Part shown: positions 1 to 64,000 of the stretch, in pieces
Numbering within the stretch: position 1 is the stretch's first letter
How the letters are laid out: each line of letters opens with the position of its first letter
DNA from: Homoserinibacter sp. GY 40078
GTDB lineage: Bacteria; Actinomycetota; Actinomycetes; Actinomycetales; Microbacteriaceae
Length of the DNA stretch: 64,000 bases
Reading direction: 5' to 3'
Assembly (NCBI RefSeq): GCF_008017545.1
Contig: NZ_VRTZ01000001.1
Location: 372,001 to 436,000 of the forward strand
Position numbers and translations under genes: made by a program
Notes under the pieces: generated by a model
Databases searched by the model: none
The model's input: the letters and a program-made list of their open reading frames with translations, nothing else
Told to the model about the DNA's origin: nothing

Positions 1-963
1 GACGCCCCCGAGGTGCTCGAGCAGTTCACCACCGACCTCGGGCCGAAGATCACCCTCGATTCCTACGGCTCGAACGAGGAGATGATCGCGAAGCTCGTGG
101 CCGCCAAGGGCACGTCCGGGTACGACATCATCGTCCCGACCGGGGTCTACATCCCCCAGCTCATCGAAAACGGCCTGCTGATGCCGCTGAACCGCGACCT
201 GATCCCGAACATCGAATACGTCGACCCCGCCTACCTGGCGCGTGACTGGGATCCGGAGAACGCCTACTCGATCTGCAAGGCCTGGGGCACGACCGGCTTC
301 GTGTACGACACGACCGTGATCGACCGGGAGCTCACCACCTGGAACGACTTCCTCGATGCCGCCCAGAACGAGGCCAGCGGCCGAACGAGCGTGCTCGACG
401 ACCCGGTGGAGATCACCGGGATCTACTACTGGGCGAACGGCATCGACTGGGACACGACTGACGCCGCCGACATCGACGCCGCCGAGGCGTACCTCATCGA
501 GAACCTGGCACCGCATCTGGCGGCCTTCGATTCGTACCCGGGCGGAGCGGCGATCCCGCAGGCGACCCACGCGCTCATGCAGGCGTGGAACGGCGACGCT
601 CGACTGGGGATCATGAACTCGCCCGAGCCCGACCGCTGGAAGTGGGTGCTCGGTGCCCCCGCGACGGAGCTGTGGATGGACAACTGGGCCATCTCGGCAT
701 CCGCGCCGCACCCCGAGGCGGCCCACGCCTTCCTGAACTTCGTACTCGACCCGGAGTTCGCGGTCGCGCAGCTCGACTACATCGGGTACCACACCGGGGC
801 CAAGGATGTGGAGGCGCAGGCGCGTGAAGCAGGGCTCGAGATGCTCGACCTCGTGTTCTTCACCCCCGAGCAGCTGGCCACCATGCAGGACGGCGAGATC
901 AACGAGGCGCAGGAGCGCAACGTCGAGATCTGGAACAAGTTGAAGGCCGCCGCGGGTGCGTAG
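1..963 (+). CDS. potD: Polyamine-type ABC transporter substrate-binding protein, 5' partial
   Basis: The reading frame is open from the first base of the window, so the start codon, signal peptide and a short N-terminal part lie upstream. The visible 320 residues match the spermidine/putrescine (PotD/PotF) type of extracellular binding protein: YDIIVPTGVYIPQLIENGLL is the typical early block, and KAWGTTGFVYDTTVI the hinge-strand block. It would capture the substrate outside the membrane and hand it to the two permeases that follow. The stop codon overlaps the start of potB. The ATPase (PotA) is not in the window and is expected upstream. The family assignment is strong; the exact substrate (putrescine, spermidine or another cation) cannot be told from sequence. 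Confidence 0.88.
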   Translation, partial: DAPEVLEQFTTDLGPKITLDSYGSNEEMIAKLVAAKGTSGYDIIVPTGVYIPQLIENGLLMPLNRDLIPNIEYVDPAYLARDWDPENAYSICKAWGTTGFVYDTTVIDRELTTWNDFLDAAQNEASGRTSVLDDPVEITGIYYWANGIDWDTTDAADIDAAEAYLIENLAPHLAAFDSYPGGAAIPQATHALMQAWNGDARLGIMNSPEPDRWKWVLGAPATELWMDNWAISASAPHPEAAHAFLNFVLDPEFAVAQLDYIGYHTGAKDVEAQAREAGLEMLDLVFFTPEQLATMQDGEINEAQERNVEIWNKLKAAAGA

Positions 964-1849
964 GCTGCGGCTGCCGGGACTCGCACTCGCGCTCCCCGCG
1001 TGGGTGTGGCTGGCGGTGTTCTTCATCGCCCCCGTCGCCGTCGTGTTCTGGTACAGCTTCGGATACAAGCCCGGGCTCTTCGGGACCCACGCGACCGATC
1101 GGCTCTCGTTCGACCGGTACCTCGAGGTGCTCACGCCGACCTTCTTCGACACATTCGTGGCGACGATGAACATCGCGCTCACCGGCACCGCCCTGTGCTT
1201 CCTGATCGGGGCCCCGATGGCGTACTGGATGGCCGTCAAAGCTCCCCCATCGTGGCGAGGGCTGCTGCTCGCACTCGTACTGGTGCCGTTCTGGACGAAC
1301 TTCCTCGTCCGCACGATCGGGTGGCAGGTGATCCTCTCGCCCGAAGGCTGGCTGTCGCAGGCGGCGCAGACGCTCGGCCTGCCCGCGTTCGACATCCTCT
1401 ACACCCGGGGCGCCGTTCTCCTCGGCGTGGTCTACAACTACCTTCCGCTGATGATCCTGCCCCTGTACGTCGCCTTCGATCGGGTCGGCGAGCCCCTGCG
1501 GGAGGCATCCCGCGACCTGGGTGCCGGGCGCTTCCGCACGCTCTGGCGAGTGACCTTGCCGCTCGCGCGCCCTGGCATCGTGGTCGGGGTGCTGCTCGTC
1601 TACATCCCGCTGATGGGCGACTACATCACGGCGACCGTGCTCGGCGGAGCGAAGGGCAACATGGTGGGTCAGCTCGTGGCCGCGCAGTTCCAAACCGCGC
1701 AGAACTGGGCCCTGGGGTCGGCCATGGCGATCACCCTGATCGTCATCATCGTGCTATCGGCCGCCGCGGTCGGGGCCGCTCTGTGGCTCGTCTCCTGGCC
1801 GCTGCGGCGCTCCTACCGGGTGCGGCTGGATTCAGGGGTGACGCAGTGA
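956..1849 (+). CDS. potB: Polyamine-type ABC transporter permease, PotB-like
   Basis: Encodes 297 aa with about six hydrophobic segments and the cytoplasmic EAA loop (EASRDLGAGRFRTLWRVTLP, near residues 182-201) that docks on the ATPase. It is one of the two membrane subunits of the importer. The GTG start lies inside the end of the binding-protein gene (8-bp overlap), so translation is probably coupled. The length is normal for PotB (about 280-310 aa). Confidence 0.9.
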   Translation: MRRLRLPGLALALPAWVWLAVFFIAPVAVVFWYSFGYKPGLFGTHATDRLSFDRYLEVLTPTFFDTFVATMNIALTGTALCFLIGAPMAYWMAVKAPPSWRGLLLALVLVPFWTNFLVRTIGWQVILSPEGWLSQAAQTLGLPAFDILYTRGAVLLGVVYNYLPLMILPLYVAFDRVGEPLREASRDLGAGRFRTLWRVTLPLARPGIVVGVLLVYIPLMGDYITATVLGGAKGNMVGQLVAAQFQTAQNWALGSAMAITLIVIIVLSAAAVGAALWLVSWPLRRSYRVRLDSGVTQ

Positions 1850-2730
1850 GCACGTCCTCGACGACCGACGCCCCTCCCGTCATCCACCGCCTCCGCAAGC
1901 CCGTCATCGACAGGCTGCTCACGGTGTGGGGCGTACTCGTGCTCGTGTTCCTGTTCGCGCCGATCATCGTGATCGTCATCTACTCGTTCAACACCGGGCG
2001 GCTGCTTTCGAGCTTCGAGGCGTTCGGGCTCGACAGCTTCGCCGCGCTGTTCAGCAAGCACGTGCTCTCGGATGCGGTCATGGTGTCGTTGCGCACAGGC
2101 TTCATCGCGGCGCTGCTGGCCACGCTCCTCGGCACGCTCGCGGGGATCGCGCTGGCGCGCCGACCGGGACGCTGGGCCGCCTGGTTCATGGGGCTGCTCA
2201 TCCTCGTGTCCGTCACGCCCGAGATCGTCGACGCGATCTCGCTGCTGCCGTGGCTCGTCTTCCTCGGCCAGGACCTCGGCCTGTCGATGTTCAACGACGG
2301 CACGGTGCGACTCGTGATCGGCCACTCGCTGTTCTCGGTCGCCGTCGTCAGCTACATCGTGCGGGCGCGCCTCGTCGGATTGCCCGCGAACCTCGAAGAG
2401 GCGTCCGCCGATCTCTACGCCTCGCCGTTGCGCACCTTCCGGCGGGTGACCCTCCCGCTCGCGATGCCCGCCGTGCTCGCGGGCCTGCTGCTCAGCTTCA
2501 CGTTCTCGCTCGACAACACGATCGTCTCCTCGTTCGTGCAGGTGTCGGGGTCGACGCCGTGGCCGGTGTACGTACTGAGTGCGCTGCGCGGTGGGCTGCG
2601 CCCGGAGATCGCCGCGGTGTCGACCGTCATGCTGCTCATCACACTCGCGGCACTCGCCGTGGTCGCTCTCGTGCTGCGGCGCGCAGGCGACTCGTCCGCC
2701 CAGATCGCCCGCACCATGGCGGGCGGATAG
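1846..2730 (+). CDS. potC: Polyamine-type ABC transporter permease, PotC-like
   Basis: Encodes 294 aa starting at the GTG that overlaps the potB stop (GTGA). It has six predicted membrane helices and a second EAA loop (EASADLYASPLRTFRRVTLP). It pairs with PotB to form the translocation path. The frame is open far upstream, but the GTGA junction and the basic N-terminal residues before the first helix favour this start. The amidohydrolase gene follows after 13 bp. Confidence 0.9.
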   Translation: MSTSSTTDAPPVIHRLRKPVIDRLLTVWGVLVLVFLFAPIIVIVIYSFNTGRLLSSFEAFGLDSFAALFSKHVLSDAVMVSLRTGFIAALLATLLGTLAGIALARRPGRWAAWFMGLLILVSVTPEIVDAISLLPWLVFLGQDLGLSMFNDGTVRLVIGHSLFSVAVVSYIVRARLVGLPANLEEASADLYASPLRTFRRVTLPLAMPAVLAGLLLSFTFSLDNTIVSSFVQVSGSTPWPVYVLSALRGGLRPEIAAVSTVMLLITLAALAVVALVLRRAGDSSAQIARTMAGG

Positions 2731-2743
2731 CACCGGAGGTCAG

Positions 2744-4396
2744 ATGTCCGACGCCGAGCTGGTCTTCCTCGGGGGGCCCGTCTTCACTGCCACGACTGTG
2801 CGCTCCCGCACCGACGCGGTCGCCGTGCGCGCGGGGCGCATCGTCGCCCTCGGGGCGGAGGCGCGCGAACTGGTCGGCGCCGGCACCGAGGTCATCGACC
2901 TGGCGGGGCGGATGCTCGTGCCCGGGTTTCAGGACGCCCACGTCCATCCGGTCTCCGGAGGGCTGGAGCTACTCAGCTGCGACCTGAACGAGGGCCGCAC
3001 GGCTGCCGAATACGTCGCGATCGTGGCCGAGTACGCGGCGGCGCATCCCGATGAGGAATGGATCACCGGCGGCGGGTGGTCGATGTCGGCATTCCCCGGC
3101 GGCACACCGACAGCAGCACTCCTCGACGAGGTAGTGCGCGACCGGCCGGTGTTCCTCCCGAACCGCGACGGCCACGGCGCGTGGGTGAACTCGCGCGCGC
3201 TGGAGCTGGCCGGCATCGACGCGTCGACCCCCGATCCCGCGGACGGCCGCATCGAGAGAGACGCCCACGGCGCACCGAGCGGCACCCTGCACGAGGGCGC
3301 GATGAGTCTCGTCGATCGCCTCATCCCGCCCGTCGATGACGACGGCATGCTCGCGGGGTTGCTGCGCGGTCAGTCCTACCTGCATTCGTTCGGCATCACC
3401 TCGTGGCAGGACGCCATCATCGGCGGATATGCGGACCTGCGCGACGCCGGCGCGACCTACCTGCGAGCCGATGCGGAGGGTCTGCTCACCGGGCGTGTGG
3501 TCGGGGCGCTGTGGTGGGATCGCACCGCCGGACTCGAGCAGATCGACTCGCTCGTCGAGCGTCGCGAGCGGTACCGGAGCGCGAACTTCCGCGCGACGAG
3601 CGTGAAGATCATGCAGGACGGCGTCGCCGAGAACTTCACGGCCGCGATGATCGATCCGTACCACGACGGTCACGGCCACCCGACCGACAATTCGGGCATC
3701 TCGTTCGTGCCGCCCGAGATCCTCAACGAGGCGGTGCCCCGCCTCGACGCGCTCGGCTTCCAGGTGCACTTCCATGCGATCGGCGACCGCGCGGTGCGGC
3801 AGTGCCTCGACGCGGTGGAGCACGCCATCGCCGCGAACGGCCGCCTCGACAACCGTCCCCACATCGCCCATATCCAGGTGATCCATCCGGATGACGTGCC
3901 GCGCTTCCGCGAGCTCGGGGTGGCGGCGAACATGCAGTCCTACTGGGCGACGCTCGAGCCGCAGATGATCGACCTGACCATCCCGTTCCTCGGGGAGCAG
4001 CGCTCGGCGTGGCAGTACCCCTTCGGCGACCTGCAGCGCGCCGGGGCGGTGCTCGCTGCGGGAAGCGACTGGTCGGTGTCGACTCCAGACCCTCTCGCGG
4101 CGATCCATACCGCCGTGAACCGGACGGCCGCCCCCGGTCACGAAGACGGCGAGTATCCGCCGTTCCATCCGGAACAGGGCATCGACCTCGCGACCTCGCT
4201 GACCGCCTACACGGCCGGCAGCGCGTGGGTAAATCACCGCGAGGCGGACACGGGGACGATCGAGACGGGCAAGCTCGCCGACCTGGTGGTGCTCGACCGC
4301 GACCCGTTCGACGGGCCCGCCGATCAGATCGGTGCGACTCGGGTGCTGCAGACGTTCGTGGGCGGCCGGCGCGTGTACGCCGCGCCCGACGCGTAG
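2744..4396 (+). CDS. YtcJ-like metal-dependent amidohydrolase
   Basis: Encodes 550 aa. The start is the ATG at 2744, preceded by GGAGG at 2735-2739. It belongs to the amidohydrolase superfamily (Amidohydro_3/YtcJ type): an N-terminal beta-sandwich strand set, the metal-binding HVH in FQDAHVHPVSGG (about residue 65), later His ligands in HFHAIGDRAV and HIAHIQVIHPDD, and the catalytic Asp in AAGSDWSVSTPD. It has no signal peptide, so it should be cytoplasmic. Its place directly behind the importer suggests that it hydrolyses an amide or N-acyl bond of the imported compound; this is inference. The true substrate is unknown, as for most of this family. Confidence 0.85.
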   Translation: MSDAELVFLGGPVFTATTVRSRTDAVAVRAGRIVALGAEARELVGAGTEVIDLAGRMLVPGFQDAHVHPVSGGLELLSCDLNEGRTAAEYVAIVAEYAAAHPDEEWITGGGWSMSAFPGGTPTAALLDEVVRDRPVFLPNRDGHGAWVNSRALELAGIDASTPDPADGRIERDAHGAPSGTLHEGAMSLVDRLIPPVDDDGMLAGLLRGQSYLHSFGITSWQDAIIGGYADLRDAGATYLRADAEGLLTGRVVGALWWDRTAGLEQIDSLVERRERYRSANFRATSVKIMQDGVAENFTAAMIDPYHDGHGHPTDNSGISFVPPEILNEAVPRLDALGFQVHFHAIGDRAVRQCLDAVEHAIAANGRLDNRPHIAHIQVIHPDDVPRFRELGVAANMQSYWATLEPQMIDLTIPFLGEQRSAWQYPFGDLQRAGAVLAAGSDWSVSTPDPLAAIHTAVNRTAAPGHEDGEYPPFHPEQGIDLATSLTAYTAGSAWVNHREADTGTIETGKLADLVVLDRDPFDGPADQIGATRVLQTFVGGRRVYAAPDA

Positions 4397-4477
4397 CGGC
4401 ACCCCGCCTTGACCGCGGGCGCCGCCCGGCGCCCTGCTGCGACCCCCTCTGCGCGGCGCTGCCTCCGGCTCGCGCTG

Positions 4478-4561
4478 TCAGAAATGCAGGAGATTCTTGC
4501 TGCCGCGGGCCGCAATCCAGGAAGCAACGGGGCCAACGAGCCAGGTCTCCTGCATTTCTGA
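4478..4561. repeat. Intergenic inverted repeat, family C
   Basis: A perfect 16-bp inverted repeat, TCAGAAATGCAGGAGA at 4478-4493 and its complement at 4546-4561, with a 52-bp spacer. The spacer holds a second, weaker arm pair (TTGCTGCC near 4497 and GGAAGCAA near 4520). It lies between the converging amidohydrolase and recQ genes. It could be a bidirectional terminator or a REP-like element; only one copy is seen here. Confidence 0.7.
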
Positions 4562-4564
4562 ACG

Positions 4565-4614
4565 GGGGCAGGGTGGGGCGGATCGGGGCAGGGTGGGGCG
4601 GATCGGGGCAGGGC
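4565..4614. repeat. G-rich 20-bp tandem repeat, 2.5 copies
   Basis: Two exact copies of GGGGCAGGGTGGGGCGGATC at 4565-4584 and 4585-4604, then a partial third. Runs of three to five G could form a quadruplex on the plus strand. No gene is seen in 4397-4666. Confidence 0.75.
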
Positions 4615-4666
4615 AGAGGGCGCGGAGGAGTGGTCCGGGGGCGCGAGGACGGACGCGAGGAGTGGG

Positions 4667-6505
4667 TTACCGCGGCTCGGCGGGGTCGGCGCCGACGGGC
4701 TGCGGCGCGTGCTCTGCCACGACCGCGAGAACGGCCTCGCCGTAGGCGTCGAGCTTCTTCTCGCCGACCCCGGAGATCGTGCCGAGCTCTTCGAGCGTCG
4801 TCGGCTCGGTCAGAGCGATGCCCCGAAGTGTCGCGTCGCCGAAGACGATGTAGGCGGGCACCCCCTGCTCGCGGGCGACGTCGGCGCGCCAGGCGCGGAG
4901 GCGCTCGAAGAGGGGCCGGGCCGTTTCCGGAAGCTCGGCACCTGCGGTGCGCTTGGCGCGCTTCGCGACGCGCTCGGGCTCACGTCGCAGCATCACCTGG
5001 CGTGAACCGTCGAGCACGGATGCGGAGCTCTCGGTGATCACGAGCGTTCCGTATCCGTCGGAGTTCACCGCGAGCAGCCCCTGCGCCAGCAACTGACGCA
5101 CCACCCCGCGCCACTCCTGCTCGCCGAGCTCGGTGCCGATCCCGTAGGTGCGCAGCTCGTCGTGCCGCTGCTGCCGGACGCGGTCGGTGTCACGTCCGAG
5201 CAGGATGTCGATGAGGTGCCCCGCGCCGAACCGCTGGTTGCGCTCGCGCTGGAGTCGCACGATGGTCGAGAGCAGTTTCTGCGCAGGAACGGTACCGTCC
5301 CAGGCCTCGGGCGGGGCGAGGCAGGTGTCGCAGTTGCCGCACGGTTCGGCGGCCTGCCCGAAGTAGGCGAGGAGTTGCACCCGTCGGCACTCGACCGTCT
5401 CGCAGAGGGCGAGCATCGCGTCGAGGTGCTGTGATGTGCGGCGCTTGTGCGCGGCGTCGCCCTCGGACTCCTGGATCATGCGGCGCTGCTGCACAACGTC
5501 TTGAAGGCCGTAGGCGAGCCAGGCGGTCGACGGGAGGCCGTCGCGCCCGGCGCGACCGGTCTCCTGGTAGTACCCCTCGACCGACTTCGGGAGGTCGAGG
5601 TGCGCGACGAAACGCACGTCGGGCTTGTCGATCCCCATGCCGAAGGCGATCGTCGCGACCATCACGATGCCGTCCTCGCGGAGGAACCGCGACTGGTTGC
5701 GTGCACGGACGGATGCGTCGAGTCCGGCGTGATACGGGAGGGCCGAAATGCCTTCCGCGACGAGCGCATCGGCTGTCTTCTCGACGGAGGCCCGCGACAG
5801 GCAGTAGACGATGCCGGCGTCGCCCGCATGCTCGGTTCGCAACAGCTGCAGCAGCTGCGCGAGCGGCTGGTTCTTCGGCTCGATGCGGTACTGGATGTTG
5901 GGTCGGTCGAAGCTCGACACGAACTGTCGCGCATCGCGGAGTTGGAGCCTCTCGACGATCTCCCGACGTGTCGCGTCGGTGGCGGTCGCCGTGAGTGCGA
6001 TGCGGGGAACGTCGGGCCAGCGCTCGTGGAGCACGGAGAGACCGAGGTAGTCGGGACGGAAGTCGTGGCCCCATTGCGAGACACAGTGGGCTTCGTCGAT
6101 GGCGAAGAGGGCGAGGGGGGCGCGGTCGAGCAGTGACAGCGTCGCGTCGAGGCGCAAGCGCTCGGGGGCGAGGTACAGCAGATCGACCTCACCGGCGAGC
6201 AGCTGCTGCTCGACGAGACGGCGGGCGTCGGGGTCTTGGGTGGAGTTGAGGAACGCAGCCCGCACGCCGAGAGCCTCCAGCGCGTCAACCTGATCCTGCA
6301 TGAGGGCGATGAGCGGAGAGATGACGACGCCGGTGCCCTCCCGCACGAGTGCGGGGATCTGGTAACACAGGGATTTGCCGCCGCCGGTGGGCATCAGGAC
6401 GACCGCATCGCCCCCGCCGACGACCTGATCGATGATCTCCGCCTGGTCGCCGCGGAACTCGGCGTAGCCGAAGACACGGTGCAGCACATCGGGGGCGGAG
6501 GGCAT
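4667..6505 (-). CDS. recQ: ATP-dependent DNA helicase RecQ
   Basis: Encodes 612 aa from the ATG at 6505. The helicase core has Walker A (TGGGKS), the DEAH box (FAIDEAHCVSQWGHDFRPDY) and motif VI (GYYQETGRAGRDG). A zinc-binding set C-x15-C-x2-C-x2-C follows, then an RQC winged-helix region and a C-terminal HRDC domain (about residues 525-600, with the ISGVGEKKLDAYGEAV helix-hairpin). All parts of a full-length RecQ are present. It unwinds DNA 3' to 5' in recombination and fork repair. The frame is open about 100 bp further upstream, but TACCGT six bases before this ATG looks like a -10 box, so the transcript is probably leaderless and starts here. Confidence 0.93.
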   Translation of the reverse strand: MPSAPDVLHRVFGYAEFRGDQAEIIDQVVGGGDAVVLMPTGGGKSLCYQIPALVREGTGVVISPLIALMQDQVDALEALGVRAAFLNSTQDPDARRLVEQQLLAGEVDLLYLAPERLRLDATLSLLDRAPLALFAIDEAHCVSQWGHDFRPDYLGLSVLHERWPDVPRIALTATATDATRREIVERLQLRDARQFVSSFDRPNIQYRIEPKNQPLAQLLQLLRTEHAGDAGIVYCLSRASVEKTADALVAEGISALPYHAGLDASVRARNQSRFLREDGIVMVATIAFGMGIDKPDVRFVAHLDLPKSVEGYYQETGRAGRDGLPSTAWLAYGLQDVVQQRRMIQESEGDAAHKRRTSQHLDAMLALCETVECRRVQLLAYFGQAAEPCGNCDTCLAPPEAWDGTVPAQKLLSTIVRLQRERNQRFGAGHLIDILLGRDTDRVRQQRHDELRTYGIGTELGEQEWRGVVRQLLAQGLLAVNSDGYGTLVITESSASVLDGSRQVMLRREPERVAKRAKRTAGAELPETARPLFERLRAWRADVAREQGVPAYIVFGDATLRGIALTEPTTLEELGTISGVGEKKLDAYGEAVLAVVAEHAPQPVGADPAEPR

Positions 6506-6511
6506 GCGCCC

Positions 6512-6517
6512 ACGGTA
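6512..6517 (-). promoter_or_regulatory. Candidate -10 box of recQ (leaderless)
   Basis: On the minus strand TACCGT lies six bases before the recQ ATG at 6505, so transcription would begin at or next to the start codon. Confidence 0.5.
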
Positions 6518-6695
6518 CCTGCCGCCTGCGACGGGCGCGGCCGATCCGGCGCGATCGGTGGAGAGGTCACCCCCGTCCGGGTGTCCCCCCTTCTGGGTCA
6601 TGCGGCCAGCTCTCAGCGATCACTAACGTCATCGCCAGGTACCCGGACCAATCTTTGGGGGAAGAAGTCCGGAGCGGGGGTTGTCGTCGGGGGGC

Positions 6696-6729
6696 GACGA
6701 CCCCCGCACCTTCATGTACGGGGGTCGTC
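6696..6729 (-). terminator. Hairpin downstream of the nuclease gene
   Basis: An 11-bp perfect stem (GACGACCCCCG at 6696-6706, complement at 6719-6729) with a 12-nt loop, about 20 bp after the stop codon of the nuclease gene. A second near-copy of the right arm (CGGGGGTTGTCGTC, from 6676) gives an alternative partner for the centre arm. There is no clear T run. Confidence 0.55.
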
Positions 6730-6748
6730 ACACTCTCTGCGGGCGGTT

Positions 6749-9700
6749 CTACAGCACCAGCACGAGCGACGGCCAACTGAGCGAACGCTCGAATCCGTCG
6801 CCCGAGAACTGCGCGGTCAGCACGTGCAGACCCCGGGACAACTTTCCGAGCTGCACCCGCGTGTGGCCTGCGTCGGCGGCGGTGAGATCCACCTGCGCGA
6901 CGATCTTGAGACCATCGCGGATCACGAGCGTTCCGACGGCGGGTGAGCCGTCTTCGGTGCGCACCGTGACCTTGTAGTCGACCGGCGTACCACGCCACAC
7001 GAGGAACGGCGCGGACCCGCTCGTACGCGTGGCGACAGGCTCCTGCTCCTCACCGGCCCCGAACGTGATCGGCAGCTCGACGAGGGTGCCGCCGGGGCCG
7101 CCGATCTCGAGCACGGCGACGCCTTCGGGCGTGCCGTCCGGAATCGTGAAGGTCACCGTCGAGGTCCCCTGCTCGTCGAGCGTGTCGACGATCGCGAAGT
7201 CCACCGGCGCGGTGCCGAGTACGGTGCCGTCGAGGCTCACGGTCGCGTCGCCGTCCACGTCGCCGACCGCGCTGAACAGCAGAGACGACAGCTCGGCCGT
7301 GACCTCTTCGCCGGGCAGGTAGGCCTCGCCGTCGGCGGGAGCCGACAGTGTCGCGCCAACGGACCGCTGTTCGGTGGGCGGCGCCACCGGCGAGTTCTCG
7401 CCGATGTAGTCCACGAACGCGTCGAGGTCGATACGGCCCGAGTCGGCCCGATCCGTCCCCTCGGCGAGCGTCGTGAAGTTGTCACCGCCCGAAGCGAGGA
7501 ACGAGTTCGTGACGATCCGGATCACCTGGTCGCCGGTCACCTGCTCGCCGTTCAGCGTGATCGAGGTGATGTGCTCCCCGGCCGGTGCGGCGGGGTCGTA
7601 CACGTAGCTGAGCCCCTCCGACAGCCCGAGCTTCAGGAACGGCCGCGGTGCCCCCTCGGGCTGCCACTGCTCCTCGAGCACCTGCGCCAGCTGGTCGCCG
7701 GTCAGGTTCATCGTGACGAGGGTGTTGGCGAACGGCTGGATGCCCGCCGCCTCGGCGTAGGTGACATTGCCATCCGGGTCACCTGCGCCGCTGCTCGCGT
7801 AGACGAGGTCGGCGCGGATGCCACCCGGGTTCATGAGAGCCACCTCGGTGTCGAGGTCGGCGGTCGCCGCGAGCTGCGCGTCGGCGATGAGGTTGCCGAG
7901 CGTCGACTCCCCTCCGCGGTTCTCGGATCCGGTGGACTGCACCGCCCGGCGGATGTCCTCGGTGATCTCGCCGAGCGAGACCGAGCCGAGCTCCTGGGCG
8001 ACGTCGACCGCATCCTGCACGATCTGGGCCACCGCCGGGTCGGGCTCGAACGCCCCGATCAGGTCGAGGATCTCGGTGTCGATCGTCACCTCGTCGGTGG
8101 CGGGATCGACGACGATCGTCGAGTGGCCGTACATGGCGCCGTACTGGCCGGCCGAGATGACGGGTCGCGTGCGGTCCGTGCCCGGGATCGGCACATCGTG
8201 GTCGTATGCAAGGTGCGTGTGCCCCGAGATGATCATGTCGATCTCGGGGTCGGCCCCGTTCACGATGCGCCCGAACTTGGAGTCGTCGGTCGCGCTCGAA
8301 ATGTCGGTCGTCGCCGCGCCCTCGTGCACGAGCAGCACGAGCACATCGGCCTCGCCGTTGCTCTCGTCGCCGTCGGAGAGCTGGTCGGCCACCCGGTTCA
8401 CCTCGGGGACCACCTCGCGCACGTCGAGGGTCGAGATGCCCGCCGGGCTGACGAGCGTCGGAAGGTCTTCTGTCACGGCACCGATGAATCCGATCGTGAC
8501 CCCGTCGAACTCCCGCAGCTCGTACTCCTGGTACGCGGGCTCGCCCGTCGTGGTGTCGTAGAGGTTCGCCGCGAGGTAGGGCCAGTCGGCGTGCTCGAGG
8601 ATGCGATCATCCACGTCAGCGCGCCCCTTGTCGAACTCGTGGTTGCCGAAGGAGCTCGCGTCGAGCCCGATTTCGTTGAACGCGTCGATCGTGGGCTCGT
8701 CGTTCTGGATGAACGACGTGAAGGTCGACGCACCGATCAGGTCGCCGGCGCCCACGAACAGCGTGTTGGGGTTCTGCTCCTCGTACGAGCGCACCATGCC
8801 TCCGAGCACCGCGGCGCCCGCCGTCGTCGACGTGGCCTCGAGCCGACCATGGAAGTCGTTGATGCTCAGCAGGTCGATCGTGACCGGGGGAGCGGCGGAG
8901 GTCACACCGACGATCACAGGGTCGTGATCGCTCGAACGGAACGGGCTCTCGCCGTCGGTCGCCCCGAAGGCGTACCCGCGGTCGCTCCATTCGGCCGAGT
9001 TGATACCCCAGACCCCGACGCCGGTCACCGATGCGGCGAGCGACGACGACACGAAGGCGTGGTCGAGCGAGCCGAGTTCGCCGTTGAAGGTGTAGGTGTA
9101 CTGGCCCTCGGCCTTCGTCGGAACCAGGTCGGTGAACCCGGCGGCGGTCAGCACCTGGGCGGGATCCTCCTGGCCGTAGGCGTTGAAGTCGCCGAGCAGG
9201 ATGACGTCCGGGCTCTTCTCGGGGTCGTCGGCGATGCCGTCCACGAACTCCACGAGCCGCTCCGCCTGGGCGGTGCGCTCTGAGTTGAAGAAGCCCTGCC
9301 CGTCCGCGGGCTCCGGGGCCGTGTTGCCGGACGGCGGGCTCTTCGACTTGAAGTGGTTCGCCACGACGGTCACGAGTCGCTCGTCGCCGATGTCGAAGGT
9401 CTGTGCGACGGGCTTCCGGGCGATGTCCCACACGGCGTCGGTGTCGGCGAAGCTGTCGCCCACGGGGGTCGCGAGCGCAGGCTTGAAGATGATCGCCGTC
9501 GTGATGACGTCGTTGCCCGCCTCGGTGATCGCATCCGGCGAGCGCACGTAGTCCCACGTTCCGGCACCGGCATCCGCGTTGAGTCCGTCGACGAGATCGG
9601 CGAGCGCCTCGTCCGTCTCTTCGCCCAGTACCGCGGAGTTCTCGATCTCCTCGAGCGCGATCACGTCGGCACCGAGTCCGTTGATCGCCGCGACGACCTT

Positions 9701-10747
9701 GGCCTTCTGCTCCGCGAACTCCTCGGCGTCGTCCGCGCCGCGCGCGTCGCCCCCGAAGGTCGTGAAGTAGTTGAAGACGTTGAAGCTGCCGAACTGGACG
9801 TCGCCGCCCACCTCGGGAGCCGACTCTGGGCGCGGGTTGAGCGTCTCGAACGTGGGCTTGTAGCTCGCGTCTGAGGCGTCCGTGAGCGGGATCTGCGGCT
9901 GCAGCCGCCAGGCGTCGAAGCCGTACCCGAGGATCATCGCCTCCTCGGGTGCCACGAAGCGGTCTCCGTTGCGGACCACCGTGTCGGCGGTGAGGTAGGG
10001 CTGGTCGCCGACGTGCTGGCTGTTGTCGACGCGGATCGAGTAGCCGTCGTCGACCACGAGGCGCCGCGCGAGGTTCGACGCGGCGATCGCATCCGCCGCG
10101 GGCCCGGCGTCGGTGGTCTCGGTCGACTTCACCAGCTCGCCTCCGGCGGAGAGCCAGAGGGAGCCGAAGTTGTAGAGCTCGTGTGTGGAGGCGAGGCGGT
10201 AGTCGCCCGTGGTCTCGACGAGCATGCCCTCGAGCGCCTCGCGGTCGTCGCCCACCACCGTGTCGGGCAGCGGCGTGACCTCAGGAAGGCCGACGTCAGC
10301 GGTGATCAACTCGTACGCCGACGCGCTCGTGGCGGTGAGCTGGGTCTGGCCCTGGTACTCGCCCGCGGTGCCGGTGACCCGTACGAGATCGCCGATCTCG
10401 ACATCGGGATACAGCTGGTTGAAGTAGACGAAGATCCCATCGCTCGCGCCCGGGGTGGCGTCGTCGTCGCCTCCGGATTCGGCGGTCTGCAAATACAGAC
10501 CCCGGTAGTTCGACGGGGCGGCGTAGTAGCCGGTGACGACGCCTTCGACCGTGACGGTCTGACCCGAGAGCGGGGTGGCGGCGCCGGTGCCCTGTACCTC
10601 GGCGATCGTGTGGGTGGTGTCGGCGGCGAGCGCGGGCGTGGCGCTCAGGGATGCGAGCCCGAGGGCTGCGACGGCAGCCGCCGCGATGGCGGCGAGGGTT
10701 CGACGCGCGGGGCGGGGCGCGGCGTCGCGGGAATCTGGAATTGACAT
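6749..10747 (-). CDS. Secreted ExeM/NucH-type endonuclease fused to a 5'-nucleotidase
   Basis: Encodes 1332 aa from the ATG at 10747. The order is: Sec signal peptide (residues 1-40, cleavage after ATPALA), an OB-fold region (about 45-140), an endonuclease/exonuclease/phosphatase domain (about 317-610; LGDFNAYGQ, SDHDPVIVG), a UshA-type metallophosphatase (about 620-850; SINDFHGR, FGNHEFDKG, SGHTHLAYDH), the 5'-nucleotidase C-terminal domain (about 900-1100) and Ig-like domains to the end. No LPXTG or membrane anchor is seen, so it is probably released. It would cut extracellular nucleic acid and dephosphorylate the nucleotides, giving phosphate and nucleosides. The frame opens 114 bp further upstream, but the signal peptide fixes this start. 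Both enzymatic halves keep their metal ligands. Confidence 0.9.
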   Translation of the reverse strand: MSIPDSRDAAPRPARRTLAAIAAAAVAALGLASLSATPALAADTTHTIAEVQGTGAATPLSGQTVTVEGVVTGYYAAPSNYRGLYLQTAESGGDDDATPGASDGIFVYFNQLYPDVEIGDLVRVTGTAGEYQGQTQLTATSASAYELITADVGLPEVTPLPDTVVGDDREALEGMLVETTGDYRLASTHELYNFGSLWLSAGGELVKSTETTDAGPAADAIAASNLARRLVVDDGYSIRVDNSQHVGDQPYLTADTVVRNGDRFVAPEEAMILGYGFDAWRLQPQIPLTDASDASYKPTFETLNPRPESAPEVGGDVQFGSFNVFNYFTTFGGDARGADDAEEFAEQKAKVVAAINGLGADVIALEEIENSAVLGEETDEALADLVDGLNADAGAGTWDYVRSPDAITEAGNDVITTAIIFKPALATPVGDSFADTDAVWDIARKPVAQTFDIGDERLVTVVANHFKSKSPPSGNTAPEPADGQGFFNSERTAQAERLVEFVDGIADDPEKSPDVILLGDFNAYGQEDPAQVLTAAGFTDLVPTKAEGQYTYTFNGELGSLDHAFVSSSLAASVTGVGVWGINSAEWSDRGYAFGATDGESPFRSSDHDPVIVGVTSAAPPVTIDLLSINDFHGRLEATSTTAGAAVLGGMVRSYEEQNPNTLFVGAGDLIGASTFTSFIQNDEPTIDAFNEIGLDASSFGNHEFDKGRADVDDRILEHADWPYLAANLYDTTTGEPAYQEYELREFDGVTIGFIGAVTEDLPTLVSPAGISTLDVREVVPEVNRVADQLSDGDESNGEADVLVLLVHEGAATTDISSATDDSKFGRIVNGADPEIDMIISGHTHLAYDHDVPIPGTDRTRPVISAGQYGAMYGHSTIVVDPATDEVTIDTEILDLIGAFEPDPAVAQIVQDAVDVAQELGSVSLGEITEDIRRAVQSTGSENRGGESTLGNLIADAQLAATADLDTEVALMNPGGIRADLVYASSGAGDPDGNVTYAEAAGIQPFANTLVTMNLTGDQLAQVLEEQWQPEGAPRPFLKLGLSEGLSYVYDPAAPAGEHITSITLNGEQVTGDQVIRIVTNSFLASGGDNFTTLAEGTDRADSGRIDLDAFVDYIGENSPVAPPTEQRSVGATLSAPADGEAYLPGEEVTAELSSLLFSAVGDVDGDATVSLDGTVLGTAPVDFAIVDTLDEQGTSTVTFTIPDGTPEGVAVLEIGGPGGTLVELPITFGAGEEQEPVATRTSGSAPFLVWRGTPVDYKVTVRTEDGSPAVGTLVIRDGLKIVAQVDLTAADAGHTRVQLGKLSRGLHVLTAQFSGDGFERSLSWPSLVLVL

Positions 10748-10853
10748 GACCGGCGGTTCTCCGTTGTTCGGGGTGGACAGCGTGGTCGGGTTACCCCCCG
10801 TTCGGGGGCCACTTACACCCTCACCCGGGCCACCGACATTGCGCAAGGGCCGA

Positions 10854-10893
10854 TTCGTCATGTCACGAAGAGTTCATGTGGGGCTCATGCGCG
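10854..10893. promoter_or_regulatory. Possible regulator sites upstream of the nuclease gene
   Basis: Two motifs lie in the divergent spacer: an inverted repeat TTCGT-N6-ACGAA at 10854-10869, and two adjoining 11-mers, GTTCATGTGGG (10872-10882) and GCTCATGCGCG (10883-10893), that resemble the 11-nt direct repeats of actinobacterial PHO boxes. Phosphate control would suit a nuclease/nucleotidase, but the match is loose. Confidence 0.25.
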
Positions 10894-10932
10894 GGCGGAG
10901 TTCAGGGTTTCCCCTGATGCTGCGCGGACTGC

Positions 10933-10953
10933 ATACTCGGTATGCATATACTC
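10933..10953. promoter_or_regulatory. Candidate PadR operator
   Basis: ATACTC at 10933-10938 and again at 10948-10953 flank the palindrome TATGCATA (10941-10948), 31 bp before the PadR start. It is probably the autoregulatory site of the padR-ABC operon. Confidence 0.45.
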
Positions 10954-10983
10954 AGCACGCACATCCACCACACAAGGAGCGAC

Positions 10984-11580
10984 ATGAGCGTTCGGCAGGG
11001 TCTTCTCTCGGTCCTCTCGCTGGGGCCCAATTACGGGTACCAGCTGCGATCCGAGTTCGAGCGACGTACGGGCGGTACCTGGCCGCTCAACATCGGACAG
11101 GTGTACACCACCCTCGACCGCCTCGAGCGCGACGGCCTCGTGCGGCGGGGAGCGAGCACCGACGAAGTGCAGGTTCTCTACGAGATCACGGCGGCGGGGC
11201 GCGACGCCGCGCACACGTGGCTCACCCGGCCGGTCATCCGGGAGGGCGCCACGCGCGACGAGCTGGCGATCAAGCTCGCACTCGCCGTGACGATCCCGGG
11301 CCTCGACATCACGGCGCTCATCCAGACGCAGCGGTCGGCGACCCTCGGTGCGCTGCAGGATCTCACCCGACTCAAGCGCACGGACGACCGAGGCGACCTC
11401 GCCTGGGAGCTCGTGCTCGAGTCGATGATCTTCCAGCTCGAAGCGGAGAGCCGCTGGCTCGACCACGTGGAGGGGCGTCTCACGCGGATCCGCGACGGAC
11501 GCGACCCGGACCCCGGCGACGCCGCCCACCCCCGCCCCGCCGAGCGCCCCGCGTCCGAGTCGACGGAGGCGGCACGATGA
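10984..11580 (+). CDS. PadR-family transcriptional regulator
   Basis: Encodes 198 aa from the ATG at 10984, which has AAGGAG at 10974-10979. The first 80 residues form the PadR winged helix (LSVLSLGPNYGYQLRSEFE, TLDRLERDGLVRR), followed by an alpha-helical C-terminal dimer domain and a Pro-rich tail. It overlaps the ABC ATPase gene by 4 bp (ATGA), the usual layout in which a PadR repressor controls the ABC exporter behind it. Earlier in-frame starts are unlikely because they lack a ribosome site and a sensible N-terminus. Confidence 0.9.
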   Translation: MSVRQGLLSVLSLGPNYGYQLRSEFERRTGGTWPLNIGQVYTTLDRLERDGLVRRGASTDEVQVLYEITAAGRDAAHTWLTRPVIREGATRDELAIKLALAVTIPGLDITALIQTQRSATLGALQDLTRLKRTDDRGDLAWELVLESMIFQLEAESRWLDHVEGRLTRIRDGRDPDPGDAAHPRPAERPASESTEAAR

Positions 11581-12299
11581 CCGCCGCACCCGTGCTGCGC
11601 CTCGACGGCGTCTCGCTGCAGTACGGCCAGGGGTCGACCTCCGTCACCGCCCTCTCGGGGATCGACCTCGAGATCCGGCGGGGCGAACTCGTCGCCGTGA
11701 TGGGAGCATCCGGGTCGGGGAAGTCGAGCCTGCTCACCGTCGCGGGGGGCCTCGTGCGGCCCACCTCGGGCGAGGTCATCGTCGACGGGCAGTGGCTCAG
11801 CAGCCTGAAGCCCGGGCAGCTCGCCGCCCTGCGCCGCCGCCACCTCGGGTTCGTGTTCCAGGATTTCAACCTGGTCCCCGCGCTCACCGCGATCGAGAAC
11901 GTCTCCCTCCCGCTCGAACTCGACGGATGGAAGACCTCGAAGGCGCATCGCGCCGCCCGGGACGCGCTCTCGACGGTCGAGCTCGCCGAGCAGGCCGACC
12001 GCTTCCCCGACGACCTCTCCGGCGGACAGCAGCAGCGCGTCGCGATCGCGCGCGCGGTGGTCGGCGGCCGGTCGCTCATCCTCGCCGACGAGCCGACCGG
12101 TGCGCTCGACTCCACGACGGGCGAGGTCGTGCTCCGGATGCTCCGCGGACGCGTGGATCACGGCGCGGCGGCGATCCTCGTCACCCACGACGCCCGGCAT
12201 GCAGCCTGGGCCGATCGCATCGTCTTCATCCGCGACGGCCGCATCGTCGACGAGTCCGCCTACCGCGGGGTCGAGACGATGGTGGGGCGGCACGCATGA
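11577..12299 (+). CDS. ABC transporter ATP-binding protein (MacB/LolD-like)
   Basis: Encodes 240 aa from the ATG overlapping the padR stop. It has Walker A GASGSGKSS (about residue 40), Q-loop VFQDFNLVPALTAIENV, signature LSGGQQQRVAIARA, Walker B LILADEPTGALD and a final His in VTHD. This is the nucleotide-binding subunit for the FtsX-like permease encoded next, of the type that drives mechanotransmission or extrusion of peptides, lipids or drugs from the membrane rather than import. Confidence 0.92.
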   Translation: MTAAPVLRLDGVSLQYGQGSTSVTALSGIDLEIRRGELVAVMGASGSGKSSLLTVAGGLVRPTSGEVIVDGQWLSSLKPGQLAALRRRHLGFVFQDFNLVPALTAIENVSLPLELDGWKTSKAHRAARDALSTVELAEQADRFPDDLSGGQQQRVAIARAVVGGRSLILADEPTGALDSTTGEVVLRMLRGRVDHGAAAILVTHDARHAAWADRIVFIRDGRIVDESAYRGVETMVGRHA

Positions 12300-15142
12300 G
12301 GACGCGGGCCGACGGGCTCCCCACGAAATCGCGCCACCGCGGTCGGATCGCCGCACGCATCGCGGCACGCACCGCACGCCGGCACCCGGGTCGCAGTGCC
12401 CTCATCGTGGCTCTTGTGGCTCTGCCGACCGCGGGACTCGCGGGCGCCGGCGTCGTGGTCACGAGCTCCGTGCCGACCACCGACGAGCGTCTCACCTACA
12501 CGCTGGGGCAGACCGAGGCGCTCGTCTCGGTGGTGTCGCCGCCCGACCCCACGCTCGACCAGGCGCCCACGGAGGCCTGGAGCTACATGCGCGACACCGA
12601 CGCGAACGGGATGGCGACCGGCTTCGACGAGAACGACCCCTTTCTCGATCCCGCAGACGTGCTCCCGCGGGGCACCCGGCTGCTCACGATCACCGAATCG
12701 GCGGCCACGGTCCGCACCGAGGCGGGCATCGCGGGGGTGACGATCGTCGAGGGGGATGCCGGCGACCCCGCGCTCGACGGCCGCTACCACCTGGCCGAGG
12801 GGCGCGAGCCGCGCGGCCGAGACGAGGTCGCCGTCAACCGGTCCGCGGTCGAGCGGCTCGGCGTCGGGCTCGGAGGCACCCTGCACGTCACCGAGCCCCG
12901 CGACCGCGAGCTGATGGTGGTGGGGATCATCGAGGACCTCGCGCGCTATGACTCGAGCGTCGTCGTCTTCGCCCGCACCGGCACGATCACGGCCAACGCC
13001 CCCGATCCGTCGATCTCCAGCTACTACGTGGCCGATCTCCCGCTCGACTGGGATGCCGTGCGCGAACTCAACCGCTCGGGGATGGTGGTCTACTCGCGGG
13101 AGGTGGTCGAGCATCCGCGCGCACCCGCCGACTACACGGTCGGCAAGGATCGTCCGTGGACCGAGTCGCCGGAGCTCGGCACGATCGTCAGCTTCCTCCC
13201 CCTGTTCCTGATGTTCGGGTCGTTCGCGCTCTTCCAGGTGTGCCTCCTCGCCGGCGCGGCCTTCGTGGTCGGGATGCGGGCCGACCAGCGCGCACTCGCG
13301 ACGATCGCGAGCGTCGGGGGAGAACCGGGCCTCATCGCACGCATCGTCTCGGCCGGCGGCATCGTGCTCGGCGCCATCGGCGGACTCCTGGGGGTCGCTC
13401 TCGGCATGGGCGGCGGCTGGGTGTTCCTGCGGATCAGCGACGACGGCAATGCGACGACGCTCCCCGGATTCCACCCGAACGTGTTCGTCCTGACGACGGT
13501 GCTGCTCGTCGCGACGCTTGCGGGGTGGATCGCCGCGCTCTCGGCCGCGGTCGGCGCACGCCGGATCGATGTGGTGCAGGCTTTGCGCGGAGCCCGCCGG
13601 CCGCGGCCCGCACGGCCCCGACGCGCCGTCGCCGGAGCAGTGATCGCGCTGGCGGGTTTCGCCGGACTCGCCGTGGGCGGCCTCCTCGCGGTGCTCAGCT
13701 ACTGGCCGGCGTACAACAACGACCTCGCCGTCGTCGCAATCACCGTTCTCGTGATCGGCGCGATCGCCACCCAGCTCGGCCTCGTGCTCGCCACCCCCGC
13801 GCTCCTCGCGCTCCTCGCTCGGCCCTTCTCGCGGGTCGGAGAGGGCGCACGGCTGGCGAGCCGCGACGCGAGCCGCAACCACTCGCGATCCGTGCCCGCA
13901 GTCGCCGCGGTGATGAGCACGGTGTTCGTGGCGTCATTCGCGATGACCTTCGTCTCGTCGAACCAGGTGGCGACCGATGCGGGCTATCTCTACTCGGCCC
14001 CCCGGGGAACCCTCATCGCGAACATCGCCCCTCGCGACGAGGACGGTCCGCACCCCGCGACCGAGGACCAGGTGCACACGACCGTGGATGCGCTCGGCGG
14101 CATCTACGATCCGCAGGAGATCACCGTGATCGAGGGGGTGCCGGACCCGGAGGTCTGGCCAGACGGTGACGGATCCGAACGGGAGTTCGTGTTCCCGTAT
14201 GCGCGGCTGGATCCGGACTGCGGCAGCCCCGCGTTGCCGTTCTCCAACGCGGTGACCCCATGCCCCAACTACCTGACGGGGACAGGCGACGCGCACCTGC
14301 TCGTCGGAGACTCCGACGACCTCGCCGCGCTCCTCGGCCACCGCCCGACTGACGCCGCTGTGCGGATGCTCGAGCAGGGCGGCGCGGTGGCGCTGTATCC
14401 GCAGTACGTCTCCGACGACGAGCTCACGATCGACACGTGGAGCGCTCAACAGGTTGCGATGAGCACCTACCTCCCGGACCAGCGGTCGACGCCCCTCTCG
14501 CAGGTGGAGGTGCCGGCGATGTACGAGGATCCAGGGTTCCAGCTGACCGTCGGGGTGGTCCTCGCACCCGCGACCGCCGACCGTCTGGGGATCGACTACG
14601 GGCCGATCCGGGTGCTCGCGCGGCTGGACGCGGCCCCCAGCGACCAGCAGTCGCAGGCCATGAACCTCGCGCTGCAGACGCTGGCTCCGGGGGCGTGGTC
14701 GTACTACGAGAACGGCCCCGGCGCATACGGCGCCACGTTCGCCTGGGCGCTGCTCGGGCTCACGGCGATCATCGCGTTCGGGGCGGCCTCCATCGCGATC
14801 GGGCTTGCTCGCGCAGACGCGCGACGGGACGACGAGGTGCTCGACGCGATCGGCGCGCCTCCGTCGCTCCGCCGCTCCGTGGCGTTCTGGCAGGCGATCG
14901 TGATATCGGGGATCGGATCCCTGCTCGGCGCCGCGATCGGCTTGCTGCCGGTGCTCGCGCTCGCAGTTGCGACGTGGGTAGCGCACGCGACGGGGGCACC
15001 CGTGACGAGCGGCCCGCTCACGGAGTTCGCGCCGCCGTGGCTGCAGCTCGCGCTCGTCGCGGGCGGCGTTCCCCTCGTGATAGCCGCCGGGTCGTGGGCG
15101 ACCAGCGGGCGGCGCCGGGTCGCGGTGCGCCGGGTGGCCTAG
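12296..15142 (+). CDS. FtsX-like ABC transporter permease
   Basis: Encodes 948 aa from the ATG overlapping the ATPase stop. An N-terminal helix (about residues 35-55) is followed by a large extracellular domain, then three helices in an FtsX domain (about 300-420), further helices near 440-510, a second extracellular domain and a second three-helix FtsX block at the C-terminus. It is a double-FtsX permease of about 10 helices that pairs with the ATPase. Such PadR-ATPase-permease operons often respond to membrane-active compounds, but the substrate here is unknown. Confidence 0.9.
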   Translation: MRTRADGLPTKSRHRGRIAARIAARTARRHPGRSALIVALVALPTAGLAGAGVVVTSSVPTTDERLTYTLGQTEALVSVVSPPDPTLDQAPTEAWSYMRDTDANGMATGFDENDPFLDPADVLPRGTRLLTITESAATVRTEAGIAGVTIVEGDAGDPALDGRYHLAEGREPRGRDEVAVNRSAVERLGVGLGGTLHVTEPRDRELMVVGIIEDLARYDSSVVVFARTGTITANAPDPSISSYYVADLPLDWDAVRELNRSGMVVYSREVVEHPRAPADYTVGKDRPWTESPELGTIVSFLPLFLMFGSFALFQVCLLAGAAFVVGMRADQRALATIASVGGEPGLIARIVSAGGIVLGAIGGLLGVALGMGGGWVFLRISDDGNATTLPGFHPNVFVLTTVLLVATLAGWIAALSAAVGARRIDVVQALRGARRPRPARPRRAVAGAVIALAGFAGLAVGGLLAVLSYWPAYNNDLAVVAITVLVIGAIATQLGLVLATPALLALLARPFSRVGEGARLASRDASRNHSRSVPAVAAVMSTVFVASFAMTFVSSNQVATDAGYLYSAPRGTLIANIAPRDEDGPHPATEDQVHTTVDALGGIYDPQEITVIEGVPDPEVWPDGDGSEREFVFPYARLDPDCGSPALPFSNAVTPCPNYLTGTGDAHLLVGDSDDLAALLGHRPTDAAVRMLEQGGAVALYPQYVSDDELTIDTWSAQQVAMSTYLPDQRSTPLSQVEVPAMYEDPGFQLTVGVVLAPATADRLGIDYGPIRVLARLDAAPSDQQSQAMNLALQTLAPGAWSYYENGPGAYGATFAWALLGLTAIIAFGAASIAIGLARADARRDDEVLDAIGAPPSLRRSVAFWQAIVISGIGSLLGAAIGLLPVLALAVATWVAHATGAPVTSGPLTEFAPPWLQLALVAGGVPLVIAAGSWATSGRRRVAVRRVA

Positions 15143-15163
15143 CCTCCCGGCGCACCGCGGACA

Positions 15164-17143
15164 TTACCGGCCCGCGAGCTCTTCGATGAGAGCGTCGCCC
15201 GGGGCGACCGGGGTCCACTCGGCGACGATCTCGGCGCGCTTGAGGAGGTCCTCCGTGCGACGACGGCGGTTGCGCGGCACGAGCGTGACGACGGTGCCCG
15301 TCTTGCCCGCACGGCCGGTGCGGCCCGAGCGGTGCAGGTACGCCTTGTACTCGTCGGGCGCATCCGCCTGGATCACGAGGGTCACGTCGTCCACGTGGAT
15401 GCCGCGGGCGGCGACATCCGTCGCGACGAGCACGCTGACGCGGCCGTTCGCGAACTTCTCGATGGCGCGCTCACGACGCGACTGGGTGAGATCGCCGTGG
15501 ATCGGCTCGGACCGGATGCCGTGGTCGTCGAGCAGGTCGGCGAGCTGCTCCGCGAACGCGCGGGTGCGCGCGAACACGAGCTTCTTGCCGGGGCCGGCCG
15601 CGAGCTCCACGAGCACGTCCTGCTTGTCGCGCTGATCCAGCAGCAGCACGCGGTGCTCGATGGTCGAGCTCGCCTGGTCCTCACCGGCGACCTCGTAGAC
15701 GGCGGGATCCTGCAGGTAGCGCTCCACGATGTCGGCGACGCCCGTGTCGAGCGTGGCCGAGAAGAGCAGCTTCTGCGCGTCGCCGTCGACCTGATCGAGG
15801 ATCTCGGTCACGACCTCGGCGAAGCCCAGCTCGCACATGTGGTCGGCCTCGTCGAGCACGGCGACCTGCACGTTCGAGAGGTCGAGCTTGCCGCGGTTGG
15901 CGAGATCCTGCACGCGGCCCGGAGTGCCGATCACGATGTCGACCCCGCGGTCGAGCGCGCCGAGCTGGCGTGCGAACGGCACACCACCGTAGATCTGGGT
16001 GGTGAACAGGCCCACGCTGCGCGCGATCGGCTGAACGGTGCGGTCGATCTGCAGGGCGAGCTCACGTGTGGGCGCGAGGATCAGGGCCCGCGGAGCGCGA
16101 CCCGGCTGGCGGCGCTTCTGCTCGCCCGCCTGCAGCTGCATGAGGCGCTCGACGATCGGGGCGCCGAAGGCGATGGTCTTGCCGGATCCGGTGCGGCCGC
16201 GGCCGAGCACGTCGCGCCCGGCGAGGGCATCCGGGATCGTGGCGGACTGGATCGGGAACGGAGTCTCGGCTCCGAGCTCCGCGAGCGCGCGCACGATGTT
16301 CTGCCCGAGTCCGAGGTCGGCGAAGGTGCCGGCGACCTCCGCCGCCTCGACGGCCTGCGCTTCGAGGCGCTCGAGCACGACATCCTCGGCGATCGGACGC
16401 CGCTCGGCGCGCTCGCCGCGGTCGAACCGATCCGTTCGATCCGTGCGCGCGTCGTAGCGGCCTCCGCGCCGCGTGTCGTCCTCCCGAACGTAGGAACTGC
16501 GGTGGGGGCGGTCTCCTGCGAGGCGGTGCGGACGGTCGCCGTGCGCACGAGCGGGACGCTCGGAGCGGTCGTAGCGGGCCGGACGGTCGTCACGGTCATT
16601 GCGGGTGGGGCGATCGGAGCGCGTGGCGCGGTCGAAACGCGCCGGGCGCTCATCACGGTCATACCGGGCGGGGCGCTCATCGCGGTCGGCACGGGCCGGA
16701 CGGTCGCTGCGGTCGTAACGCGCGGCGCGGTCGTCACGGTCGTATCGGCGCTCGGGGCGCTCACCACGCTCGTCGCGAGCGGGGCGCTCAGCGCGGTCGT
16801 AGCGCGGGCGGCTGTCGCCGCCGTGGTCGCGGCGACGCTCGGCCGGAGCGCGCTCGACGGTCGCACGCGCCGCCTTGCCGCGCGGCTCCCAGTTGGGGCG
16901 GCCGTCCTCGGCGTTGCGGTCGTCGCGCGTGCCACGGGGGCGGTCTGCGGCGCGGCCCTTAGCGGTGCGCTCCTCGGCGCTCCAGCGCGGCTTCTTGCCA
17001 CCGCGCGCCTCGGCATCGGGGGTGTACCCGCGGTGCTTCGCGCTCGGGCCGCCGAGCTTCTTCTTGGTGTGGGCGCTCTTCGCGGTGCCGCGCGCGCCCG
17101 CGGGCTTCTTGGCGCCCTTGGGCGCAGGGGTGTTCTTCGGCAT
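15164..17143 (-). CDS. DEAD-box RNA helicase with long RD-rich N-terminal tail
   Basis: Encodes 659 aa from the ATG at 17143 (GGAG eight bases upstream). Residues 1-250 are a basic, low-complexity tail; from about 110 to 245 it is mainly tandem units such as YDRDERPAR. The helicase core starts near 273 with the Q-motif region, then GRGRTGSGKT (motif I), PTRELALQ (Ia), DEAD (II), SAT (III), ARGIHVDD (V) and HRSGRTGRAGKTG (VI). It should unwind RNA in ribosome assembly or mRNA decay. Most actinobacterial DEAD proteins carry RG-rich tails at the C-terminus, so an N-terminal charged tail of this length is notable. It ends 22 bp from the converging permease gene. Confidence 0.92.
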   Translation of the reverse strand: MPKNTPAPKGAKKPAGARGTAKSAHTKKKLGGPSAKHRGYTPDAEARGGKKPRWSAEERTAKGRAADRPRGTRDDRNAEDGRPNWEPRGKAARATVERAPAERRRDHGGDSRPRYDRAERPARDERGERPERRYDRDDRAARYDRSDRPARADRDERPARYDRDERPARFDRATRSDRPTRNDRDDRPARYDRSERPARAHGDRPHRLAGDRPHRSSYVREDDTRRGGRYDARTDRTDRFDRGERAERRPIAEDVVLERLEAQAVEAAEVAGTFADLGLGQNIVRALAELGAETPFPIQSATIPDALAGRDVLGRGRTGSGKTIAFGAPIVERLMQLQAGEQKRRQPGRAPRALILAPTRELALQIDRTVQPIARSVGLFTTQIYGGVPFARQLGALDRGVDIVIGTPGRVQDLANRGKLDLSNVQVAVLDEADHMCELGFAEVVTEILDQVDGDAQKLLFSATLDTGVADIVERYLQDPAVYEVAGEDQASSTIEHRVLLLDQRDKQDVLVELAAGPGKKLVFARTRAFAEQLADLLDDHGIRSEPIHGDLTQSRRERAIEKFANGRVSVLVATDVAARGIHVDDVTLVIQADAPDEYKAYLHRSGRTGRAGKTGTVVTLVPRNRRRRTEDLLKRAEIVAEWTPVAPGDALIEELAGR

Positions 17144-17386
17144 GGATGTCTCCGGGGTCTGATGGTGAGTGAAGACCGCGCACACGCGCGGCAGATACCC
17201 GGACCGACTGCGACCGGGGCCGTTCTCCTCGTGGAGTCCTCGTCAACGGATGCGCTGACGATCCGGCCCGACCGACGTACACAGTGCTTCACGCGGCACA
17301 TGCCGCGGATCGTCGAGAGCCGACCGCACGAGCATAGCCGCTCCACCCGAGGATCCGCCGAGAATCTTCGGGCGCGTCCCCGGGGT

Positions 17387-17392
17387 TACGGT
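17387..17392 (+). promoter_or_regulatory. Candidate -10 box of the esterase gene
   Basis: TACGGT lies nine bases before the ATG at 17402 with no ribosome site between, fitting a leaderless or near-leaderless transcript. Confidence 0.4.
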
Positions 17393-17401
17393 AGTCCGAT
17401 C

Positions 17402-18388
17402 ATGCGCGCCGCCCACCCGACGAGAGCCGCCCTCGGGCTCACGGTGCTCGTGGCGCTTGCCTTGTCGGCGTGCGCACCGCGCGGCGACGAGTCGACGCAG
17501 GTGGAGGGTGTGGTGGTCTCCACGAACCCCGAACTCGCGACGGATCCGAGCGTGCCGGTCGTCGAGGACCTCGTCTACGGCGCCGCAGATGGAACCCCGC
17601 TCGTGCTCGACGCTTGCGTGCCGCCCGACTTCGACCCTCTGACCGACGCCGCCCGCCCCGCGATCGTCGTCGTGCACGGCGGCAGCTGGGCCCGCGGCTC
17701 GAAGAACAACATCGCCTGGCGCGCGGTGTGCCAGTGGCTCGCGAAGGCCGGATACCCGACGTTCAATGTGGACTACCGGCTCGCGCCCCGCGATCCGTAT
17801 CCGGCGGCGATCGACGATATGATCCGCGCGGTCGAATGGATCCGCAGCGACGCGCAGGTGACGCGGTTCGGGGTCGACCCCACGCGCATCGGCGCCTTCG
17901 GCGGCTCGGCGGGAGGGAACCTGGTGTCGCTCCTCGGCACGCTCGGCAGCGGCGACCTCACCACGGGAGCGCGCGTCGCCGCGGTCGCGGAGCTGTCGGG
18001 GCCGATCGATCTGACGGGCGTCGCCGTCACCGACGACTTCGCGCCGGTGCAGCTGGAGTACCTCGGATGCGCGGATGCCGACGACTGCCCCGCTGCGGTC
18101 ACCGCGTCGCCGAACACCTGGATCGACCCGAGCGATCCGCCGTTCTTCGTGGCGCACTCGACCGACGAGATGATCCCGCTGGAGCAGGCGGAGCTCTTCG
18201 TCCGTGGTCTGCGCGATGCTGGCGTCGACACGACCTTCATCACCGTCACCGGCACCCTGCACTCGATCGCGATGATCGACGCGGATCTCAAGACGCGCGT
18301 ACTCGACTTCTACGCACGCACTCTCGCGCCGCGCGAACTCCCGGTCGCCCCGGCGACAGATGGAGCGGACGCGGCCGCCGAGGGCTGA
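17402..18388 (+). CDS. Alpha/beta-hydrolase esterase lipoprotein
   Basis: Encodes 328 aa. A lipoprotein signal ends in LSAC, giving lipidated Cys24 on the outer face of the membrane. The hydrolase domain has the oxyanion motif VVVHGGSW, the nucleophile Ser in GAFGGSAGGN, the acid in HSTDEMIP and the His in GTLHSIAM, so the catalytic triad is complete. It resembles the BD-FAE/carboxylesterase group acting on short acyl or feruloyl esters. The natural substrate is not known. The stop is only 4 bp from the stop of the converging RND gene. Confidence 0.87.
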   Translation: MRAAHPTRAALGLTVLVALALSACAPRGDESTQVEGVVVSTNPELATDPSVPVVEDLVYGAADGTPLVLDACVPPDFDPLTDAARPAIVVVHGGSWARGSKNNIAWRAVCQWLAKAGYPTFNVDYRLAPRDPYPAAIDDMIRAVEWIRSDAQVTRFGVDPTRIGAFGGSAGGNLVSLLGTLGSGDLTTGARVAAVAELSGPIDLTGVAVTDDFAPVQLEYLGCADADDCPAAVTASPNTWIDPSDPPFFVAHSTDEMIPLEQAELFVRGLRDAGVDTTFITVTGTLHSIAMIDADLKTRVLDFYARTLAPRELPVAPATDGADAAAEG

Positions 18389-18392
18389 TCGG

Positions 18393-21300
18393 TCACTCCG
18401 CGGAGGAGGCCACCGGCTCGACCCGCTGGGCCTTCGCCGCGCGACGTGCCTCCCGACGCTCCTTGGCTCCCTCGACGAGCGAGTAGAGCGAGGGCAGCAC
18501 GACGAGGGTCAGCACCGTCGACGAGATCAGACCGCCGATCACCACGATCGCGAGCGGCTGCGAGATGAAGCCGCCGTGGCCGGTGAGACCGATAGCCATC
18601 GGGATGAGGGCGAAGATCGTGGCCAGCGCCGTCATGAGGATCGGCCGGAGTCGTCGGCTCGCACCGTGCACGATCGCCTCATCCACCCGCATCCCGCGAC
18701 CGCGGTACTGGTTCACCAGGTCGACGAGCACGATCGCGTTCGTCACGACGATGCCGATGAGCATGAGCAGACCGATGATCGACGCGACACCGAGCGGGAT
18801 GCCCGAGGCGAGCTGGAGAAGGATCGCGCCGGTCGCCGCGAAGGGCACCGAAACGAGCAGCAGCAGCGGCTGGCGGAGGCTGCGGAAGGTGGCCACCATC
18901 ACCGTGTAGACGATGAGGATCGCCGCCAGCAGCGCGAGCCCGAGCTGGGAGAAGGACTCCTGCTGGTCGGAGGTCACGCCTCCGAGCTCGGCGGTGACGC
19001 CATCCGGCAGGTCGAGCTCGTCGAGCGCCGCCTGCACCTCAGCGGATGCCGTGCCCACATCGGCCGTCGACGGGGTCACCGAGACCGTCGCGGTGCGCAC
19101 GCCGCGCTCGGTGGAGATCGAGGCGGGCCCGTCGACCTCCGAGATCTTCGCGAGCTCCGACAGCTCGACCGGCCCGACCGGCGTCGGGATCTCGAAGTCG
19201 CGGAGCTCGTCGATGGTCGTCGGCGCGTTCGGGTTGTCGATGTAGATCGACAGGGTGTTGCCATCGATCTCGGCCGACGAGATGGCCGAGGGGAGCATCG
19301 CCTCGGCGACGATGCCACCGATCGCCGACTCGCTGAGGCCGTACTCGGCAGCATCGGCACGGTTCACGCGGATCTCGATGAACGGCTGAGTCTCGGAGAG
19401 GTTCGACTCGGCCTGCTGGGTGACGTCGAGGTCCTTCATCGCGGCGAGCACGTCATCCGCCGCGGTCGCCAGGGTGTCGGAGTCGGGGGCGGTGATCTCG
19501 ATCGCGATGTCGTTCGAGAAGCCGCCGCCGCCGGATCCAGAGCTGACCGAGACCGTGCCGACCGTGTCGGGGTCGAGACCGTCGATCACATCCTGAACGT
19601 CGGCGCGCAGCTTCTCCTGGTCGGCCGACTCGTCAGTGGTGATCGAGAACGTGGTGGATCCGCTGCCGCCGAACACCGCGGCGAGTGCGCCGCTCGTGCC
19701 ACCGCTGGATCCGACGGAGACCTGCACCGTCTCGATCCCGTCGACCTCGCCGAGGGCGGTCTCGAGCTCCTTAGCGGCAGCGTCCTTCGCCTCGAGGCTC
19801 GCACCCGCCGGAAGGCTCTGGCTGATGCTCAAGGTGTTCTGACCGGAGTCGCCGACGAAGTTGGTGGGAACGTAGGGCACGAGTGCGAGCGTCCCGAGCA
19901 GCACGAGCGCCGCCGCGACGATCGTGACGGCGGGTCGCTTGACGGTCCAACGCACGATCGGGAGGTAGCCGCGCTGGAGCGGGGTCGGATGCTCGAGCTC
20001 GTCGGCCGGGTGCTCCGGATCGGCGAGGGTCGCGTCGTGCTCGTGGCGCGGCTTCTCCTTGAGGAACCAGTAGGCCAGCACGGGCACGATCGTGAGCGCC
20101 ACGAACAGCGACGCCGCGAGCGCGATGGTCACGGTGAGCGCGAACGGGCGGAAGAGCTCGCCCGTGATGTCGCCGACGAGAGCGATCGGCAGGAACACGG
20201 CGACGGTCGTCACGGTGGAGGCGGTGATCGCGACCGCGACCTCCTTCACACCCCCGAGCACGGCGGTGCGTTTGTCTTCCCCGAGTCCCATATGGCGCTT
20301 GATGTTCTCGATCACGACGATCGAGTCGTCGACGACGCGGCCGATGGCGATCGTCAGCGCGCCGAGGGTCAGCACGTTGAGCGTGTATCCCACGGCGAGC
20401 ATCGAGACGAAGGTGATGAGCACCGACACGGGGATCGAGATCGCGGCGACGAGGGTCGAGCGCACCGACAGGAGGAACACGAAGATCACGAGCACCGCGA
20501 AGCCGAGGCCGAGCAGCCCCTCGGTGGCGAGTGACTCGATCGAACTCTCGATGAACGGCGCCTGGTCGAACACGACCGTGAAGGCGGTGTTGCCTCCCAC
20601 CTCCGCGGCGAGGTCGTCGAGCTGGGCGGTCACGTCGCGCGAGACGTCGACCGTGTTACCGGCTGGGGTCTTGGTGATCGCGACGGTGAGCGAGGGCTCG
20701 CCGTTGACTCGCGAGATGCCGGTGACGGGGTTCTCGGTGATCTCCACCTTGGAGACGTCGCCGATCGTGGTCGACGGCGCCCCGCCGATGAGCGGAAGCT
20801 TCTCGATCTCGTCGACGGATCCGATGCGGTCGCCCGCCTGCACGGTGAGGGTCTTGTCGTCCTCGTCGATCTCACCGGCAGCGAGCAGGCGACCGTTCGC
20901 CTGAAGCGCGTCGCGGATCGACTGGGTGGTGAGTCCTGCGGCGGCGAGTTCGTCGAGGTCGGGGGTGATCGTGATGCGCTGGCCGGTCACACCGTAGAGG
21001 GTGGCGGAGCTCACACCGTCGATCTGCTCGAGGGAGGTGACGGTGAGGTTCTCGAGCCGACCGGCGAGGTCCGCGGTCGAGAGGTCGCTCGTGACCGCGA
21101 GCTGGATGACCGGGAAGTCGCCGATCGAGAACGTGACCACCTGCGGGTCGACGCTGTCCGGCAGCTGCGATTCGATCCGCCCGACGGCGAGCTCGACCTT
21201 CTGCTCGGCGCGCGTGAGGTCGGTCCCGTACGAGAACGACGCCTGCACCGTTGAGAGACCGGCCGACGAGGTCGCCGAGGTCGACTCGAGCCCCTCGATG

Positions 21301-21521
21301 CCCTGGATCGCCGACTCCACCGGCGTCGAGACATCCGACTCGACGACATCGGGGCTCGCACCCGGGTAGGTGGCGATGATCGTCACGTTCGGCAGCGTGA
21401 GCGAGGGGAACAGCTCGAGCTTCAGCGCGGTGAGCGCATAGCCGCCGAAGAGCGCGACGACCACCGTGAGCAGGGCGATGAGTGCGCGGTTACGCAGGCT
21501 GAAGACCGAAAGCAGAGACAC
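18393..21521 (-). CDS. RND (AcrB/SwrC-like) efflux permease
   Basis: Encodes 1042 aa from the GTG at 21521. The frame is open much further upstream, but only the part from SLLSVFSLRNRALIALLT onward looks like protein. It has the RND layout: one helix, a long extracellular loop, six helices, a second loop, five to six helices. Helix 4 carries VVDDSIVVIENIKRHMGLG, with the Asp pair used for proton relay. The length matches AcrB, but this is a Gram-positive setting without an outer-membrane channel or adaptor gene nearby, as for Bacillus SwrC. It is likely to expel lipids, surfactants or drugs from the membrane. Confidence 0.88.
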   Translation of the reverse strand: MSLLSVFSLRNRALIALLTVVVALFGGYALTALKLELFPSLTLPNVTIIATYPGASPDVVESDVSTPVESAIQGIEGLESTSATSSAGLSTVQASFSYGTDLTRAEQKVELAVGRIESQLPDSVDPQVVTFSIGDFPVIQLAVTSDLSTADLAGRLENLTVTSLEQIDGVSSATLYGVTGQRITITPDLDELAAAGLTTQSIRDALQANGRLLAAGEIDEDDKTLTVQAGDRIGSVDEIEKLPLIGGAPSTTIGDVSKVEITENPVTGISRVNGEPSLTVAITKTPAGNTVDVSRDVTAQLDDLAAEVGGNTAFTVVFDQAPFIESSIESLATEGLLGLGFAVLVIFVFLLSVRSTLVAAISIPVSVLITFVSMLAVGYTLNVLTLGALTIAIGRVVDDSIVVIENIKRHMGLGEDKRTAVLGGVKEVAVAITASTVTTVAVFLPIALVGDITGELFRPFALTVTIALAASLFVALTIVPVLAYWFLKEKPRHEHDATLADPEHPADELEHPTPLQRGYLPIVRWTVKRPAVTIVAAALVLLGTLALVPYVPTNFVGDSGQNTLSISQSLPAGASLEAKDAAAKELETALGEVDGIETVQVSVGSSGGTSGALAAVFGGSGSTTFSITTDESADQEKLRADVQDVIDGLDPDTVGTVSVSSGSGGGGFSNDIAIEITAPDSDTLATAADDVLAAMKDLDVTQQAESNLSETQPFIEIRVNRADAAEYGLSESAIGGIVAEAMLPSAISSAEIDGNTLSIYIDNPNAPTTIDELRDFEIPTPVGPVELSELAKISEVDGPASISTERGVRTATVSVTPSTADVGTASAEVQAALDELDLPDGVTAELGGVTSDQQESFSQLGLALLAAILIVYTVMVATFRSLRQPLLLLVSVPFAATGAILLQLASGIPLGVASIIGLLMLIGIVVTNAIVLVDLVNQYRGRGMRVDEAIVHGASRRLRPILMTALATIFALIPMAIGLTGHGGFISQPLAIVVIGGLISSTVLTLVVLPSLYSLVEGAKERREARRAAKAQRVEPVASSAE

Positions 21522-21637
21522 GGTTCCCCCGGTTGCTGTGGATGCCGCAGTCGCGGCGGGAGTAGGCGCACGCCGCCGTGCACTGGCAGCCACTATCCCA
21601 TGGGGTTCGGTTGCCTGAAACCCGGACTCAGCAATCT

Positions 21638-21651
21638 GGGGGTTAGCCCCC
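21638..21651 (-). terminator. Short GC hairpin after the MocR gene
   Basis: GGGGG-TTAG-CCCCC lies 17-30 bp downstream of the regulator stop on the minus strand. There is no U run; this is a weak terminator candidate. No gene is seen between 21522 and 21667. Confidence 0.35.
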
Positions 21652-21667
21652 GTGGTCGGCCTCTTGG

Positions 21668-23086
21668 CTACACGACGTGAGCGAGGTCGGTGTCGTCGAG
21701 ACGCAGGGCGTGGCGCGTGACATTCGTCCATGCCTCGGCGAGGGCGTCGACTCCGCGATCGATCTGATCGATCGGCAGCCCGAACGGGATGCGCAGGAAG
21801 CGTTCGAACACTCCGTCGAGCCCGAACCGCGGACCCGCGCCGATCACGAGGCCCTCGGCGCGCGCGGCAAGCGCGAGCTGAGAGCTGACGGGAGCACCGA
21901 GGCCCACCCACGCGACGATGCCGCCCTCGACGTGAGGCATCCGCCACTCGGGCAGCGTGCTGCGGATGCGCGCCGCCAGGTGGTCTCGCCCTTGCCGCAG
22001 GTAGGCGCGCCGCCCCGCGAGGATCTGCTCGTACTCGGGCACGAGCTCGGCAACGATGAGCTGCTCGAGCACCGGCGTGCCGAGGTCGCTCGCGAAGCGC
22101 GCACGGGCGAAGCGCTGGATCAAGTCGCGCTCGGCACGGATCCAGCCCACCCGCAGGCCGCCCCAGATCGACTTGCCGACGGATCCGATGATCACGACGC
22201 CGCGTCCCGCCGGGAAGGGCGCGGGCCGCGGTTGCCCGTCGAGGCCGAGGCCCGTCATGGTCTCGTCGATGACGAGGGTCGTGCCCTCGCGCGCAGCGAG
22301 CTCCGCGACGCGCTCACGGGTGGCGGCATCCATCGAGCGGCCCGTCGGGTTCTGGAACTCGGGCATCAGGTACGCGAGCGTGGGGCTCGTGCGGGGGAAC
22401 GCCTGCTCGAGGCCGGCGAGATCCCACCCCTCCTCCGTCGTGACCGAGACGGGCACGAGGCGCGCCCCGGCCGCCTTCAGCGCGTCGAATCCGTGCGGGT
22501 ATCCGGGCGATTCGACGAGAGCCCGATCGCCTCGGGCGAGAAGGGTGCGGGCGACGAGGTGGATCGCCGCTTGGGCCCCGACCGTGACCATGATCTCGTC
22601 GGGTTCGGTCGGGAGCCCGCGCTCCGTGTACCGGTCGGCGATCGCGCGGCGGAGCACGAGCAGGCCGAACGCATCGAACCCGCTCTCGGCGAGGAACCCG
22701 GGTAGCCGCTCGACCGCGGCCTGGGCGGCGTGCGCGACGGCGGGCAGCGCCGGCAGCGACGCCTTCGAGAAGTCGAGAGGCGCGTCCGCAAGGAGGTCGA
22801 TGTCGATCGAGGCGTCGTGCGGCAGTCGAGCGGTGCTGCCGGACCCGCGGACGCTCTCGAGGTATCCGGACTCGCGCAGTTCGGCATAGGCGGCGGAGAC
22901 CGTGGTGCGGCTGAGGCCCAAGTGCGCAGCGAGCTCTCGCTCGGCCGGGAGGCGCGTGCCGAGCGGGATACGGCCATCGAGCACGAGAAGCCGGATGCGG
23001 TCGGCGAGCGCGAGATACGCGGGCGCACTGGACCCGCGCCAATCCACCATAAGCAAGGCCAATGCCCGAGCAGACAGGGTGTTCAT
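21668..23086 (-). CDS. MocR-type regulator (GntR HTH plus aminotransferase fold), YczR-like
   Basis: Encodes 472 aa. Residues 20-90 are a GntR winged helix (LPAERELAAHLGLSRTTVSA). The rest is a class I aminotransferase fold that binds PLP; the Schiff-base Lys is in GSVGKSIWGGLRVGW. It is divergent, across a 62-bp spacer, from a YczE-like membrane gene, which is the known arrangement of the YczR subgroup of MocR regulators. It is therefore expected to activate or repress that gene in response to a vitamin B6 form or amino compound. The start at 23086 or the GTG/ATG a few codons later (VDWRGSS) is uncertain. Confidence 0.88.
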   Translation of the reverse strand: MNTLSARALALLMVDWRGSSAPAYLALADRIRLLVLDGRIPLGTRLPAERELAAHLGLSRTTVSAAYAELRESGYLESVRGSGSTARLPHDASIDIDLLADAPLDFSKASLPALPAVAHAAQAAVERLPGFLAESGFDAFGLLVLRRAIADRYTERGLPTEPDEIMVTVGAQAAIHLVARTLLARGDRALVESPGYPHGFDALKAAGARLVPVSVTTEEGWDLAGLEQAFPRTSPTLAYLMPEFQNPTGRSMDAATRERVAELAAREGTTLVIDETMTGLGLDGQPRPAPFPAGRGVVIIGSVGKSIWGGLRVGWIRAERDLIQRFARARFASDLGTPVLEQLIVAELVPEYEQILAGRRAYLRQGRDHLAARIRSTLPEWRMPHVEGGIVAWVGLGAPVSSQLALAARAEGLVIGAGPRFGLDGVFERFLRIPFGLPIDQIDRGVDALAEAWTNVTRHALRLDDTDLAHVV

Positions 23087-23103
23087 CCGGCCAGTTTAGC
23101 CGT

Positions 23104-23128
23104 ATTGGACCCTTGATCAAGGGCCAAT
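23104..23128. promoter_or_regulatory. Candidate MocR/YczR operator
   Basis: ATTGG and CCAAT (23104-23108, 23124-23128) enclose the palindrome CCCTTGATCAAGGG. It lies between the divergent regulator and yczE starts. Confidence 0.5.
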
Positions 23129-23148
23129 TCGGGAGTGGACTGCTCGAC

Positions 23149-23796
23149 GTGACCCCACGTCTCATCTGGACCCGACGCATCGCGCAACTGCTCGTCGGGC
23201 TGTTCCTCTATGGCGTCGCCATCGCGATGATGGTGCGCGCCGGCATCGGAGTGTCCCCGTGGGACGTCCTCACTCAGGGTGTTTCGGCGCAGACCGGGCT
23301 GCCGTTCGGGCTCGTCACCAACCTCATCGGCGGGGCCGTGCTGCTGCTGTGGATCCCGCTCCGCCAGCGGCCCGGCGTGGGAACCGTCCTCAACGTGCTC
23401 CTGATCGGCCCGAGTGCCCAGCTCACCCTGGATGCACTGCCCCAGCAGCATGAGCCGCTCGCTCAGGGGCTGCTGTTCGCGGGCGGGCTCGCGCTGCTCG
23501 CGATCGCATCCGGTCTGTATATCGGCGCGCGACTCGGACCGGGCCCGCGCGACGGCCTCATGACCGGCCTGCACACGCGAACCGGGTGGCCGATCTGGGT
23601 CGTGCGCACGGGCATCGAGGTGACCGTGCTGACGATCGGGTGGCTGCTCGGCGGCCAGGTGGGCATCGGCACCCTCGCCTTCGCGCTGCTCATCGGACCG
23701 ATGGTGGGCGTCACCCTCCCTCTGTTGCGGGTGCCGACGCCAGTCTCACGGCCCGCTGTGGCCGAGAGTTCCAGCGGAGAGGAGGTGACCGCATGA
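23149..23796 (+). CDS. yczE: YczE/YyaS-family integral membrane protein
   Basis: Encodes 215 aa from the GTG at 23149; earlier in-frame codons run through the putative operator. It has about six hydrophobic segments and the family pattern VRAGIGVSPWDVLTQG near the N-terminus. The molecular role of YczE is not established. Genetic linkage to MocR regulators suggests transport or sensing tied to vitamin B6 or amino acids. The 38-aa gene that follows is translationally coupled. Confidence 0.82.
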   Translation: MTPRLIWTRRIAQLLVGLFLYGVAIAMMVRAGIGVSPWDVLTQGVSAQTGLPFGLVTNLIGGAVLLLWIPLRQRPGVGTVLNVLLIGPSAQLTLDALPQQHEPLAQGLLFAGGLALLAIASGLYIGARLGPGPRDGLMTGLHTRTGWPIWVVRTGIEVTVLTIGWLLGGQVGIGTLAFALLIGPMVGVTLPLLRVPTPVSRPAVAESSSGEEVTA

Positions 23797-23909
23797 TCGT
23801 GCTCCTCTCCCTCGGTTCCCTCGCCGCATGGGCTGCCGTCGCCACCATCGTGGTGACGGCCCGCGACGGCTACGGCCGGGTGCCGACGGACCCCCTCCTC
23901 ATCCCCTAA
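23793..23909 (+). CDS. 38-residue single-span membrane protein
   Basis: A small gene beginning at the ATG that overlaps the yczE stop (ATGA). The product starts with one hydrophobic helix (LLSLGSLAAWAAVATIVV) and ends in the polar tail ARDGYGRVPTDPLLIP. The overlap, the membrane helix and the tail (the RDGYGRVPT type is common in small actinobacterial proteins, from memory) argue that it is real. The function is unknown; it could be a partner of YczE. Confidence 0.65.
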   Translation: MIVLLSLGSLAAWAAVATIVVTARDGYGRVPTDPLLIP

Positions 23910-23923
23910 CGCCCGTGCGTGCT

Positions 23924-24001
23924 GGCGCCATAGACATGTCTACGACCTCCTAGACACCCGCGCGCCGGTGTCTGTGGGGCCATAGACATGTCTACGGCGC
24001 C
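23924..24001. repeat. Family A folded palindromic element, copy A1
   Basis: Order: GGCGCC, A, TAGACATGTCTA (23931-23942), spacer, hairpin AGACACC...GGTGTCT (23952-23973), spacer, TAGACATGTCTA (23983-23994), C, GGCGCC. The two outer blocks are complementary, so the whole unit can fold around the central hairpin. It lies between the 38-aa gene and the DUF4097 promoter. Confidence 0.85.
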
Positions 24002-24026
24002 GGGGGATTCGGTATTGCGTGATGAC

Positions 24027-24073
24027 GAGACGCGATATATCGTGTCTCTCGAAACACGCGATATATCGCGTGT
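24027..24073. promoter_or_regulatory. Two tandem PadR-type operator palindromes
   Basis: GAGACGCGATATATCGTGTCTC (24027-24048, one mismatched pair) and the perfect 20-mer ACACGCGATATATCGCGTGT (24054-24073) share the core CGCGATATATCG. Their centres are 26 bp apart, 25-60 bp before the DUF4097 start. The PadR protein encoded in this operon is the likely ligand. Confidence 0.7.
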
Positions 24074-24097
24074 CGAGACTCAGGAAGGGGCCGAGCA

Positions 24098-24898
24098 ATG
24101 GCTCAGGAGAAGTGGTTGGTCGACGGCCCGAAGGTCATCGACCTCGAGAACATCCGTCGTCTGAAGGTGGGCATCGTCGGCGGATCCATCGACATCGTGG
24201 CGCACGACGAGCCGACCGTGCGCGTCGAGATCCGCAACGTCGTCGGCCGCGACCTGCTCGTGCGGGTCGACGGCGACCGGCTCGAGATCGACCACCCCCA
24301 GCTGCGCTGGGACAACTGGATCGAGGTGTTCAAGAACTTCGGCGCCCGGATCCGTGCCGAACTGAGCATCGTCGTGCCCCGCTCGACCGCGCTCACCCTC
24401 GGCGTGGTCTCGGCCGAAGCGCTCGTCTCGGGGCTCACCGCCGATGCCGACCTCAACACGGTCTCCGGCGACATTGCCGCCGACGGGCTCACGGGGAAGC
24501 TCCGCATCAACTCGGTCGGCGGCGAGATCACCGTGCGCGACCACACGGGTGACGTGGGCATCAACACCGTCTCGGGCGAGGTGATCGTCTCGGGCGAGGT
24601 GTCGCGGCTCGAGGTCGACGGGGTCTCGAGCGCCGTCATGCTCGACGCCACCGGCATCCCGGATGCGGTTCGAGTGAACACCGTCTCGGGCTCGGTGACT
24701 GCGCGTCTCGAGGCCGACGCCCCCGCTGCGTACACCGTGCACACCGTCAGCGGCCGCCTCCAGCTGGGCGACAAGACGATCAGCGGTGTCCGCGGACGGT
24801 ACACGGATCGGCACGGCGTGCTCGACGGGCACTGGACGGACGTGCGTGTCAACACGGTCTCCGGCGACATCAACGTCCTGCACTCGGTGACCGCATGA
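24098..24898 (+). CDS. DUF4097 beta-helix protein (putative adhesin family)
   Basis: Encodes 266 aa from the ATG at 24098, with AGGAAGGGG upstream. It has no signal peptide or membrane helix. The body is a run of short beta-strand repeats with the recurring tag NTVSG (LNTVSGDI, INTVSGEV, VNTVSGSV, VNTVSGDI) typical of DUF4097 right-handed beta-helix proteins. The gene overlaps padR by 4 bp, and two PadR-type operators precede it. DUF4097-PadR pairs are common in actinobacteria, usually near envelope-stress genes; the biochemical role is unknown. Confidence 0.85.
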   Translation: MAQEKWLVDGPKVIDLENIRRLKVGIVGGSIDIVAHDEPTVRVEIRNVVGRDLLVRVDGDRLEIDHPQLRWDNWIEVFKNFGARIRAELSIVVPRSTALTLGVVSAEALVSGLTADADLNTVSGDIAADGLTGKLRINSVGGEITVRDHTGDVGINTVSGEVIVSGEVSRLEVDGVSSAVMLDATGIPDAVRVNTVSGSVTARLEADAPAAYTVHTVSGRLQLGDKTISGVRGRYTDRHGVLDGHWTDVRVNTVSGDINVLHSVTA

Positions 24899-25503
24899 CG
24901 CCGCCCGTCTTCGCACACGGCCACCTGCGCCTCTACCTGCTGAGCCTGCTCGACGAGCAGCCGCAGCACGGTTACGAGCTCATCCAGGCCCTCGGTGACC
25001 GGTTCGGCGGCACCTACGTGCCGAGCGCCGGCACGATCTACCCGCGGCTCGCGAAGCTGCAGGAAGAGGGGCTCGTCACCAAGGAGTCCGACGGGCGCCG
25101 CACCGTCTACGCCATCACCGACGCGGGGCGGGCGGAGCTCGCCGCACGCCGCGAGGAACTCGACGCGATCGAGACGGATGTGACCGACCAGGTCCGGCGC
25201 CTGGCGGACGAAGTGCGCAGCTCGGTTCAGGATGCGATGCGCACCCTGCGCGCCGACCTCGCCGCCGCGGCGAACGACGCACGCGTCGGGGCGACGACAC
25301 CGCATCCGGATCAGGACCCGCGCACCGAGTCGCGGCGCCTCCTGCACGAGGCCGAGGCGGCGCTCACGACGTTCCGCGCCGACATCCGCTCGGAACTGCG
25401 CGCGCAGGTCGCCCGCGGCACGCTCGCCGCCGACACGGTCGAGCTGCTCACCGACCGTCTGAACCAGGTGCTGCGCGAGCTGACCGCCGCCCTGCGCAAC
25501 TGA
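24895..25503 (+). CDS. PadR-family transcriptional regulator
   Basis: Encodes 202 aa from the ATG overlapping the DUF4097 stop (ATGA). The N-terminal winged helix has YLLSLLDEQPQHGYELIQAL and the wing GRRTVYAITDAGRAEL. After about residue 90 a long charged helical region, rich in Ala, Arg and Glu, replaces the usual PadR C-terminal domain and may form a coiled coil. It is likely to repress its own operon through the palindromes at 24027-24073. Confidence 0.88.
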   Translation: MTPPVFAHGHLRLYLLSLLDEQPQHGYELIQALGDRFGGTYVPSAGTIYPRLAKLQEEGLVTKESDGRRTVYAITDAGRAELAARREELDAIETDVTDQVRRLADEVRSSVQDAMRTLRADLAAAANDARVGATTPHPDQDPRTESRRLLHEAEAALTTFRADIRSELRAQVARGTLAADTVELLTDRLNQVLRELTAALRN

Positions 25504-25539
25504 ACGGCGAGCCAGCCGCACCGGATCCCGCGTCGGCGG

Positions 25540-26181
25540 TCAGCCGACGAAGCCGACCGGGATCGCCAGATCCTGAACGCGGTCGCCGAGCGCCGTGTGG
25601 TCATTGCGCGTGAAGATCGCGCACGCCTGCTGCGTGCAGTCGAGGTTCTCCCCGACGGGATCGACGACCTCGATGTACGCGGTGAAGGTGCCGGTCGCCG
25701 CATCGTCGTAGGGCCGCGCACCGAACAGCTTCCAGCCCCATTCGTCGTTGATCCAGTTCGAGGGCGCCCACTGGATCTCGCCCTCCGCGTCGTCCTGCGC
25801 CTCCTGATCCGGAACGCCGCCGAGGCACGGACCCGGACGTGTCGCGGGGTCGTCGGGAATGGCGCAGATCGCCACATAGATGCCCTGACCCGCGTCGTAC
25901 CCGGTGCCGCTCACGACGATCCGGTCACTCTCGGCGAGCGACGACGTGTCGACGATTCCCCCCGGGTCGGGGGAAACAACAGAGAGCTCCCGCTCACGGC
26001 CGTCGTCACCCGTGGCCGCGACCGTCGTCGGCCACTCCTCAGCGCTCTGCTCCTGGTTCGCCGCACCGCCGTCGTGATGCAGCAGGATCGGGACCCCGAG
26101 GATCGCCACCGGGATCAGCAGCAGCACCGCGATCGCCCCCGCGATCCACGGCCATCGGCGCCTCGGTCGTCCGTTCGTCAC
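25540..26181 (-). CDS. Membrane-anchored protein with neocarzinostatin-like fold
   Basis: Encodes 213 aa from the GTG at 26181. A basic N-terminus is followed by one membrane helix (about residues 12-34) and an extracellular domain of about 150 residues. That domain has VSGTGYDAGQGIYVAICAIP, four Cys and the ending DCTQQACAIFTRNDHTALGD, as in neocarzinostatin-type domains of actinobacterial surface proteins. The frame also offers a GTG at 26214, but TATGAT six bases before 26181 fits a leaderless start there. The ligand is unknown; related domains occur in heme-uptake surface proteins. Confidence 0.65.
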   Translation of the reverse strand: MTNGRPRRRWPWIAGAIAVLLLIPVAILGVPILLHHDGGAANQEQSAEEWPTTVAATGDDGRERELSVVSPDPGGIVDTSSLAESDRIVVSGTGYDAGQGIYVAICAIPDDPATRPGPCLGGVPDQEAQDDAEGEIQWAPSNWINDEWGWKLFGARPYDDAATGTFTAYIEVVDPVGENLDCTQQACAIFTRNDHTALGDRVQDLAIPVGFVG

Positions 26182-26187
26182 CGCACG

Positions 26188-26193
26188 ATCATA
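26188..26193 (-). promoter_or_regulatory. Candidate -10 box TATGAT (leaderless)
   Basis: A near-consensus -10 box six bases before the GTG at 26181 on the minus strand. Confidence 0.55.
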
Positions 26194-26279
26194 GGAGCGC
26201 CAGACGCCGTTCACTCAGGGAACATGGTCCCGTCGCGCCGGAGTTGACGCGAGCCACGGCAGGCGTATGCTTTCCCGCC

Positions 26280-28340
26280 GTGACTGATGAGGCCGCGGCA
26301 GCGTCCGAGGACGCTCCCCGATCGCCGAAGCGCTGGCTGATCGGCGAACCGCTTCCCACTGAGAAACTCGACGGACAGCTGCTGCCGAAGCACCTGGCGT
26401 TGCCGATCTTCGCGAGCGACCCGCTCTCCTCCGTGGCGTACGCCCCGCAGGAGCTGCTGATGATCCTGCTCATCGGCGGGCTGTCGTTCCTGAGCTTCGC
26501 CCCTCCGGTCGCGGCGGCCGTCGTGCTCCTGCTGCTCGTGGTCGTCGCGTCGTACCGGCAACTCATCAAGGCCTACCCCTCGGGCGGAGGCGACTACGAG
26601 GTCGCGTCGAAGAACCTCGGCGAGAAGGCGGGCGTCGTGGTCGCGGCGGCGCTGCTCGTCGACTACATCCTCACGGTTGCGGTCTCCGTCGCCTCCGGTG
26701 TCGACAACATCATCTCGGCGATCCCCGAGCTGAACCCGTTCCGCATCGAGATCGCCGTCGGATTCGTCGTGGTACTCGCCGCGATCAACCTCCGCGGTGT
26801 ACGCGAGGCGTCGAAGGCGTTCGCGGTCCCGACGTACCTCTTCATCGGCTCGATCGCCGTCATGATCATCACCGCGCTCGTGCGCACCGCGGCCGGTGAC
26901 GCCCCGGTCGCCGAGAGCGCGTCCTGGACGGTCGACGAGACCTCCCTCACCCAGGCGGCGTTCGTGCTCCTCATCCTGCGCGCTTTCGCGAGCGGATGCG
27001 CGGCGCTCACCGGCGTCGAGGCCATCTCGAACGGCGTGCCCGCATTCCGCCGCCCCAAGATCCGGAACGCTCAGCGCACGCTCGTGGCGATGGGGTCGAT
27101 CGCGATCCTCCTGTTCTCGGGCCTCACCCTCGTCGCGCTCATCACCGGGGTGCACTACGCCGAGAACGCCTGCGACCTGGTCGGATTCACGGACTGCGAG
27201 ACCCAGCCTCAGCGCAGCCTCATCGCGCAGGTCGCAGCCGCGACCTTCGGCAACAACTCGATCGCGTTCTTCATCATCCAGGCGGCGACCGCAGCCGTGC
27301 TGCTGCTCGCGGCGAACACGGCCTTCAACGGGTTCCCGCTGCTCGGCTCGGTGCTCGCGCGCGACGGCTACGCCCCGAAGGCGCTCGCGACGCGCGGCGA
27401 CCGCCTCATCTACTCGAACGGCGTCCTGGCACTCTCGGCCGTGGCGGTCGTGCTGCTGATCGGGTCGCAGGCCAACGTGACGACGCTCATCCAGCTGTAC
27501 ATCATCGGCGTGTTCATCTCGTTCACGCTCGGCCAGACCGGCATGGTGCGCCACTGGATCCGCGGAATCCGCAACGGAACTGAGCGTCGCGGTGCCGCGA
27601 GCAGAGGCCTCGCGATCAACGGGCTCGGCGCCGCGATGACGGCGAGCGTTCTCGTGATCGTGACGATCACGAAGTTCGTCCACGGAGCCTGGATCGTCTT
27701 CGTGGTGATGGCGATCCTGATCGTGCTGATGATCGGCGTGAACCGCTACTACCGCGATGTCGACCGCGAGGTGGCTCCGGACGCGACGACGATGTTCGGC
27801 GCCTCGGGCGACCACGCGATCGTGCTCGTCGGTCGCATGTCGAAGCCGGTGCTCAAGGCGCTCGACTACGCGATCGCCGCCCGGCACGAGTCGATCGAGG
27901 CCATCCACGCATCCATCGACGACGACGCGAGCGAGGAGCTCGAAAGGCAGTGGGCCGCCCACAACATCAAGGTGCCGCTCACGATCGTGGCCTCGCCCTA
28001 CCGCGACATCTCGCATCCGCTCATCAAGTACATCAAGCAGCACCGGGCCGAACACGGCTCCGAGGTCGTGACCGTCTACCTGCCCGAGTACGTCGTGGGG
28101 CACTGGTGGGAGAACCTGCTCCACAATCACAAGGCGCGGCGCATCCGGCACAAGCTGCTGCTCGTACACGGGGTCGTCGTCGCGCTCGTGCCGTGGCTGC
28201 TCGACTCCTCCGACCTCGTCTACGGGCGCCGCTCACGCCCCCTCCCCGGCCAGGATCGCCGCGGCGAGCCCGTGCGTCCCCCCGTCCGCGCACCCAAGCC
28301 GCCCGCCGCGCCCGCGCACCGCGGTCCGCGGGGACGCTGA
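26280..28340 (+). CDS. APC-superfamily permease, KimA-like (probable potassium importer)
   Basis: Encodes 686 aa from the GTG at 26280; TATGCT at 26266-26271 would give a leaderless transcript. It has about 12 membrane helices (residues 40-500) and a cytoplasmic C-terminal domain of some 180 residues. The early motif FASDPLSSVAYAPQELL, with GGGDYEVASKNLG, is the signature of the KimA/Rv2690c group. KimA of Bacillus is a proton-coupled potassium importer controlled by c-di-AMP. The same role is likely here but not proven. The two crcB genes follow within a few bases. The C-terminal 35 residues are a Pro/Arg-rich tail. Confidence 0.82.
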   Translation: MTDEAAAASEDAPRSPKRWLIGEPLPTEKLDGQLLPKHLALPIFASDPLSSVAYAPQELLMILLIGGLSFLSFAPPVAAAVVLLLLVVVASYRQLIKAYPSGGGDYEVASKNLGEKAGVVVAAALLVDYILTVAVSVASGVDNIISAIPELNPFRIEIAVGFVVVLAAINLRGVREASKAFAVPTYLFIGSIAVMIITALVRTAAGDAPVAESASWTVDETSLTQAAFVLLILRAFASGCAALTGVEAISNGVPAFRRPKIRNAQRTLVAMGSIAILLFSGLTLVALITGVHYAENACDLVGFTDCETQPQRSLIAQVAAATFGNNSIAFFIIQAATAAVLLLAANTAFNGFPLLGSVLARDGYAPKALATRGDRLIYSNGVLALSAVAVVLLIGSQANVTTLIQLYIIGVFISFTLGQTGMVRHWIRGIRNGTERRGAASRGLAINGLGAAMTASVLVIVTITKFVHGAWIVFVVMAILIVLMIGVNRYYRDVDREVAPDATTMFGASGDHAIVLVGRMSKPVLKALDYAIAARHESIEAIHASIDDDASEELERQWAAHNIKVPLTIVASPYRDISHPLIKYIKQHRAEHGSEVVTVYLPEYVVGHWWENLLHNHKARRIRHKLLLVHGVVVALVPWLLDSSDLVYGRRSRPLPGQDRRGEPVRPPVRAPKPPAAPAHRGPRGR

Positions 28341-28343
28341 GGG

Positions 28344-28736
28344 ATGACGTATCTCGCGGTACTGCTCGGCGGCCTGATCGGCACCGGATTGCGTCTCGGC
28401 GTGGATGCGCTGCTGCCTCACGCGGATGACGCCTTCCCGGTGTCGACGCTCGTCGTGAACGTCGTGGGTGCCTTCGTGCTCGGGGCACTCGTGGCGCGGG
28501 TGTGGCCCACGGCATCCGACGCGCTGCGCGCGGGGCTCGGCGCGGGCCTGCTCGGCTCGTTCACCACGTTCTCTGCTCTCGCCGTCTCGCTCGTCTCGCT
28601 CGCAGACGCCGGGGAGTGGGGCATCGCGGTCGCCTACCTCGTGGTGACGATCGTCGCGGGACTCTCCGCGGCCTGGGCCGGCATCCGCGTCGGGGCGCGC
28701 GGGATGACCCCGATGGCACCCGAGGTGGACGAATGA
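28344..28736 (+). CDS. crcB: Fluoride channel subunit CrcB (first copy)
   Basis: Encodes 130 aa with four membrane helices. The Fluc/CrcB motifs VNVVGAFVLG and GSFTTFSALAV are present. Many actinobacteria encode two CrcB proteins side by side that form a heterodimeric channel expelling fluoride. The ATG lies 3 bp after the permease stop, and the gene overlaps the second copy by 4 bp (ATGA). No fluoride riboswitch is visible; the operon promoter must lie ahead of the permease. Confidence 0.92.
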   Translation: MTYLAVLLGGLIGTGLRLGVDALLPHADDAFPVSTLVVNVVGAFVLGALVARVWPTASDALRAGLGAGLLGSFTTFSALAVSLVSLADAGEWGIAVAYLVVTIVAGLSAAWAGIRVGARGMTPMAPEVDE

Positions 28737-29113
28737 GCATCGCGGTCGTGATCGCTGCGGTCGCGGCGGGAGCCGTCGGAGCGCTCGTGCGGCACCTCGT
28801 CGCCCGCATGTTTGCGGGTCGGCCCGCACGACTGCCGTGGGCCGTGCTCATTGTGAACGTCGCCGGATCGCTCATCGGCGGGATCGTGCTGGGGCTGTCC
28901 CAGTCGGGCGTCTGGGGCGCGGATGCCCGCTACATCGTGCTCTCCGGGCTCTGCGGGGGCCTCACGACGTTCTCTACCTTCAGCACCGAGACCATCCAGC
29001 TCGCCCTCGAGGGGCGGATGCGGGCGGCGGCGATCAGCGTCGGCACGAACCTCGTGCTCGGCATCGGTGCGGCTGCCGCCGGGTGGGCGATCGTCGCCGC
29101 GGCTGTTCAGTAG
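28733..29113 (+). CDS. crcB: Fluoride channel subunit CrcB (second copy)
   Basis: Encodes 126 aa, with the motifs VNVAGSLIGGIVLG and GGLTTFSTFSTE and four helices. The start overlaps the first crcB. The differing N-termini suggest the two subunits insert in opposite orientations, as known for paired Fluc proteins. The 3' end overlaps the converging monooxygenase gene by 7 bp. Confidence 0.92.
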   Translation: MSIAVVIAAVAAGAVGALVRHLVARMFAGRPARLPWAVLIVNVAGSLIGGIVLGLSQSGVWGADARYIVLSGLCGGLTTFSTFSTETIQLALEGRMRAAAISVGTNLVLGIGAAAAGWAIVAAAVQ

Positions 29114-30207
29114 CCGAGAGCGCTGAGCGCCGCGACCACCTGCCGCGCGATGGTGCGGCCCGCACGGTTCGCGCCGATCGTCGAGGCGCTCGGGCCGTAG
29201 CCGGCGAAGAAGACTCCCGCGTTGCGGTACGCGGCGCCGCCCATGACGGTCACCCCGCCCTTCTGCTCGCGCAGCTTCAGCGGCGCGAGATGCCGCAGCT
29301 CGGGACGGAAGCCGGTCGCCCAGATGATGGCATCCGCGTGCGCGAACGAACCGTCGTCCCAGCGGACGCCGTCCGGCTCGATCCGCGAGAACATTGGCCG
29401 GGCGACGAGCAGCCCGCGATCCACGGCGGCCTGGATGCGACGCGTGCGCGGCACCCCCGTGGTCGACACGATCGACGGCAGGGCCCGGCCCTCGCGTGCC
29501 GCGGCATCCTGGAGAGCCACCGCGCGCGTCCCGCCCTCGATGTTCAGCTCCTGCGTCTCGAGGAACTCCACCGGACGTCGGGCAACCCACGTGAGGTTGC
29601 GGGCGATCCCCTCGAGCTCGAGCAGGAATCCGATCGCGCTCGTGCCGCCGCCCACGACGACGACATCCTGATCACGGAAATCCTCGGCGCTCCGGTACTC
29701 CGCCGTATGCACCTGGGCGCCCTCGAAATCGTCGCGACCCGGGTACCACGGCACGAACGGCGCCCCCCAGGTGCCCGTCGCATTGACGACGACCTGGGTG
29801 GAGAACGTCTGATCGCCGTACTCGTCATCGAACGTCACCTCGAAGCCGTCGAGGGTCGCGCGGACCCGGGTGACGTCGGCAGGGCGCACGACCTTCAGCC
29901 CGTAGTGCTCCTCATAGCGGCGGTAGTACTCGCCCACCACATCGCGGGCGGGGGCCGCCCGATCGGCGGTGTCGAAGCTGAGCCCCAGCTCGTCCATGCC
30001 CGGAAGATCGTTCACCCGGTGCGCGAGACCGAGACGCAGCGCCTCCCAGCGGAACTGCCACGCGCCGCCCGCGGCAGGACCGCGGTCGAGCAACACGAAG
30101 TCATTACCCGCCTCCAGGCCGAGCCTGCGCAGGTAGTAGGCCACCGAAAGGCCTGCCTGACCGGCGCCGACGATGACCGCGGAGGTGTCGGTCGGGCGCG
30201 GGGTCAC
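29107..30207 (-). CDS. Flavin-containing monooxygenase / FAD-NAD(P) oxidoreductase (CzcO-like)
   Basis: Encodes 366 aa from the GTG at 30207. The FAD fingerprint is VIVGAGQAGLSVAYYL at the N-terminus, a second dinucleotide site is VVVVGGGTSAIGFLLEL (about residue 175), and the late motif IIWATGFRPELRHL is typical of class B flavin monooxygenases. Relatives oxidise soft nucleophiles or ketones; the substrate is unknown. TAACGT seven bases before the GTG marks a likely leaderless start, so the longer upstream frame is not used. Confidence 0.85.
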   Translation of the reverse strand: MTPRPTDTSAVIVGAGQAGLSVAYYLRRLGLEAGNDFVLLDRGPAAGGAWQFRWEALRLGLAHRVNDLPGMDELGLSFDTADRAAPARDVVGEYYRRYEEHYGLKVVRPADVTRVRATLDGFEVTFDDEYGDQTFSTQVVVNATGTWGAPFVPWYPGRDDFEGAQVHTAEYRSAEDFRDQDVVVVGGGTSAIGFLLELEGIARNLTWVARRPVEFLETQELNIEGGTRAVALQDAAAREGRALPSIVSTTGVPRTRRIQAAVDRGLLVARPMFSRIEPDGVRWDDGSFAHADAIIWATGFRPELRHLAPLKLREQKGGVTVMGGAAYRNAGVFFAGYGPSASTIGANRAGRTIARQVVAALSALGY

Positions 30208-30370
30208 CCGCCCCACGTTACCCGGGCGAGGTGACGAACGAACAGGCTGATTCGCAGCGGATGTCGAGGATGCCGTGGCCTTGTGCCAACAGGGCGGAAA
30301 GCGGTCGCGTGATAGACTCCCCGGCAGTCTTTTACTGTCTATACCGGCATCTGAAACGAGGGGGTCACGC

Positions 30371-30580
30371 ATGGGGCGCGGCCGTCAGAAGGCAAAGCAC
30401 ACCAAGGTCGCCCGGGAGCTGAAGTACTTCAGCCCGGACACGAACTACGGCGCGCTCGAGCGCGAACTCGGCGGTAACCCCCGCCTCGAAGAAGACCTCG
30501 AGAAGTGGCCGGAGTACACCGACACCTACGGTGACGACGAAGACGACGAGCTCGACGAGGGCGACGCCAAGACCGCCTGA
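30371..30580 (+). CDS. DUF3073 family protein
   Basis: Encodes 69 aa from the ATG at 30371. The strongly conserved actinobacterial start MGRGRQKAKHTKVARELKYF is followed by an acidic tail rich in Asp and Glu. It is a small soluble protein with a basic N-half and an acidic C-half; no function is established. The spacer of about 160 bp upstream contains ATAGAC/GTCTAT arms (30312-30317, 30337-30342), a possible operator or hairpin. Confidence 0.88.
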   Translation: MGRGRQKAKHTKVARELKYFSPDTNYGALERELGGNPRLEEDLEKWPEYTDTYGDDEDDELDEGDAKTA

Positions 30581-30646
30581 CGCGTCGGACCCATCCGTCA
30601 GGACGACGCGCCGAAGGACGACGCGGCAGCGCGCGCGCTCAGAGCG

Positions 30647-31780
30647 TCAGTTCGCGTAGTCGGAGACGAGCCGCACGGCTCCTCCGTCGACGCCCTTCGC
30701 ACCCTGCTCGAATCCGTCGAGGTCGTGGGATGCGGTGGAGACGCGGCCGGCGACCCAGGCGGGCAGGCCCGCGGCCTCGAGCGCGCGGGTGACCGAGCTC
30801 GCCGCATCCGGCGACACGACCGCGAAGAAGCCCACGCCGAGGTTCCACGTGGACTCCGTGTCGCCGAGCGCGAGCGCGCCCCACTCGGCGAGCGTGCGGA
30901 AGACGGGCTGGGGGCTCCAGGTGGAGCGGTCGAGCTCCACCCATGCCCCCTTCGGGAGTACGCGCGCCAGGTTCGCGGCGATGCCGCCCCCCGTCACGTG
31001 GCTGAGCGCGTGGATCGCGCCCGGCAGTTCGTCGATCACGCGCAGCAGCGGCGCCGTGTAGAGCCGCGTCGGCTCCAGCAGCACCTCGCCGACGATGCCG
31101 CCCAGCTCATCCGCGTGGTCGGTGTAGCCGAGTCCGCGCTGGTCGAGAATGTGCCGCACGAGCGAGAAGCCGTTCGAGTGCAGACCGGATGACGCGATCG
31201 CGATCACGACGTCGCCGTGCTCGACGCGATCCGGGCCGAGCACCGCATCCGCCTCGACCACGCCCACCGCGGCACCCGCGATGTCGTAGTCGTCGGGAGC
31301 CATGAGGCCCGGGTGCTCGGCGGTCTCGCCGCCGACGAGCGCGGTTCCGGTGGCCTCGCACGCGCGCGCGACGCCCGCGACGAGGGTGGCGATCCGCTCC
31401 GGATGCACCTTGCCGGTGGCGATGTAGTCGGTCATGAACAGAGGCTTCGCGCCGACCACCACGATGTCATCGACGACCATCGCGACGAGGTCCTGGCCGA
31501 TGGTGTCGTGCTTGTCGACGGCGAGCGCCAGCGCGATCTTCGTTCCGACGCCGTCGGTGCTCGTCGCGAGCAATGGGCGCCTGTAACCGGTCAGGGCGGT
31601 TGCATCGAAGAGGCCGGCGAAGCCGCCCACACCACCCAATACCTCGGGCCCGTGCGTACGCGCGACGGACGCCTTCATGAGCTCCACGGCGCGGTCGCCC
31701 GCCGCCGTATCGACTCCGGCCGCCGCGTAACTGGTGTCGCCGTGACCGGACTTCGCGGGGGCGGAGGAGCGTTGCGTCAC
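30647..31780 (-). CDS. purM: Phosphoribosylformylglycinamidine cyclo-ligase
   Basis: Encodes 377 aa from the GTG at 31780. AIR synthetase makes aminoimidazole ribotide from FGAM with ATP (step 5 of purine synthesis). Visible motifs are YAAAGVD near the N-terminus, STDGVGTKIALA, VDDIVVVGAKPLFMTDY, GGETAEHPG and SHVTGGGIAANL. TACGCT six bases before the GTG suggests a leaderless start. It is divergent from purF; both enzymes serve the same pathway. Confidence 0.95.
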   Translation of the reverse strand: MTQRSSAPAKSGHGDTSYAAAGVDTAAGDRAVELMKASVARTHGPEVLGGVGGFAGLFDATALTGYRRPLLATSTDGVGTKIALALAVDKHDTIGQDLVAMVVDDIVVVGAKPLFMTDYIATGKVHPERIATLVAGVARACEATGTALVGGETAEHPGLMAPDDYDIAGAAVGVVEADAVLGPDRVEHGDVVIAIASSGLHSNGFSLVRHILDQRGLGYTDHADELGGIVGEVLLEPTRLYTAPLLRVIDELPGAIHALSHVTGGGIAANLARVLPKGAWVELDRSTWSPQPVFRTLAEWGALALGDTESTWNLGVGFFAVVSPDAASSVTRALEAAGLPAWVAGRVSTASHDLDGFEQGAKGVDGGAVRLVSDYAN

Positions 31781-31837
31781 CCGCCCAGCGTACCCGGCGC
31801 TCGTCGACGCACGGGCGGCATCCGGGTCGGTGTGCGA

Positions 31838-31857
31838 GGATGAGGCGTACCTCATCC
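31838..31857. promoter_or_regulatory. Perfect palindrome between purM and purF
   Basis: GGATGAGG-CGTA-CCTCATCC: 8-bp perfect arms with a 4-bp centre, between the two divergent purine genes. It is a candidate operator for a shared regulator. Confidence 0.45.
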
Positions 31858-31894
31858 GGTGCGCGCCCCACGACTCACAGGAGCAGCCCGCAGA

Positions 31895-33352
31895 ATGTGC
31901 GGCATCGTCGGCATCGTCTCATCGAGCCCCGTCAACCAGCAGGTCTACGACAGCCTCTCCCTCCTCCAGCACCGCGGCCAGGATTCCACCGGCATCGCGA
32001 CCTCGGAGGGGTCGATCATCCACATGCAGAAGGCCAAGGGCCAGGTGCGTGAGGCGTACCGCACCCGCGACATGCGCAGCCTCCTCGGAACCATGGGCCT
32101 CGGACACGTGCGCTACGCGACGCGCGGTGACGCGTCGAAGGAGCAGGAGGCGCAGCCGTTCTACGTGAACGCGCCCTACGGCATCGTGCTCGTGCACAAC
32201 GGCAACCTCACCAACACGCGCGAGCTCACCGAAGAGCTCTTCCACACCGACCGGCGGCACCTCAACACGAACTCCGACACCGAGTTGCTCGTGAACGTGC
32301 TGGCCAACGAGCTGCAGTCGCAGATCCGCGGCACCGACCTCGACCCCGACCAGGTCTTCGACGCGATCGAGACGCTCCACGAGCGCGTCGAGGGGTCGTA
32401 TGCGGCGATCGCGCTCATCGCGGGCCAGGGCCTGCTCGCGTTCCGGGATCCGTTCGGCATCCGCCCGCTCATCCTCGGGCGCCGCAGCGAAGGGCTCGTC
32501 GGCACCGAATGGATCGTGGCGAGCGAGTCGCTCGTGCTCGAATCGGGCGGATACGAGGTCGTGCGCGACGTCGCTCCCGGTGAGGCCATCTACGTGACCC
32601 GCAGCGGCGAGCTGTACTCGCGCCAGTGCGCGAAGGACCCGCGGCTCATCCCGTGCTCGTTCGAGTACGTCTACCTCGCGCGGCCCGACTCGATCATGAA
32701 CGGCATCTCGGTCTACGACGCGCGCCTGCGACTCGGCGACCGGCTGGCGGACACGATCGCCCGGTACACGCCGTCGGGGGCGATCGATGTCGTGATGCCG
32801 ATCCCGGACTCGGCGCGGCCCGCGGCGATGCAGGTGGCGCGCAAGCTCGGCATCGAGTACCGCGAGGGCTTCTACAAGAACCGCTACGTCGGCCGGACGT
32901 TCATCATGCCCGGGCAGGAGCACCGCAAGAAGAGCGTCAAGCAGAAGCTCAACGCCATGTCGAGCGAGTTCGCCGGCAAGAACGTGCTCATCGTCGACGA
33001 CTCGATCGTGCGCGGCACGACCTCGCGCGAGATCGTCGACATGGCGCGGGCGGCGGGCGCCAACTCGGTGACCTTCACCTCGGCCGCGCCTCCGGTGCGG
33101 TATCCGCACGTGTATGGCATCAACATGCCCACGCGCGCCGAGCTGATCGCATCGGGTCGCAAGATCCCCGAGATCGCGACGGCGCTCGGAGCCGACTACC
33201 TGATCTACCAGGAGGTCGAGGACATGAAGTCCGCGATCCTCGAAGGCTCCCCCATCACCGACCTCGAGATGAGCTGCTTCACGGGCGAGTACGTCACCGG
33301 CACCGTGACCCCCGAGTACCTCGAGTGGGTCGAGCGCAACCAGCTCAGCTGA
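31895..33352 (+). CDS. purF: Amidophosphoribosyltransferase
   Basis: Encodes 485 aa from the ATG at 31895 (AGGAG at 31879-31883). It catalyses the first committed step of purine synthesis, PRPP plus glutamine to phosphoribosylamine. The protein begins MCGIVGIV, so Cys2 is the glutaminase nucleophile directly after Met removal, with no propeptide. The PRPP site is VLIVDDSIVRGTTS. Near the C-terminus MSCFTGEYVTG lacks the extra Cys found in Fe-S type PurF proteins, so this form probably has no cluster. It is followed by repeat B1. Confidence 0.96.
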   Translation: MCGIVGIVSSSPVNQQVYDSLSLLQHRGQDSTGIATSEGSIIHMQKAKGQVREAYRTRDMRSLLGTMGLGHVRYATRGDASKEQEAQPFYVNAPYGIVLVHNGNLTNTRELTEELFHTDRRHLNTNSDTELLVNVLANELQSQIRGTDLDPDQVFDAIETLHERVEGSYAAIALIAGQGLLAFRDPFGIRPLILGRRSEGLVGTEWIVASESLVLESGGYEVVRDVAPGEAIYVTRSGELYSRQCAKDPRLIPCSFEYVYLARPDSIMNGISVYDARLRLGDRLADTIARYTPSGAIDVVMPIPDSARPAAMQVARKLGIEYREGFYKNRYVGRTFIMPGQEHRKKSVKQKLNAMSSEFAGKNVLIVDDSIVRGTTSREIVDMARAAGANSVTFTSAAPPVRYPHVYGINMPTRAELIASGRKIPEIATALGADYLIYQEVEDMKSAILEGSPITDLEMSCFTGEYVTGTVTPEYLEWVERNQLS

Positions 33353-33376
33353 CGCGGGCGCTGCCCCGGGGCGAAG

Positions 33377-33460
33377 CCCTCGGTCCCGTGAGAGTACGCA
33401 CTTCTGCGTGCTCTCACACGTCGGAGTACGCAGAAGTGCGTACTCTCACGGAGCCGAGGG
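33377..33460. repeat. Family B double-hairpin element, copy B1
   Basis: Two 37-bp arms (33377-33413 and 33424-33460) are complementary at 34 of 37 positions with a 10-bp loop. Each arm contains its own hairpin, GTGAGAGTACGCA-CTTC-TGCGTGCTCTCAC in the left half. It lies between converging purF and a small membrane gene and may act as a bidirectional terminator. Confidence 0.85.
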
Positions 33461-33483
33461 GGCCGCGCTCGGGGAGAGTGCGG

Positions 33484-33795
33484 TCAGTCGATGTGCTCGC
33501 GCTCGACCGTGACGGTGCGGCGGCGGCGCTCGCTACGTCGGTCGAGGATGAGCCCGAGCAGCGCTCCGATCAGCACTCCGAACGGGATGCCGTAGACGAG
33601 GAAGTACGCGTAGGTCGCGGCGAACCCGACCTGCGGGTCCGCGGGGTAGAGGCTCGTGAGGATGAGCGTCACGAGCGCGCCGAACAGCGCCCCGGCGATG
33701 AGGAACACGCCGAGTCGCGGCGCCCGACGCACGCTGACCTGGTGCACCCCCGGTGCGATCCCGCTCGCGTCCGGCCCGGTCTGCTCACCATCCAC
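33484..33795 (-). CDS. Small two-helix membrane protein, unknown
   Basis: Encodes 103 aa from the GTG at 33795 (GGGGGAG upstream). A polar N-terminus is followed by two membrane helices (LGVFLIAGALFGALVTLIL and YFLVYGIPFGVLIGALLGLI) and a basic tail. I do not recognise a family. The helices and the position next to purF are all that can be said; the frame extends upstream through repeat A2, but that part is not protein-like. Confidence 0.6.
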   Translation of the reverse strand: MDGEQTGPDASGIAPGVHQVSVRRAPRLGVFLIAGALFGALVTLILTSLYPADPQVGFAATYAYFLVYGIPFGVLIGALLGLILDRRSERRRRTVTVEREHID

Positions 33796-33856
33796 GCCCC
33801 CATTCTCCCCCACCTCCCTGGGTACCCCCTGCCCAGCTGTCGTCTGTCTGGGCTGG

Positions 33857-33932
33857 ACGCCATAGACATGGCTATTGCCTAGAAGACACCCGCGCGGCGG
33901 TGTCCGACGCGTCGTAGACATGTCTATGGCGC
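33857..33932. repeat. Family A folded palindromic element, copy A2
   Basis: TAGACATGGCTA (33863-33874, one change), central GACACCCGCGCGGCGGTGTC (33885-33904), TAGACATGTCTA (33915-33926). The outer flanks CGCCA and TGGCG are complementary. It lies between two minus-strand genes. Confidence 0.85.
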
Positions 33933-33945
33933 GAAGTAGCCGGCG

Positions 33946-34308
33946 TCAGGACCAGGGGAGCGGGAGGTAGGGGGAGAGGTCGGCGCGAGTGCCGGAGGCG
34001 GCCACGCGCGCTGCGGCCAGCGCATCCGCCCACGACAGAGAGCCGGTCGCGAGGCAGAGCCATGTCTCCGGATCCATCTCAACGACGTTGGGCGGGGTCC
34101 CGCGGGTGTGACGCGGGCCAGGGACAGCCTGGGTCGCACCGAAGGGCGGCACCCGCACCTCGACGGCGTTGCCCTCGTGATCCGTCGCCAATTGCTCGAG
34201 CAGATAACGCACCGCCGTCGCGACAACGGTCCGATCACCGACGCCGCGCATCCACTCCTCCACAGCCGCGCGACCCGCGGTCGGATCGATACGCCGCCTC
34301 ACCGCCAT
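33946..34308 (-). CDS. Sterol-carrier-family protein
   Basis: Encodes 120 aa. It resembles the small actinobacterial proteins annotated as sterol carrier family (RRRIDPTAGRAAVEEWM start, VRVPPFGATQAVPGP middle) that are often found beside purine genes. It has no signal peptide or membrane helix. The biochemical role is not known. TAGCGT six bases before the ATG at 34308 suggests a leaderless transcript, back to back with purD. Confidence 0.6.
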   Translation of the reverse strand: MAVRRRIDPTAGRAAVEEWMRGVGDRTVVATAVRYLLEQLATDHEGNAVEVRVPPFGATQAVPGPRHTRGTPPNVVEMDPETWLCLATGSLSWADALAAARVAASGTRADLSPYLPLPWS

Positions 34309-34314
34309 ACATCG

Positions 34315-34337
34315 ACGCTAGCGCGCCCGGGTAGCCT
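34315..34337. promoter_or_regulatory. Divergent leaderless promoters of the SCP-like gene and purD
   Basis: On the minus strand TAGCGT (34320-34315) is six bases from the ATG at 34308; on the plus strand TAGCCT (34332-34337) is six bases from the GTG at 34344. Only 35 bp separate the two coding regions. Confidence 0.55.
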
Positions 34338-34343
34338 GTCCGA

Positions 34344-35630
34344 GTGAAGATCCTCGTCCTCGGATCCGGTGCCCGTGAGCACGCCATCGTCGAAGCACTC
34401 CTGGCCGAGCACGCCGGGCACGAGATCACCGCCGCACCGGGCAACGCCGGCATCGCCGCGCAGGTCGAGACGGTGAGCCTCGACCCGTCCAACGGTCGCA
34501 TCGTCGCCGACTACGCGACCGACAACGGCATCGAGCTCGTCGTCATCGGGCCCGAGGCCCCGCTCGTGGCGGGCGTCGCCGATGTGGTGCGCGCGGCGGG
34601 AATACCCGTCTTCGGCCCAGGCAAGTCGGCCGCCGCGATCGAAGGCTCGAAGGCGTTCGCGAAGCGGATCATGGACACCGCCGGCGTCCCCACCGGCCGC
34701 GCCATCCGCGCCACCACCCTCGACGAGCTCGTCGCCGCCCTCGACGACCTGGGCGCCCCGCACGTGGTCAAGGCCGACGGCCTCGCCGCCGGCAAGGGCG
34801 TGCTCGTAACCGAGGATCGCGACGCGGCCATCTCCCACGCCGAGTACTACCTGCAGTACGGCACGGTGCTCGTGGAGGAGTTCCTCACCGGGCAGGAGGT
34901 GTCGCTGTTCTTCCTCTCCGATGGCCGCGACGTCGTGCCCCTCAGCCCCGCGCAGGACTACAAGCGCGCCTACGACGGCGACCAGGGCCCGAACACGGGC
35001 GGCATGGGCGCATACTCCCCCCTGCCCTGGCTCAGTGCGCGGTGGGGTTCGGAGGCCGCCTTCGTCGACGAGGTCCTCGACACGATCGCGCTCCCCACCG
35101 TCCGTACTCTCGAAGCAGAGGGCACCCCGTTCATCGGACTGCTCTATTGCGGCCTCATCGTCGCCGACGAGGGGCAGCCGGGCGATTCCGCGGTTCGAGT
35201 CATCGAGTTCAACGCCCGCTTCGGCGACCCTGAGACCCAGGTCGTGCTGCCGCGCCTCACGACCCCGCTCTCTGAGCTCCTCCTCGCCGCGGCGACCGGT
35301 GGGCTCGGCCGGCTCCCCTACCCCACGTTCTCCGACGAGTCAGCGGTCGTCGTGGTGCTCGCCAGCGAGGGCTACCCCGAGAACCCCGCGACCGGTCGCG
35401 AGATCACCGGGCTCGACGAGGCGGCGAGCGTGCCCGGCGTCACGATCGCGCACGCATCCACCGCGGTGTCCGAGGGCCGCTACCTCGCCACCGGCGGCCG
35501 CGTGCTCGGCGTGGTCGCGCGCGGTGACGGCTTCGCATCCGCGCGGACGGCCGCGTACGACGCGCTCGCGAAGATCGGCCTCGAGGGCGGACACTTCCGC
35601 CACGACATCGCGGAGCGGGTCGTCCGATGA
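34344..35630 (+). CDS. purD: Phosphoribosylamine-glycine ligase
   Basis: Encodes 428 aa from the GTG at 34344. It catalyses the second purine step, ATP-dependent joining of glycine to phosphoribosylamine. It has the ATP-grasp layout: ILVLGSGAREHAI at the start, KADGLAAGKGVLV (about residue 145), GPNTGGMGAYSP and EFNARFGDPETQ near the metal site. It overlaps purC by 4 bp (ATGA). Confidence 0.96.
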   Translation: MKILVLGSGAREHAIVEALLAEHAGHEITAAPGNAGIAAQVETVSLDPSNGRIVADYATDNGIELVVIGPEAPLVAGVADVVRAAGIPVFGPGKSAAAIEGSKAFAKRIMDTAGVPTGRAIRATTLDELVAALDDLGAPHVVKADGLAAGKGVLVTEDRDAAISHAEYYLQYGTVLVEEFLTGQEVSLFFLSDGRDVVPLSPAQDYKRAYDGDQGPNTGGMGAYSPLPWLSARWGSEAAFVDEVLDTIALPTVRTLEAEGTPFIGLLYCGLIVADEGQPGDSAVRVIEFNARFGDPETQVVLPRLTTPLSELLLAAATGGLGRLPYPTFSDESAVVVVLASEGYPENPATGREITGLDEAASVPGVTIAHASTAVSEGRYLATGGRVLGVVARGDGFASARTAAYDALAKIGLEGGHFRHDIAERVVR

Positions 35631-36535
35631 CCCCGCCGATCGGATCCGCCGATCCGCGCCTCGAAGCGGCCGGATGGCGCCACGAGTACTCGGGCAAGGT
35701 GCGCGACCTGTACCTCTCGGATGATGAACCCGGGCGCGCGCTCGTCGTCGCATCCGACCGTGTCAGCGCCTTCGACCACGTGCTCGATCCCGGCATCCCG
35801 GGCAAGGGTGCTCTGCTCACGCGGCTCAGCCTCTGGTGGTTCGCCCAGTTGGCCGGCGTGCCGAACCACCTCGTCGAGCCGACGCGTGGTGGGCTCGGCG
35901 CCCTCGCCGCGCCGCTGCCGGACGACATCGCCGAACGCGCAATGCTCGTGAAGCGGCTCGACATGTTCCCCATCGAGTGCGTCGTGCGCGGATACCTCGT
36001 GGGGTCTGGCTGGGCCGAGTACCAGGCCGCTCAGACTGTGTGCGGCATCCCGCTCCCCGCCGGGCTCGGGAACGGCGACCGGCTCCCGGACCCGATCTAC
36101 ACGCCCGCCTACAAGGCGCCGATGGGCGAGCACGACGAGAACATCACGTTCGAGCGCACCGTCGAGCTCGTCGGCGAGGCGGATGCGGCGGCCCTGCGCA
36201 CGATGAGCCTCGCCGTGTTCGACACGGCGTCCGTGATCGCGGAGTCGCGCGGCGTGATCCTCGCCGACACGAAGTTCGAGTTCGGGCGCGACCCGGAGTC
36301 CGGGGAGATCACCCTCGCCGACGAGGTGCTCACCTCCGACTCGAGCCGCTACTGGGACGCTTCGCTCTATGCCGCCGGCGGCGCCGACCGCCTCGACAGC
36401 TTCGACAAGCAGATCGTGCGCAACTGGCTCTCCGCCAACTGGGACGGATCAGGCATCCCGCCCACCCTGCCCGTCGAAATCGTCGAGCGCACCGCCGCAC
36501 GCTACCGCGAACTGCTCACACGCCTCACCGCGTGA
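35627..36535 (+). CDS. purC: Phosphoribosylaminoimidazole-succinocarboxamide synthase
   Basis: Encodes 302 aa. SAICAR synthetase joins aspartate to CAIR. Motifs: YSGKVRDLYLSDD at the nucleotide site, VASDRVSAFD, ECVVRGYLVGSGW, EHDENITFE and LADTKFEFG. Its start overlaps purD. The length fits the longer, yeast-like SAICAR synthetases common in actinobacteria. Confidence 0.95.
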   Translation: MTPPIGSADPRLEAAGWRHEYSGKVRDLYLSDDEPGRALVVASDRVSAFDHVLDPGIPGKGALLTRLSLWWFAQLAGVPNHLVEPTRGGLGALAAPLPDDIAERAMLVKRLDMFPIECVVRGYLVGSGWAEYQAAQTVCGIPLPAGLGNGDRLPDPIYTPAYKAPMGEHDENITFERTVELVGEADAAALRTMSLAVFDTASVIAESRGVILADTKFEFGRDPESGEITLADEVLTSDSSRYWDASLYAAGGADRLDSFDKQIVRNWLSANWDGSGIPPTLPVEIVERTAARYRELLTRLTA

Positions 36536-36570
36536 GCCGCCAAGGGTAGACAGACGCTTACACTCGCACC

Positions 36571-37347
36571 GTGAACGACCCCCTGCATCCGCGGATGCTG
36601 CGCGCCAGCCGGGCGTTCCTCGTGCTGCACGGCCCCCGGATCCTCGCGCAGAAGCGCCGCCTCGACCGCGAGGTGGAGCGCATGCCCGACGCCGAGCTGC
36701 CATGGGAGGGCGCGATCGAGGGCACGGATCCGCTGCGGCTGCTCGTTATCGGCGACTCGACCGCCGCGGGCACGGGAGCGGCCACCCAGGACGAAGCGCT
36801 CGTCGGATCACTCGCCCAAGAGCTTCACGCCCGCACGGGACGTGGGATCCTCTGGCGAGCCGTGGCCGAGAACGGCGCCGACACCGGGGAGTTCCTCGAG
36901 CGGCACCTCACCGACGCGCTCGCCCGACCCGCCGACTTCGTGTTCGTCAGCCTCGGCGCCAACGACGCGATCCACGCCCGCTCGGCGCGCGCGTTCGCCC
37001 GCGACCTGCGCACCCTGCTCGAGACCCTCAGCGACCGGCACCCGCACGCGCGCATCCTCGTCTCGAACCTGCCGATCTTCACCCGATTCGAGCTGTTGCC
37101 CGAACCCCTCCGCGGCACGCTGTACCGCCACTCGCGCAACCTCGAACGCGCCGCGGCGCTCGTCGTGGCGCGCGACCCGCGCTGGATGATCACCGAGCAG
37201 CTACCACCGCCGTACGGCCCCGAGTTCTTTGCACGTGATCGGTTCCACCCCTCGGCATCCGGATACGCGGATTGGGCCCGCTGGGCGATCGACGACGCCT
37301 GGCCGCGCGGCCTCGACGAGCTCGCGGATCCGGGGCGATCCAGCTGA
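36571..37347 (+). CDS. SGNH/GDSL-family hydrolase
   Basis: Encodes 258 aa from the GTG at 36571; TACACT at 36559-36564 gives a likely leaderless start. Block I is VIGDSTAAGTGA (nucleophile Ser, about residue 56), block III is SLGANDAIH, and block V is DRFHPSASGYADWA (Asp and His). There is no signal peptide, so it is probably a cytoplasmic esterase of unknown substrate. It lies between purC and purS but has no evident link to purines. Confidence 0.87.
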   Translation: MNDPLHPRMLRASRAFLVLHGPRILAQKRRLDREVERMPDAELPWEGAIEGTDPLRLLVIGDSTAAGTGAATQDEALVGSLAQELHARTGRGILWRAVAENGADTGEFLERHLTDALARPADFVFVSLGANDAIHARSARAFARDLRTLLETLSDRHPHARILVSNLPIFTRFELLPEPLRGTLYRHSRNLERAAALVVARDPRWMITEQLPPPYGPEFFARDRFHPSASGYADWARWAIDDAWPRGLDELADPGRSS

Positions 37348-37976
37348 GCACGGCACCCGCGACCGTCGACCTCGACGAACTCGCCCGGCGAGTGCGCGAG
37401 CGGGCGTCGGATGGCCAGCGGGTCGTGGTGGGGATCGCGGGGGAACCGGGTGCCGGCAAGTCCACCCTCGCCGCCGAGCTCGCCGCGATCCTCGGGTCGG
37501 AGTCCGTCGTGCTCCCGATGGACGGATTCCACCTCCCCCAGCGCCGGCTCGTCGAGCTGGGGCGTCGTGACCGGATGGGCGCCCCCGACACCTTCGACGT
37601 GGCCGCGTTCGTGCGCGTGCTCGGCGCCATCCGAGACGACAGCGACGAGGTGGCGGCGCCGTCCTTCGACCGCGACATCGAGGAGCCCGTGCCCGCCGCG
37701 ATCCGCATCACCCCCGCACACAGGATCGTGGTCGTCGAGGGCAACTACCTGCTCCACGACCGCGACGGCTGGGAGCAGGCGCGAGCGCTGCTGGATCTCG
37801 TCGCGTTCGTGCGGCTCGACCCACGCATCCGCCTCGAGCGCCTCATCGCGCGGCACGTCGCGCACGGCAAGACGCCCGACGCGGCCCGCGCCTGGGCGAC
37901 CGGGCCCGACGAGACCAACGCCGCACTCATCCGCGCGGGCGCCGACCGCGCCGACCTGGTGCTGGCCGTAGACTGA
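37344..37976 (+). CDS. P-loop nucleoside/nucleotide kinase-like protein
   Basis: Encodes about 210 aa. It has Walker A GEPGAGKST, followed by LPMDGFHLPQRRL, as in the uridine kinase/pantothenate kinase group, and a late VEGNYLL strand. The start is uncertain: a CTG at 37344 overlapping the previous stop keeps the expected N-terminal helix, a GTG at 37392 would shorten it, and a TTG at 37272 would lengthen it. The substrate is unknown. The purS -10 box (TAGACT, 37969-37974) lies inside its last codons. Confidence 0.75.
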   Translation: MSTAPATVDLDELARRVRERASDGQRVVVGIAGEPGAGKSTLAAELAAILGSESVVLPMDGFHLPQRRLVELGRRDRMGAPDTFDVAAFVRVLGAIRDDSDEVAAPSFDRDIEEPVPAAIRITPAHRIVVVEGNYLLHDRDGWEQARALLDLVAFVRLDPRIRLERLIARHVAHGKTPDAARAWATGPDETNAALIRAGADRADLVLAVD

Positions 37977-38013
37977 AGGCGTTCCCCGCCCCTCGAACTC
38001 CGGGAGTCGATCC

Positions 38014-38259
38014 GTGCCCACCATCGTCGTCGAGGTCATGCCGAAGCCCGAGCTGCTCGACCCCGCAGGCAAGGCGACCGCGGGCGCTCTCGCCAAGCAG
38101 GGACACAGCGCCTTCAGCGCCGTGCGCATCGGCAAGCGCTTCGAGTTGACGGTCGAGGGCGAGGTCACGGATGCCGTGCTCGCCGAAGCGCAGCGCCTCG
38201 CCGAAGAGTTCCTCTCGAACCAGGTCATCGAAGACGTCGTCGCGGTCAAGGTCGCCTGA
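38014..38259 (+). CDS. purS: FGAM synthase subunit PurS
   Basis: Encodes 81 aa from the GTG at 38014, with GGGAG upstream. The small PurS subunit bridges PurL and PurQ in the FGAM synthase complex. [18 protein letters not shown] and the ending EDVVAVKVA are typical. The stop overlaps the purQ start by one base. Confidence 0.93.
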
Positions 38260-38963
38260 TGCCTGCACGGATCGGCGTCGTCACCTTCCCCGGATCGCTC
38301 GACGATCGCGACGCGCAGCGCGCTGTCCGCCTCGGCGGGGGTGAGCCGGTTGCTCTCTGGCACGGCGACCACGATCTGCAGGGCGTCGACGCGATCGTGC
38401 TGCCCGGCGGGTTCAGCTACGGCGACTACCTGCGCTGCGGGGCGATCGCCGCGCACTCGCCGATCATGTCCGAAGTGATCGACGCCGCGAACAAGGGCAT
38501 GCCGGTGCTCGGCATCTGCAACGGATTCCAGATCCTCGTCGAGTCGCAGCTGCTACCCGGTGGCCTCATCCGCAACGACCACGGCGACTTCGTGTGCCGC
38601 GACCAGCGCCTGCGTGTCGAGAACGCGTCGACCGCGTGGACCTCGGGCTTCACCGAGGGCGACGAAATCGTCATCCCCTTGAAGAACGGCGAGGGCGGAT
38701 ACATCGCCACCGAGGAGACCCTCGACCGGCTCGAAGGGGAGGGCCTCGTCGCGTTCCGCTACCTCGACGTGAACCCCAACGGCTCGCTGCGCGACATCGC
38801 GGGCCTCACGAATGAGCTTGGCAATGTGGTGGGCCTCATGCCGCATCCGGAGCACGCGACCGAGCCCGGGTTCGGACCCGATATGCCGGAGGCGATGCGC
38901 TCGGGCGTCGACGGCCTGACGTTCTTCCAGTCGGCCGTCGAGGCTGTGCTCGCCCGCGTCTGA
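38259..38963 (+). CDS. purQ: FGAM synthase glutaminase subunit PurQ
   Basis: Encodes 234 aa. A class I glutamine amidotransferase that supplies ammonia to PurL. The nucleophile Cys is in [10 protein letters not shown] (about residue 87); the His-Glu pair is in [25 protein letters not shown] starts the protein. It is translationally coupled to purS (TGATG). Its catalytic partner purL lies about 4.3 kb further on. Confidence 0.96.
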
Positions 38964-39020
38964 CCCGCCCCGTCCCACGCCGCCCCACCCCTCGCGACGT
39001 TTGCGTCGCTCTCTCGGCTC

Positions 39021-39086
39021 CGTGAGAGTACGCACTTCTGCGTACCGTCACCCGTGAGAGCACGCAAAAGTGCGTACTCTCACGGG
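39021..39086. repeat. Family B double-hairpin element, copy B2
   Basis: CCGTGAGAGTACGCACTTCTGCGTAC (39021-39046) and, inverted, its near-complement at 39061-39086. Each half also folds on itself. It lies between converging purQ and the MFS gene, the same setting as B1. Confidence 0.83.
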
Positions 39087-39137
39087 GACACGAGGGGGCG
39101 CTCGGCGGAGGGGCGCCTCAGCCGAGTTCCGCCGGCG

Positions 39138-40628
39138 TCAGCCGAGGTGCACGGGCTCTGCCGCCGGATCCTGGTGCGCGTTCGCGAGCGAGAGGCCCTG
39201 GCCCTTGCGCCGGAACACCAGCACCGACACCACGGCACCGAGCGCGAAGAACCCGGCGCCCCACCAGTACGCGGTCGCGTAGCTGTGGATCGCCGCATCC
39301 CCGGCGACCTCTGCCGTCACGGGGGCGTGGGCGGCGATGTAGTCCGCCGCCGCGGTCGCCGCGAGCGTGTTGAGCAGGGCCGTGCCGATCGAACCGCCGA
39401 CCTGCTGGCTCGTGTTCACGAGCGCGGATGCGACACCCGCGAAGGTGCGGTCGACCCCGAGAGTCGCCGTCTGCATCGAGGCGGGCATGATCGTGCCCAT
39501 CGCCGTGCCGAGCACCATGAGCGGCACCAGGATGTCGGGTGCGTACGTGCTGCCCGCGTCGAGGCGGGTCAGCAGGATCATCCCCACGACGCCGAGAGTC
39601 ATGCCGGTGGGCACCATGACCTTCGGGCCGAAGCGCGGCACCAGCAGGTTGGTGCCGAGCTGCGCGGCAAGCACGAGCATTCCGATCATCGGCAGGAACG
39701 CGAGCCCGGTCTGGATCGGCGAGTAGCCCAGCGTGACCTGCATGAAGTAGGTCACGAACAGGAAGATGCCGAACATCCCCGCGCCCGCGATGAGCACCGA
39801 GCTGTAGGCGGCCGCGCGGTTGCGGTCGAGCACGATCGACAGCGGCAGGAGGGGATGCGAGGCGCGGCGCTGCCACAGCACGAATCCGGCGAGGAGCACC
39901 ACGGCCGCGGCGAGCACGCCCCACGTGAGCGGGGAGTCCCAGCCTTCCGTCTCGGCGTTCGAGAAGCCGTAGACGATGCCGAAGAGCGCGCCCGACACGA
40001 GGACCGTGCCCGGCAGGTCGAGCTTCGGGCGCGGCCCGATCCGCTCGACCGAGGGCACGAAGAGGAGCGCACCGACGAACGCCACCACCGCGATGAAGAC
40101 GTTGATGTAGAGGTTCCAGCGCCAGTCGAGCGACTCCGTGAGGAAGCCACCGAGGAGAAGACCGACGGCACCGCCGGCTCCGGCGATCGCGCCGAACACA
40201 CCGAACGCGCGAGCGCGCTCCCGCGGGATGACGAAGGTCGTCGTGAGGACGGCGAGCGCGGTCGGGGCCAGCAGCGCGCCGAAGGCACCCTGCAGCGCCC
40301 GGGCGGCGATGAGCAGCTCGAAGGAGTTCGCCGCGCCGCCGAGTGCGGATGCCGCGGCGAAGCCGACGAGACCGATGAGGAAGGTGAGCTTGCGCCCGAT
40401 GAGGTCGGAGAGGCGTCCGCCGAGCAGCAGCAGGCTGCCGAAGGCGAGGGAGTAGGCGGTGATCACCCATTGGCGGTTGCCGTCGGAGAAGCCGAGGTCG
40501 GCTTGGGCGGCGGGGAGGGCGATGTTCACGACGGTCGCGTCGAGAACGACCATGAGCTGGGCGAGTCCGACGACCACGAGCGTGATCCATCGGCGCCGGC
40601 CGCTCGTCGGGGCAGAGATTTCAGGCAT
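39138..40628 (-). CDS. MFS drug transporter, DHA2 type
   Basis: Encodes 496 aa from the ATG at 40628. About 14 membrane helices; LDATVVNIALPAAQADLG in helix 1 and GGRLSDLIGRK in the helix 2-3 loop are DHA2 signatures. It is a proton-driven exporter of drugs or other toxic organics. It is divergent from a TetR repressor with a shared operator. The frame continues upstream through the tetR antisense strand but is not coding there. Confidence 0.9.
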   Translation of the reverse strand: MPEISAPTSGRRRWITLVVVGLAQLMVVLDATVVNIALPAAQADLGFSDGNRQWVITAYSLAFGSLLLLGGRLSDLIGRKLTFLIGLVGFAAASALGGAANSFELLIAARALQGAFGALLAPTALAVLTTTFVIPRERARAFGVFGAIAGAGGAVGLLLGGFLTESLDWRWNLYINVFIAVVAFVGALLFVPSVERIGPRPKLDLPGTVLVSGALFGIVYGFSNAETEGWDSPLTWGVLAAAVVLLAGFVLWQRRASHPLLPLSIVLDRNRAAAYSSVLIAGAGMFGIFLFVTYFMQVTLGYSPIQTGLAFLPMIGMLVLAAQLGTNLLVPRFGPKVMVPTGMTLGVVGMILLTRLDAGSTYAPDILVPLMVLGTAMGTIMPASMQTATLGVDRTFAGVASALVNTSQQVGGSIGTALLNTLAATAAADYIAAHAPVTAEVAGDAAIHSYATAYWWGAGFFALGAVVSVLVFRRKGQGLSLANAHQDPAAEPVHLG

Positions 40629-40643
40629 GACGAGCACTATATA

Positions 40644-40661
40644 CGGAACTCGTGAGTTTCG
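40644..40661. promoter_or_regulatory. Candidate TetR operator
   Basis: CGGAACTC (40644-40651) and GAGTTTCG (40654-40661) form an inverted repeat with one mismatch, between the MFS and tetR starts. It overlaps a TATATA -10 candidate for the MFS gene. Confidence 0.5.
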
Positions 40662-40721
40662 GATATCATGGGTACCGGAATTAATCGCTTGGTAATCTGC
40701 CGTGACGAAAGGGGGCCCGCG

Positions 40722-41342
40722 ATGGCGCAGGCCGACGTCGCAGAGCCGACGAAGCTGGGGCGCCGCCGCGACCCGGCGCGCGACGAGGTGATCCTCGAGG
40801 CGGCGCTCGACGAGCTCGTCGAGTCCGGCTACGAGGGGATGACGATCGACATGGTCGCCGCCCGCGCCAAGGCGGGGAAGGCGACGGTCTACCGACGCTG
40901 GCCCTCCAAGGCCGACCTCGTGATCGACGCCGTCGCGTGCATGAAGAGACGCAATCTCGATCCGGATGACCTTCCCGACACGGGAACGCTGCGCGGCGAC
41001 CTCATCGCCATGATCAAGCCGCCCACCATCCGCGACAGCGAGCGCAAGCTCGCGCTCATGGCGGGCATCGCGTCGATGCTCGTGCGCAATCCGGAACTCG
41101 CCGACACGGCGCGCGCCGCCCTCATCGAGCCGCGAGCCGCGATCAACCGCGTCCTGTTCCAACGCGCGATCGACCGGGGCGAGATCTCGTCCAGCGTCGA
41201 TATCGAGCAGCTCTCGATCATCGGCCCCGCGCTCGCCGCCTACCGCACGCTCGTGCTGCACCAGCCGGTCGACCGTGAGTTCCTGATCGCCAACATCGAC
41301 CAGGTGATCCTCCCTGCCGCAGGCCTCGGCGTGCGGAGCTGA
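40722..41342 (+). CDS. TetR-family repressor
   Basis: Encodes 206 aa from the ATG at 40722 (GAAAGGGGG upstream). The N-terminal HTH is GMTIDMVAARAKAGKATVYR, and a TetR ligand-binding domain of helices follows. It is probably the repressor of the divergent MFS exporter and released by its drug substrates. Confidence 0.88.
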   Translation: MAQADVAEPTKLGRRRDPARDEVILEAALDELVESGYEGMTIDMVAARAKAGKATVYRRWPSKADLVIDAVACMKRRNLDPDDLPDTGTLRGDLIAMIKPPTIRDSERKLALMAGIASMLVRNPELADTARAALIEPRAAINRVLFQRAIDRGEISSSVDIEQLSIIGPALAAYRTLVLHQPVDREFLIANIDQVILPAAGLGVRS

Positions 41343-41376
41343 TCCGGAGCACAGCCCGGCTCGCCCGACCCGTCGG

Positions 41377-41958
41377 CTACTCGGGCGCGCCGCGCAACCA
41401 GTCGCGCAGAGGCTCGAGCGTCACCACGCCCTCCGAACCCATGAAGTGGCCGGCGCCCGGCACCACCTGCAGCTCGGCGTCGAGACCGCGCACGACGGGC
41501 TCGGTGAGCTCGATCGGCACCTCGGGGTCGGCATCCGAGCGCATCACAAGACGGCGGTCGATGCGCGCCGCGAGCGAGCCGAGCGCCGGAACCCCGCGGG
41601 CGAACGGATCGAGTTCGGGATAGATCGGCACCGGTTCGACGAACGACGCGACGAGCGCGAGGGCGCCGAGCCGCGCATCCGGCCGATCTGCGAAGACGCG
41701 ACCCAGCGCGCGGATCGCCGTGATCGTGCCGAGGCTGTGCCCGACGACCGCCGTTCCCCCGTCGACGTCGCCGATCGCGTCGGCGGCCGCCGCGGTCCAC
41801 GCCTCGGCATCCGGCGCATCCGAATCGGGAAGCGCGGGCACCGAGGTGACCACCCCGTCCGCGGCGAGCTCGTCGCCCAGCCAGCCGAACCAGTGGCTCG
41901 CGGGGGAGGCCGTGTACCCGTGCAGAATCACCAGTCGGCGGATCGGGCGCATGCTCAT
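41377..41958 (-). CDS. RBBP9/YdeN-type alpha/beta hydrolase
   Basis: Encodes 193 aa from the ATG at 41958 (or 41952). LVILHGYTASPASHWFGWL starts the fold, the nucleophile Ser is in VVGHSLGT (about residue 75), and the His is in GAGHFMGSEG near the C-terminus. It is a small serine hydrolase of unknown substrate. It lies between tetR and mscS with no operon link. Confidence 0.82.
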   Translation of the reverse strand: MSMRPIRRLVILHGYTASPASHWFGWLGDELAADGVVTSVPALPDSDAPDAEAWTAAAADAIGDVDGGTAVVGHSLGTITAIRALGRVFADRPDARLGALALVASFVEPVPIYPELDPFARGVPALGSLAARIDRRLVMRSDADPEVPIELTEPVVRGLDAELQVVPGAGHFMGSEGVVTLEPLRDWLRGAPE

Positions 41959-42014
41959 GACGGAATTCTGGATCGACCGTGCGCGCGCGACCATGCCGAG
42001 ACGGTCACGCGTCG

Positions 42015-43085
42015 TCAGTTCTCGGCCAGATCCTCGATCATCGCCACGCGCGTGCGCGGCACGGCGAGCGGCGAGACCGACTGCGCCCAGATGACCATCT
42101 CCTCGCGCACGGCGCACTGCAGCTTCCAGAGCGTGCCGGAGTCGACCGCGGTGACCAGCAGACGCACCTGCACGACCCCGCCTCGCGCATCCGTGATCTC
42201 GACGGCCGAGGCGCGACCATCCCACTCGGGGCGCTCGGCGACGAACGCGGTGAAGTGCTCACGGAGGCCGTCGAGCGGAACCGTCCAGTCCAGATCGAGG
42301 AACACGGTGCCGGTGATCGCGCTCGAGTTGCGGGTCCAGTTGGTGAACGGCGTCGTCGTGAAGTACGTCGACGGCAGCACGAGGCGGCGGTCGTCCCAGA
42401 TGCGCACAACCACATAGCTGAGGGTCATCTCCTCGATGCGACCCCACTCGTTCTCGACGACCACCACGTCATCGACGCGGATCGCATCCGAGAACGCGAG
42501 CTGGATGCCCGCGAACACATTCGCGAGCGTGGACTGCGCCGCGAGACCGGCGATGACGCTCACGAGACCGGCGGAGGCGAGCACACTGGCGCCGAGGGCC
42601 TGCACCCCGGGGAAGGTCAGCAGGATCGCACCCGCCGCGAGGATCACGAGCACGACGGACGCGAGTCGGTGCAGGATGTCGAGCTGCGTGCGGATGCGAC
42701 GGGCGATCCGGTTGTCGACCACGTCGACCGGGTAGCGGGCTCGCACCGCATCCACCGCGAACCCGATGATGCCGGCGATCAGCCACGCGATCGCAACGAT
42801 CACGAGGATCAACGCGATGTGGTCGATGGCATCCTCCCACTTCCGCTCGGGGAGAGTGACCGCGATCGCGACCCACAGACCGATCACCGAGATCAGCGTC
42901 AGCACCGGCCGCACGATGCGCCCGACGCGGGTCTGATCCCATCCGCGACGGCGCGACAGCACCCGCATCACGCCCCGCACCACGACGGCGGCGAGCACGG
43001 CAGCGGCCACCGCCAGCACCACGGCCACCGCGAAGGCGGGCCAGGATCGCACGGCAGGAAGGTCGAGCAGGATGTCGGGTTCCAT
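42015..43085 (-). CDS. MscS-family mechanosensitive channel
   Basis: Encodes 356 aa from the ATG at 43085 (43103 possible). Four to five membrane helices; the pore helix region is [23 protein letters not shown], followed by the beta domain with [20 protein letters not shown]. It would open on membrane tension and release solutes on osmotic downshift. The length fits mid-sized MscS homologues. Confidence 0.9.
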
Positions 43086-43174
43086 CGATCCAGGCTTGCG
43101 CACCCGAGCCGGATGCGCAAAGCCGGAAGCCTGCGCAGGCGCACCAGGCGAGCGGATGTGGCGGGTCGCGCCGG

Positions 43175-43180
43175 TAGGAT
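43175..43180 (+). promoter_or_regulatory. Candidate purL -10 box
   Basis: TAGGAT lies 42 bases before the purL GTG, with GAGGAG at 43207-43212 as the ribosome site, so purL has its own promoter apart from purSQ. Confidence 0.4.
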
Positions 43181-43221
43181 GGTGGCGAATCAGCTCGCCC
43201 CGTCATGAGGAGCAATCCCCC

Positions 43222-45513
43222 GTGAGCACCCCCTCGACGCATGTCGTCGACACCGTCGAGAACGCCGCCGCGACCCCCGAGAGGGAGCAGCCGTACGCGG
43301 CGCTCGGGCTCAAGACCGACGAGTACCAGCGCATCCGCGAGATCCTCGGCCGGCGCCCGACCAGCGGCGAGCTCGCCATGTACTCGGTGATGTGGAGCGA
43401 GCACTGCTCCTACAAGAGCTCCAAGGTGTGGCTGCGTCAGTTCGGGCAGAAGGTCAGCCCCGAGATGACGAAGAACCTCATGGTGGGCATGGGCGAGAAC
43501 GCGGGCGTCGTCGACATCGGCGAGGGCTGGGCCGTGACGTTCAAGATCGAGAGCCACAACCATCCGTCGTACGTGGAGCCATTCCAGGGCGCCGCGACGG
43601 GCGTCGGCGGCATCGTGCGCGACATCATCTCGATGGGTGCGCGGCCCGTCGCCGTGATGGATGCGCTGCGATTCGGCGCGATCGACCACCCCGACACGGC
43701 GCGCGTCGTGCCGGGCGTCGTCTCGGGCATCTCGTTTTACGGCAACTGCCTCGGCCTGCCGAACATCGGTGGCGAGACGTGGTTCGACCCGATCTACCAG
43801 GCGAACCCGCTCGTCAACGCGCTCGCCGTGGGCGTGCTGCGGCACGAAGATCTGCACCTCGCCAACGCGCGCGGTGTCGGCAACAAGGTCGTGCTGTTCG
43901 GTGCGCGCACCGGTGGCGACGGGATCGGCGGGGCGTCGATTCTCGCCTCCGAGTCGTTCGACGAGGGATCGGGCCGCAAGCGTCCCGCCGTGCAGGTGGG
44001 CGACCCCTTCATGGAGAAGGTGCTCATCGAGTGCTGCCTCGAGCTCTACCGCGGCGGCCTGGTCGAGGGCATCCAGGATCTCGGCGCCGCAGGCATCTCG
44101 TGCGCCACCTCCGAGCTCGCCTCGAACGGCGACGGCGGCATGCACATCGTGCTCGACGAGGTGCTGCTGCGCGATCCGACGCTCACCGCCGAGGAGATCC
44201 TCATGTCGGAGAGCCAGGAGCGCATGATGGCGGTCGTCGCGCCCGACAAGCTCGAGGGCTTCTTCGCGGTGACCTCAAAGTGGGATGTCGAGGCGAGCGT
44301 GCTCGGCGAGGTCACCGGCACCGGGCGGCTCGTCATCGACTGGAAGGGCGAGACGATCGTCGACGTCGACCCGCGCACGGTCGCGGTTGACGGGCCCGTG
44401 TACGAGCGACCCGTCGCCTACCCGACGTGGATCGATCACGTGAACGCGGATTCCGCATCCGCCCTGCCGCGGCCAGCGGGCGGTGCCGAGCTGGAGGCGC
44501 AGCTGCTCACGCTGCTCGGCTCGGCGAACCTGGCCGACAAGAGCTGGGTCACATCGCAGTACGACAAGTACGTGCTCGGCAACACGGCGCTGTCGTATCC
44601 GGACGACGGCGGCATGGTGCGCGTCGACGAGGGCTCGGGGCTCGGCTTCGCGCTCGCGACGGACGCGAACGGCCGCTACTGCTACCTCGACCCGTACCGC
44701 GGGGCGCAGCTGGCGCTCGCGGAGGCGTACCGCAACGTCGCGGCGACCGGCGCTGTGCCCGCGGCGGTATCGGACTGCCTGAACTTCGGGTCGCCGGAGA
44801 ATCCCGAGGTGATGTGGCAGTTCTCGCGCGCCGTGGAGGGGCTCGCCGACGGATGCCTGCAGCTCGGTATCCCGGTCACCGGCGGCAACGTGTCGTTCTA
44901 CAACCAGACCGGTGATGTGCCGATCCACCCGACGCCGGTCGTCGCGGTTCTCGGCACCATCGATGACGTCGGGCGGCGGGTGCCGTCGGGGTGGCAGGAT
45001 GCGGGCGACAACCTGTACTTGCTGGGCACCACGGCGCTCGAGCTCGACGGGTCGGCCTGGGCCGGTGTCGTGCACGGGCACCTGGGCGGCCTGCCGCCCG
45101 CTGTGGACCTCGACGCCGAGAAGAACCTCGCCGAGCTGCTCGCGGCCGCCGCGCACGAGGGCCTGCTCGCCGCGGCCCACGACCTCGCGGATGGCGGACT
45201 CGCGATCGCGCTCGCGGAGGGCGTGCTGCGGTTCGGCGTCGGCGCGCGGGTGTTCCTCGACGAGCTGATCGCGCGCGACGGTGTGGATCTCGCGACGGCG
45301 CTGTTCTCGGAGTCGTCGGGTCGCGTGCTCGTCGCGGTGCCGCGCGAGGAGGACGTGAAGTTCACCCGCCTCTGCGAGGGACGCGGTTATCCGGTGCTGC
45401 GCATCGGCGTGACCGACTCCGTCGCGGCCCTCGAGCTGCAGGGCGAGTTCACGCTCGCCGTGGACGACCTGGCGCAGACCTTCCGCGAGCCGTTGCGCAC
45501 CCACTTCGCCTGA
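43222..45513 (+). CDS. purL: FGAM synthase catalytic subunit PurL
   Basis: Encodes 763 aa from the GTG at 43222. It converts FGAR to FGAM with ATP, in complex with PurS and PurQ. Motifs: [12 protein letters not shown] near the active site, [32 protein letters not shown] and [11 protein letters not shown]. The length is that of the small PurL type that needs separate PurS and PurQ. Repeat A3 follows 20 bp after the stop. Confidence 0.96.
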
Positions 45514-45532
45514 CTGCTGCTGCTGTCTTCCC

Positions 45533-45606
45533 CGCGCTAGACATGTCTAGTGCGCGTCAGACACCCGCGCGGCGGTGTCTGGGCGGCCGCAGACATGTCT
45601 AGCGCG
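45533..45606. repeat. Family A folded palindromic element, copy A3
   Basis: CGCGC-TAGACATGTCTA (45538-45549), central AGACACCCGCGCGGCGGTGTCT (45559-45580), CAGACATGTCTA (45590-45601), GCGCG. The outer arms are complementary. It differs from copy A4 by only four or so bases. Confidence 0.87.
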
Positions 45607-46165
45607 GCCCCGCTCGCCCCCGCCCTGCCCCACCATGCGGCGGGAGCACCCGCACGTGGGAGCGGCGAAGAGCACGCCCGGCGGGAGTTGTTGCTCCCAC
45701 CGCCTGTCGGTTTCCCCGTCCGCTTCACCTCATCCGGCGCATCCCTCATCCGACATCCCTCCCTCGATTTGGTGCGCTTGGTGCCGAGAACACATCAGCA
45801 CTGACTCACTTACCTAGGCGAGCGAGGTGGGATGAGCTTTACCGGGGGGACGTCGATGTCCCCCCGCGCTCGCGGTCGATGGGAGAGCGAGCTGAGCATT
45901 CCCCGCCAACGGTGCCGTGACGGCGACCACGAACCCGCGCTCACGAACCGCCGGGAAGTGACATAGCCAACACCGCGTTGCCGCCTGCACTGCAGCGTCT
46001 GCTCACTTGCACGTAGGTATCAGTCTGAATGGCTCTCCAGCACTGCATTCTCGTTCCCCCAGCACTGCACTTCACCCAGTCGCGCACTTAATTCCCGCTG
46101 CGCAAGCGCTCAGTGCGCCCTCGCCGAAATACCTTATGGAGCTCATCACCACATTGGAGTTTGAG
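45607..46165. other. Gene-free region after purL
   Basis: No convincing gene is seen; frames here have poor composition on both strands. It holds a strong hairpin, GGGGGGAC-GTCGAT-GTCCCCCC (45844-45865), and a longer-spaced GGGAGC/GCTCCC pair near 45658-45698. Confidence 0.5.
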
Positions 46166-46597
46166 ATGAGATCACTATGCACGGCTGCACTCATGTTGGC
46201 GGCCGCACTATCAGTTGCCATGACAGGATGCGCCGCGTCGGTAGGCGACGTGAGATGCGAGTTCACTGTGCAATCACCGCATGCATCTTCCGGCAGCCCA
46301 GGCTGGATGGACGGCAAGGCAACCATGGTCTGCACAGGGGGCGTTGTGACCAACGCGCGGGCGGACATCAAGCTGCAAAGACGGTCGGGCGGGAAGTGGA
46401 GCGACGTCGCAGGTTCCAGCAACTCTCGCACGGCAGCGCAGCTCCAGTCGGGGCAGAAGTTCACGATCACTACTGGAGACGCTCGTTGCGTTGTCGGAAC
46501 CTACCGAACCGCCGTAAGGGGATCGGCGACCTTCAAGGGTGTCGGGTCGAAGTCCGCGCAGTGGCAATACCAGCAGGCGTCAATCACCAAATGCTGA
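46166..46597 (+). CDS. Small secreted lipoprotein, unknown
   Basis: Encodes 143 aa from the ATG at 46166 (GGAG at 46155-46158). A signal peptide ends in AMTGC, so Cys22 or so is the lipidation site. The mature part has several Cys (CEF, VCTGG, RCVVG, final KC) and beta-strand character, resembling small Ig-like secreted domains of actinobacteria. It has a lower GC content than its neighbours and lies between repeats A3 and A4, so it may be acquired. The function is unknown. Confidence 0.6.
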   Translation: MRSLCTAALMLAAALSVAMTGCAASVGDVRCEFTVQSPHASSGSPGWMDGKATMVCTGGVVTNARADIKLQRRSGGKWSDVAGSSNSRTAAQLQSGQKFTITTGDARCVVGTYRTAVRGSATFKGVGSKSAQWQYQQASITKC

Positions 46598-46975
46598 CTC
46601 GACGCGGGGGCTCGCCAACCTCGCGGGCCCCCGCCATCCCCTGGGCCATCATCACACCCGGAGCCTTCTCAGCGGTGGGTTTGAACGACTATCCGATGCT
46701 CGGGCACGGAATCGGAGGCGCGGGTCTAGTGACCGTGGGTAATCTCATCCATCGCCGCCGGGCGTCCGGAATGGACTTCCGTCGTCGCTGCTGTTTTCGA
46801 GGAGACACTCTGGGGGCGAGTCCTCTTGGCCCCCGAGTGGGCCGAGCTTGGGACTCGCATCGTCGCGCCATCGTTTGGCTTCGGCGCAGCCCGCGGAATG
46901 CTCGCGACCGCGCTCTCTGCGTTTGCCGCACATCATGCTTTCGTCGCCCAACCAATGGACGATTGGCCACCGTGA
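46591..46975 (+). pseudogene. Possible frameshifted gene remnant
   Basis: From the ATG at 46591, overlapping the lipoprotein stop, the frame reads plausibly (IPWAIITPGAFSAVGLNDYP, then GHGIGGAGLVTVGNLIHRR) to about 46765 and then becomes Arg/Cys-rich. Another plus-strand frame, open 46736-46975 without its own start codon, reads like protein (VVAAVFEETLWGRVLLAPEW, GFGAARGMLATALSAFAAHH). Joined, they would make a small membrane-like protein broken by a frameshift. It is equally possible that neither is real. Confidence 0.3.
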
Positions 46976-47042
46976 TCACTCACCGTTGACGACGGCGTCG
47001 CCCTCGGCCTGGCATCGGGCCTACTGTGGGGAGGTGCGTGAG

Positions 47043-47408
47043 GTGAAGAGGAAGCTCGCCGAGGCGATCGGCGAGTTCGGCTCACTCCATGGCTCAGCCA
47101 CGTCGTTCCTTCTCGTGCCGAGAGCGGCGGGCTGGATGGTGACGGTCGACTGGTGGACGCCCGACGAAGTGGTTGTCACGGCGGGGCCCGGGTATCGCGA
47201 GAGGATCGCGGGGCTCGATGATGAGGGCTTCGAAGCCGTACTCGAGGTTGTTTCCGCGATCATCGACGGCGACTGCGAGTTGCTGTACGCCGTCGAAGAC
47301 GGTCACTGGACGAAATCTGGGCAGCACGTCTGGTATCGACGTGGGGAGCGTCGCTCAGGCGTGCCCTCCGATGAGGATGTCCGGGTTCGCGCCCCCCGGT
47401 GGGATTGA
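47043..47408 (+). CDS. Hypothetical protein
   Basis: Encodes 121 aa from the GTG at 47043, with GGGAGG at 47029-47034 (a GTG at 47034 is an alternative). It is soluble and acidic, with no membrane helix. I do not recognise a family; the size and the lone position in a block between repeats recall small accessory or immunity-type proteins. Confidence 0.55.
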   Translation: MKRKLAEAIGEFGSLHGSATSFLLVPRAAGWMVTVDWWTPDEVVVTAGPGYRERIAGLDDEGFEAVLEVVSAIIDGDCELLYAVEDGHWTKSGQHVWYRRGERRSGVPSDEDVRVRAPRWD

Positions 47409-47540
47409 TGGCACATCTGGGCTGCAAGTCCCGCCTAATTCGGGTGAACGTTCCCCCATCCGCGTGCCCAGTTGCCCTCCGGGATGGTTGGGGGCAAGTT
47501 GACGCGCGGGTCAGCGACACCCAACTCAGGCCCGCGTCAT

Positions 47541-47614
47541 CGCGCTAGACATCTCTAGTGCGCGTCGGACACCCGCGCGGCGGTGTCTGGGCGGCCGCAG
47601 ACATGTCTAGCGCG
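47541..47614. repeat. Family A folded palindromic element, copy A4
   Basis: CGCGC-TAGACATCTCTA (47546-47557, one change), central hairpin GACACCCGCGCGGCGGTGTC, CAGACATGTCTA (47598-47609), GCGCG. Nearly identical to A3 and in the same orientation, about 2 kb away. It ends 7 bp before the SDR stop. Confidence 0.87.
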
Positions 47615-47621
47615 GCCCGGG

Positions 47622-48545
47622 CTACAGCGGGAAGCGGGTGGCGGTTCGGGACTCGGCGTCGGACCAGAGGGCCGCACCGAAGGCCGACGACGCGGAGGAG
47701 GCCACCGGGGTCGTCGGCACCGGGCGGCCGGCCAGCATGCGGCTCGGGCCGAAGTACATGCCGTTCACGGCATCCAGGTCGGCCACCGCACGCACCGACG
47801 GCCAGGCGCCGTGGTCCTTGCCCTGCCCCACCCATCCGGAGAGCGCCTCGCCCACACGAACCCCGAGCGGGTCGCGATCGGTGATGCCGGGCCGCTTCGC
47901 CGCATACGCGTTCGTCGACCAGCCCGGATGCGCGAGCAACGACATCCGCGAGTCCCCCGCCGCGGTGAGGCGGCGCGCGAGCTCCAGCTGAAACCCCTGC
48001 ACCGCGTGCTTCGAGAACGCGTACGCGCGGAACGGCTTGTACGTGCGATCCGACCACAGGTCGTCGGCGTCGAGCCGCACCATCCGCGTCGAGTCGCTGC
48101 CGAGGCCCACCACGCGACCGTCTGGGGCGAGGGCGGGGAACAGCAGCGTCGTCAGGGCGAAATGCCCCAAGAAGTTGCCGCCGACGGTCTGCTCGAAACC
48201 ATCGGCCGTGAGCAGGCGCGTCCGCGAGGCGATCACGAGCCCGGCATTGTTCACGAGCGCGTGCAGCGGCCGGAACTCCGCGATCCGCTCAGCGGCCTCG
48301 CGCACCGAGTCGAGCGACAGCAGGTCGAGCCGCACGTGCGCGAGCTCGGCACCCGGCACCCGTTCGCGCACCGAGCGCATCGCGAGCTCCGCCTTCTCGG
48401 CCGAGCGCGCCGCGATCACGACCCGCGCACCCGCACCCGCCAACTGCTCGACCGTGAAGTAGCCGATGCCCGCGTTGCCGCCGGTGACGACCACCGTGCG
48501 GCCGGCGAGTGAGGGAAGGTTCCGCGGATCCCAGGCGTCACTCAC
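47622..48545 (-). CDS. Short-chain dehydrogenase/reductase
   Basis: Encodes 307 aa from the GTG at 48545. The cofactor site is TGGNAGIG (about residue 20), then NNAG, a Ser in GLGSDSTRM and the catalytic YAFSK. It is of the retinol dehydrogenase/WWOX-like SDR group, probably NADP-dependent. The start overlaps the chorismate mutase stop (GTGA), so the two are co-translated, though no common pathway is evident. Confidence 0.87.
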   Translation of the reverse strand: MSDAWDPRNLPSLAGRTVVVTGGNAGIGYFTVEQLAGAGARVVIAARSAEKAELAMRSVRERVPGAELAHVRLDLLSLDSVREAAERIAEFRPLHALVNNAGLVIASRTRLLTADGFEQTVGGNFLGHFALTTLLFPALAPDGRVVGLGSDSTRMVRLDADDLWSDRTYKPFRAYAFSKHAVQGFQLELARRLTAAGDSRMSLLAHPGWSTNAYAAKRPGITDRDPLGVRVGEALSGWVGQGKDHGAWPSVRAVADLDAVNGMYFGPSRMLAGRPVPTTPVASSASSAFGAALWSDAESRTATRFPL

Positions 48546-48853
48546 GACTCGACGCCGCCGGCGAGCCGCTCGTGGTGATGGATGACCTCGGCCACCACGA
48601 AGGTGAACCACTTCTCGGCGAACTCGGGGTCGAGGTGCGCCTCCTCGGCGAGCGCCCGCAGCCGCGCCACCTGCACGCGCTCGCGCTCGGGCGCCGACGG
48701 CGGCATGCCGTTGGCCGCCTTCAGCCGCCCGACCTGCTGCGTGAACTTGAAGCGCTCGGCCAGCAGGTGGATGAGGGCCGCATCGATGTTGTCGATGCTC
48801 TGCCGGATTCCGGCGAGCTCGGCGATCGGGTCATCGGCAGCATCCGCAGTCAT
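48542..48853 (-). CDS. Chorismate mutase (AroQ type)
   Basis: Encodes 103 aa from the ATG at 48853; TACTCT six bases upstream gives a likely leaderless start. It has an all-helical AroQ fold with IRQSIDNIDAALIHLLAERF (Arg and Asp/Glu of the active site) and FKFTQQVGRLKAANGMPP. It converts chorismate to prephenate on the way to Phe and Tyr. There is no signal peptide, so it is the cytoplasmic form. Confidence 0.88.
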   Translation of the reverse strand: MTADAADDPIAELAGIRQSIDNIDAALIHLLAERFKFTQQVGRLKAANGMPPSAPERERVQVARLRALAEEAHLDPEFAEKWFTFVVAEVIHHHERLAGGVES

Positions 48854-48896
48854 GGCACGAGAGTACCGGTCGCAGCGGATGCGCGGCCGGGCGTCG

Positions 48897-49367
48897 TCAG
48901 CCTCGTTCGGCACGCGCGGGGCCATCATCGGCGCCATCGGGCCCCGGCGCCTCGGGGTCGCCGCCGACGTGCCGGATGATCTGCAGCAACGACATCCGCA
49001 GCACGGCTGCCTGCTCCACGGTCGGGAAGACGGTCGCCTCGATCGCCCCGATGCCGTCGAAGACCCGGCCGCCCTCCTCGGTGCGCTCGACGAGCTTGCG
49101 CCGCCGGTCGGACGGGTCGGCCACGAGCCGCACGTAGCCGGACCGCTCCAGGTGCTCGACCGTGCGTCCCATGGTCTGCGCGGTCACACGCGCACGGCGG
49201 GCCAGTTCACCGAGCGGAAGCGGATCGCGCTCCACGAGATGCAGCACGATCAGGCCCGCGTGGCTGAGCCCGATCCGCTCGAGCGACTCGCGCCACCGCT
49301 GCTCCACGAGTCGCGCGGCGACCGACAGCAGCCGCCCGGTGGGCCAGTCGTCTATGGTGTCGCGCAT
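48897..49367 (-). CDS. MarR-family regulator
   Basis: Encodes 156 aa with the winged helix LGELARRARVTAQTMGRTVE and the wing DPSDRRRKLVERTEEG. It is divergent from an MFS exporter that it probably represses. The C-terminus is a Pro/Asp/Gly-rich tail. Confidence 0.88.
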   Translation of the reverse strand: MRDTIDDWPTGRLLSVAARLVEQRWRESLERIGLSHAGLIVLHLVERDPLPLGELARRARVTAQTMGRTVEHLERSGYVRLVADPSDRRRKLVERTEEGGRVFDGIGAIEATVFPTVEQAAVLRMSLLQIIRHVGGDPEAPGPDGADDGPARAERG

Positions 49368-49391
49368 GCGGCTCCCTCGGGTCTACAGTGA

Positions 49392-49416
49392 CAATGCTCA
49401 GCAAGCTTAGCAATTG
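49392..49416. promoter_or_regulatory. Candidate MarR operator
   Basis: An imperfect palindrome around AAGCTT, with CAATGCT on the left and AGCAATTG on the right, between the marR and MFS starts and 10 bp before the MFS ATG. Confidence 0.5.
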
Positions 49417-49426
49417 GAGTTCCGCC

Positions 49427-51052
49427 ATGGAGCAGCCCGTCGAATCCGCCCGCACCCGCTGGCTCGGCCTCGTGGTCATCTCGATCGCCGTGGCGCTCAT
49501 CATCGTCGACTCGACCATCGTCAACGTCGCGATCCCGTCGGTGGTCGACGACCTCGGCATCAGCTCGACCGAGGTTCAGTGGGTGCAGGAGTCGTACACG
49601 CTCGTGTTCGCGAGCCTGCTGCTCGTGTTCGGAACGCTCGCCGACCGCGTGGGGCGCAGGCGCATGCTGCTCCTCGGCGTCACGCTCTTCGCCCTCGCGA
49701 GCGTGGCAGCCGCCCTCGCTCCGAGCGGTGAGCTGCTCATCGCGTCGCGCGTCATCCAGGGATTCGGCGGCGCGATGATCCTGCCCGCGACGCTGTCGCT
49801 GCTGAACGCCACCTTCACCGGACGCGAGCGCGGCATCGCGTTCGCGGTGTGGGGCTCCACGATCGGTGGCATGGCGGCGGTCGGACCGCTGCTGGGAGGC
49901 TGGCTCACGACCTACTTCTCGTGGCGGTGGGCGTTCGGCATCAATCTGCCGCTCGGCATCCTGATCGTCGTCGGGGCCCTGATCGTGGTGCGGGAGTCGA
50001 AGGCGCCGGATGCGGGACGCATCGACCTGGTCGGCGCGCTGCTCTCGGTGGTTCTCTTCACGAGTCTCGTCTTCGGCCTCATCGAGGGCCGCACCTACGG
50101 GTGGTGGACGAGCGCCGACGTGCCCGAATTCTGGACCCTCGGCGTCTCGCCGATCCCGTTCGCCTTCGCGCTCGCGCTCGCCGCGCTCATCGCCTTCATC
50201 GCCTGGGGTGTGCACCGCCAGCGCCAGGGCAGATCGACGATGATCGCCCTCTCGCTCTTCCGGCTGACGTCGTTCCGCAACGGCAACATCGCTGCGCTCA
50301 TCGTGTCGCTCGGCGAGTTCGGGGTGATCCTCTCGCTGCCGCTGTGGCTGCAGAACGTGCTCGGATACGACGCGCTCCAGACAGGGTTCGTGCTGCTCGC
50401 GCTCGCGGGCGGGTCGTTCATCGCTTCGGGGTTCGCGGGAGCGTCATCCGGCAAGGTCGCGCCGGTGTGGGTCGTGCGCGCCGGTCTCGCCTCCGAGATC
50501 GTCGGACTCGTGATCATCGGGCTCGTGATCGCCACCGACACCCCGTGGTGGCAGATCGCGCTGGGTCTGCTCGTCTACGGGTTCGGGGTGGGGCTCGCGA
50601 CCGCGCAGCTCACGGGAGTGGTGCTCGTGGACGTGCCGGTGGAGCAGAGCGGCCAGGCGTCTGGAACGCAGTCGACCTCGCGGCAGGTGGGGTCGGCGCT
50701 CGGCATCGCGATCCTCGGCACGGTGCTGTTCACCTCCCTCGGAGCGCAGCTCGACGACCGGCTGCCCGATCAGCTCACGGGTGACGCGCGGCAGCAGGTG
50801 GTCGATCTCGTGGTCGATTCGGCGGGTGCCGCGATCCCGTCGCTCGATGCGCAGTCGACGGATGCGGGGGATGCCGCCCGCGCCGCGTTCAGCGAGGCGA
50901 CGCGGCTCTCGGCCTTCACGGCCGCCGGGTTCCTCGGGGTGGGGCTCGTCGCGACGCTGGGGCTCAGCGCGCGTGCAGCTGACCGATCGCGAGGAAGCGG
51001 ATCGGCACCTCGATCAGCTCCTGCGGACCGTGGGGCGCCTCGCCGTCGATGA
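49427..51052 (+). CDS. MFS drug transporter, DHA2 type
   Basis: Encodes 541 aa from the ATG at 49427. About 14 helices; VDSTIVNVAIPSVVDDLGI and GTLADRVGRRRML are the DHA2 signatures. It is a probable multidrug exporter controlled by the divergent MarR protein. The last 30 codons run through the 3' end of the converging regulator gene on the other strand (89-bp overlap), giving an Arg/Ser-rich tail that may be a late extension. Confidence 0.9.
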   Translation: MEQPVESARTRWLGLVVISIAVALIIVDSTIVNVAIPSVVDDLGISSTEVQWVQESYTLVFASLLLVFGTLADRVGRRRMLLLGVTLFALASVAAALAPSGELLIASRVIQGFGGAMILPATLSLLNATFTGRERGIAFAVWGSTIGGMAAVGPLLGGWLTTYFSWRWAFGINLPLGILIVVGALIVVRESKAPDAGRIDLVGALLSVVLFTSLVFGLIEGRTYGWWTSADVPEFWTLGVSPIPFAFALALAALIAFIAWGVHRQRQGRSTMIALSLFRLTSFRNGNIAALIVSLGEFGVILSLPLWLQNVLGYDALQTGFVLLALAGGSFIASGFAGASSGKVAPVWVVRAGLASEIVGLVIIGLVIATDTPWWQIALGLLVYGFGVGLATAQLTGVVLVDVPVEQSGQASGTQSTSRQVGSALGIAILGTVLFTSLGAQLDDRLPDQLTGDARQQVVDLVVDSAGAAIPSLDAQSTDAGDAARAAFSEATRLSAFTAAGFLGVGLVATLGLSARAADRSRGSGSAPRSAPADRGAPRRR

Positions 51053-51605
51053 GCAGCGAGTCGCCCGGCCGCAGCGTGTAGCTGTGGCTGCCGTGGGCGT
51101 AGACCATCACGCCCTCGAGCATGTAGAAGAACTCGGTTCCGGGGTGCTGGAACAGCGGGAACACGGCCGACGACTCGGTGAGCGTCACGAGCGTCGGGTC
51201 GATCGCGCCGTCGATGCCCTTCAGGAGCCCGAGCTGACGGTACTCGTGACCGAGGCGCGTGCCGCTGCGCGCGGTCACGCTGCCCTGGCCCGCCGGGGTG
51301 AAGGCGGCCTCCCGCTCGGTGTCGACACCGCGGAAGAGGGCGGTGACCGGCACGGCGAGCGCGTCGGCGAGGCGCTCGATCGTGGAGAGGCTCGCCGAGG
51401 TCGTGGCCGTCTCGATGCGCGAGATCATGGCGCGCGAGATGCCCGATTTCGCGGCGAGCTCGGCGGCGTTGAGCCCCGCGGCCACCCGGTACTCGCGCAC
51501 GCGTGCCGCGATGACGGTCTCGAGCGGCGGCACCTCGCCCGTGGCATCCGTCGCCGCGGAACGGCCGGGGTCACCCTCGCGCGCGGCTCTGCTCCTCGTC
51601 GACAT
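50964..51605 (-). CDS. XRE-family regulator with C-terminal cupin
   Basis: Encodes 213 aa. The HTH is at about residues 30-85 (LNAAELAAKSGISRAMISRI); a cupin_2 domain follows with HPGTEFFYMLEGVMVY and LRPGDSLLIDGEAPHG. Such proteins often control amino-acid or polyamine catabolism and bind the small molecule in the cupin. It is the last gene of the minus-strand run that starts at the GmaS-like gene, 25 bp after the oxidase; TAGGAT eight bases before its ATG also gives it a promoter of its own. Confidence 0.88.
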   Translation of the reverse strand: MSTRSRAAREGDPGRSAATDATGEVPPLETVIAARVREYRVAAGLNAAELAAKSGISRAMISRIETATTSASLSTIERLADALAVPVTALFRGVDTEREAAFTPAGQGSVTARSGTRLGHEYRQLGLLKGIDGAIDPTLVTLTESSAVFPLFQHPGTEFFYMLEGVMVYAHGSHSYTLRPGDSLLIDGEAPHGPQELIEVPIRFLAIGQLHAR

Positions 51606-51630
51606 CGTCGCCCATCCTAGGCGGGCGGCC

Positions 51631-52767
51631 TCAGCCGGCGGACGCCCCCGCGGTGAGGCGGAAGCGGTCGGGCACGTCGCCGTCCCCTGTCGCGAGCCCG
51701 CCGATCAGCTCGCCGAGCAGCGGCGCGAACTTCGCCCCGTGACCGGAGCAGGGCGAGGCGAGCACGATGCGCCCCACCCGGTCGATCACGAAGTCCTCCG
51801 AGGGGGTGGAGGTGTAGAGGCACGTCGTCTCGGCGTAGGGCGTCGGGTCGATCTCGGGCAGGCGCTCGCGCACGTAGCCGACGATCCGCTCGCGTGCGGC
51901 GGGGTCGACCAGTCCGTCCCGACCGGATGCCGTGGTGTCGTGCCCGCCGTCGTGTTCGGCGATCTTGAAGCCGGCCCAGTCGGCGTCGCGTCCACCGGGG
52001 AGGCTGTAGACCGAGAGGCGGCCCTTGTCGACGAAGATCGGCCAGTCGGCCGGGTCGGCGGGAGCCGCATCCGGGAAGCGGAAGTGGAACGCCTGCTGCT
52101 GGCTCACGCGGAACTCCGGCAGCGCCGCGCGCGCCGCATCCGGCAGGGGCAGGGCGTCGAGCAGCTCGGGCAGCCACCCGCCGGCGGCGACCACGACGAC
52201 CGAGGCGTCGAGCACCCCGCCGTCCGTGGAGACCAGGCGCAGCCCGGTACGGGTGTCCTCCACGGAGGCGAGGCGCCAGCCCGTCTCGAGCCGCGCGCCA
52301 GATTCGACGGCGAGGCGGGTCATCTCACGCACCGCCGTCTCGGCGTCGATGACCCCGGCGTCCGGTTGGGTGAGCACGCGGGTGTCGAACGCGAGGTGCG
52401 GCCAGCGCTCGCGCGCCGCATCCGGGTCGAGGATCTCGGATTCGAGTCCGACCTCGTCGAGCACGCGGGCCATCTCGTCGACCGGACGGTGCGCACCGAA
52501 GTCGAGGCCGCCGGTCGTGGTGAGCACGCCGCGGCCGGATGCCGCCTCCAGTTCGCGCCACCCGGCGAGCGCCCGCACCGTGAGCTCGGCGTACATGCGG
52601 TCGGGGTAGGCGTGGCGGAAGATGCGCGCGGAGCCGTGCGAGCTGCCGCCCGCGTGCGCGGGGCGCACCGCCTCGACGAGCACGACCTCCCGGCCTTGCT
52701 GGGCGAGACGCCAGGCGGTCGCGGATCCGGCGAGGCCGGCGCCGACGACGACGATCGGGGCAGGCAT
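51631..52767 (-). CDS. Monomeric sarcosine / N-methyl-amino-acid oxidase
   Basis: Encodes 378 aa from the ATG at 52767, 2 bp after the FMN protein stop. It has the FAD fingerprint VVVGAGLAGSATAWRL, and SPCSGHGAKFAP near the C-terminus, where the Cys is the site of covalent FAD linkage in monomeric sarcosine oxidase and N-methyltryptophan oxidase. It would oxidise an N-methyl amino acid to formaldehyde, hydrogen peroxide and the free amino acid. Given the operon, N-methylglutamate is a logical substrate; this is inference. Confidence 0.85.
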   Translation of the reverse strand: MPAPIVVVGAGLAGSATAWRLAQQGREVVLVEAVRPAHAGGSSHGSARIFRHAYPDRMYAELTVRALAGWRELEAASGRGVLTTTGGLDFGAHRPVDEMARVLDEVGLESEILDPDAARERWPHLAFDTRVLTQPDAGVIDAETAVREMTRLAVESGARLETGWRLASVEDTRTGLRLVSTDGGVLDASVVVVAAGGWLPELLDALPLPDAARAALPEFRVSQQQAFHFRFPDAAPADPADWPIFVDKGRLSVYSLPGGRDADWAGFKIAEHDGGHDTTASGRDGLVDPAARERIVGYVRERLPEIDPTPYAETTCLYTSTPSEDFVIDRVGRIVLASPCSGHGAKFAPLLGELIGGLATGDGDVPDRFRLTAGASAG

Positions 52768-52769
52768 CG

Positions 52770-54080
52770 TCAGGCCCCCGGAATCCAGCTGGTGCCGGCG
52801 AGCGGCACGCGGGCCATCGCGGCGGATTCGAGGGTGAGCGCCACGAGGTCCTCCGGCTCGAGGTTCAGCACGTGCGACTTGCCGCACGCGCGGGCGATGG
52901 TCTGCGCCTCCATCGCGAGCACGCGCAGGTAGTTGGCGACGCGTCGGCCACCTTCCACCGGGTCGAGCCGGGCGGTGAGCTCCGGGTCCTGGGTGGTGAT
53001 TCCGGCCGGGTCGAGGCCCGCCTGGAAGTCGTCGTAGTAGCCGGGCGCGGAGCCGAGCTTGGCGTACTCGTCGGCGAGCGCGGGGGAGTTGTCGCCGAGC
53101 GCGATGAGCGCGGCGGTGCCGATGGAGACGGCGTCCGCGCCGAGCGCGAGCGCCTTCGCCACATCCGCTCCGGTGCGGATCCCGCCCGAGACGACGAGCT
53201 GCACCTCGCGGTGCACCCCGAGCTCCTGCAGCGCCTCGACGGCCTGCGGGATCGCGGCGAGGGTGGGGATGCCGACGTTCTCGATGAAGACGTCCTGTGT
53301 GGCGGCGGTGCCGCCCTGCATGCCGTCGAGCACCACGACATCCGCGCCCGCCTTCACGGCGAGGGAGGTGTCGTAGTAGGGGCGGGAGGCGCCGATCTTC
53401 ACGAAGATCGGGATGCGCCCGTCGGTCACCTCGCGCAGTTCGGCGATCTTGATGGTCAGGTCGTCGGGGCCGGTCCAGTCCGGATGCCGCGAGGGCGAAC
53501 GCTGGTCGATGCCCTGGGGCAGGGTGCGCATCGCGGCGACCCGCTCGCTGATCTTCTGGCCGAGCAGCAGTCCGCCGCCGCCGGGCTTCGCGCCCTGGCC
53601 GAGCACGATCTCGATCGCGTCGGCGCGGCGGAGGTCGTCGGGGTTCATGCCGTAGCGCGAGGGCAGGTACTGGTACACCAGGCGCTCCGAGTGCTCGCGC
53701 TCCTCGGGGGTCATGCCGCCGTCGCCCGTGGTCGTGGAGGTGCCGGCGATGGTGGCGCCGCGTCCGAGGGCCTCCTTCGCGTTCGCCGACAGGGCGCCGA
53801 AGCTCATGCCCGCGATGGTGATGGGGATCTCGAGGTGCACCGGCACGGCTCCGTGGCGCCCGCCGAGCTTCACGTCGGTGTCGCAGCGCTCGCGGTAGCC
53901 CTCGAGCGGGTAGCGCGACATGCTCGCCCCGAGGAAGAGCAGGTCGTCGAAGTGCGGCAGCGGGCGCTTGGCGCCCCATCCGCGGATGCGGTAGATGCCG
54001 GTCTCGGCGGCGCGCTGGATCTCGGCGATCGTGGCGCGGTCGAAGGTCGCGGAGGCGCGGAGCGCGGGGTTCTCAGACAT
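52770..54080 (-). CDS. FMN-binding glutamate-synthase-like protein (GlxD/MgsC type)
   Basis: Encodes 436 aa. It matches the FMN TIM-barrel core of glutamate synthase: MSFGALSANAKEALGRGA, QGAKPGGGGLLLG, DLTIKIAELR, FVKIGASRPYYD and a VVSGGIRTGADVAKALALGA phosphate loop. In the three-part GlxBCD/MgsABC enzymes this subunit carries the synthase site that condenses an amine with 2-oxoglutarate. It begins 2 bp after the GXGXG gene stop. Confidence 0.86.
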   Translation of the reverse strand: MSENPALRASATFDRATIAEIQRAAETGIYRIRGWGAKRPLPHFDDLLFLGASMSRYPLEGYRERCDTDVKLGGRHGAVPVHLEIPITIAGMSFGALSANAKEALGRGATIAGTSTTTGDGGMTPEEREHSERLVYQYLPSRYGMNPDDLRRADAIEIVLGQGAKPGGGGLLLGQKISERVAAMRTLPQGIDQRSPSRHPDWTGPDDLTIKIAELREVTDGRIPIFVKIGASRPYYDTSLAVKAGADVVVLDGMQGGTAATQDVFIENVGIPTLAAIPQAVEALQELGVHREVQLVVSGGIRTGADVAKALALGADAVSIGTAALIALGDNSPALADEYAKLGSAPGYYDDFQAGLDPAGITTQDPELTARLDPVEGGRRVANYLRVLAMEAQTIARACGKSHVLNLEPEDLVALTLESAAMARVPLAGTSWIPGA

Positions 54081-54082
54081 GT

Positions 54083-54757
54083 CTAGTACTCGTTGTCGTG
54101 GTCGAAGTGGTAGAGCTTGCGGGCCGATCCGTAGCGCCGGAACTCGTCGGGGCTCTCGGTGCGACCGGCTGCGGCGAGCAGCTCGGCGAGCTCGGTGAGG
54201 TGCTCGGGTCGCATGGGCTTCTCGATGCAGTCGGCGCCGAGGGAGGCGACGCTGCCGCGCACGTAGATGCGGGCCTCGTAGATGGAGTCGCCGAGGGCAT
54301 CGCCCGCGTCGCCGCAGATGACGATGCGCCCCGCCTGCGCCATGAATCCGGTCACGTGGCCGACGTCGCCGCCGACCACGATGTCCGCTCCGCGCAGCGC
54401 GATGCCGCAGCGGGCGCCGGTGGAGCCGTCGACGACAAGCAGTCCGCCGACTGCTGTGGCGCCGGCGGACTGCGAGACGTCGCCGGTCACGTGCACGCGG
54501 CCCGACATCATGTTCTCGGCGACGCCGGGGCCGGCGTTGCCGTTGATGGTCACGTCGCCGCGCTGGTGCATCCCGGCGGCGAAGTATCCGACGTGGCCGT
54601 CGACCTCGACGCTCACCTCGCGGGTGATGCCGACGGCGACGTTGTGCGCGCCCTGCGGGTGCAGCACCTGGAAGCTCTCGCCATCGGCCGCCTCATGAAG
54701 CGCCGCGTTGAGCGTGCGCACGCCGGTGGCGGCGAGGTCGATGACGATCTCGGTCAC
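54083..54757 (-). CDS. GXGXG-domain glutamate-synthase-like protein (GlxC/MgsB type)
   Basis: Encodes 224 aa from the GTG at 54757, which overlaps the previous stop (GTGA); a GTG at 54766 is also possible. It is a right-handed beta-helix with repeated Gly turns (NGNAGPGVAENMMSGRVHV, RGADIVVGGDVGHVTG), like the C-terminal structural domain of GltB. It bridges the glutaminase and FMN subunits. Confidence 0.85.
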   Translation of the reverse strand: MTEIVIDLAATGVRTLNAALHEAADGESFQVLHPQGAHNVAVGITREVSVEVDGHVGYFAAGMHQRGDVTINGNAGPGVAENMMSGRVHVTGDVSQSAGATAVGGLLVVDGSTGARCGIALRGADIVVGGDVGHVTGFMAQAGRIVICGDAGDALGDSIYEARIYVRGSVASLGADCIEKPMRPEHLTELAELLAAAGRTESPDEFRRYGSARKLYHFDHDNEY

Positions 54758-55656
54758 AGTGCCCACGTGTAGACCTTTCCGGGGGCCGGCTCGAAGAGCC
54801 GGGCGTTCTCGATGCCGGGCAGGCCCGCGAGTGCGCGGTACTCGGATGCCATCGCGACCCACTGGTCGGTCTCCGCGATCACGGCCGGCTTGCAGGCGAT
54901 GGGGTCGCGCACGACGGCGAGGCCGTCCTTGGTGGTGACGACGAGCGTGTAGAAGCCATCGAACTCCTCCTTGAGGTGCTCGAGCGCCGTCTCGAGGTCG
55001 TCGCCCGCGCGCAGGCGCACGGCGAGGTAGCGCGCGGCCACCTCGGAGTCGTTGTCGGAGTCGAACTCCACGCCCTGCGCCCGCAGGGTGCGGCGGATCG
55101 TGGCGTGGTTCGAGAACGAGCCGTTGTGAACGAGGCACAGGTCGTCGTCGACGGTGAAGGGGTGGGATCCGGATGCGGTCACCGCCGACTCCGTCGCCAT
55201 CCGCGTGTGCGAGACGCCCTGGGTGCCGGAGCGGGAGACGAGACCGAACTCGTCGGCGAGCTCGACCGGGTTGCCGACGCCCTTGAGGGTCGCGACGTGG
55301 GTGCCGCGACCGATCTGGCGCGCATCCGGGGCGGCCTTGCGCAGGGCGTGCACGAGGTCGGCCACGGGCACGTCGGCGTTGACGAGCGTCGTGTCTCCCA
55401 TGCCGCGCACGGTGAGCTCGGTGCCCGCGGGCAGCTCGGCGGCGGTCGCGGCGTGCAGCTCGTCGGGGGTGACGGTCACCCCCAGCAGGCTGACGGTCGC
55501 GGATCCGGATGCGGTGAGCGTCTCGTCGTCGTAGACGGAGATGCCTGCCGAGTCGGGTCCGCGGTCGACGACCTCGCACAGCATCCCGTGCAGGAGGTCG
55601 CCGAGCCGGTCACGCAGCGCGGGGTCTTTGATCTGAAGCGCGGCGATTCCGCACAT
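54754..55656 (-). CDS. Class II glutamine amidotransferase (GlxB/MgsA type)
   Basis: Encodes 300 aa from the ATG at 55656 (GAGAGGAAC upstream). It starts MCGIAALQI, so Cys2 is the nucleophile. The glutaminase signatures DRGPDSAGI, SHTRMATESAV, HPFTVDDDLCLVHNGSFSN and DNDSEVAARYLAV are present. It is the amidotransferase third of a split glutamate-synthase-like enzyme. Confidence 0.88.
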   Translation of the reverse strand: MCGIAALQIKDPALRDRLGDLLHGMLCEVVDRGPDSAGISVYDDETLTASGSATVSLLGVTVTPDELHAATAAELPAGTELTVRGMGDTTLVNADVPVADLVHALRKAAPDARQIGRGTHVATLKGVGNPVELADEFGLVSRSGTQGVSHTRMATESAVTASGSHPFTVDDDLCLVHNGSFSNHATIRRTLRAQGVEFDSDNDSEVAARYLAVRLRAGDDLETALEHLKEEFDGFYTLVVTTKDGLAVVRDPIACKPAVIAETDQWVAMASEYRALAGLPGIENARLFEPAPGKVYTWAL

Positions 55657-55682
55657 GGTGTTCCTCTCTCGTCCCGGCCGGG

Positions 55683-57002
55683 TCAGACGGCCGTCAGGTA
55701 GGTGTCGATCTCCCAGGGGGTGACCGTGTTGTGCCAGCGGAGGAACTCGTCCTCCTTGACGTCGGCGTAGTAGCGGCCGATGGTGCCGTCGCCGCCGAGC
55801 GCGGTGAGCAGCAGCTCGTCGGATCGCAGCGCCTCCACCGCGTGCAGCAGCGTGGGCGGCAGGGTGGCGGCGCCCTCGGGGAAGGTGCCGGGGCGGCTCG
55901 GGGGTCCGGGCTGCACGCCGCGGCCGATGCCGTCGAGACCGGCGGCGAGGGTCGCGGCGATCGCGAGGTACGGGTTCGCGGAACCGTCGGTGCCGCGTAG
56001 CTCGATGCGGTTGCCGTCGGGGACGCGGATGAGGTGGGTGCGATCGTTGCCGCCGTAGCTGGCGCGGGTGGGCGACCAGGTGGCACCGGAGGCGGTGCTC
56101 GTCGCGCCGCGGCGCTTGTAGGAGTTGACCGTCGGCGCGATGAACGAGAGCAGCGCGGGCGCGTGGCCGAGCACGCCGCCGACGAATCCGTAGGCGAGGG
56201 AGGAGAGCCCGAGGCCGTGCGCGTCGTCGGTGCCGGGGAAGAGCGGCTCGTCTCCGCGCCACAGCGACATGTGCAGGTGCATGCCGGTGCCGGTGCGGTC
56301 GGTGAAGGGCTTCGGCATGAAGGTCGCGGTCATGCCGCGGCTCTCGGCGAGCATCGAGATCATGTAGCGGAGGGTGACGACGCGGTCGGCGGTCGTGAGG
56401 GCGTCGGCGTAGGCGAAGTTCTGCTCGAACTGGCCGTTGCCGTCTTCGTGGTCGTTGGCGTAGTTGCCCCAGCCGAGGGAGTTCATCGCCTCGGAGACCC
56501 CGGTGAGGTGCTCGTACATCCGGGTGACGCCGCGGGCGTCGTAGCAGGGCTGGCCGGAGGTGTCGCGGGCGTCGGCCGGGTGCAGCGTGCCGTCCTCGTG
56601 GCGGTGCACGAGGAAGTACTCCACCTCGGCACCGACCTTCGCCTCGAGCTTCTGCGCAGCGAGGTCGGCGAGCACCTTCTTGAGGATCACCCGCGGGGCG
56701 TAGGGCCAGGGCTCGCCGTTCACGTGCGGGTCGCAGTGCACGAGGGCGAGGCCGGGGCGGATGAAGCCGAGCGGGGTGTAGCTGTCGAGGTCGGGCACCG
56801 CGAGGATGTCGGGGTCTTCGGGGCGCTGGCCGATGGCGCCGGCGGCGAAGCCGGCGAAACCGAGTTCACCCGCCTCCAGCTCGGCGGCGGCTTCGACCGG
56901 CACGAGCTTGGCGCACGGCTTGCCGTTCATGTCGACGAACGTGGCGAGGATGAAGCGGACGCCGTCTGCTGCGGCAAGGTCGGCAAGGCGGGAGGGGCTC
57001 AC
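55683..57002 (-). CDS. Glutamine-synthetase-family ligase, GmaS/GlnT type
   Basis: Encodes 439 aa from the GTG at 57002 (TAGGAG upstream). It has the GS fold: ATFVDMNGKPCAKLVPVEAA at the start, the metal Glu in AEVEYFLVHRHEDG and DGNGQFEQNF, GTGMHLHMSLW, and RGTDGSANPYLAIAAT at the C-terminus. It resembles the GlnT/GmaS group, in which the enzyme joins methylamine or another amine to glutamate as a gamma-glutamyl amide, more than housekeeping GlnA. It is the first gene of the operon with the GlxBCD-type set, as in glnT-glx and gmaS-mgs clusters. Confidence 0.83.
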   Translation of the reverse strand: MSPSRLADLAAADGVRFILATFVDMNGKPCAKLVPVEAAAELEAGELGFAGFAAGAIGQRPEDPDILAVPDLDSYTPLGFIRPGLALVHCDPHVNGEPWPYAPRVILKKVLADLAAQKLEAKVGAEVEYFLVHRHEDGTLHPADARDTSGQPCYDARGVTRMYEHLTGVSEAMNSLGWGNYANDHEDGNGQFEQNFAYADALTTADRVVTLRYMISMLAESRGMTATFMPKPFTDRTGTGMHLHMSLWRGDEPLFPGTDDAHGLGLSSLAYGFVGGVLGHAPALLSFIAPTVNSYKRRGATSTASGATWSPTRASYGGNDRTHLIRVPDGNRIELRGTDGSANPYLAIAATLAAGLDGIGRGVQPGPPSRPGTFPEGAATLPPTLLHAVEALRSDELLLTALGGDGTIGRYYADVKEDEFLRWHNTVTPWEIDTYLTAV

Positions 57003-57035
57003 GCGGGCTCCTAGCGATCGGGGTGGCGCTGGTTG

Positions 57036-57090
57036 AATGAGAGTAAACGCTGTTGTCTCTCATTAGATCACGCCCAATGATCACATGTGA
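57036..57090. promoter_or_regulatory. Palindromes in the divergent gmaS/sugar-operon spacer
   Basis: AATGAGAG and CTCTCATT (57036-57043, 57057-57064) form an 8-bp inverted repeat with a 13-bp spacer just upstream of the GmaS-like gene. TCACATGTGA (57081-57090) is a perfect 10-bp palindrome. Both are operator candidates. Confidence 0.45.
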
Positions 57091-57176
57091 CCGCCGGGTG
57101 TGAATTCTGTGTTACGCGGAGGTGTGCGGAGGCTTGGAGAGCGGCTCGGGTGCGCATCGTCGGCCCGGAGCCCCAT

Positions 57177-57185
57177 TGGTATGAT
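57177..57185 (+). promoter_or_regulatory. Candidate extended -10 of the sugar operon
   Basis: TGGTATGAT, an extended -10 element, lies about 55 bp before the isomerase start. Confidence 0.45.
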
Positions 57186-57238
57186 GAAAGCGGCAGGGCC
57201 GCCGACGAGTGCCCTGCGGCGAATCCTCTGGAGACCTG

Positions 57239-57988
57239 ATGCCCCGTCCGTCCCTGTCCGTACAGCTGTATACGGTGCGCGACGCGATCGCCGCGGATGC
57301 CGACGGCACCCTCGCGCGGCTCGCCCAGCTCGGCTTCCGCAACGTCGAGCCGTACGACCTCCCCGCATTCGCTCCCGTGCTCGAACCCGCACTCGCCGCG
57401 CACGGCCTCGCTGCCCCGACGAGCCACGCAAGCCTCGTCGGTGAGGCGGACCTCGATGCGGCGTTGGCGGCGGCATCCGCTCTCGGCGTCGAGATCCTCA
57501 TCGAACCGGCGGTCATGCCCGAGCGCTGGGGCGACCGCGACGCGATCGCGGCGGTGGCATCCGAGCTGGCGGAGGCGGCGCGCCGAGCGGCCGATCACGG
57601 CATGCGCGTCGGGTACCACAACCACCACTGGGAGACCGAGATCCGCATCGACGGCGCGCACGCGATCGAGGTGTTCGCCGATCTGCTGCCGGATGACGTG
57701 GCGCTCGAACTCGACACCTATTGGGCGGCGGTCGGCGGGGCCGATCCGGTAGCGCTGCTCGAACGGCTCGGCGAGCGGGTGGCGGCGATCCACGTGAAAG
57801 ACGGACCGGTGACCAGCGACACCTCACAGCAGCAGCCGGCAGGCCAGGGTGAGCTGCCGATCCGCGAGATCCTCGCCGCCGCGCCGAACGCGCGACCGGT
57901 GCTCGAGTTCGACGAGTATGCGGGAGACCTCTTCGACGGCCTCGCCGCGGGCGTCGAGTTCGTGACGGAGCTGGGGGTCGAGGCGTGA
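57239..57988 (+). CDS. Sugar phosphate isomerase/epimerase-family TIM barrel
   Basis: Encodes 249 aa from the ATG at 57239 (TGGAG upstream). It has the AP-endonuclease-2-type barrel: SVQLYTVRDAIAADADGTLA, GYHNHHWE and IHVKDGP carry the metal ligands, and VLEFDEYAGD follows. Relatives include xylose isomerase-like enzymes, IolE and 3-keto-glycoside lyases. It overlaps the next gene (GTGA), so the three genes form one operon. Confidence 0.85.
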   Translation: MPRPSLSVQLYTVRDAIAADADGTLARLAQLGFRNVEPYDLPAFAPVLEPALAAHGLAAPTSHASLVGEADLDAALAAASALGVEILIEPAVMPERWGDRDAIAAVASELAEAARRAADHGMRVGYHNHHWETEIRIDGAHAIEVFADLLPDDVALELDTYWAAVGGADPVALLERLGERVAAIHVKDGPVTSDTSQQQPAGQGELPIREILAAAPNARPVLEFDEYAGDLFDGLAAGVEFVTELGVEA

Positions 57989-59100
57989 GCGGGCCGGTCG
58001 GCGTCGGCGTGATCGGCGCGGGCGTCATCAGCACCCAATACCTCGCGAACCTCACGCAGGCCGCCGACGTGAGCGTGAAGATGGTGGCCGACCTCGACGT
58101 GGACCGCGCGGCAGCCCGCGCCGCCGAGTTCGGCGTGCCCGCATCCGGCACGGTGGCCGAGCTGCTGGCGCGCGACGACATCGAGATCGTGCTGAACCTC
58201 ACGATCCCCGCCGCGCACGTGTCGGTGGGGCTCGAGATCCTTGCAGCCGGCAAGCACATCTGGAGCGAGAAGCCGTTCGCCCTCGACCGCGACGGCGGGC
58301 GCGAGCTGCTCGCCGCGGCGGAGCGCGCCGGGCTGCGGGTGGCGTGCGCACCGGACACCGTGCTGGGGGCCGGGGTGCAGACCGCGCGGCGCCTCATCGA
58401 CGCGGGCGCGATCGGCGAGCCGCTCACCGCCCTCACCCTGTTCCAGGTGTCGGGGCCGGAGTCGTGGCATCCGAGCCCCGAGTTCCTCTACGCCCGCGGC
58501 GGCGGGCCGCTGTTCGACATGGGGCCGTACTACCTCTCGACGCTCGTGCAACTGCTCGGCCCGGTGTCGCGGGTGACGGCCCGCGGGTCGCGGGCGCGCC
58601 TCACCCGCACGATCGGGTCGGGGCCGAAGGCGGGGCAGGAGTTCCCGGTGGAGGTGCCGACACACGTCGCGGGCCTCCTCGACTTCGCGAACGGCACGAG
58701 CGCCGAGAGCGTGTTCTCGTTCCAGAGCAGCAAGCCCTATGTGGGGGTCGTCGAGGTCACCGGCACGGAGGGCACGCTCGTGCTGCCCGACCCGAACAAC
58801 TTCGACGGCGACCTGCAGCTGTGGCGGGACGGACACCAGACGGCGGCGGATGCGGAGCCGCATCCGGCGGTCGGGTCGACCTTCTCGCGTGGTGCGGGGG
58901 TCGTGGAGCTGGCGCGGGCGATTCGCGCGGGTCGGCCGGAGCGCGCATCCGGTGCGTTCGCGTTCCACGTGCTCGATGTGATGGTCGCATTGCAGGACTC
59001 GGCGGAGACCGACGGTCGCCTCATCGACATCGCGAGTACCGTCGAGGTGCCGGCAGCGCTGCCGGAGGATTGGGATCCGGCGGAGAGGACCATCGCATGA
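57985..59100 (+). CDS. Gfo/Idh/MocA-family oxidoreductase (first)
   Basis: Encodes 371 aa. Rossmann motif VGVIGAGVISTQYLANL, the EKP motif in WSEKPFALD (about residue 95) and the substrate-binding C-terminal domain GGGPLFDMGPYYLSTLVQLL. It would oxidise or reduce a sugar or inositol with NAD(P). It overlaps both neighbours by 4 bp. Confidence 0.88.
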   Translation: MSGPVGVGVIGAGVISTQYLANLTQAADVSVKMVADLDVDRAAARAAEFGVPASGTVAELLARDDIEIVLNLTIPAAHVSVGLEILAAGKHIWSEKPFALDRDGGRELLAAAERAGLRVACAPDTVLGAGVQTARRLIDAGAIGEPLTALTLFQVSGPESWHPSPEFLYARGGGPLFDMGPYYLSTLVQLLGPVSRVTARGSRARLTRTIGSGPKAGQEFPVEVPTHVAGLLDFANGTSAESVFSFQSSKPYVGVVEVTGTEGTLVLPDPNNFDGDLQLWRDGHQTAADAEPHPAVGSTFSRGAGVVELARAIRAGRPERASGAFAFHVLDVMVALQDSAETDGRLIDIASTVEVPAALPEDWDPAERTIA

Positions 59101-60176
59101 CCCATCGGCCCGGTGTCGCCCTCATCGGGGCGGGGTTCATGGGCGAGGTGCACGCCCGCGCGGCGCGAGCGGCGGGCCTGACGGTCGTGGGGATCGCGGC
59201 GTCGACACCCGTGCGGTCGACGGCCGCGGCGGCCCGCCTCGGCATCGACACCGCCTATCCGGATGCGGCGGCCGCGCTCGCCGACGACCGCGTGTCGATC
59301 GTGCACGTGCTCACCCCGAACGCGAGCCACCACGAGCTCGCCTCCGCGGCACTCGCCGCCGGAAAGCACGTGGTGTGCGAGAAGCCGCTCGCGACGAACG
59401 TGGCCGACGCGGCCGACCTCGTGCAGCGGGCGGATGCGTCGGGGCTCGTCGCGGCGGTGCCGTTCGTATACCGCTTCCACCCGATGGCGCGCGAGATGCG
59501 GGCGCGGGTGGCATCCGGTGCGACGGGCACGATCGCGAGCGTGCAGGGCGCCTACCTGCAGGACTGGCTGCTCGGATCCGACGACGACAACTGGCGGGTC
59601 GACCCGGCCGCGGGAGGCGCGTCGCGCGCGTTCGGAGACATCGGCTCGCACCTGTGCGACCTGCTGGAGTTCACCACCGGCGACCGCATCGCGCGGCTGC
59701 AGGCGATCACCCGCACCGTGATCGGGGAGCGCCCCACCTCGGGTGCCGTCACCACCGAAGACCTCGTCGGGGTGCTCGCGCAGCTGGAGGGCGGCGCGGT
59801 GGCGAGCCTGCTGGTGTCGCAGGTGGCGCCGGGGCGCAAGAACGGGCTCGTGCTCGAACTGCACGGATCGGCGGAGTCGCTGCGGTTCGAGCAGGAGAAC
59901 CCCGAGCTGCTGTGGATCGGACGCCGCGAGGGGTCCGTGCTGCAACCCCGCGACCCCGCCGCGCTCTCACCGGATGCCGCACGCCTCTCCGTGCTCCCCG
60001 CCGGCCACCCCCTCGGCTACCAGGACGCCTTCACGGCATTCGTCTGTGACGTCGCCGCCGCCGTCAACGGAGACACCCCCGACGGGCTGCCACTCTTCGC
60101 CGACGGCGAGCGCGCCGCGCGGATCACGGATGCGGTACTCGCGTCAGCGGGCTCGGGGGAGTGGGTGGGGGTGTAG
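59097..60176 (+). CDS. Gfo/Idh/MocA-family oxidoreductase (second)
   Basis: Encodes 359 aa from the ATG overlapping the previous stop. ALIGAGFMGEVHARA, CEKPLATN and FGDIGSHLCDLLEF are the family marks. With the isomerase and the first dehydrogenase it suggests a route with oxidation, isomerisation or cleavage, and reduction of a sugar or glycoside. Confidence 0.88.
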   Translation: MTHRPGVALIGAGFMGEVHARAARAAGLTVVGIAASTPVRSTAAAARLGIDTAYPDAAAALADDRVSIVHVLTPNASHHELASAALAAGKHVVCEKPLATNVADAADLVQRADASGLVAAVPFVYRFHPMAREMRARVASGATGTIASVQGAYLQDWLLGSDDDNWRVDPAAGGASRAFGDIGSHLCDLLEFTTGDRIARLQAITRTVIGERPTSGAVTTEDLVGVLAQLEGGAVASLLVSQVAPGRKNGLVLELHGSAESLRFEQENPELLWIGRREGSVLQPRDPAALSPDAARLSVLPAGHPLGYQDAFTAFVCDVAAAVNGDTPDGLPLFADGERAARITDAVLASAGSGEWVGV

Positions 60177-60226
60177 GGGGTGGCTGGATGCAGAGGGCAC
60201 CTCGCCTCGAGGTCGCTGAGCATGCG

Positions 60227-60589
60227 CTAGACGATCTCGACTATGACATTGCCGCCCAGCGCGCCCCAACCTGCTAAAAAATCGCTGGGCATGCGCAAGG
60301 TTCCTGGCCGGTCCTCGAATGACACGCTTACGAACAGGAAACCTCGCCCCTCATCAAGGAACCTCCTCACATCCGCATTCTTCTCGAAGAAGTGCAGTTG
60401 ATTCCGGAGGGTCTCTTCGAACCGATCGACCAGCTCCTCACCAGACTCGTCCTCAAGCCCGACAACCCGAGTCGATAGACCGTGTCTCCAGAGGGACCAC
60501 CTGGGGCGCCGGATGAACCCTTCGGGCACGGCCTCAACGTCGTACAGGTCCACACCGAAGTGCGCGCTCAGTCGAACCATCACTGACAT
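60227..60589 (-). CDS. Hypothetical protein, with a truncated paralogue downstream
   Basis: Encodes 120 aa and is soluble. The first 70 residues (SAHFGVDLYDVEAVPEGF, RFEETLRNQLHFFEKN) reappear in a shortened copy at 63306-63542. I do not recognise the family. Its size and the company of small membrane proteins recall immunity or accessory genes. Lower GC than the main gene set. Confidence 0.65.
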   Translation of the reverse strand: MSVMVRLSAHFGVDLYDVEAVPEGFIRRPRWSLWRHGLSTRVVGLEDESGEELVDRFEETLRNQLHFFEKNADVRRFLDEGRGFLFVSVSFEDRPGTLRMPSDFLAGWGALGGNVIVEIV

Positions 60590-60686
60590 TGCTGTGCTCC
60601 TTACGCCATGGGGGCAACTGTGCCGGGGTTGTACACGGTGCCAGGAACGACGACGACAGTAGCGGGCAGACGTGCGGACACAGTTT

Positions 60687-61166
60687 CTACTTTTCAGAGT
60701 TGGGACTGTGTTCAGCCGCCCTGAGCTCCCGCCTACGCGGGGGGCGCTGAAGCAGCAATGAGGCGAGAAGGAACATCAGGCAAATACCGCCAGCACGAAC
60801 GAATGCGCCCGGCCAAACGTCGAGGTCGAGAAGGAGAAGAGCGGCGATCGCAACCGCCAGGCACACAAAAAACACCACGGCTGCAGCGGGCGCTATTCCC
60901 CGACGGAGCCACGCAACCGCAAGTGCAACCGCGACTGCAGTTCCCCCAACTATCCCCATCCCCAGCGCTACGAAGACAACAACAGTCAGCGTGAGCCCTA
61001 CGGGGAATCCCCACGCGGGCGGCGGGTCGCCAATCCATGGAATGACCGTAAGCAGCAGCTCGACGACAACTGTTGAAACAGCGACGATGACGCCGCTGAG
61101 AACCGGCTTTACCACTGCTACATGTACCTCAGGAGTCGACGGAGATTGGTTGCTTGCTGTGTCCAT
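60687..61166 (-). CDS. Four-helix membrane protein, unknown
   Basis: Encodes 159 aa from the ATG at 61166 (a GTG at 61205 is possible). Four hydrophobic segments (for example VSTVVVELLLTVIPWIG and TLTVVVFVALGMGIVGGTAV) and a basic C-terminal end. No family is recognised. Confidence 0.6.
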   Translation of the reverse strand: MDTASNQSPSTPEVHVAVVKPVLSGVIVAVSTVVVELLLTVIPWIGDPPPAWGFPVGLTLTVVVFVALGMGIVGGTAVAVALAVAWLRRGIAPAAAVVFFVCLAVAIAALLLLDLDVWPGAFVRAGGICLMFLLASLLLQRPPRRRELRAAEHSPNSEK

Positions 61167-61218
61167 ATGTTCGGCTACCCCGTGCTGTATTCCGATTCGG
61201 ACCACTGGTCACACACGT

Positions 61219-61668
61219 TCACGGCAGTTGCTCGATCCTCTCCGCAATCATGTCGTTCAGGATCTTTGCGCGCCGAATTGTTGCCCGAGGTGCCCCCATC
61301 GTCCCGTATACCTTTAGTGCAACGTTGTTGGCCAGAGTCACTTGAATCATCGAGATAAGCCTCGTCTCTGCTCCCTTGCTCCACAATCCGTAATAGGGAA
61401 CCGCGTCACTGCGCCTCAGCTCGGACCATCTGAACGTCCGCGTTTGAAACCAGGACACCAGTCGCACACCGGCCTCACCTACCTTCACCCCGATGAAGAT
61501 GGAGCGAATGAAGGCCGCGACCGCTACCGCGAGAAACACGCATGCAAGCGACGCATTAACGCCGTCAAGGCTCGGAAAGTTGCCGACGACGCTGACCGCC
61601 ACGACGATCAGGCTGGCAGTAGCCACTACCCGCGCGGCCCTGCCCGTTCCGCGTATTCGAGACCACAT
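61219..61668 (-). CDS. Membrane protein with PH-like domain, unknown
   Basis: Encodes 149 aa. Two N-terminal helices are followed by a short domain (VGEAGVRLVSWFQTRTFRWS, then VPYYGLW) that looks like a bacterial PH-type domain. The function is unknown. Confidence 0.6.
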   Translation of the reverse strand: MWSRIRGTGRAARVVATASLIVVAVSVVGNFPSLDGVNASLACVFLAVAVAAFIRSIFIGVKVGEAGVRLVSWFQTRTFRWSELRRSDAVPYYGLWSKGAETRLISMIQVTLANNVALKVYGTMGAPRATIRRAKILNDMIAERIEQLP

Positions 61669-61713
61669 GTGATTAGCGTCTTCCTGGACAGGGGATACGC
61701 TCCCGCCGACGAC

Positions 61714-61959
61714 TCACTCCTCGGTTCGCCCATGAGAGCTCTCCGCGTCTGACGGCTCGGGCGGATCCGTATTGCCGATGCGGCCGAGAATCATGACGCC
61801 GAGCCCGACCGCAGCGCCTGTCACGACCCCCCACCACGTCCCGCCAACCAAACCGGTCGCCGAGGCGAAAATCACACCTACGCACAACGCGCCGCCAACG
61901 ATCACCCCCAGGATCGAGTACCGATTCCACCGCCAGAGGCGATTCCTGTACCAGTTCAT
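61714..61959 (-). CDS. Small two-helix membrane protein
   Basis: Encodes 81 aa from the ATG at 61959 (MNWYRNRLWRWNRYS). Two helices (ILGVIVGGALCVGVIFASAT and WWGVVTGAAVGLGVMILG) and an acidic tail. Unknown function. Confidence 0.55.
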   Translation of the reverse strand: MNWYRNRLWRWNRYSILGVIVGGALCVGVIFASATGLVGGTWWGVVTGAAVGLGVMILGRIGNTDPPEPSDAESSHGRTEE

Positions 61960-62022
61960 GAAACCAACCCCGCGATCCCCTCGATCCGCCAACTGCGCCA
62001 CATAGCCTCGGGGCTGCCCCGC

Positions 62023-62268
62023 CTATTTCTGGGGTCGACGGTGAAGTCCTCGATACCAGAAGGTGCCCAGACCGCGTCGAACCATGCGACGGTCGACGAA
62101 CCACAACGCACCCAAGCCGAGAGCACCCACAATGCCCGCAGGGACTCCGACGACCGGCCGCGAGAACCAGAACGTGCCCATCACGACGAACCCAACCGCG
62201 ATGATCACGAGCAGGACGATGGTGGCCGCCCAGTACGGGCGGGTGTTCTTCGCCTCCGTGTCAGTCAT
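62023..62268 (-). CDS. Small two-helix membrane protein
   Basis: Encodes 81 aa with helices at about 13-33 and 38-57 and a basic C-terminus. Its start overlaps the end of the next minus-strand gene (8 bp), so the two are likely coexpressed. Unknown function. Confidence 0.58.
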   Translation of the reverse strand: MTDTEAKNTRPYWAATIVLLVIIAVGFVVMGTFWFSRPVVGVPAGIVGALGLGALWFVDRRMVRRGLGTFWYRGLHRRPQK

Positions 62269-62515
62269 GTCGCTCCGCGTTTTCGGCGCGGTCCGAAGAC
62301 ACGTCGCCGCGCTTGTTCTTCTCGTGACGCCGCACGACGATCACCAAGATGACGATGAGCACAGCGCTGAGCGCCGACCCGATCCAAAACAAGATGGTGC
62401 CGATGAAACTCGTGATTCCACACGAGATGAACAAACCAACCACGAGGACGGCGATGGTCTTCTGGTAGCGCGTCCAGGGGGTGGGCTCGGTGGGCTCGGA
62501 GGTCTCATCGGCCAT
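62261..62515 (-). CDS. Small two-helix membrane protein
   Basis: Encodes 84 aa: an acidic N-terminus, two helices (IAVLVVGLFISCGITSFIG and ALSAVLIVILVIVVRR) and a charged tail. Unknown function. Confidence 0.58.
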   Translation of the reverse strand: MADETSEPTEPTPWTRYQKTIAVLVVGLFISCGITSFIGTILFWIGSALSAVLIVILVIVVRRHEKNKRGDVSSDRAENAERHD

Positions 62516-62631
62516 TCAGATATCTCCTCTGTTTGACATAGAGCTGATTACGCCGACCTGGAGCACCGGCCCCGATTCTCGGTGAAAGCTGAGAACCGTT
62601 CTGTTTATCGTACTGGTCGCCGCGCTCAAGC

Positions 62632-63288
62632 TCAGCGCGCGGCCGTCAGTACGAGCAGTCCGGCGAGCGGTATCGCGACCAGAAGCGCCCAAGCATAGGT
62701 GCGCAGAACCTTCCGCCATGGCGAACTTGGGCGGACGAATGCGAGAAGCGTCGCGAACCCGAACAACACGAAGCCGAACCAGGCGTGAGTGATCAAGGCG
62801 GCAACGGCTCCGCCGAGTGCGAGCCCCAGCACCGATGCGACGGAGCCGGGCGACGAGTCGGCCCGGCGCATCCATAGGCAGTACACGAACAGCATGGCGA
62901 GCAGCAGTCCACTCTGTGCAACCAGGAGCGCCCACTCGCCCGGGCCGACGCCGAACGTGCCGTCGGTTCGCAAGTCGAGCGTCAGCCATGCCGCCGCCAC
63001 AACCCCCAGCAGAGCGATTGCCATTCGCACGACCGTGGTCGGCCACGCGACAACGACGATCGGGACGACGACCGCCGACTGAATGAGCGCGGTGAATACC
63101 CCCGGCTGAACGCCGGCAGTTCGATGCCCGAAGGTCCCCACACGGATTGCGATGTCGATGTCGCCGACGAAGACGACGACGAAACCAACGGCGAGCACAG
63201 CTACCGTCCGCCAGAGGGTGTCCAGAATCTGCCACATGACTCGCGTGGGTGCCGTGGCGGTGCTGGGCGATTCGGACGATGCACTCAT
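62632..63288 (-). CDS. Multi-helix membrane protein, unknown
   Basis: Encodes 218 aa from the ATG at 63288. Six hydrophobic segments after a Ser/Thr-rich start. No transporter or enzyme motif is recognised. Confidence 0.6.
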   Translation of the reverse strand: MSASSESPSTATAPTRVMWQILDTLWRTVAVLAVGFVVVFVGDIDIAIRVGTFGHRTAGVQPGVFTALIQSAVVVPIVVVAWPTTVVRMAIALLGVVAAAWLTLDLRTDGTFGVGPGEWALLVAQSGLLLAMLFVYCLWMRRADSSPGSVASVLGLALGGAVAALITHAWFGFVLFGFATLLAFVRPSSPWRKVLRTYAWALLVAIPLAGLLVLTAAR

Positions 63289-63305
63289 GCTCCGGACCCT
63301 CCGGT

Positions 63306-63542
63306 TCAGTTCTCGGGTGGACAGGGGCTGGCGCCGACACGGCCGTCCGGGTACAGCAGTTGATTCCGGAGGGTCTCTTCGAACCAATCGACCAGCTGCT
63401 CACCAGACTCGTCCTCAAGCCCGACAACCCGAGTCGAGAGAGCGTGTCGACCCGCGGGCCACCTTGGGCGTCGGATGACGCCTTCGGGCACGGCCTCAAC
63501 GTCGTGCAAATCCACGGCGAAGTTCGCGCTCACTCGAACCAT
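63306..63542 (-). pseudogene. Truncated paralogue of the gene at 60227-60589
   Basis: From the ATG at 63542 it encodes 78 aa whose first 60 or so match the 60227-60589 product closely (DVEAVPEG, STRVVGLEDESGE, FEETLRNQL). The match stops abruptly at 63356, where the equivalent of position 60395 is joined to unrelated sequence; the second half of the protein is missing. The DNA copies (about 187 bp) are nearly identical, so the duplication is recent. Confidence 0.7.
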
Positions 63543-63665
63543 GAATGTCTTCCTTCCCCACAGCTTGGCCAAGTCAGACTCCTTCCACGCGACGACGACT
63601 CACCACGCCGACCTCTGGACGAGGGAGATCATCACCGACGAGCGCCATGCTCAGGATCCCGGGCG

Positions 63666-64000
63666 TCACGTTCGAGGTGGGCGGTCGAGGGACTTCAGTG
63701 CCCGCTTGCCGTAGGACCGTTTCCAGCCGGGAGCTTCTTCCACACGCTGCTGAATCCGTGGGCGAAGCTCCGTCAAGCGCAGACGCGCGACAGCCAGCGC
63801 AGTCGTGGGCCACATCTCGTCGTCATCAAGCAACTCCGTCATCACAGGTACCAGCTCCTGGGCGCGCGACTTGTGACTCGCGAGGGCTGAGACATAACCA
63901 ACACGAACTAACCCCAGTTCGCTACGCCGGGCGATCTCATGCAATCCATCGAACAGTTCCGGATCCCGATTGCGACGCAACGCATCACCGATGAAGTAGC
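63666..64000 (-). CDS. HEAT-like helical protein, 5' partial
   Basis: The frame is open to the window edge, so the N-terminus lies beyond 64000. The visible 110 or so residues are helical with a pattern like armadillo/HEAT units (LGLVRVGYVSALASHKSRAQ, MTELLDDDEMWPTTALAVAR). No specific family is recognised. Confidence 0.5.
   Translation of the reverse strand, partial: YFIGDALRRNRDPELFDGLHEIARRSELGLVRVGYVSALASHKSRAQELVPVMTELLDDDEMWPTTALAVARLRLTELRPRIQQRVEEAPGWKRSYGKRALKSLDRPPRT

Follow-up and report, generated by a model that had tools for sequence, protein, structure and literature searches.

Between the 3' ends of two convergent genes, purL and an SDR-family oxidoreductase gene, Homoserinibacter sp. 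GY 40078 carries a block of DNA enclosed by two copies of a palindromic repeat, here called element A. Was this block gained at a repeat that already sat in the junction, or is it old DNA that other species have lost? We analyzed the locus within a window of 64,000 nucleotides (the whole stretch examined, contig NZ_VRTZ01000001.1) and compared it with other genomes of the genus. The features of the locus are collected in Table 1; both flanking genes belong to well-recognized families, which agrees with a preliminary description that had taken them for ordinary chromosomal genes.

Table 1. Features at the purL-SDR junction, in window coordinates
Feature	Position	Strand	Details
purL, left flank	43222..45513	+	NF002290, E 5.6e-302
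Element A, left copy	45533..45610	+	78 bp; AGACATGTCT - 11 nt - GACACCCGCGCGGCGGTGTC - 11 nt - AGACATGTCT
Inserted block	45611..47540		1,930 bp; absent from relatives; GC 0.642
Element C, second palindromic repeat family	45628..45729		BLAST and alignment
Small lipoprotein-like ORF	46166..46597	+	143 aa, near-orphan, GC3 0.69
Possible CAAX/Rce1-like membrane protease gene remnant	46781..46979, approximate	+	67-aa stretch, weak
Orphan ORF	~47043..47408	+	121 aa from GTG 47043, GC3 0.77, no family
Element A, right copy	47541..47618	+	first palindrome with one change
SDR-family oxidoreductase, right flank	47622..48545	-	PF00106, E 3.5e-26; start codon uncertain

The two bracketing copies had been described as almost the same sequence in the same orientation, and alignment bears this out: they agree at 76 of 78 positions, with mismatches at 45545 (G) versus 47553 (C) and at 45559 (A) versus 47567 (G), and their longest run in common without a mismatch is 51 bp. 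The similarity ends at the boundaries of the element. The left copy lies 19 bp from the purL stop, and the right copy lies 3 bp from the SDR stop codon. In a set of 48 A elements from four genomes, no pair but this one is near-identical. Its spacers are 0.95 identical compared to a mean of 0.43 for same-orientation pairs, and over 92 columns it is 0.87 identical, with no other pair above 0.78; the remaining copies have their palindromic sites in common and differ in their spacers. The bracketing pair is a true and recent duplication, unlike the other A copies.

What does the junction look like in related species? The SDR gene is present in all nine genomes of the genus, our own included, and purL adjoins it in six of the eight relatives within the stretch fetched; for the other two, the stretch ends at a contig edge (G006) or has no purL there (G007), and both are outside the comparison, which is between species with one genome per species. 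The block was absent from all six relatives in which purL and SDR are contiguous. The gap between aligned protein ends measures 129 bp in Protaetiibacter mangrovi, 55 bp in G005, 102 bp in G003, 184 bp in G008, 195 bp in G001, and ∼400 bp in G002, whose purL match falls five residues short. P. mangrovi is the relative having the same element A family, and its junction holds one A array made of two cores that share one full site. At the species level, this is the state that the preliminary description had named as support for gain or loss by recombination, a single A array without the block. Since the block is missing from six relatives and P. mangrovi has a single array, the most parsimonious history is a gain in this lineage. 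Of the eight relatives, P. mangrovi is the most similar in SDR (82% identity); we do not call it the closest relative because purL identity is higher in G003 (93.4% versus 91.5%). The same convergent junction holds differing palindromic repeat families by species within the genus, namely GGCGGGAG-type repeats in G001, G002, and G003 (L082, L080, and L081) and a GGTTGAGTAG repeat in G008 (L084).

The content of the block largely follows the preliminary description. Its GC is indeed lower than that of the window (0.642 versus 0.696), and it does carry both a small lipoprotein-like ORF, with GGAG preceding the ATG, and an orphan hypothetical gene. The broken gene is only plausible: a 67-aa stretch in another frame gave a sub-threshold match (E 0.21) to the CAAX/Rce1-like protease family. 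The block cannot be viewed as odd genes throughout, either, as its first ∼100 bp are a copy of the dispersed repeat C. The two cargo ORFs are near-orphans and are atypical in third-position GC, compared to 0.89 to 0.93 in four neighbor genes.

We searched for relatives of the cargo and for a donor. Besides itself, the lipoprotein-like ORF had one weak relative among 299 family genomes and two among 394 class genomes, and the orphan ORF had three weak and partial matches among the 299. Neither ORF matched plasmids, phages, or viral contigs or reached the cutoff of any Pfam or NCBIfam family; PHROGs returned a single weak match, and solved structures matched at chance level only. The predicted structure of the orphan ORF (mean pLDDT of 56) was too poor for a structure search. 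No integrase or recombinase domain was detected in the two block ORFs scanned, no transposase ORF was recognized in the block, Rfam gave no match within 45300-47800, and no donor was found in the genomes, plasmids, phages, and viral contigs searched. The cargo is probably dispensable.

Element C deserves separate consideration. Bases 18 to 119 of the block match by BLAST a repeat family dispersed in G001, G002, G005, G006, and G008, and the copy in the block is the only one found in its own genome; a pattern search for C returned none of nine genomes, the pattern being too strict. One C copy sits at the purL-SDR junction of G002, and sequence resembling C also occurs in G001 and G003, so this portion may already have been part of the junction instead of being imported. 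Past position 119, BLAST against the eight relatives returned one match to the block, 29 bp in G005.

On balance, we lean toward viewing the block as an islet specific to this lineage that was gained at a resident element A, with the element duplicated in the process. The ancestral junction would have held one element where the 3' ends of purL and SDR face each other, as in P. mangrovi. DNA from outside that brought the block together with a matching element would then have recombined with the resident element to leave element-block-element, with the left copy staying by purL and the right copy by SDR, as though a single element had been divided and doubled. Recombination between the 78-bp direct repeats would in turn remove the block precisely and return the junction to ∼100 bp; this is to be expected because the repeats exceed the 30-bp threshold for RecA-dependent recombination in Escherichia coli, as quoted in a Genome Biology study (PMC2884548). 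This reading is supported by the empty or single-element junction in all six contiguous relatives, by the absence of block DNA past position 119 from the eight relatives apart from the 29 bp in G005, by the uniqueness of the pair in its spacers (95% versus a mean of 43%), by the placement of both copies against the stops, near the tight fit seen in P. mangrovi, and by the atypical GC3 of the cargo. Against it count the lack of a donor in the searches above and of a recombinase in the block, as well as the C copy at the G002 junction, which suggests that part of the block may be old; neither a circular form nor a sister strain with the block deleted was observed in the genomes compared, one per species. 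The form of the ancestral element is uncertain, given that the P. mangrovi layout differs (two cores with one full site in common).

A comparison with P. mangrovi over 26 kb of synteny adds to this support. Six insertions of at least 1 kb were found, five on the P. mangrovi side and one, the block, on our own, and only the block has edge repeats of at least 12 bp (0 of 5 for the P. mangrovi insertions). Islets are common in this stretch; a doubled element around one is not. As the P. mangrovi islets have no edge repeats, element A is not required for islets to arise in this region. The five insertions (P. mangrovi C10, L152/L151, against window 22-37 kb) are intergenic and 1.0 to 5.1 kb long, and two of them lie at points where our genome has element A or a further repeat, B. 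Conversely, a window segment of ∼0.8 kb with two small ORFs (28344-29113) is absent at the syntenic P. mangrovi place.

Could the same arrangement have arisen in another way? The element A palindrome might have broken during replication, with template switching that recopied the element and captured unrelated DNA. In its favor, both strands of full elements give strong folding (mean z about -5), what was duplicated corresponds exactly to the palindromic element, and the cargo looks patched, being made of repeat C, a gene remnant, and orphans. However, none of the 48 elements is another doubled and filled copy, and the fragments of the block were not traced elsewhere in the genome, BLAST of G000 returning only the block itself; we regard this course as unlikely. 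Slightly more unlikely, in our judgment, is an independent arrival of the block, in which the second element would be a later new copy or would owe its likeness to gene conversion. Gain and loss of elements between species does occur, as seen at C2:56450, where the element is absent from the P. mangrovi junction, and the P. mangrovi islets without edge repeats fit such an arrival. Yet both copies sit tight against the gene ends, as a single ancestral element would, and no other pair of elements looks converted. The proposal of the preliminary description, that recombination between the copies could insert or delete the block, is upheld in part: the missing block in six relatives, the single A in P. 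mangrovi, and the true duplication agree with it, but much the same arrangement would result from break repair or from a later copy.

Two further histories appear highly improbable to us. If the block were ancestral and had been lost elsewhere through deletion between the copies, deletion across 78-bp repeats would have been easy and element C at the G002 junction would represent some old content; loss would nevertheless have had to occur repeatedly, in the six relatives whose junction is contiguous, and the cargo genes find only weak matches in the sampled family members. We give equally little credence to a cassette system in which element A is the attachment site and a site-specific recombinase, supplied in trans, moves the block. 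The exact half-site register and a duplicated site enclosing cargo would suit such a cassette. In contrast to integrative cassettes and islands with att sites, no integrase or recombinase was recognized in the two block ORFs scanned, and in three other close pairs the spacers have diverged, two of these pairs enclosing genes that P. mangrovi also has.

What, then, is element A? In our genome (2.98 Mb in three contigs) it occurs at 20 places, the element being built of AGACATGTCT sites placed 11 nt to either side of the 20-nt core GACACCCGCGCGGCGGTGTC. The genome contains AGACATGTCT 35 times and the reversed control not once, and all 11 pairs of AGACATGTCT less than 200 bp apart are spaced by exactly 52 bp, so the arrangement is not due to chance. 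Because this spacing was a condition for collecting the 48 elements, unbiased evidence for it comes from the genome count of 35 versus 0. Five further AGACATGTCT sites are solitary, without an adjacent core. Mean pairwise identity among the 27 full elements of the 48 was 0.97 for the outer sites, 0.94 for the core, 0.48 for the spacers, and 0.27 for the flanks. Within an element, GACA half-sites stand at 0 and 20 and TGTC half-sites at 36 and 56; inner half-sites, where present, complete the outer palindromes. Twenty ends (10 left and 10 right) are degenerate, a class defined by the lack of the full site; the outer GACA or TGTC is exactly placed in 17 of the 20, and the inner half-site is kept in none. 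Element A thus keeps short half-sites in register while its spacers drift, and a direct binding test is feasible.

The distribution of element A is for the most part limited to a single genus. Searching for one outer site together with half the core as an exact pattern returned 4 of 299 family genomes, and all four belong to 1 of 85 genera. A GTDB-wide scan returned 32 contig stretches, of which 18 come from P. mangrovi; the remaining 14, each a lone match in an unrelated organism, we take as chance. BLAST with the left copy, counting both strands, gave 31 matches in P. mangrovi, 4 in G007, 1 in G002, and none in the five other relatives; with a longer query, G003 matched partially and G002 gained a second match. 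By flanking DNA, with positions compared by eye, 9 of 16 own loci correspond to P. mangrovi element loci, so many sites were inherited. Other sites are not shared, among them C2:56450 and the two other A elements in the window, for which AGACATGTCT is missing from the syntenic stretch of P. mangrovi.

Placement and folding bear on function. Three of the 48 elements were scored inside called frames, which are perhaps false calls; the other 45 lie between called genes, many shortly past a stop codon. A preference for convergent gene ends was rejected, as there is no enrichment in our genome: of the 18 own elements counted (the 2 of 20 scored inside called frames being left out), 8 lie in convergent gaps, which account for 44% of the intergenic sequence in the window (P = 0.58, or 0.69 with the bracketing pair counted once). 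Divergent gaps hold 2 of the 18, a depletion that is not significant (P = 0.16). No T-tract terminator was found at either bracketing copy; the sole match, a minus-strand stem at 47055-47075, is about the number that shuffles give. The strong folding of full elements on both strands (mean z of -5.0) fits a two-way hairpin. The inner spacers do not covary, with 216 of 517 complementary cells in 47 elements compared to 216.1 expected in shuffles, and weak covariation is limited to some of the flanks of the outer palindromes; a long RNA hairpin with selected spacer pairing was therefore rejected. The 1-bp-shifted element L078 was left out of both the covariation and the half-site counts. Element A is most likely a two-way hairpin or a protein-binding site at gene ends, and the exact half-site register appears to fit sequence-specific binding better than a hairpin. 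That it is an array for a lineage-specific DNA-binding protein (nucleoid organizer or recombinase), which also made the junction an entry point for the block, is a doubtful conjecture suggested by this layout.

Other repeats were observed in the window. Family B, a double hairpin around GAGTACGCA-4nt-TGCGTACTC, lies between convergent genes at 33379-33462 and 39013-39096, the latter with a counterpart at the syntenic P. mangrovi place. A 192-nt direct repeat, 88% identical, occurs at 60394-60585 and 63356-63547, 3 kb apart, and a repeat with mostly 27-nt spacing (16536-16832) perhaps codes for a repetitive charged protein stretch.

The system as a whole is mostly ordinary gene gain beside an unusually regular repeat. 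It offers a clean case of gain at a dispersed palindromic repeat for which a relative keeps the unoccupied single-element site, and such repeats appear little described for this group in the literature searched. That literature, to which few subscription papers belong, yielded no description of element A.

Among known repeats, element A is REP-like: REP and BIME elements are likewise imperfect palindromes that are dispersed, extragenic, and extendable into arrays, and the roles proposed for them include protein binding and termination (BMC Genomics 2010, PMC2817692). It differs from them in copy number (20, compared to usually >100 per genome), in its fixed 52-bp three-palindrome layout, and in that the GT(A/G)G head was not seen in the copies listed. 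REP and BIME elements also have a cognate RAYT, a Y1 transposase; PF01797 found none in our genome, with the control positive in 5 of 14 genomes, and a RAYT-driven spread of element A was rejected on this ground. According to another study, REP sequences are insertion targets of IS elements (BMC Genomics 2006, PMC1525189). The likeness is that of foreign DNA landing at an extragenic palindrome; in our case, however, no transposase ORF was recognized, and the duplication spans 78 bp. Target duplications of IS elements are far shorter. In the way it works, the locus resembles small variable segments that have direct repeats at their base. In the Genome Biology 2010 study (PMC2884548), 10 to 18% of such segments are repeat-flanked, and repeat-mediated deletion is one explanation; that sample compared strains within species, its segments were mostly 20 to 500 bp, and most repeats were <30 bp. 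Our case involves a 1.9-kb segment compared across species, and its repeat, at 78 bp, belongs to a dispersed family. Both features of those segments are nonetheless found at the purL-SDR junction: variable DNA between conserved genes that relatives lack, and direct repeats at its base.
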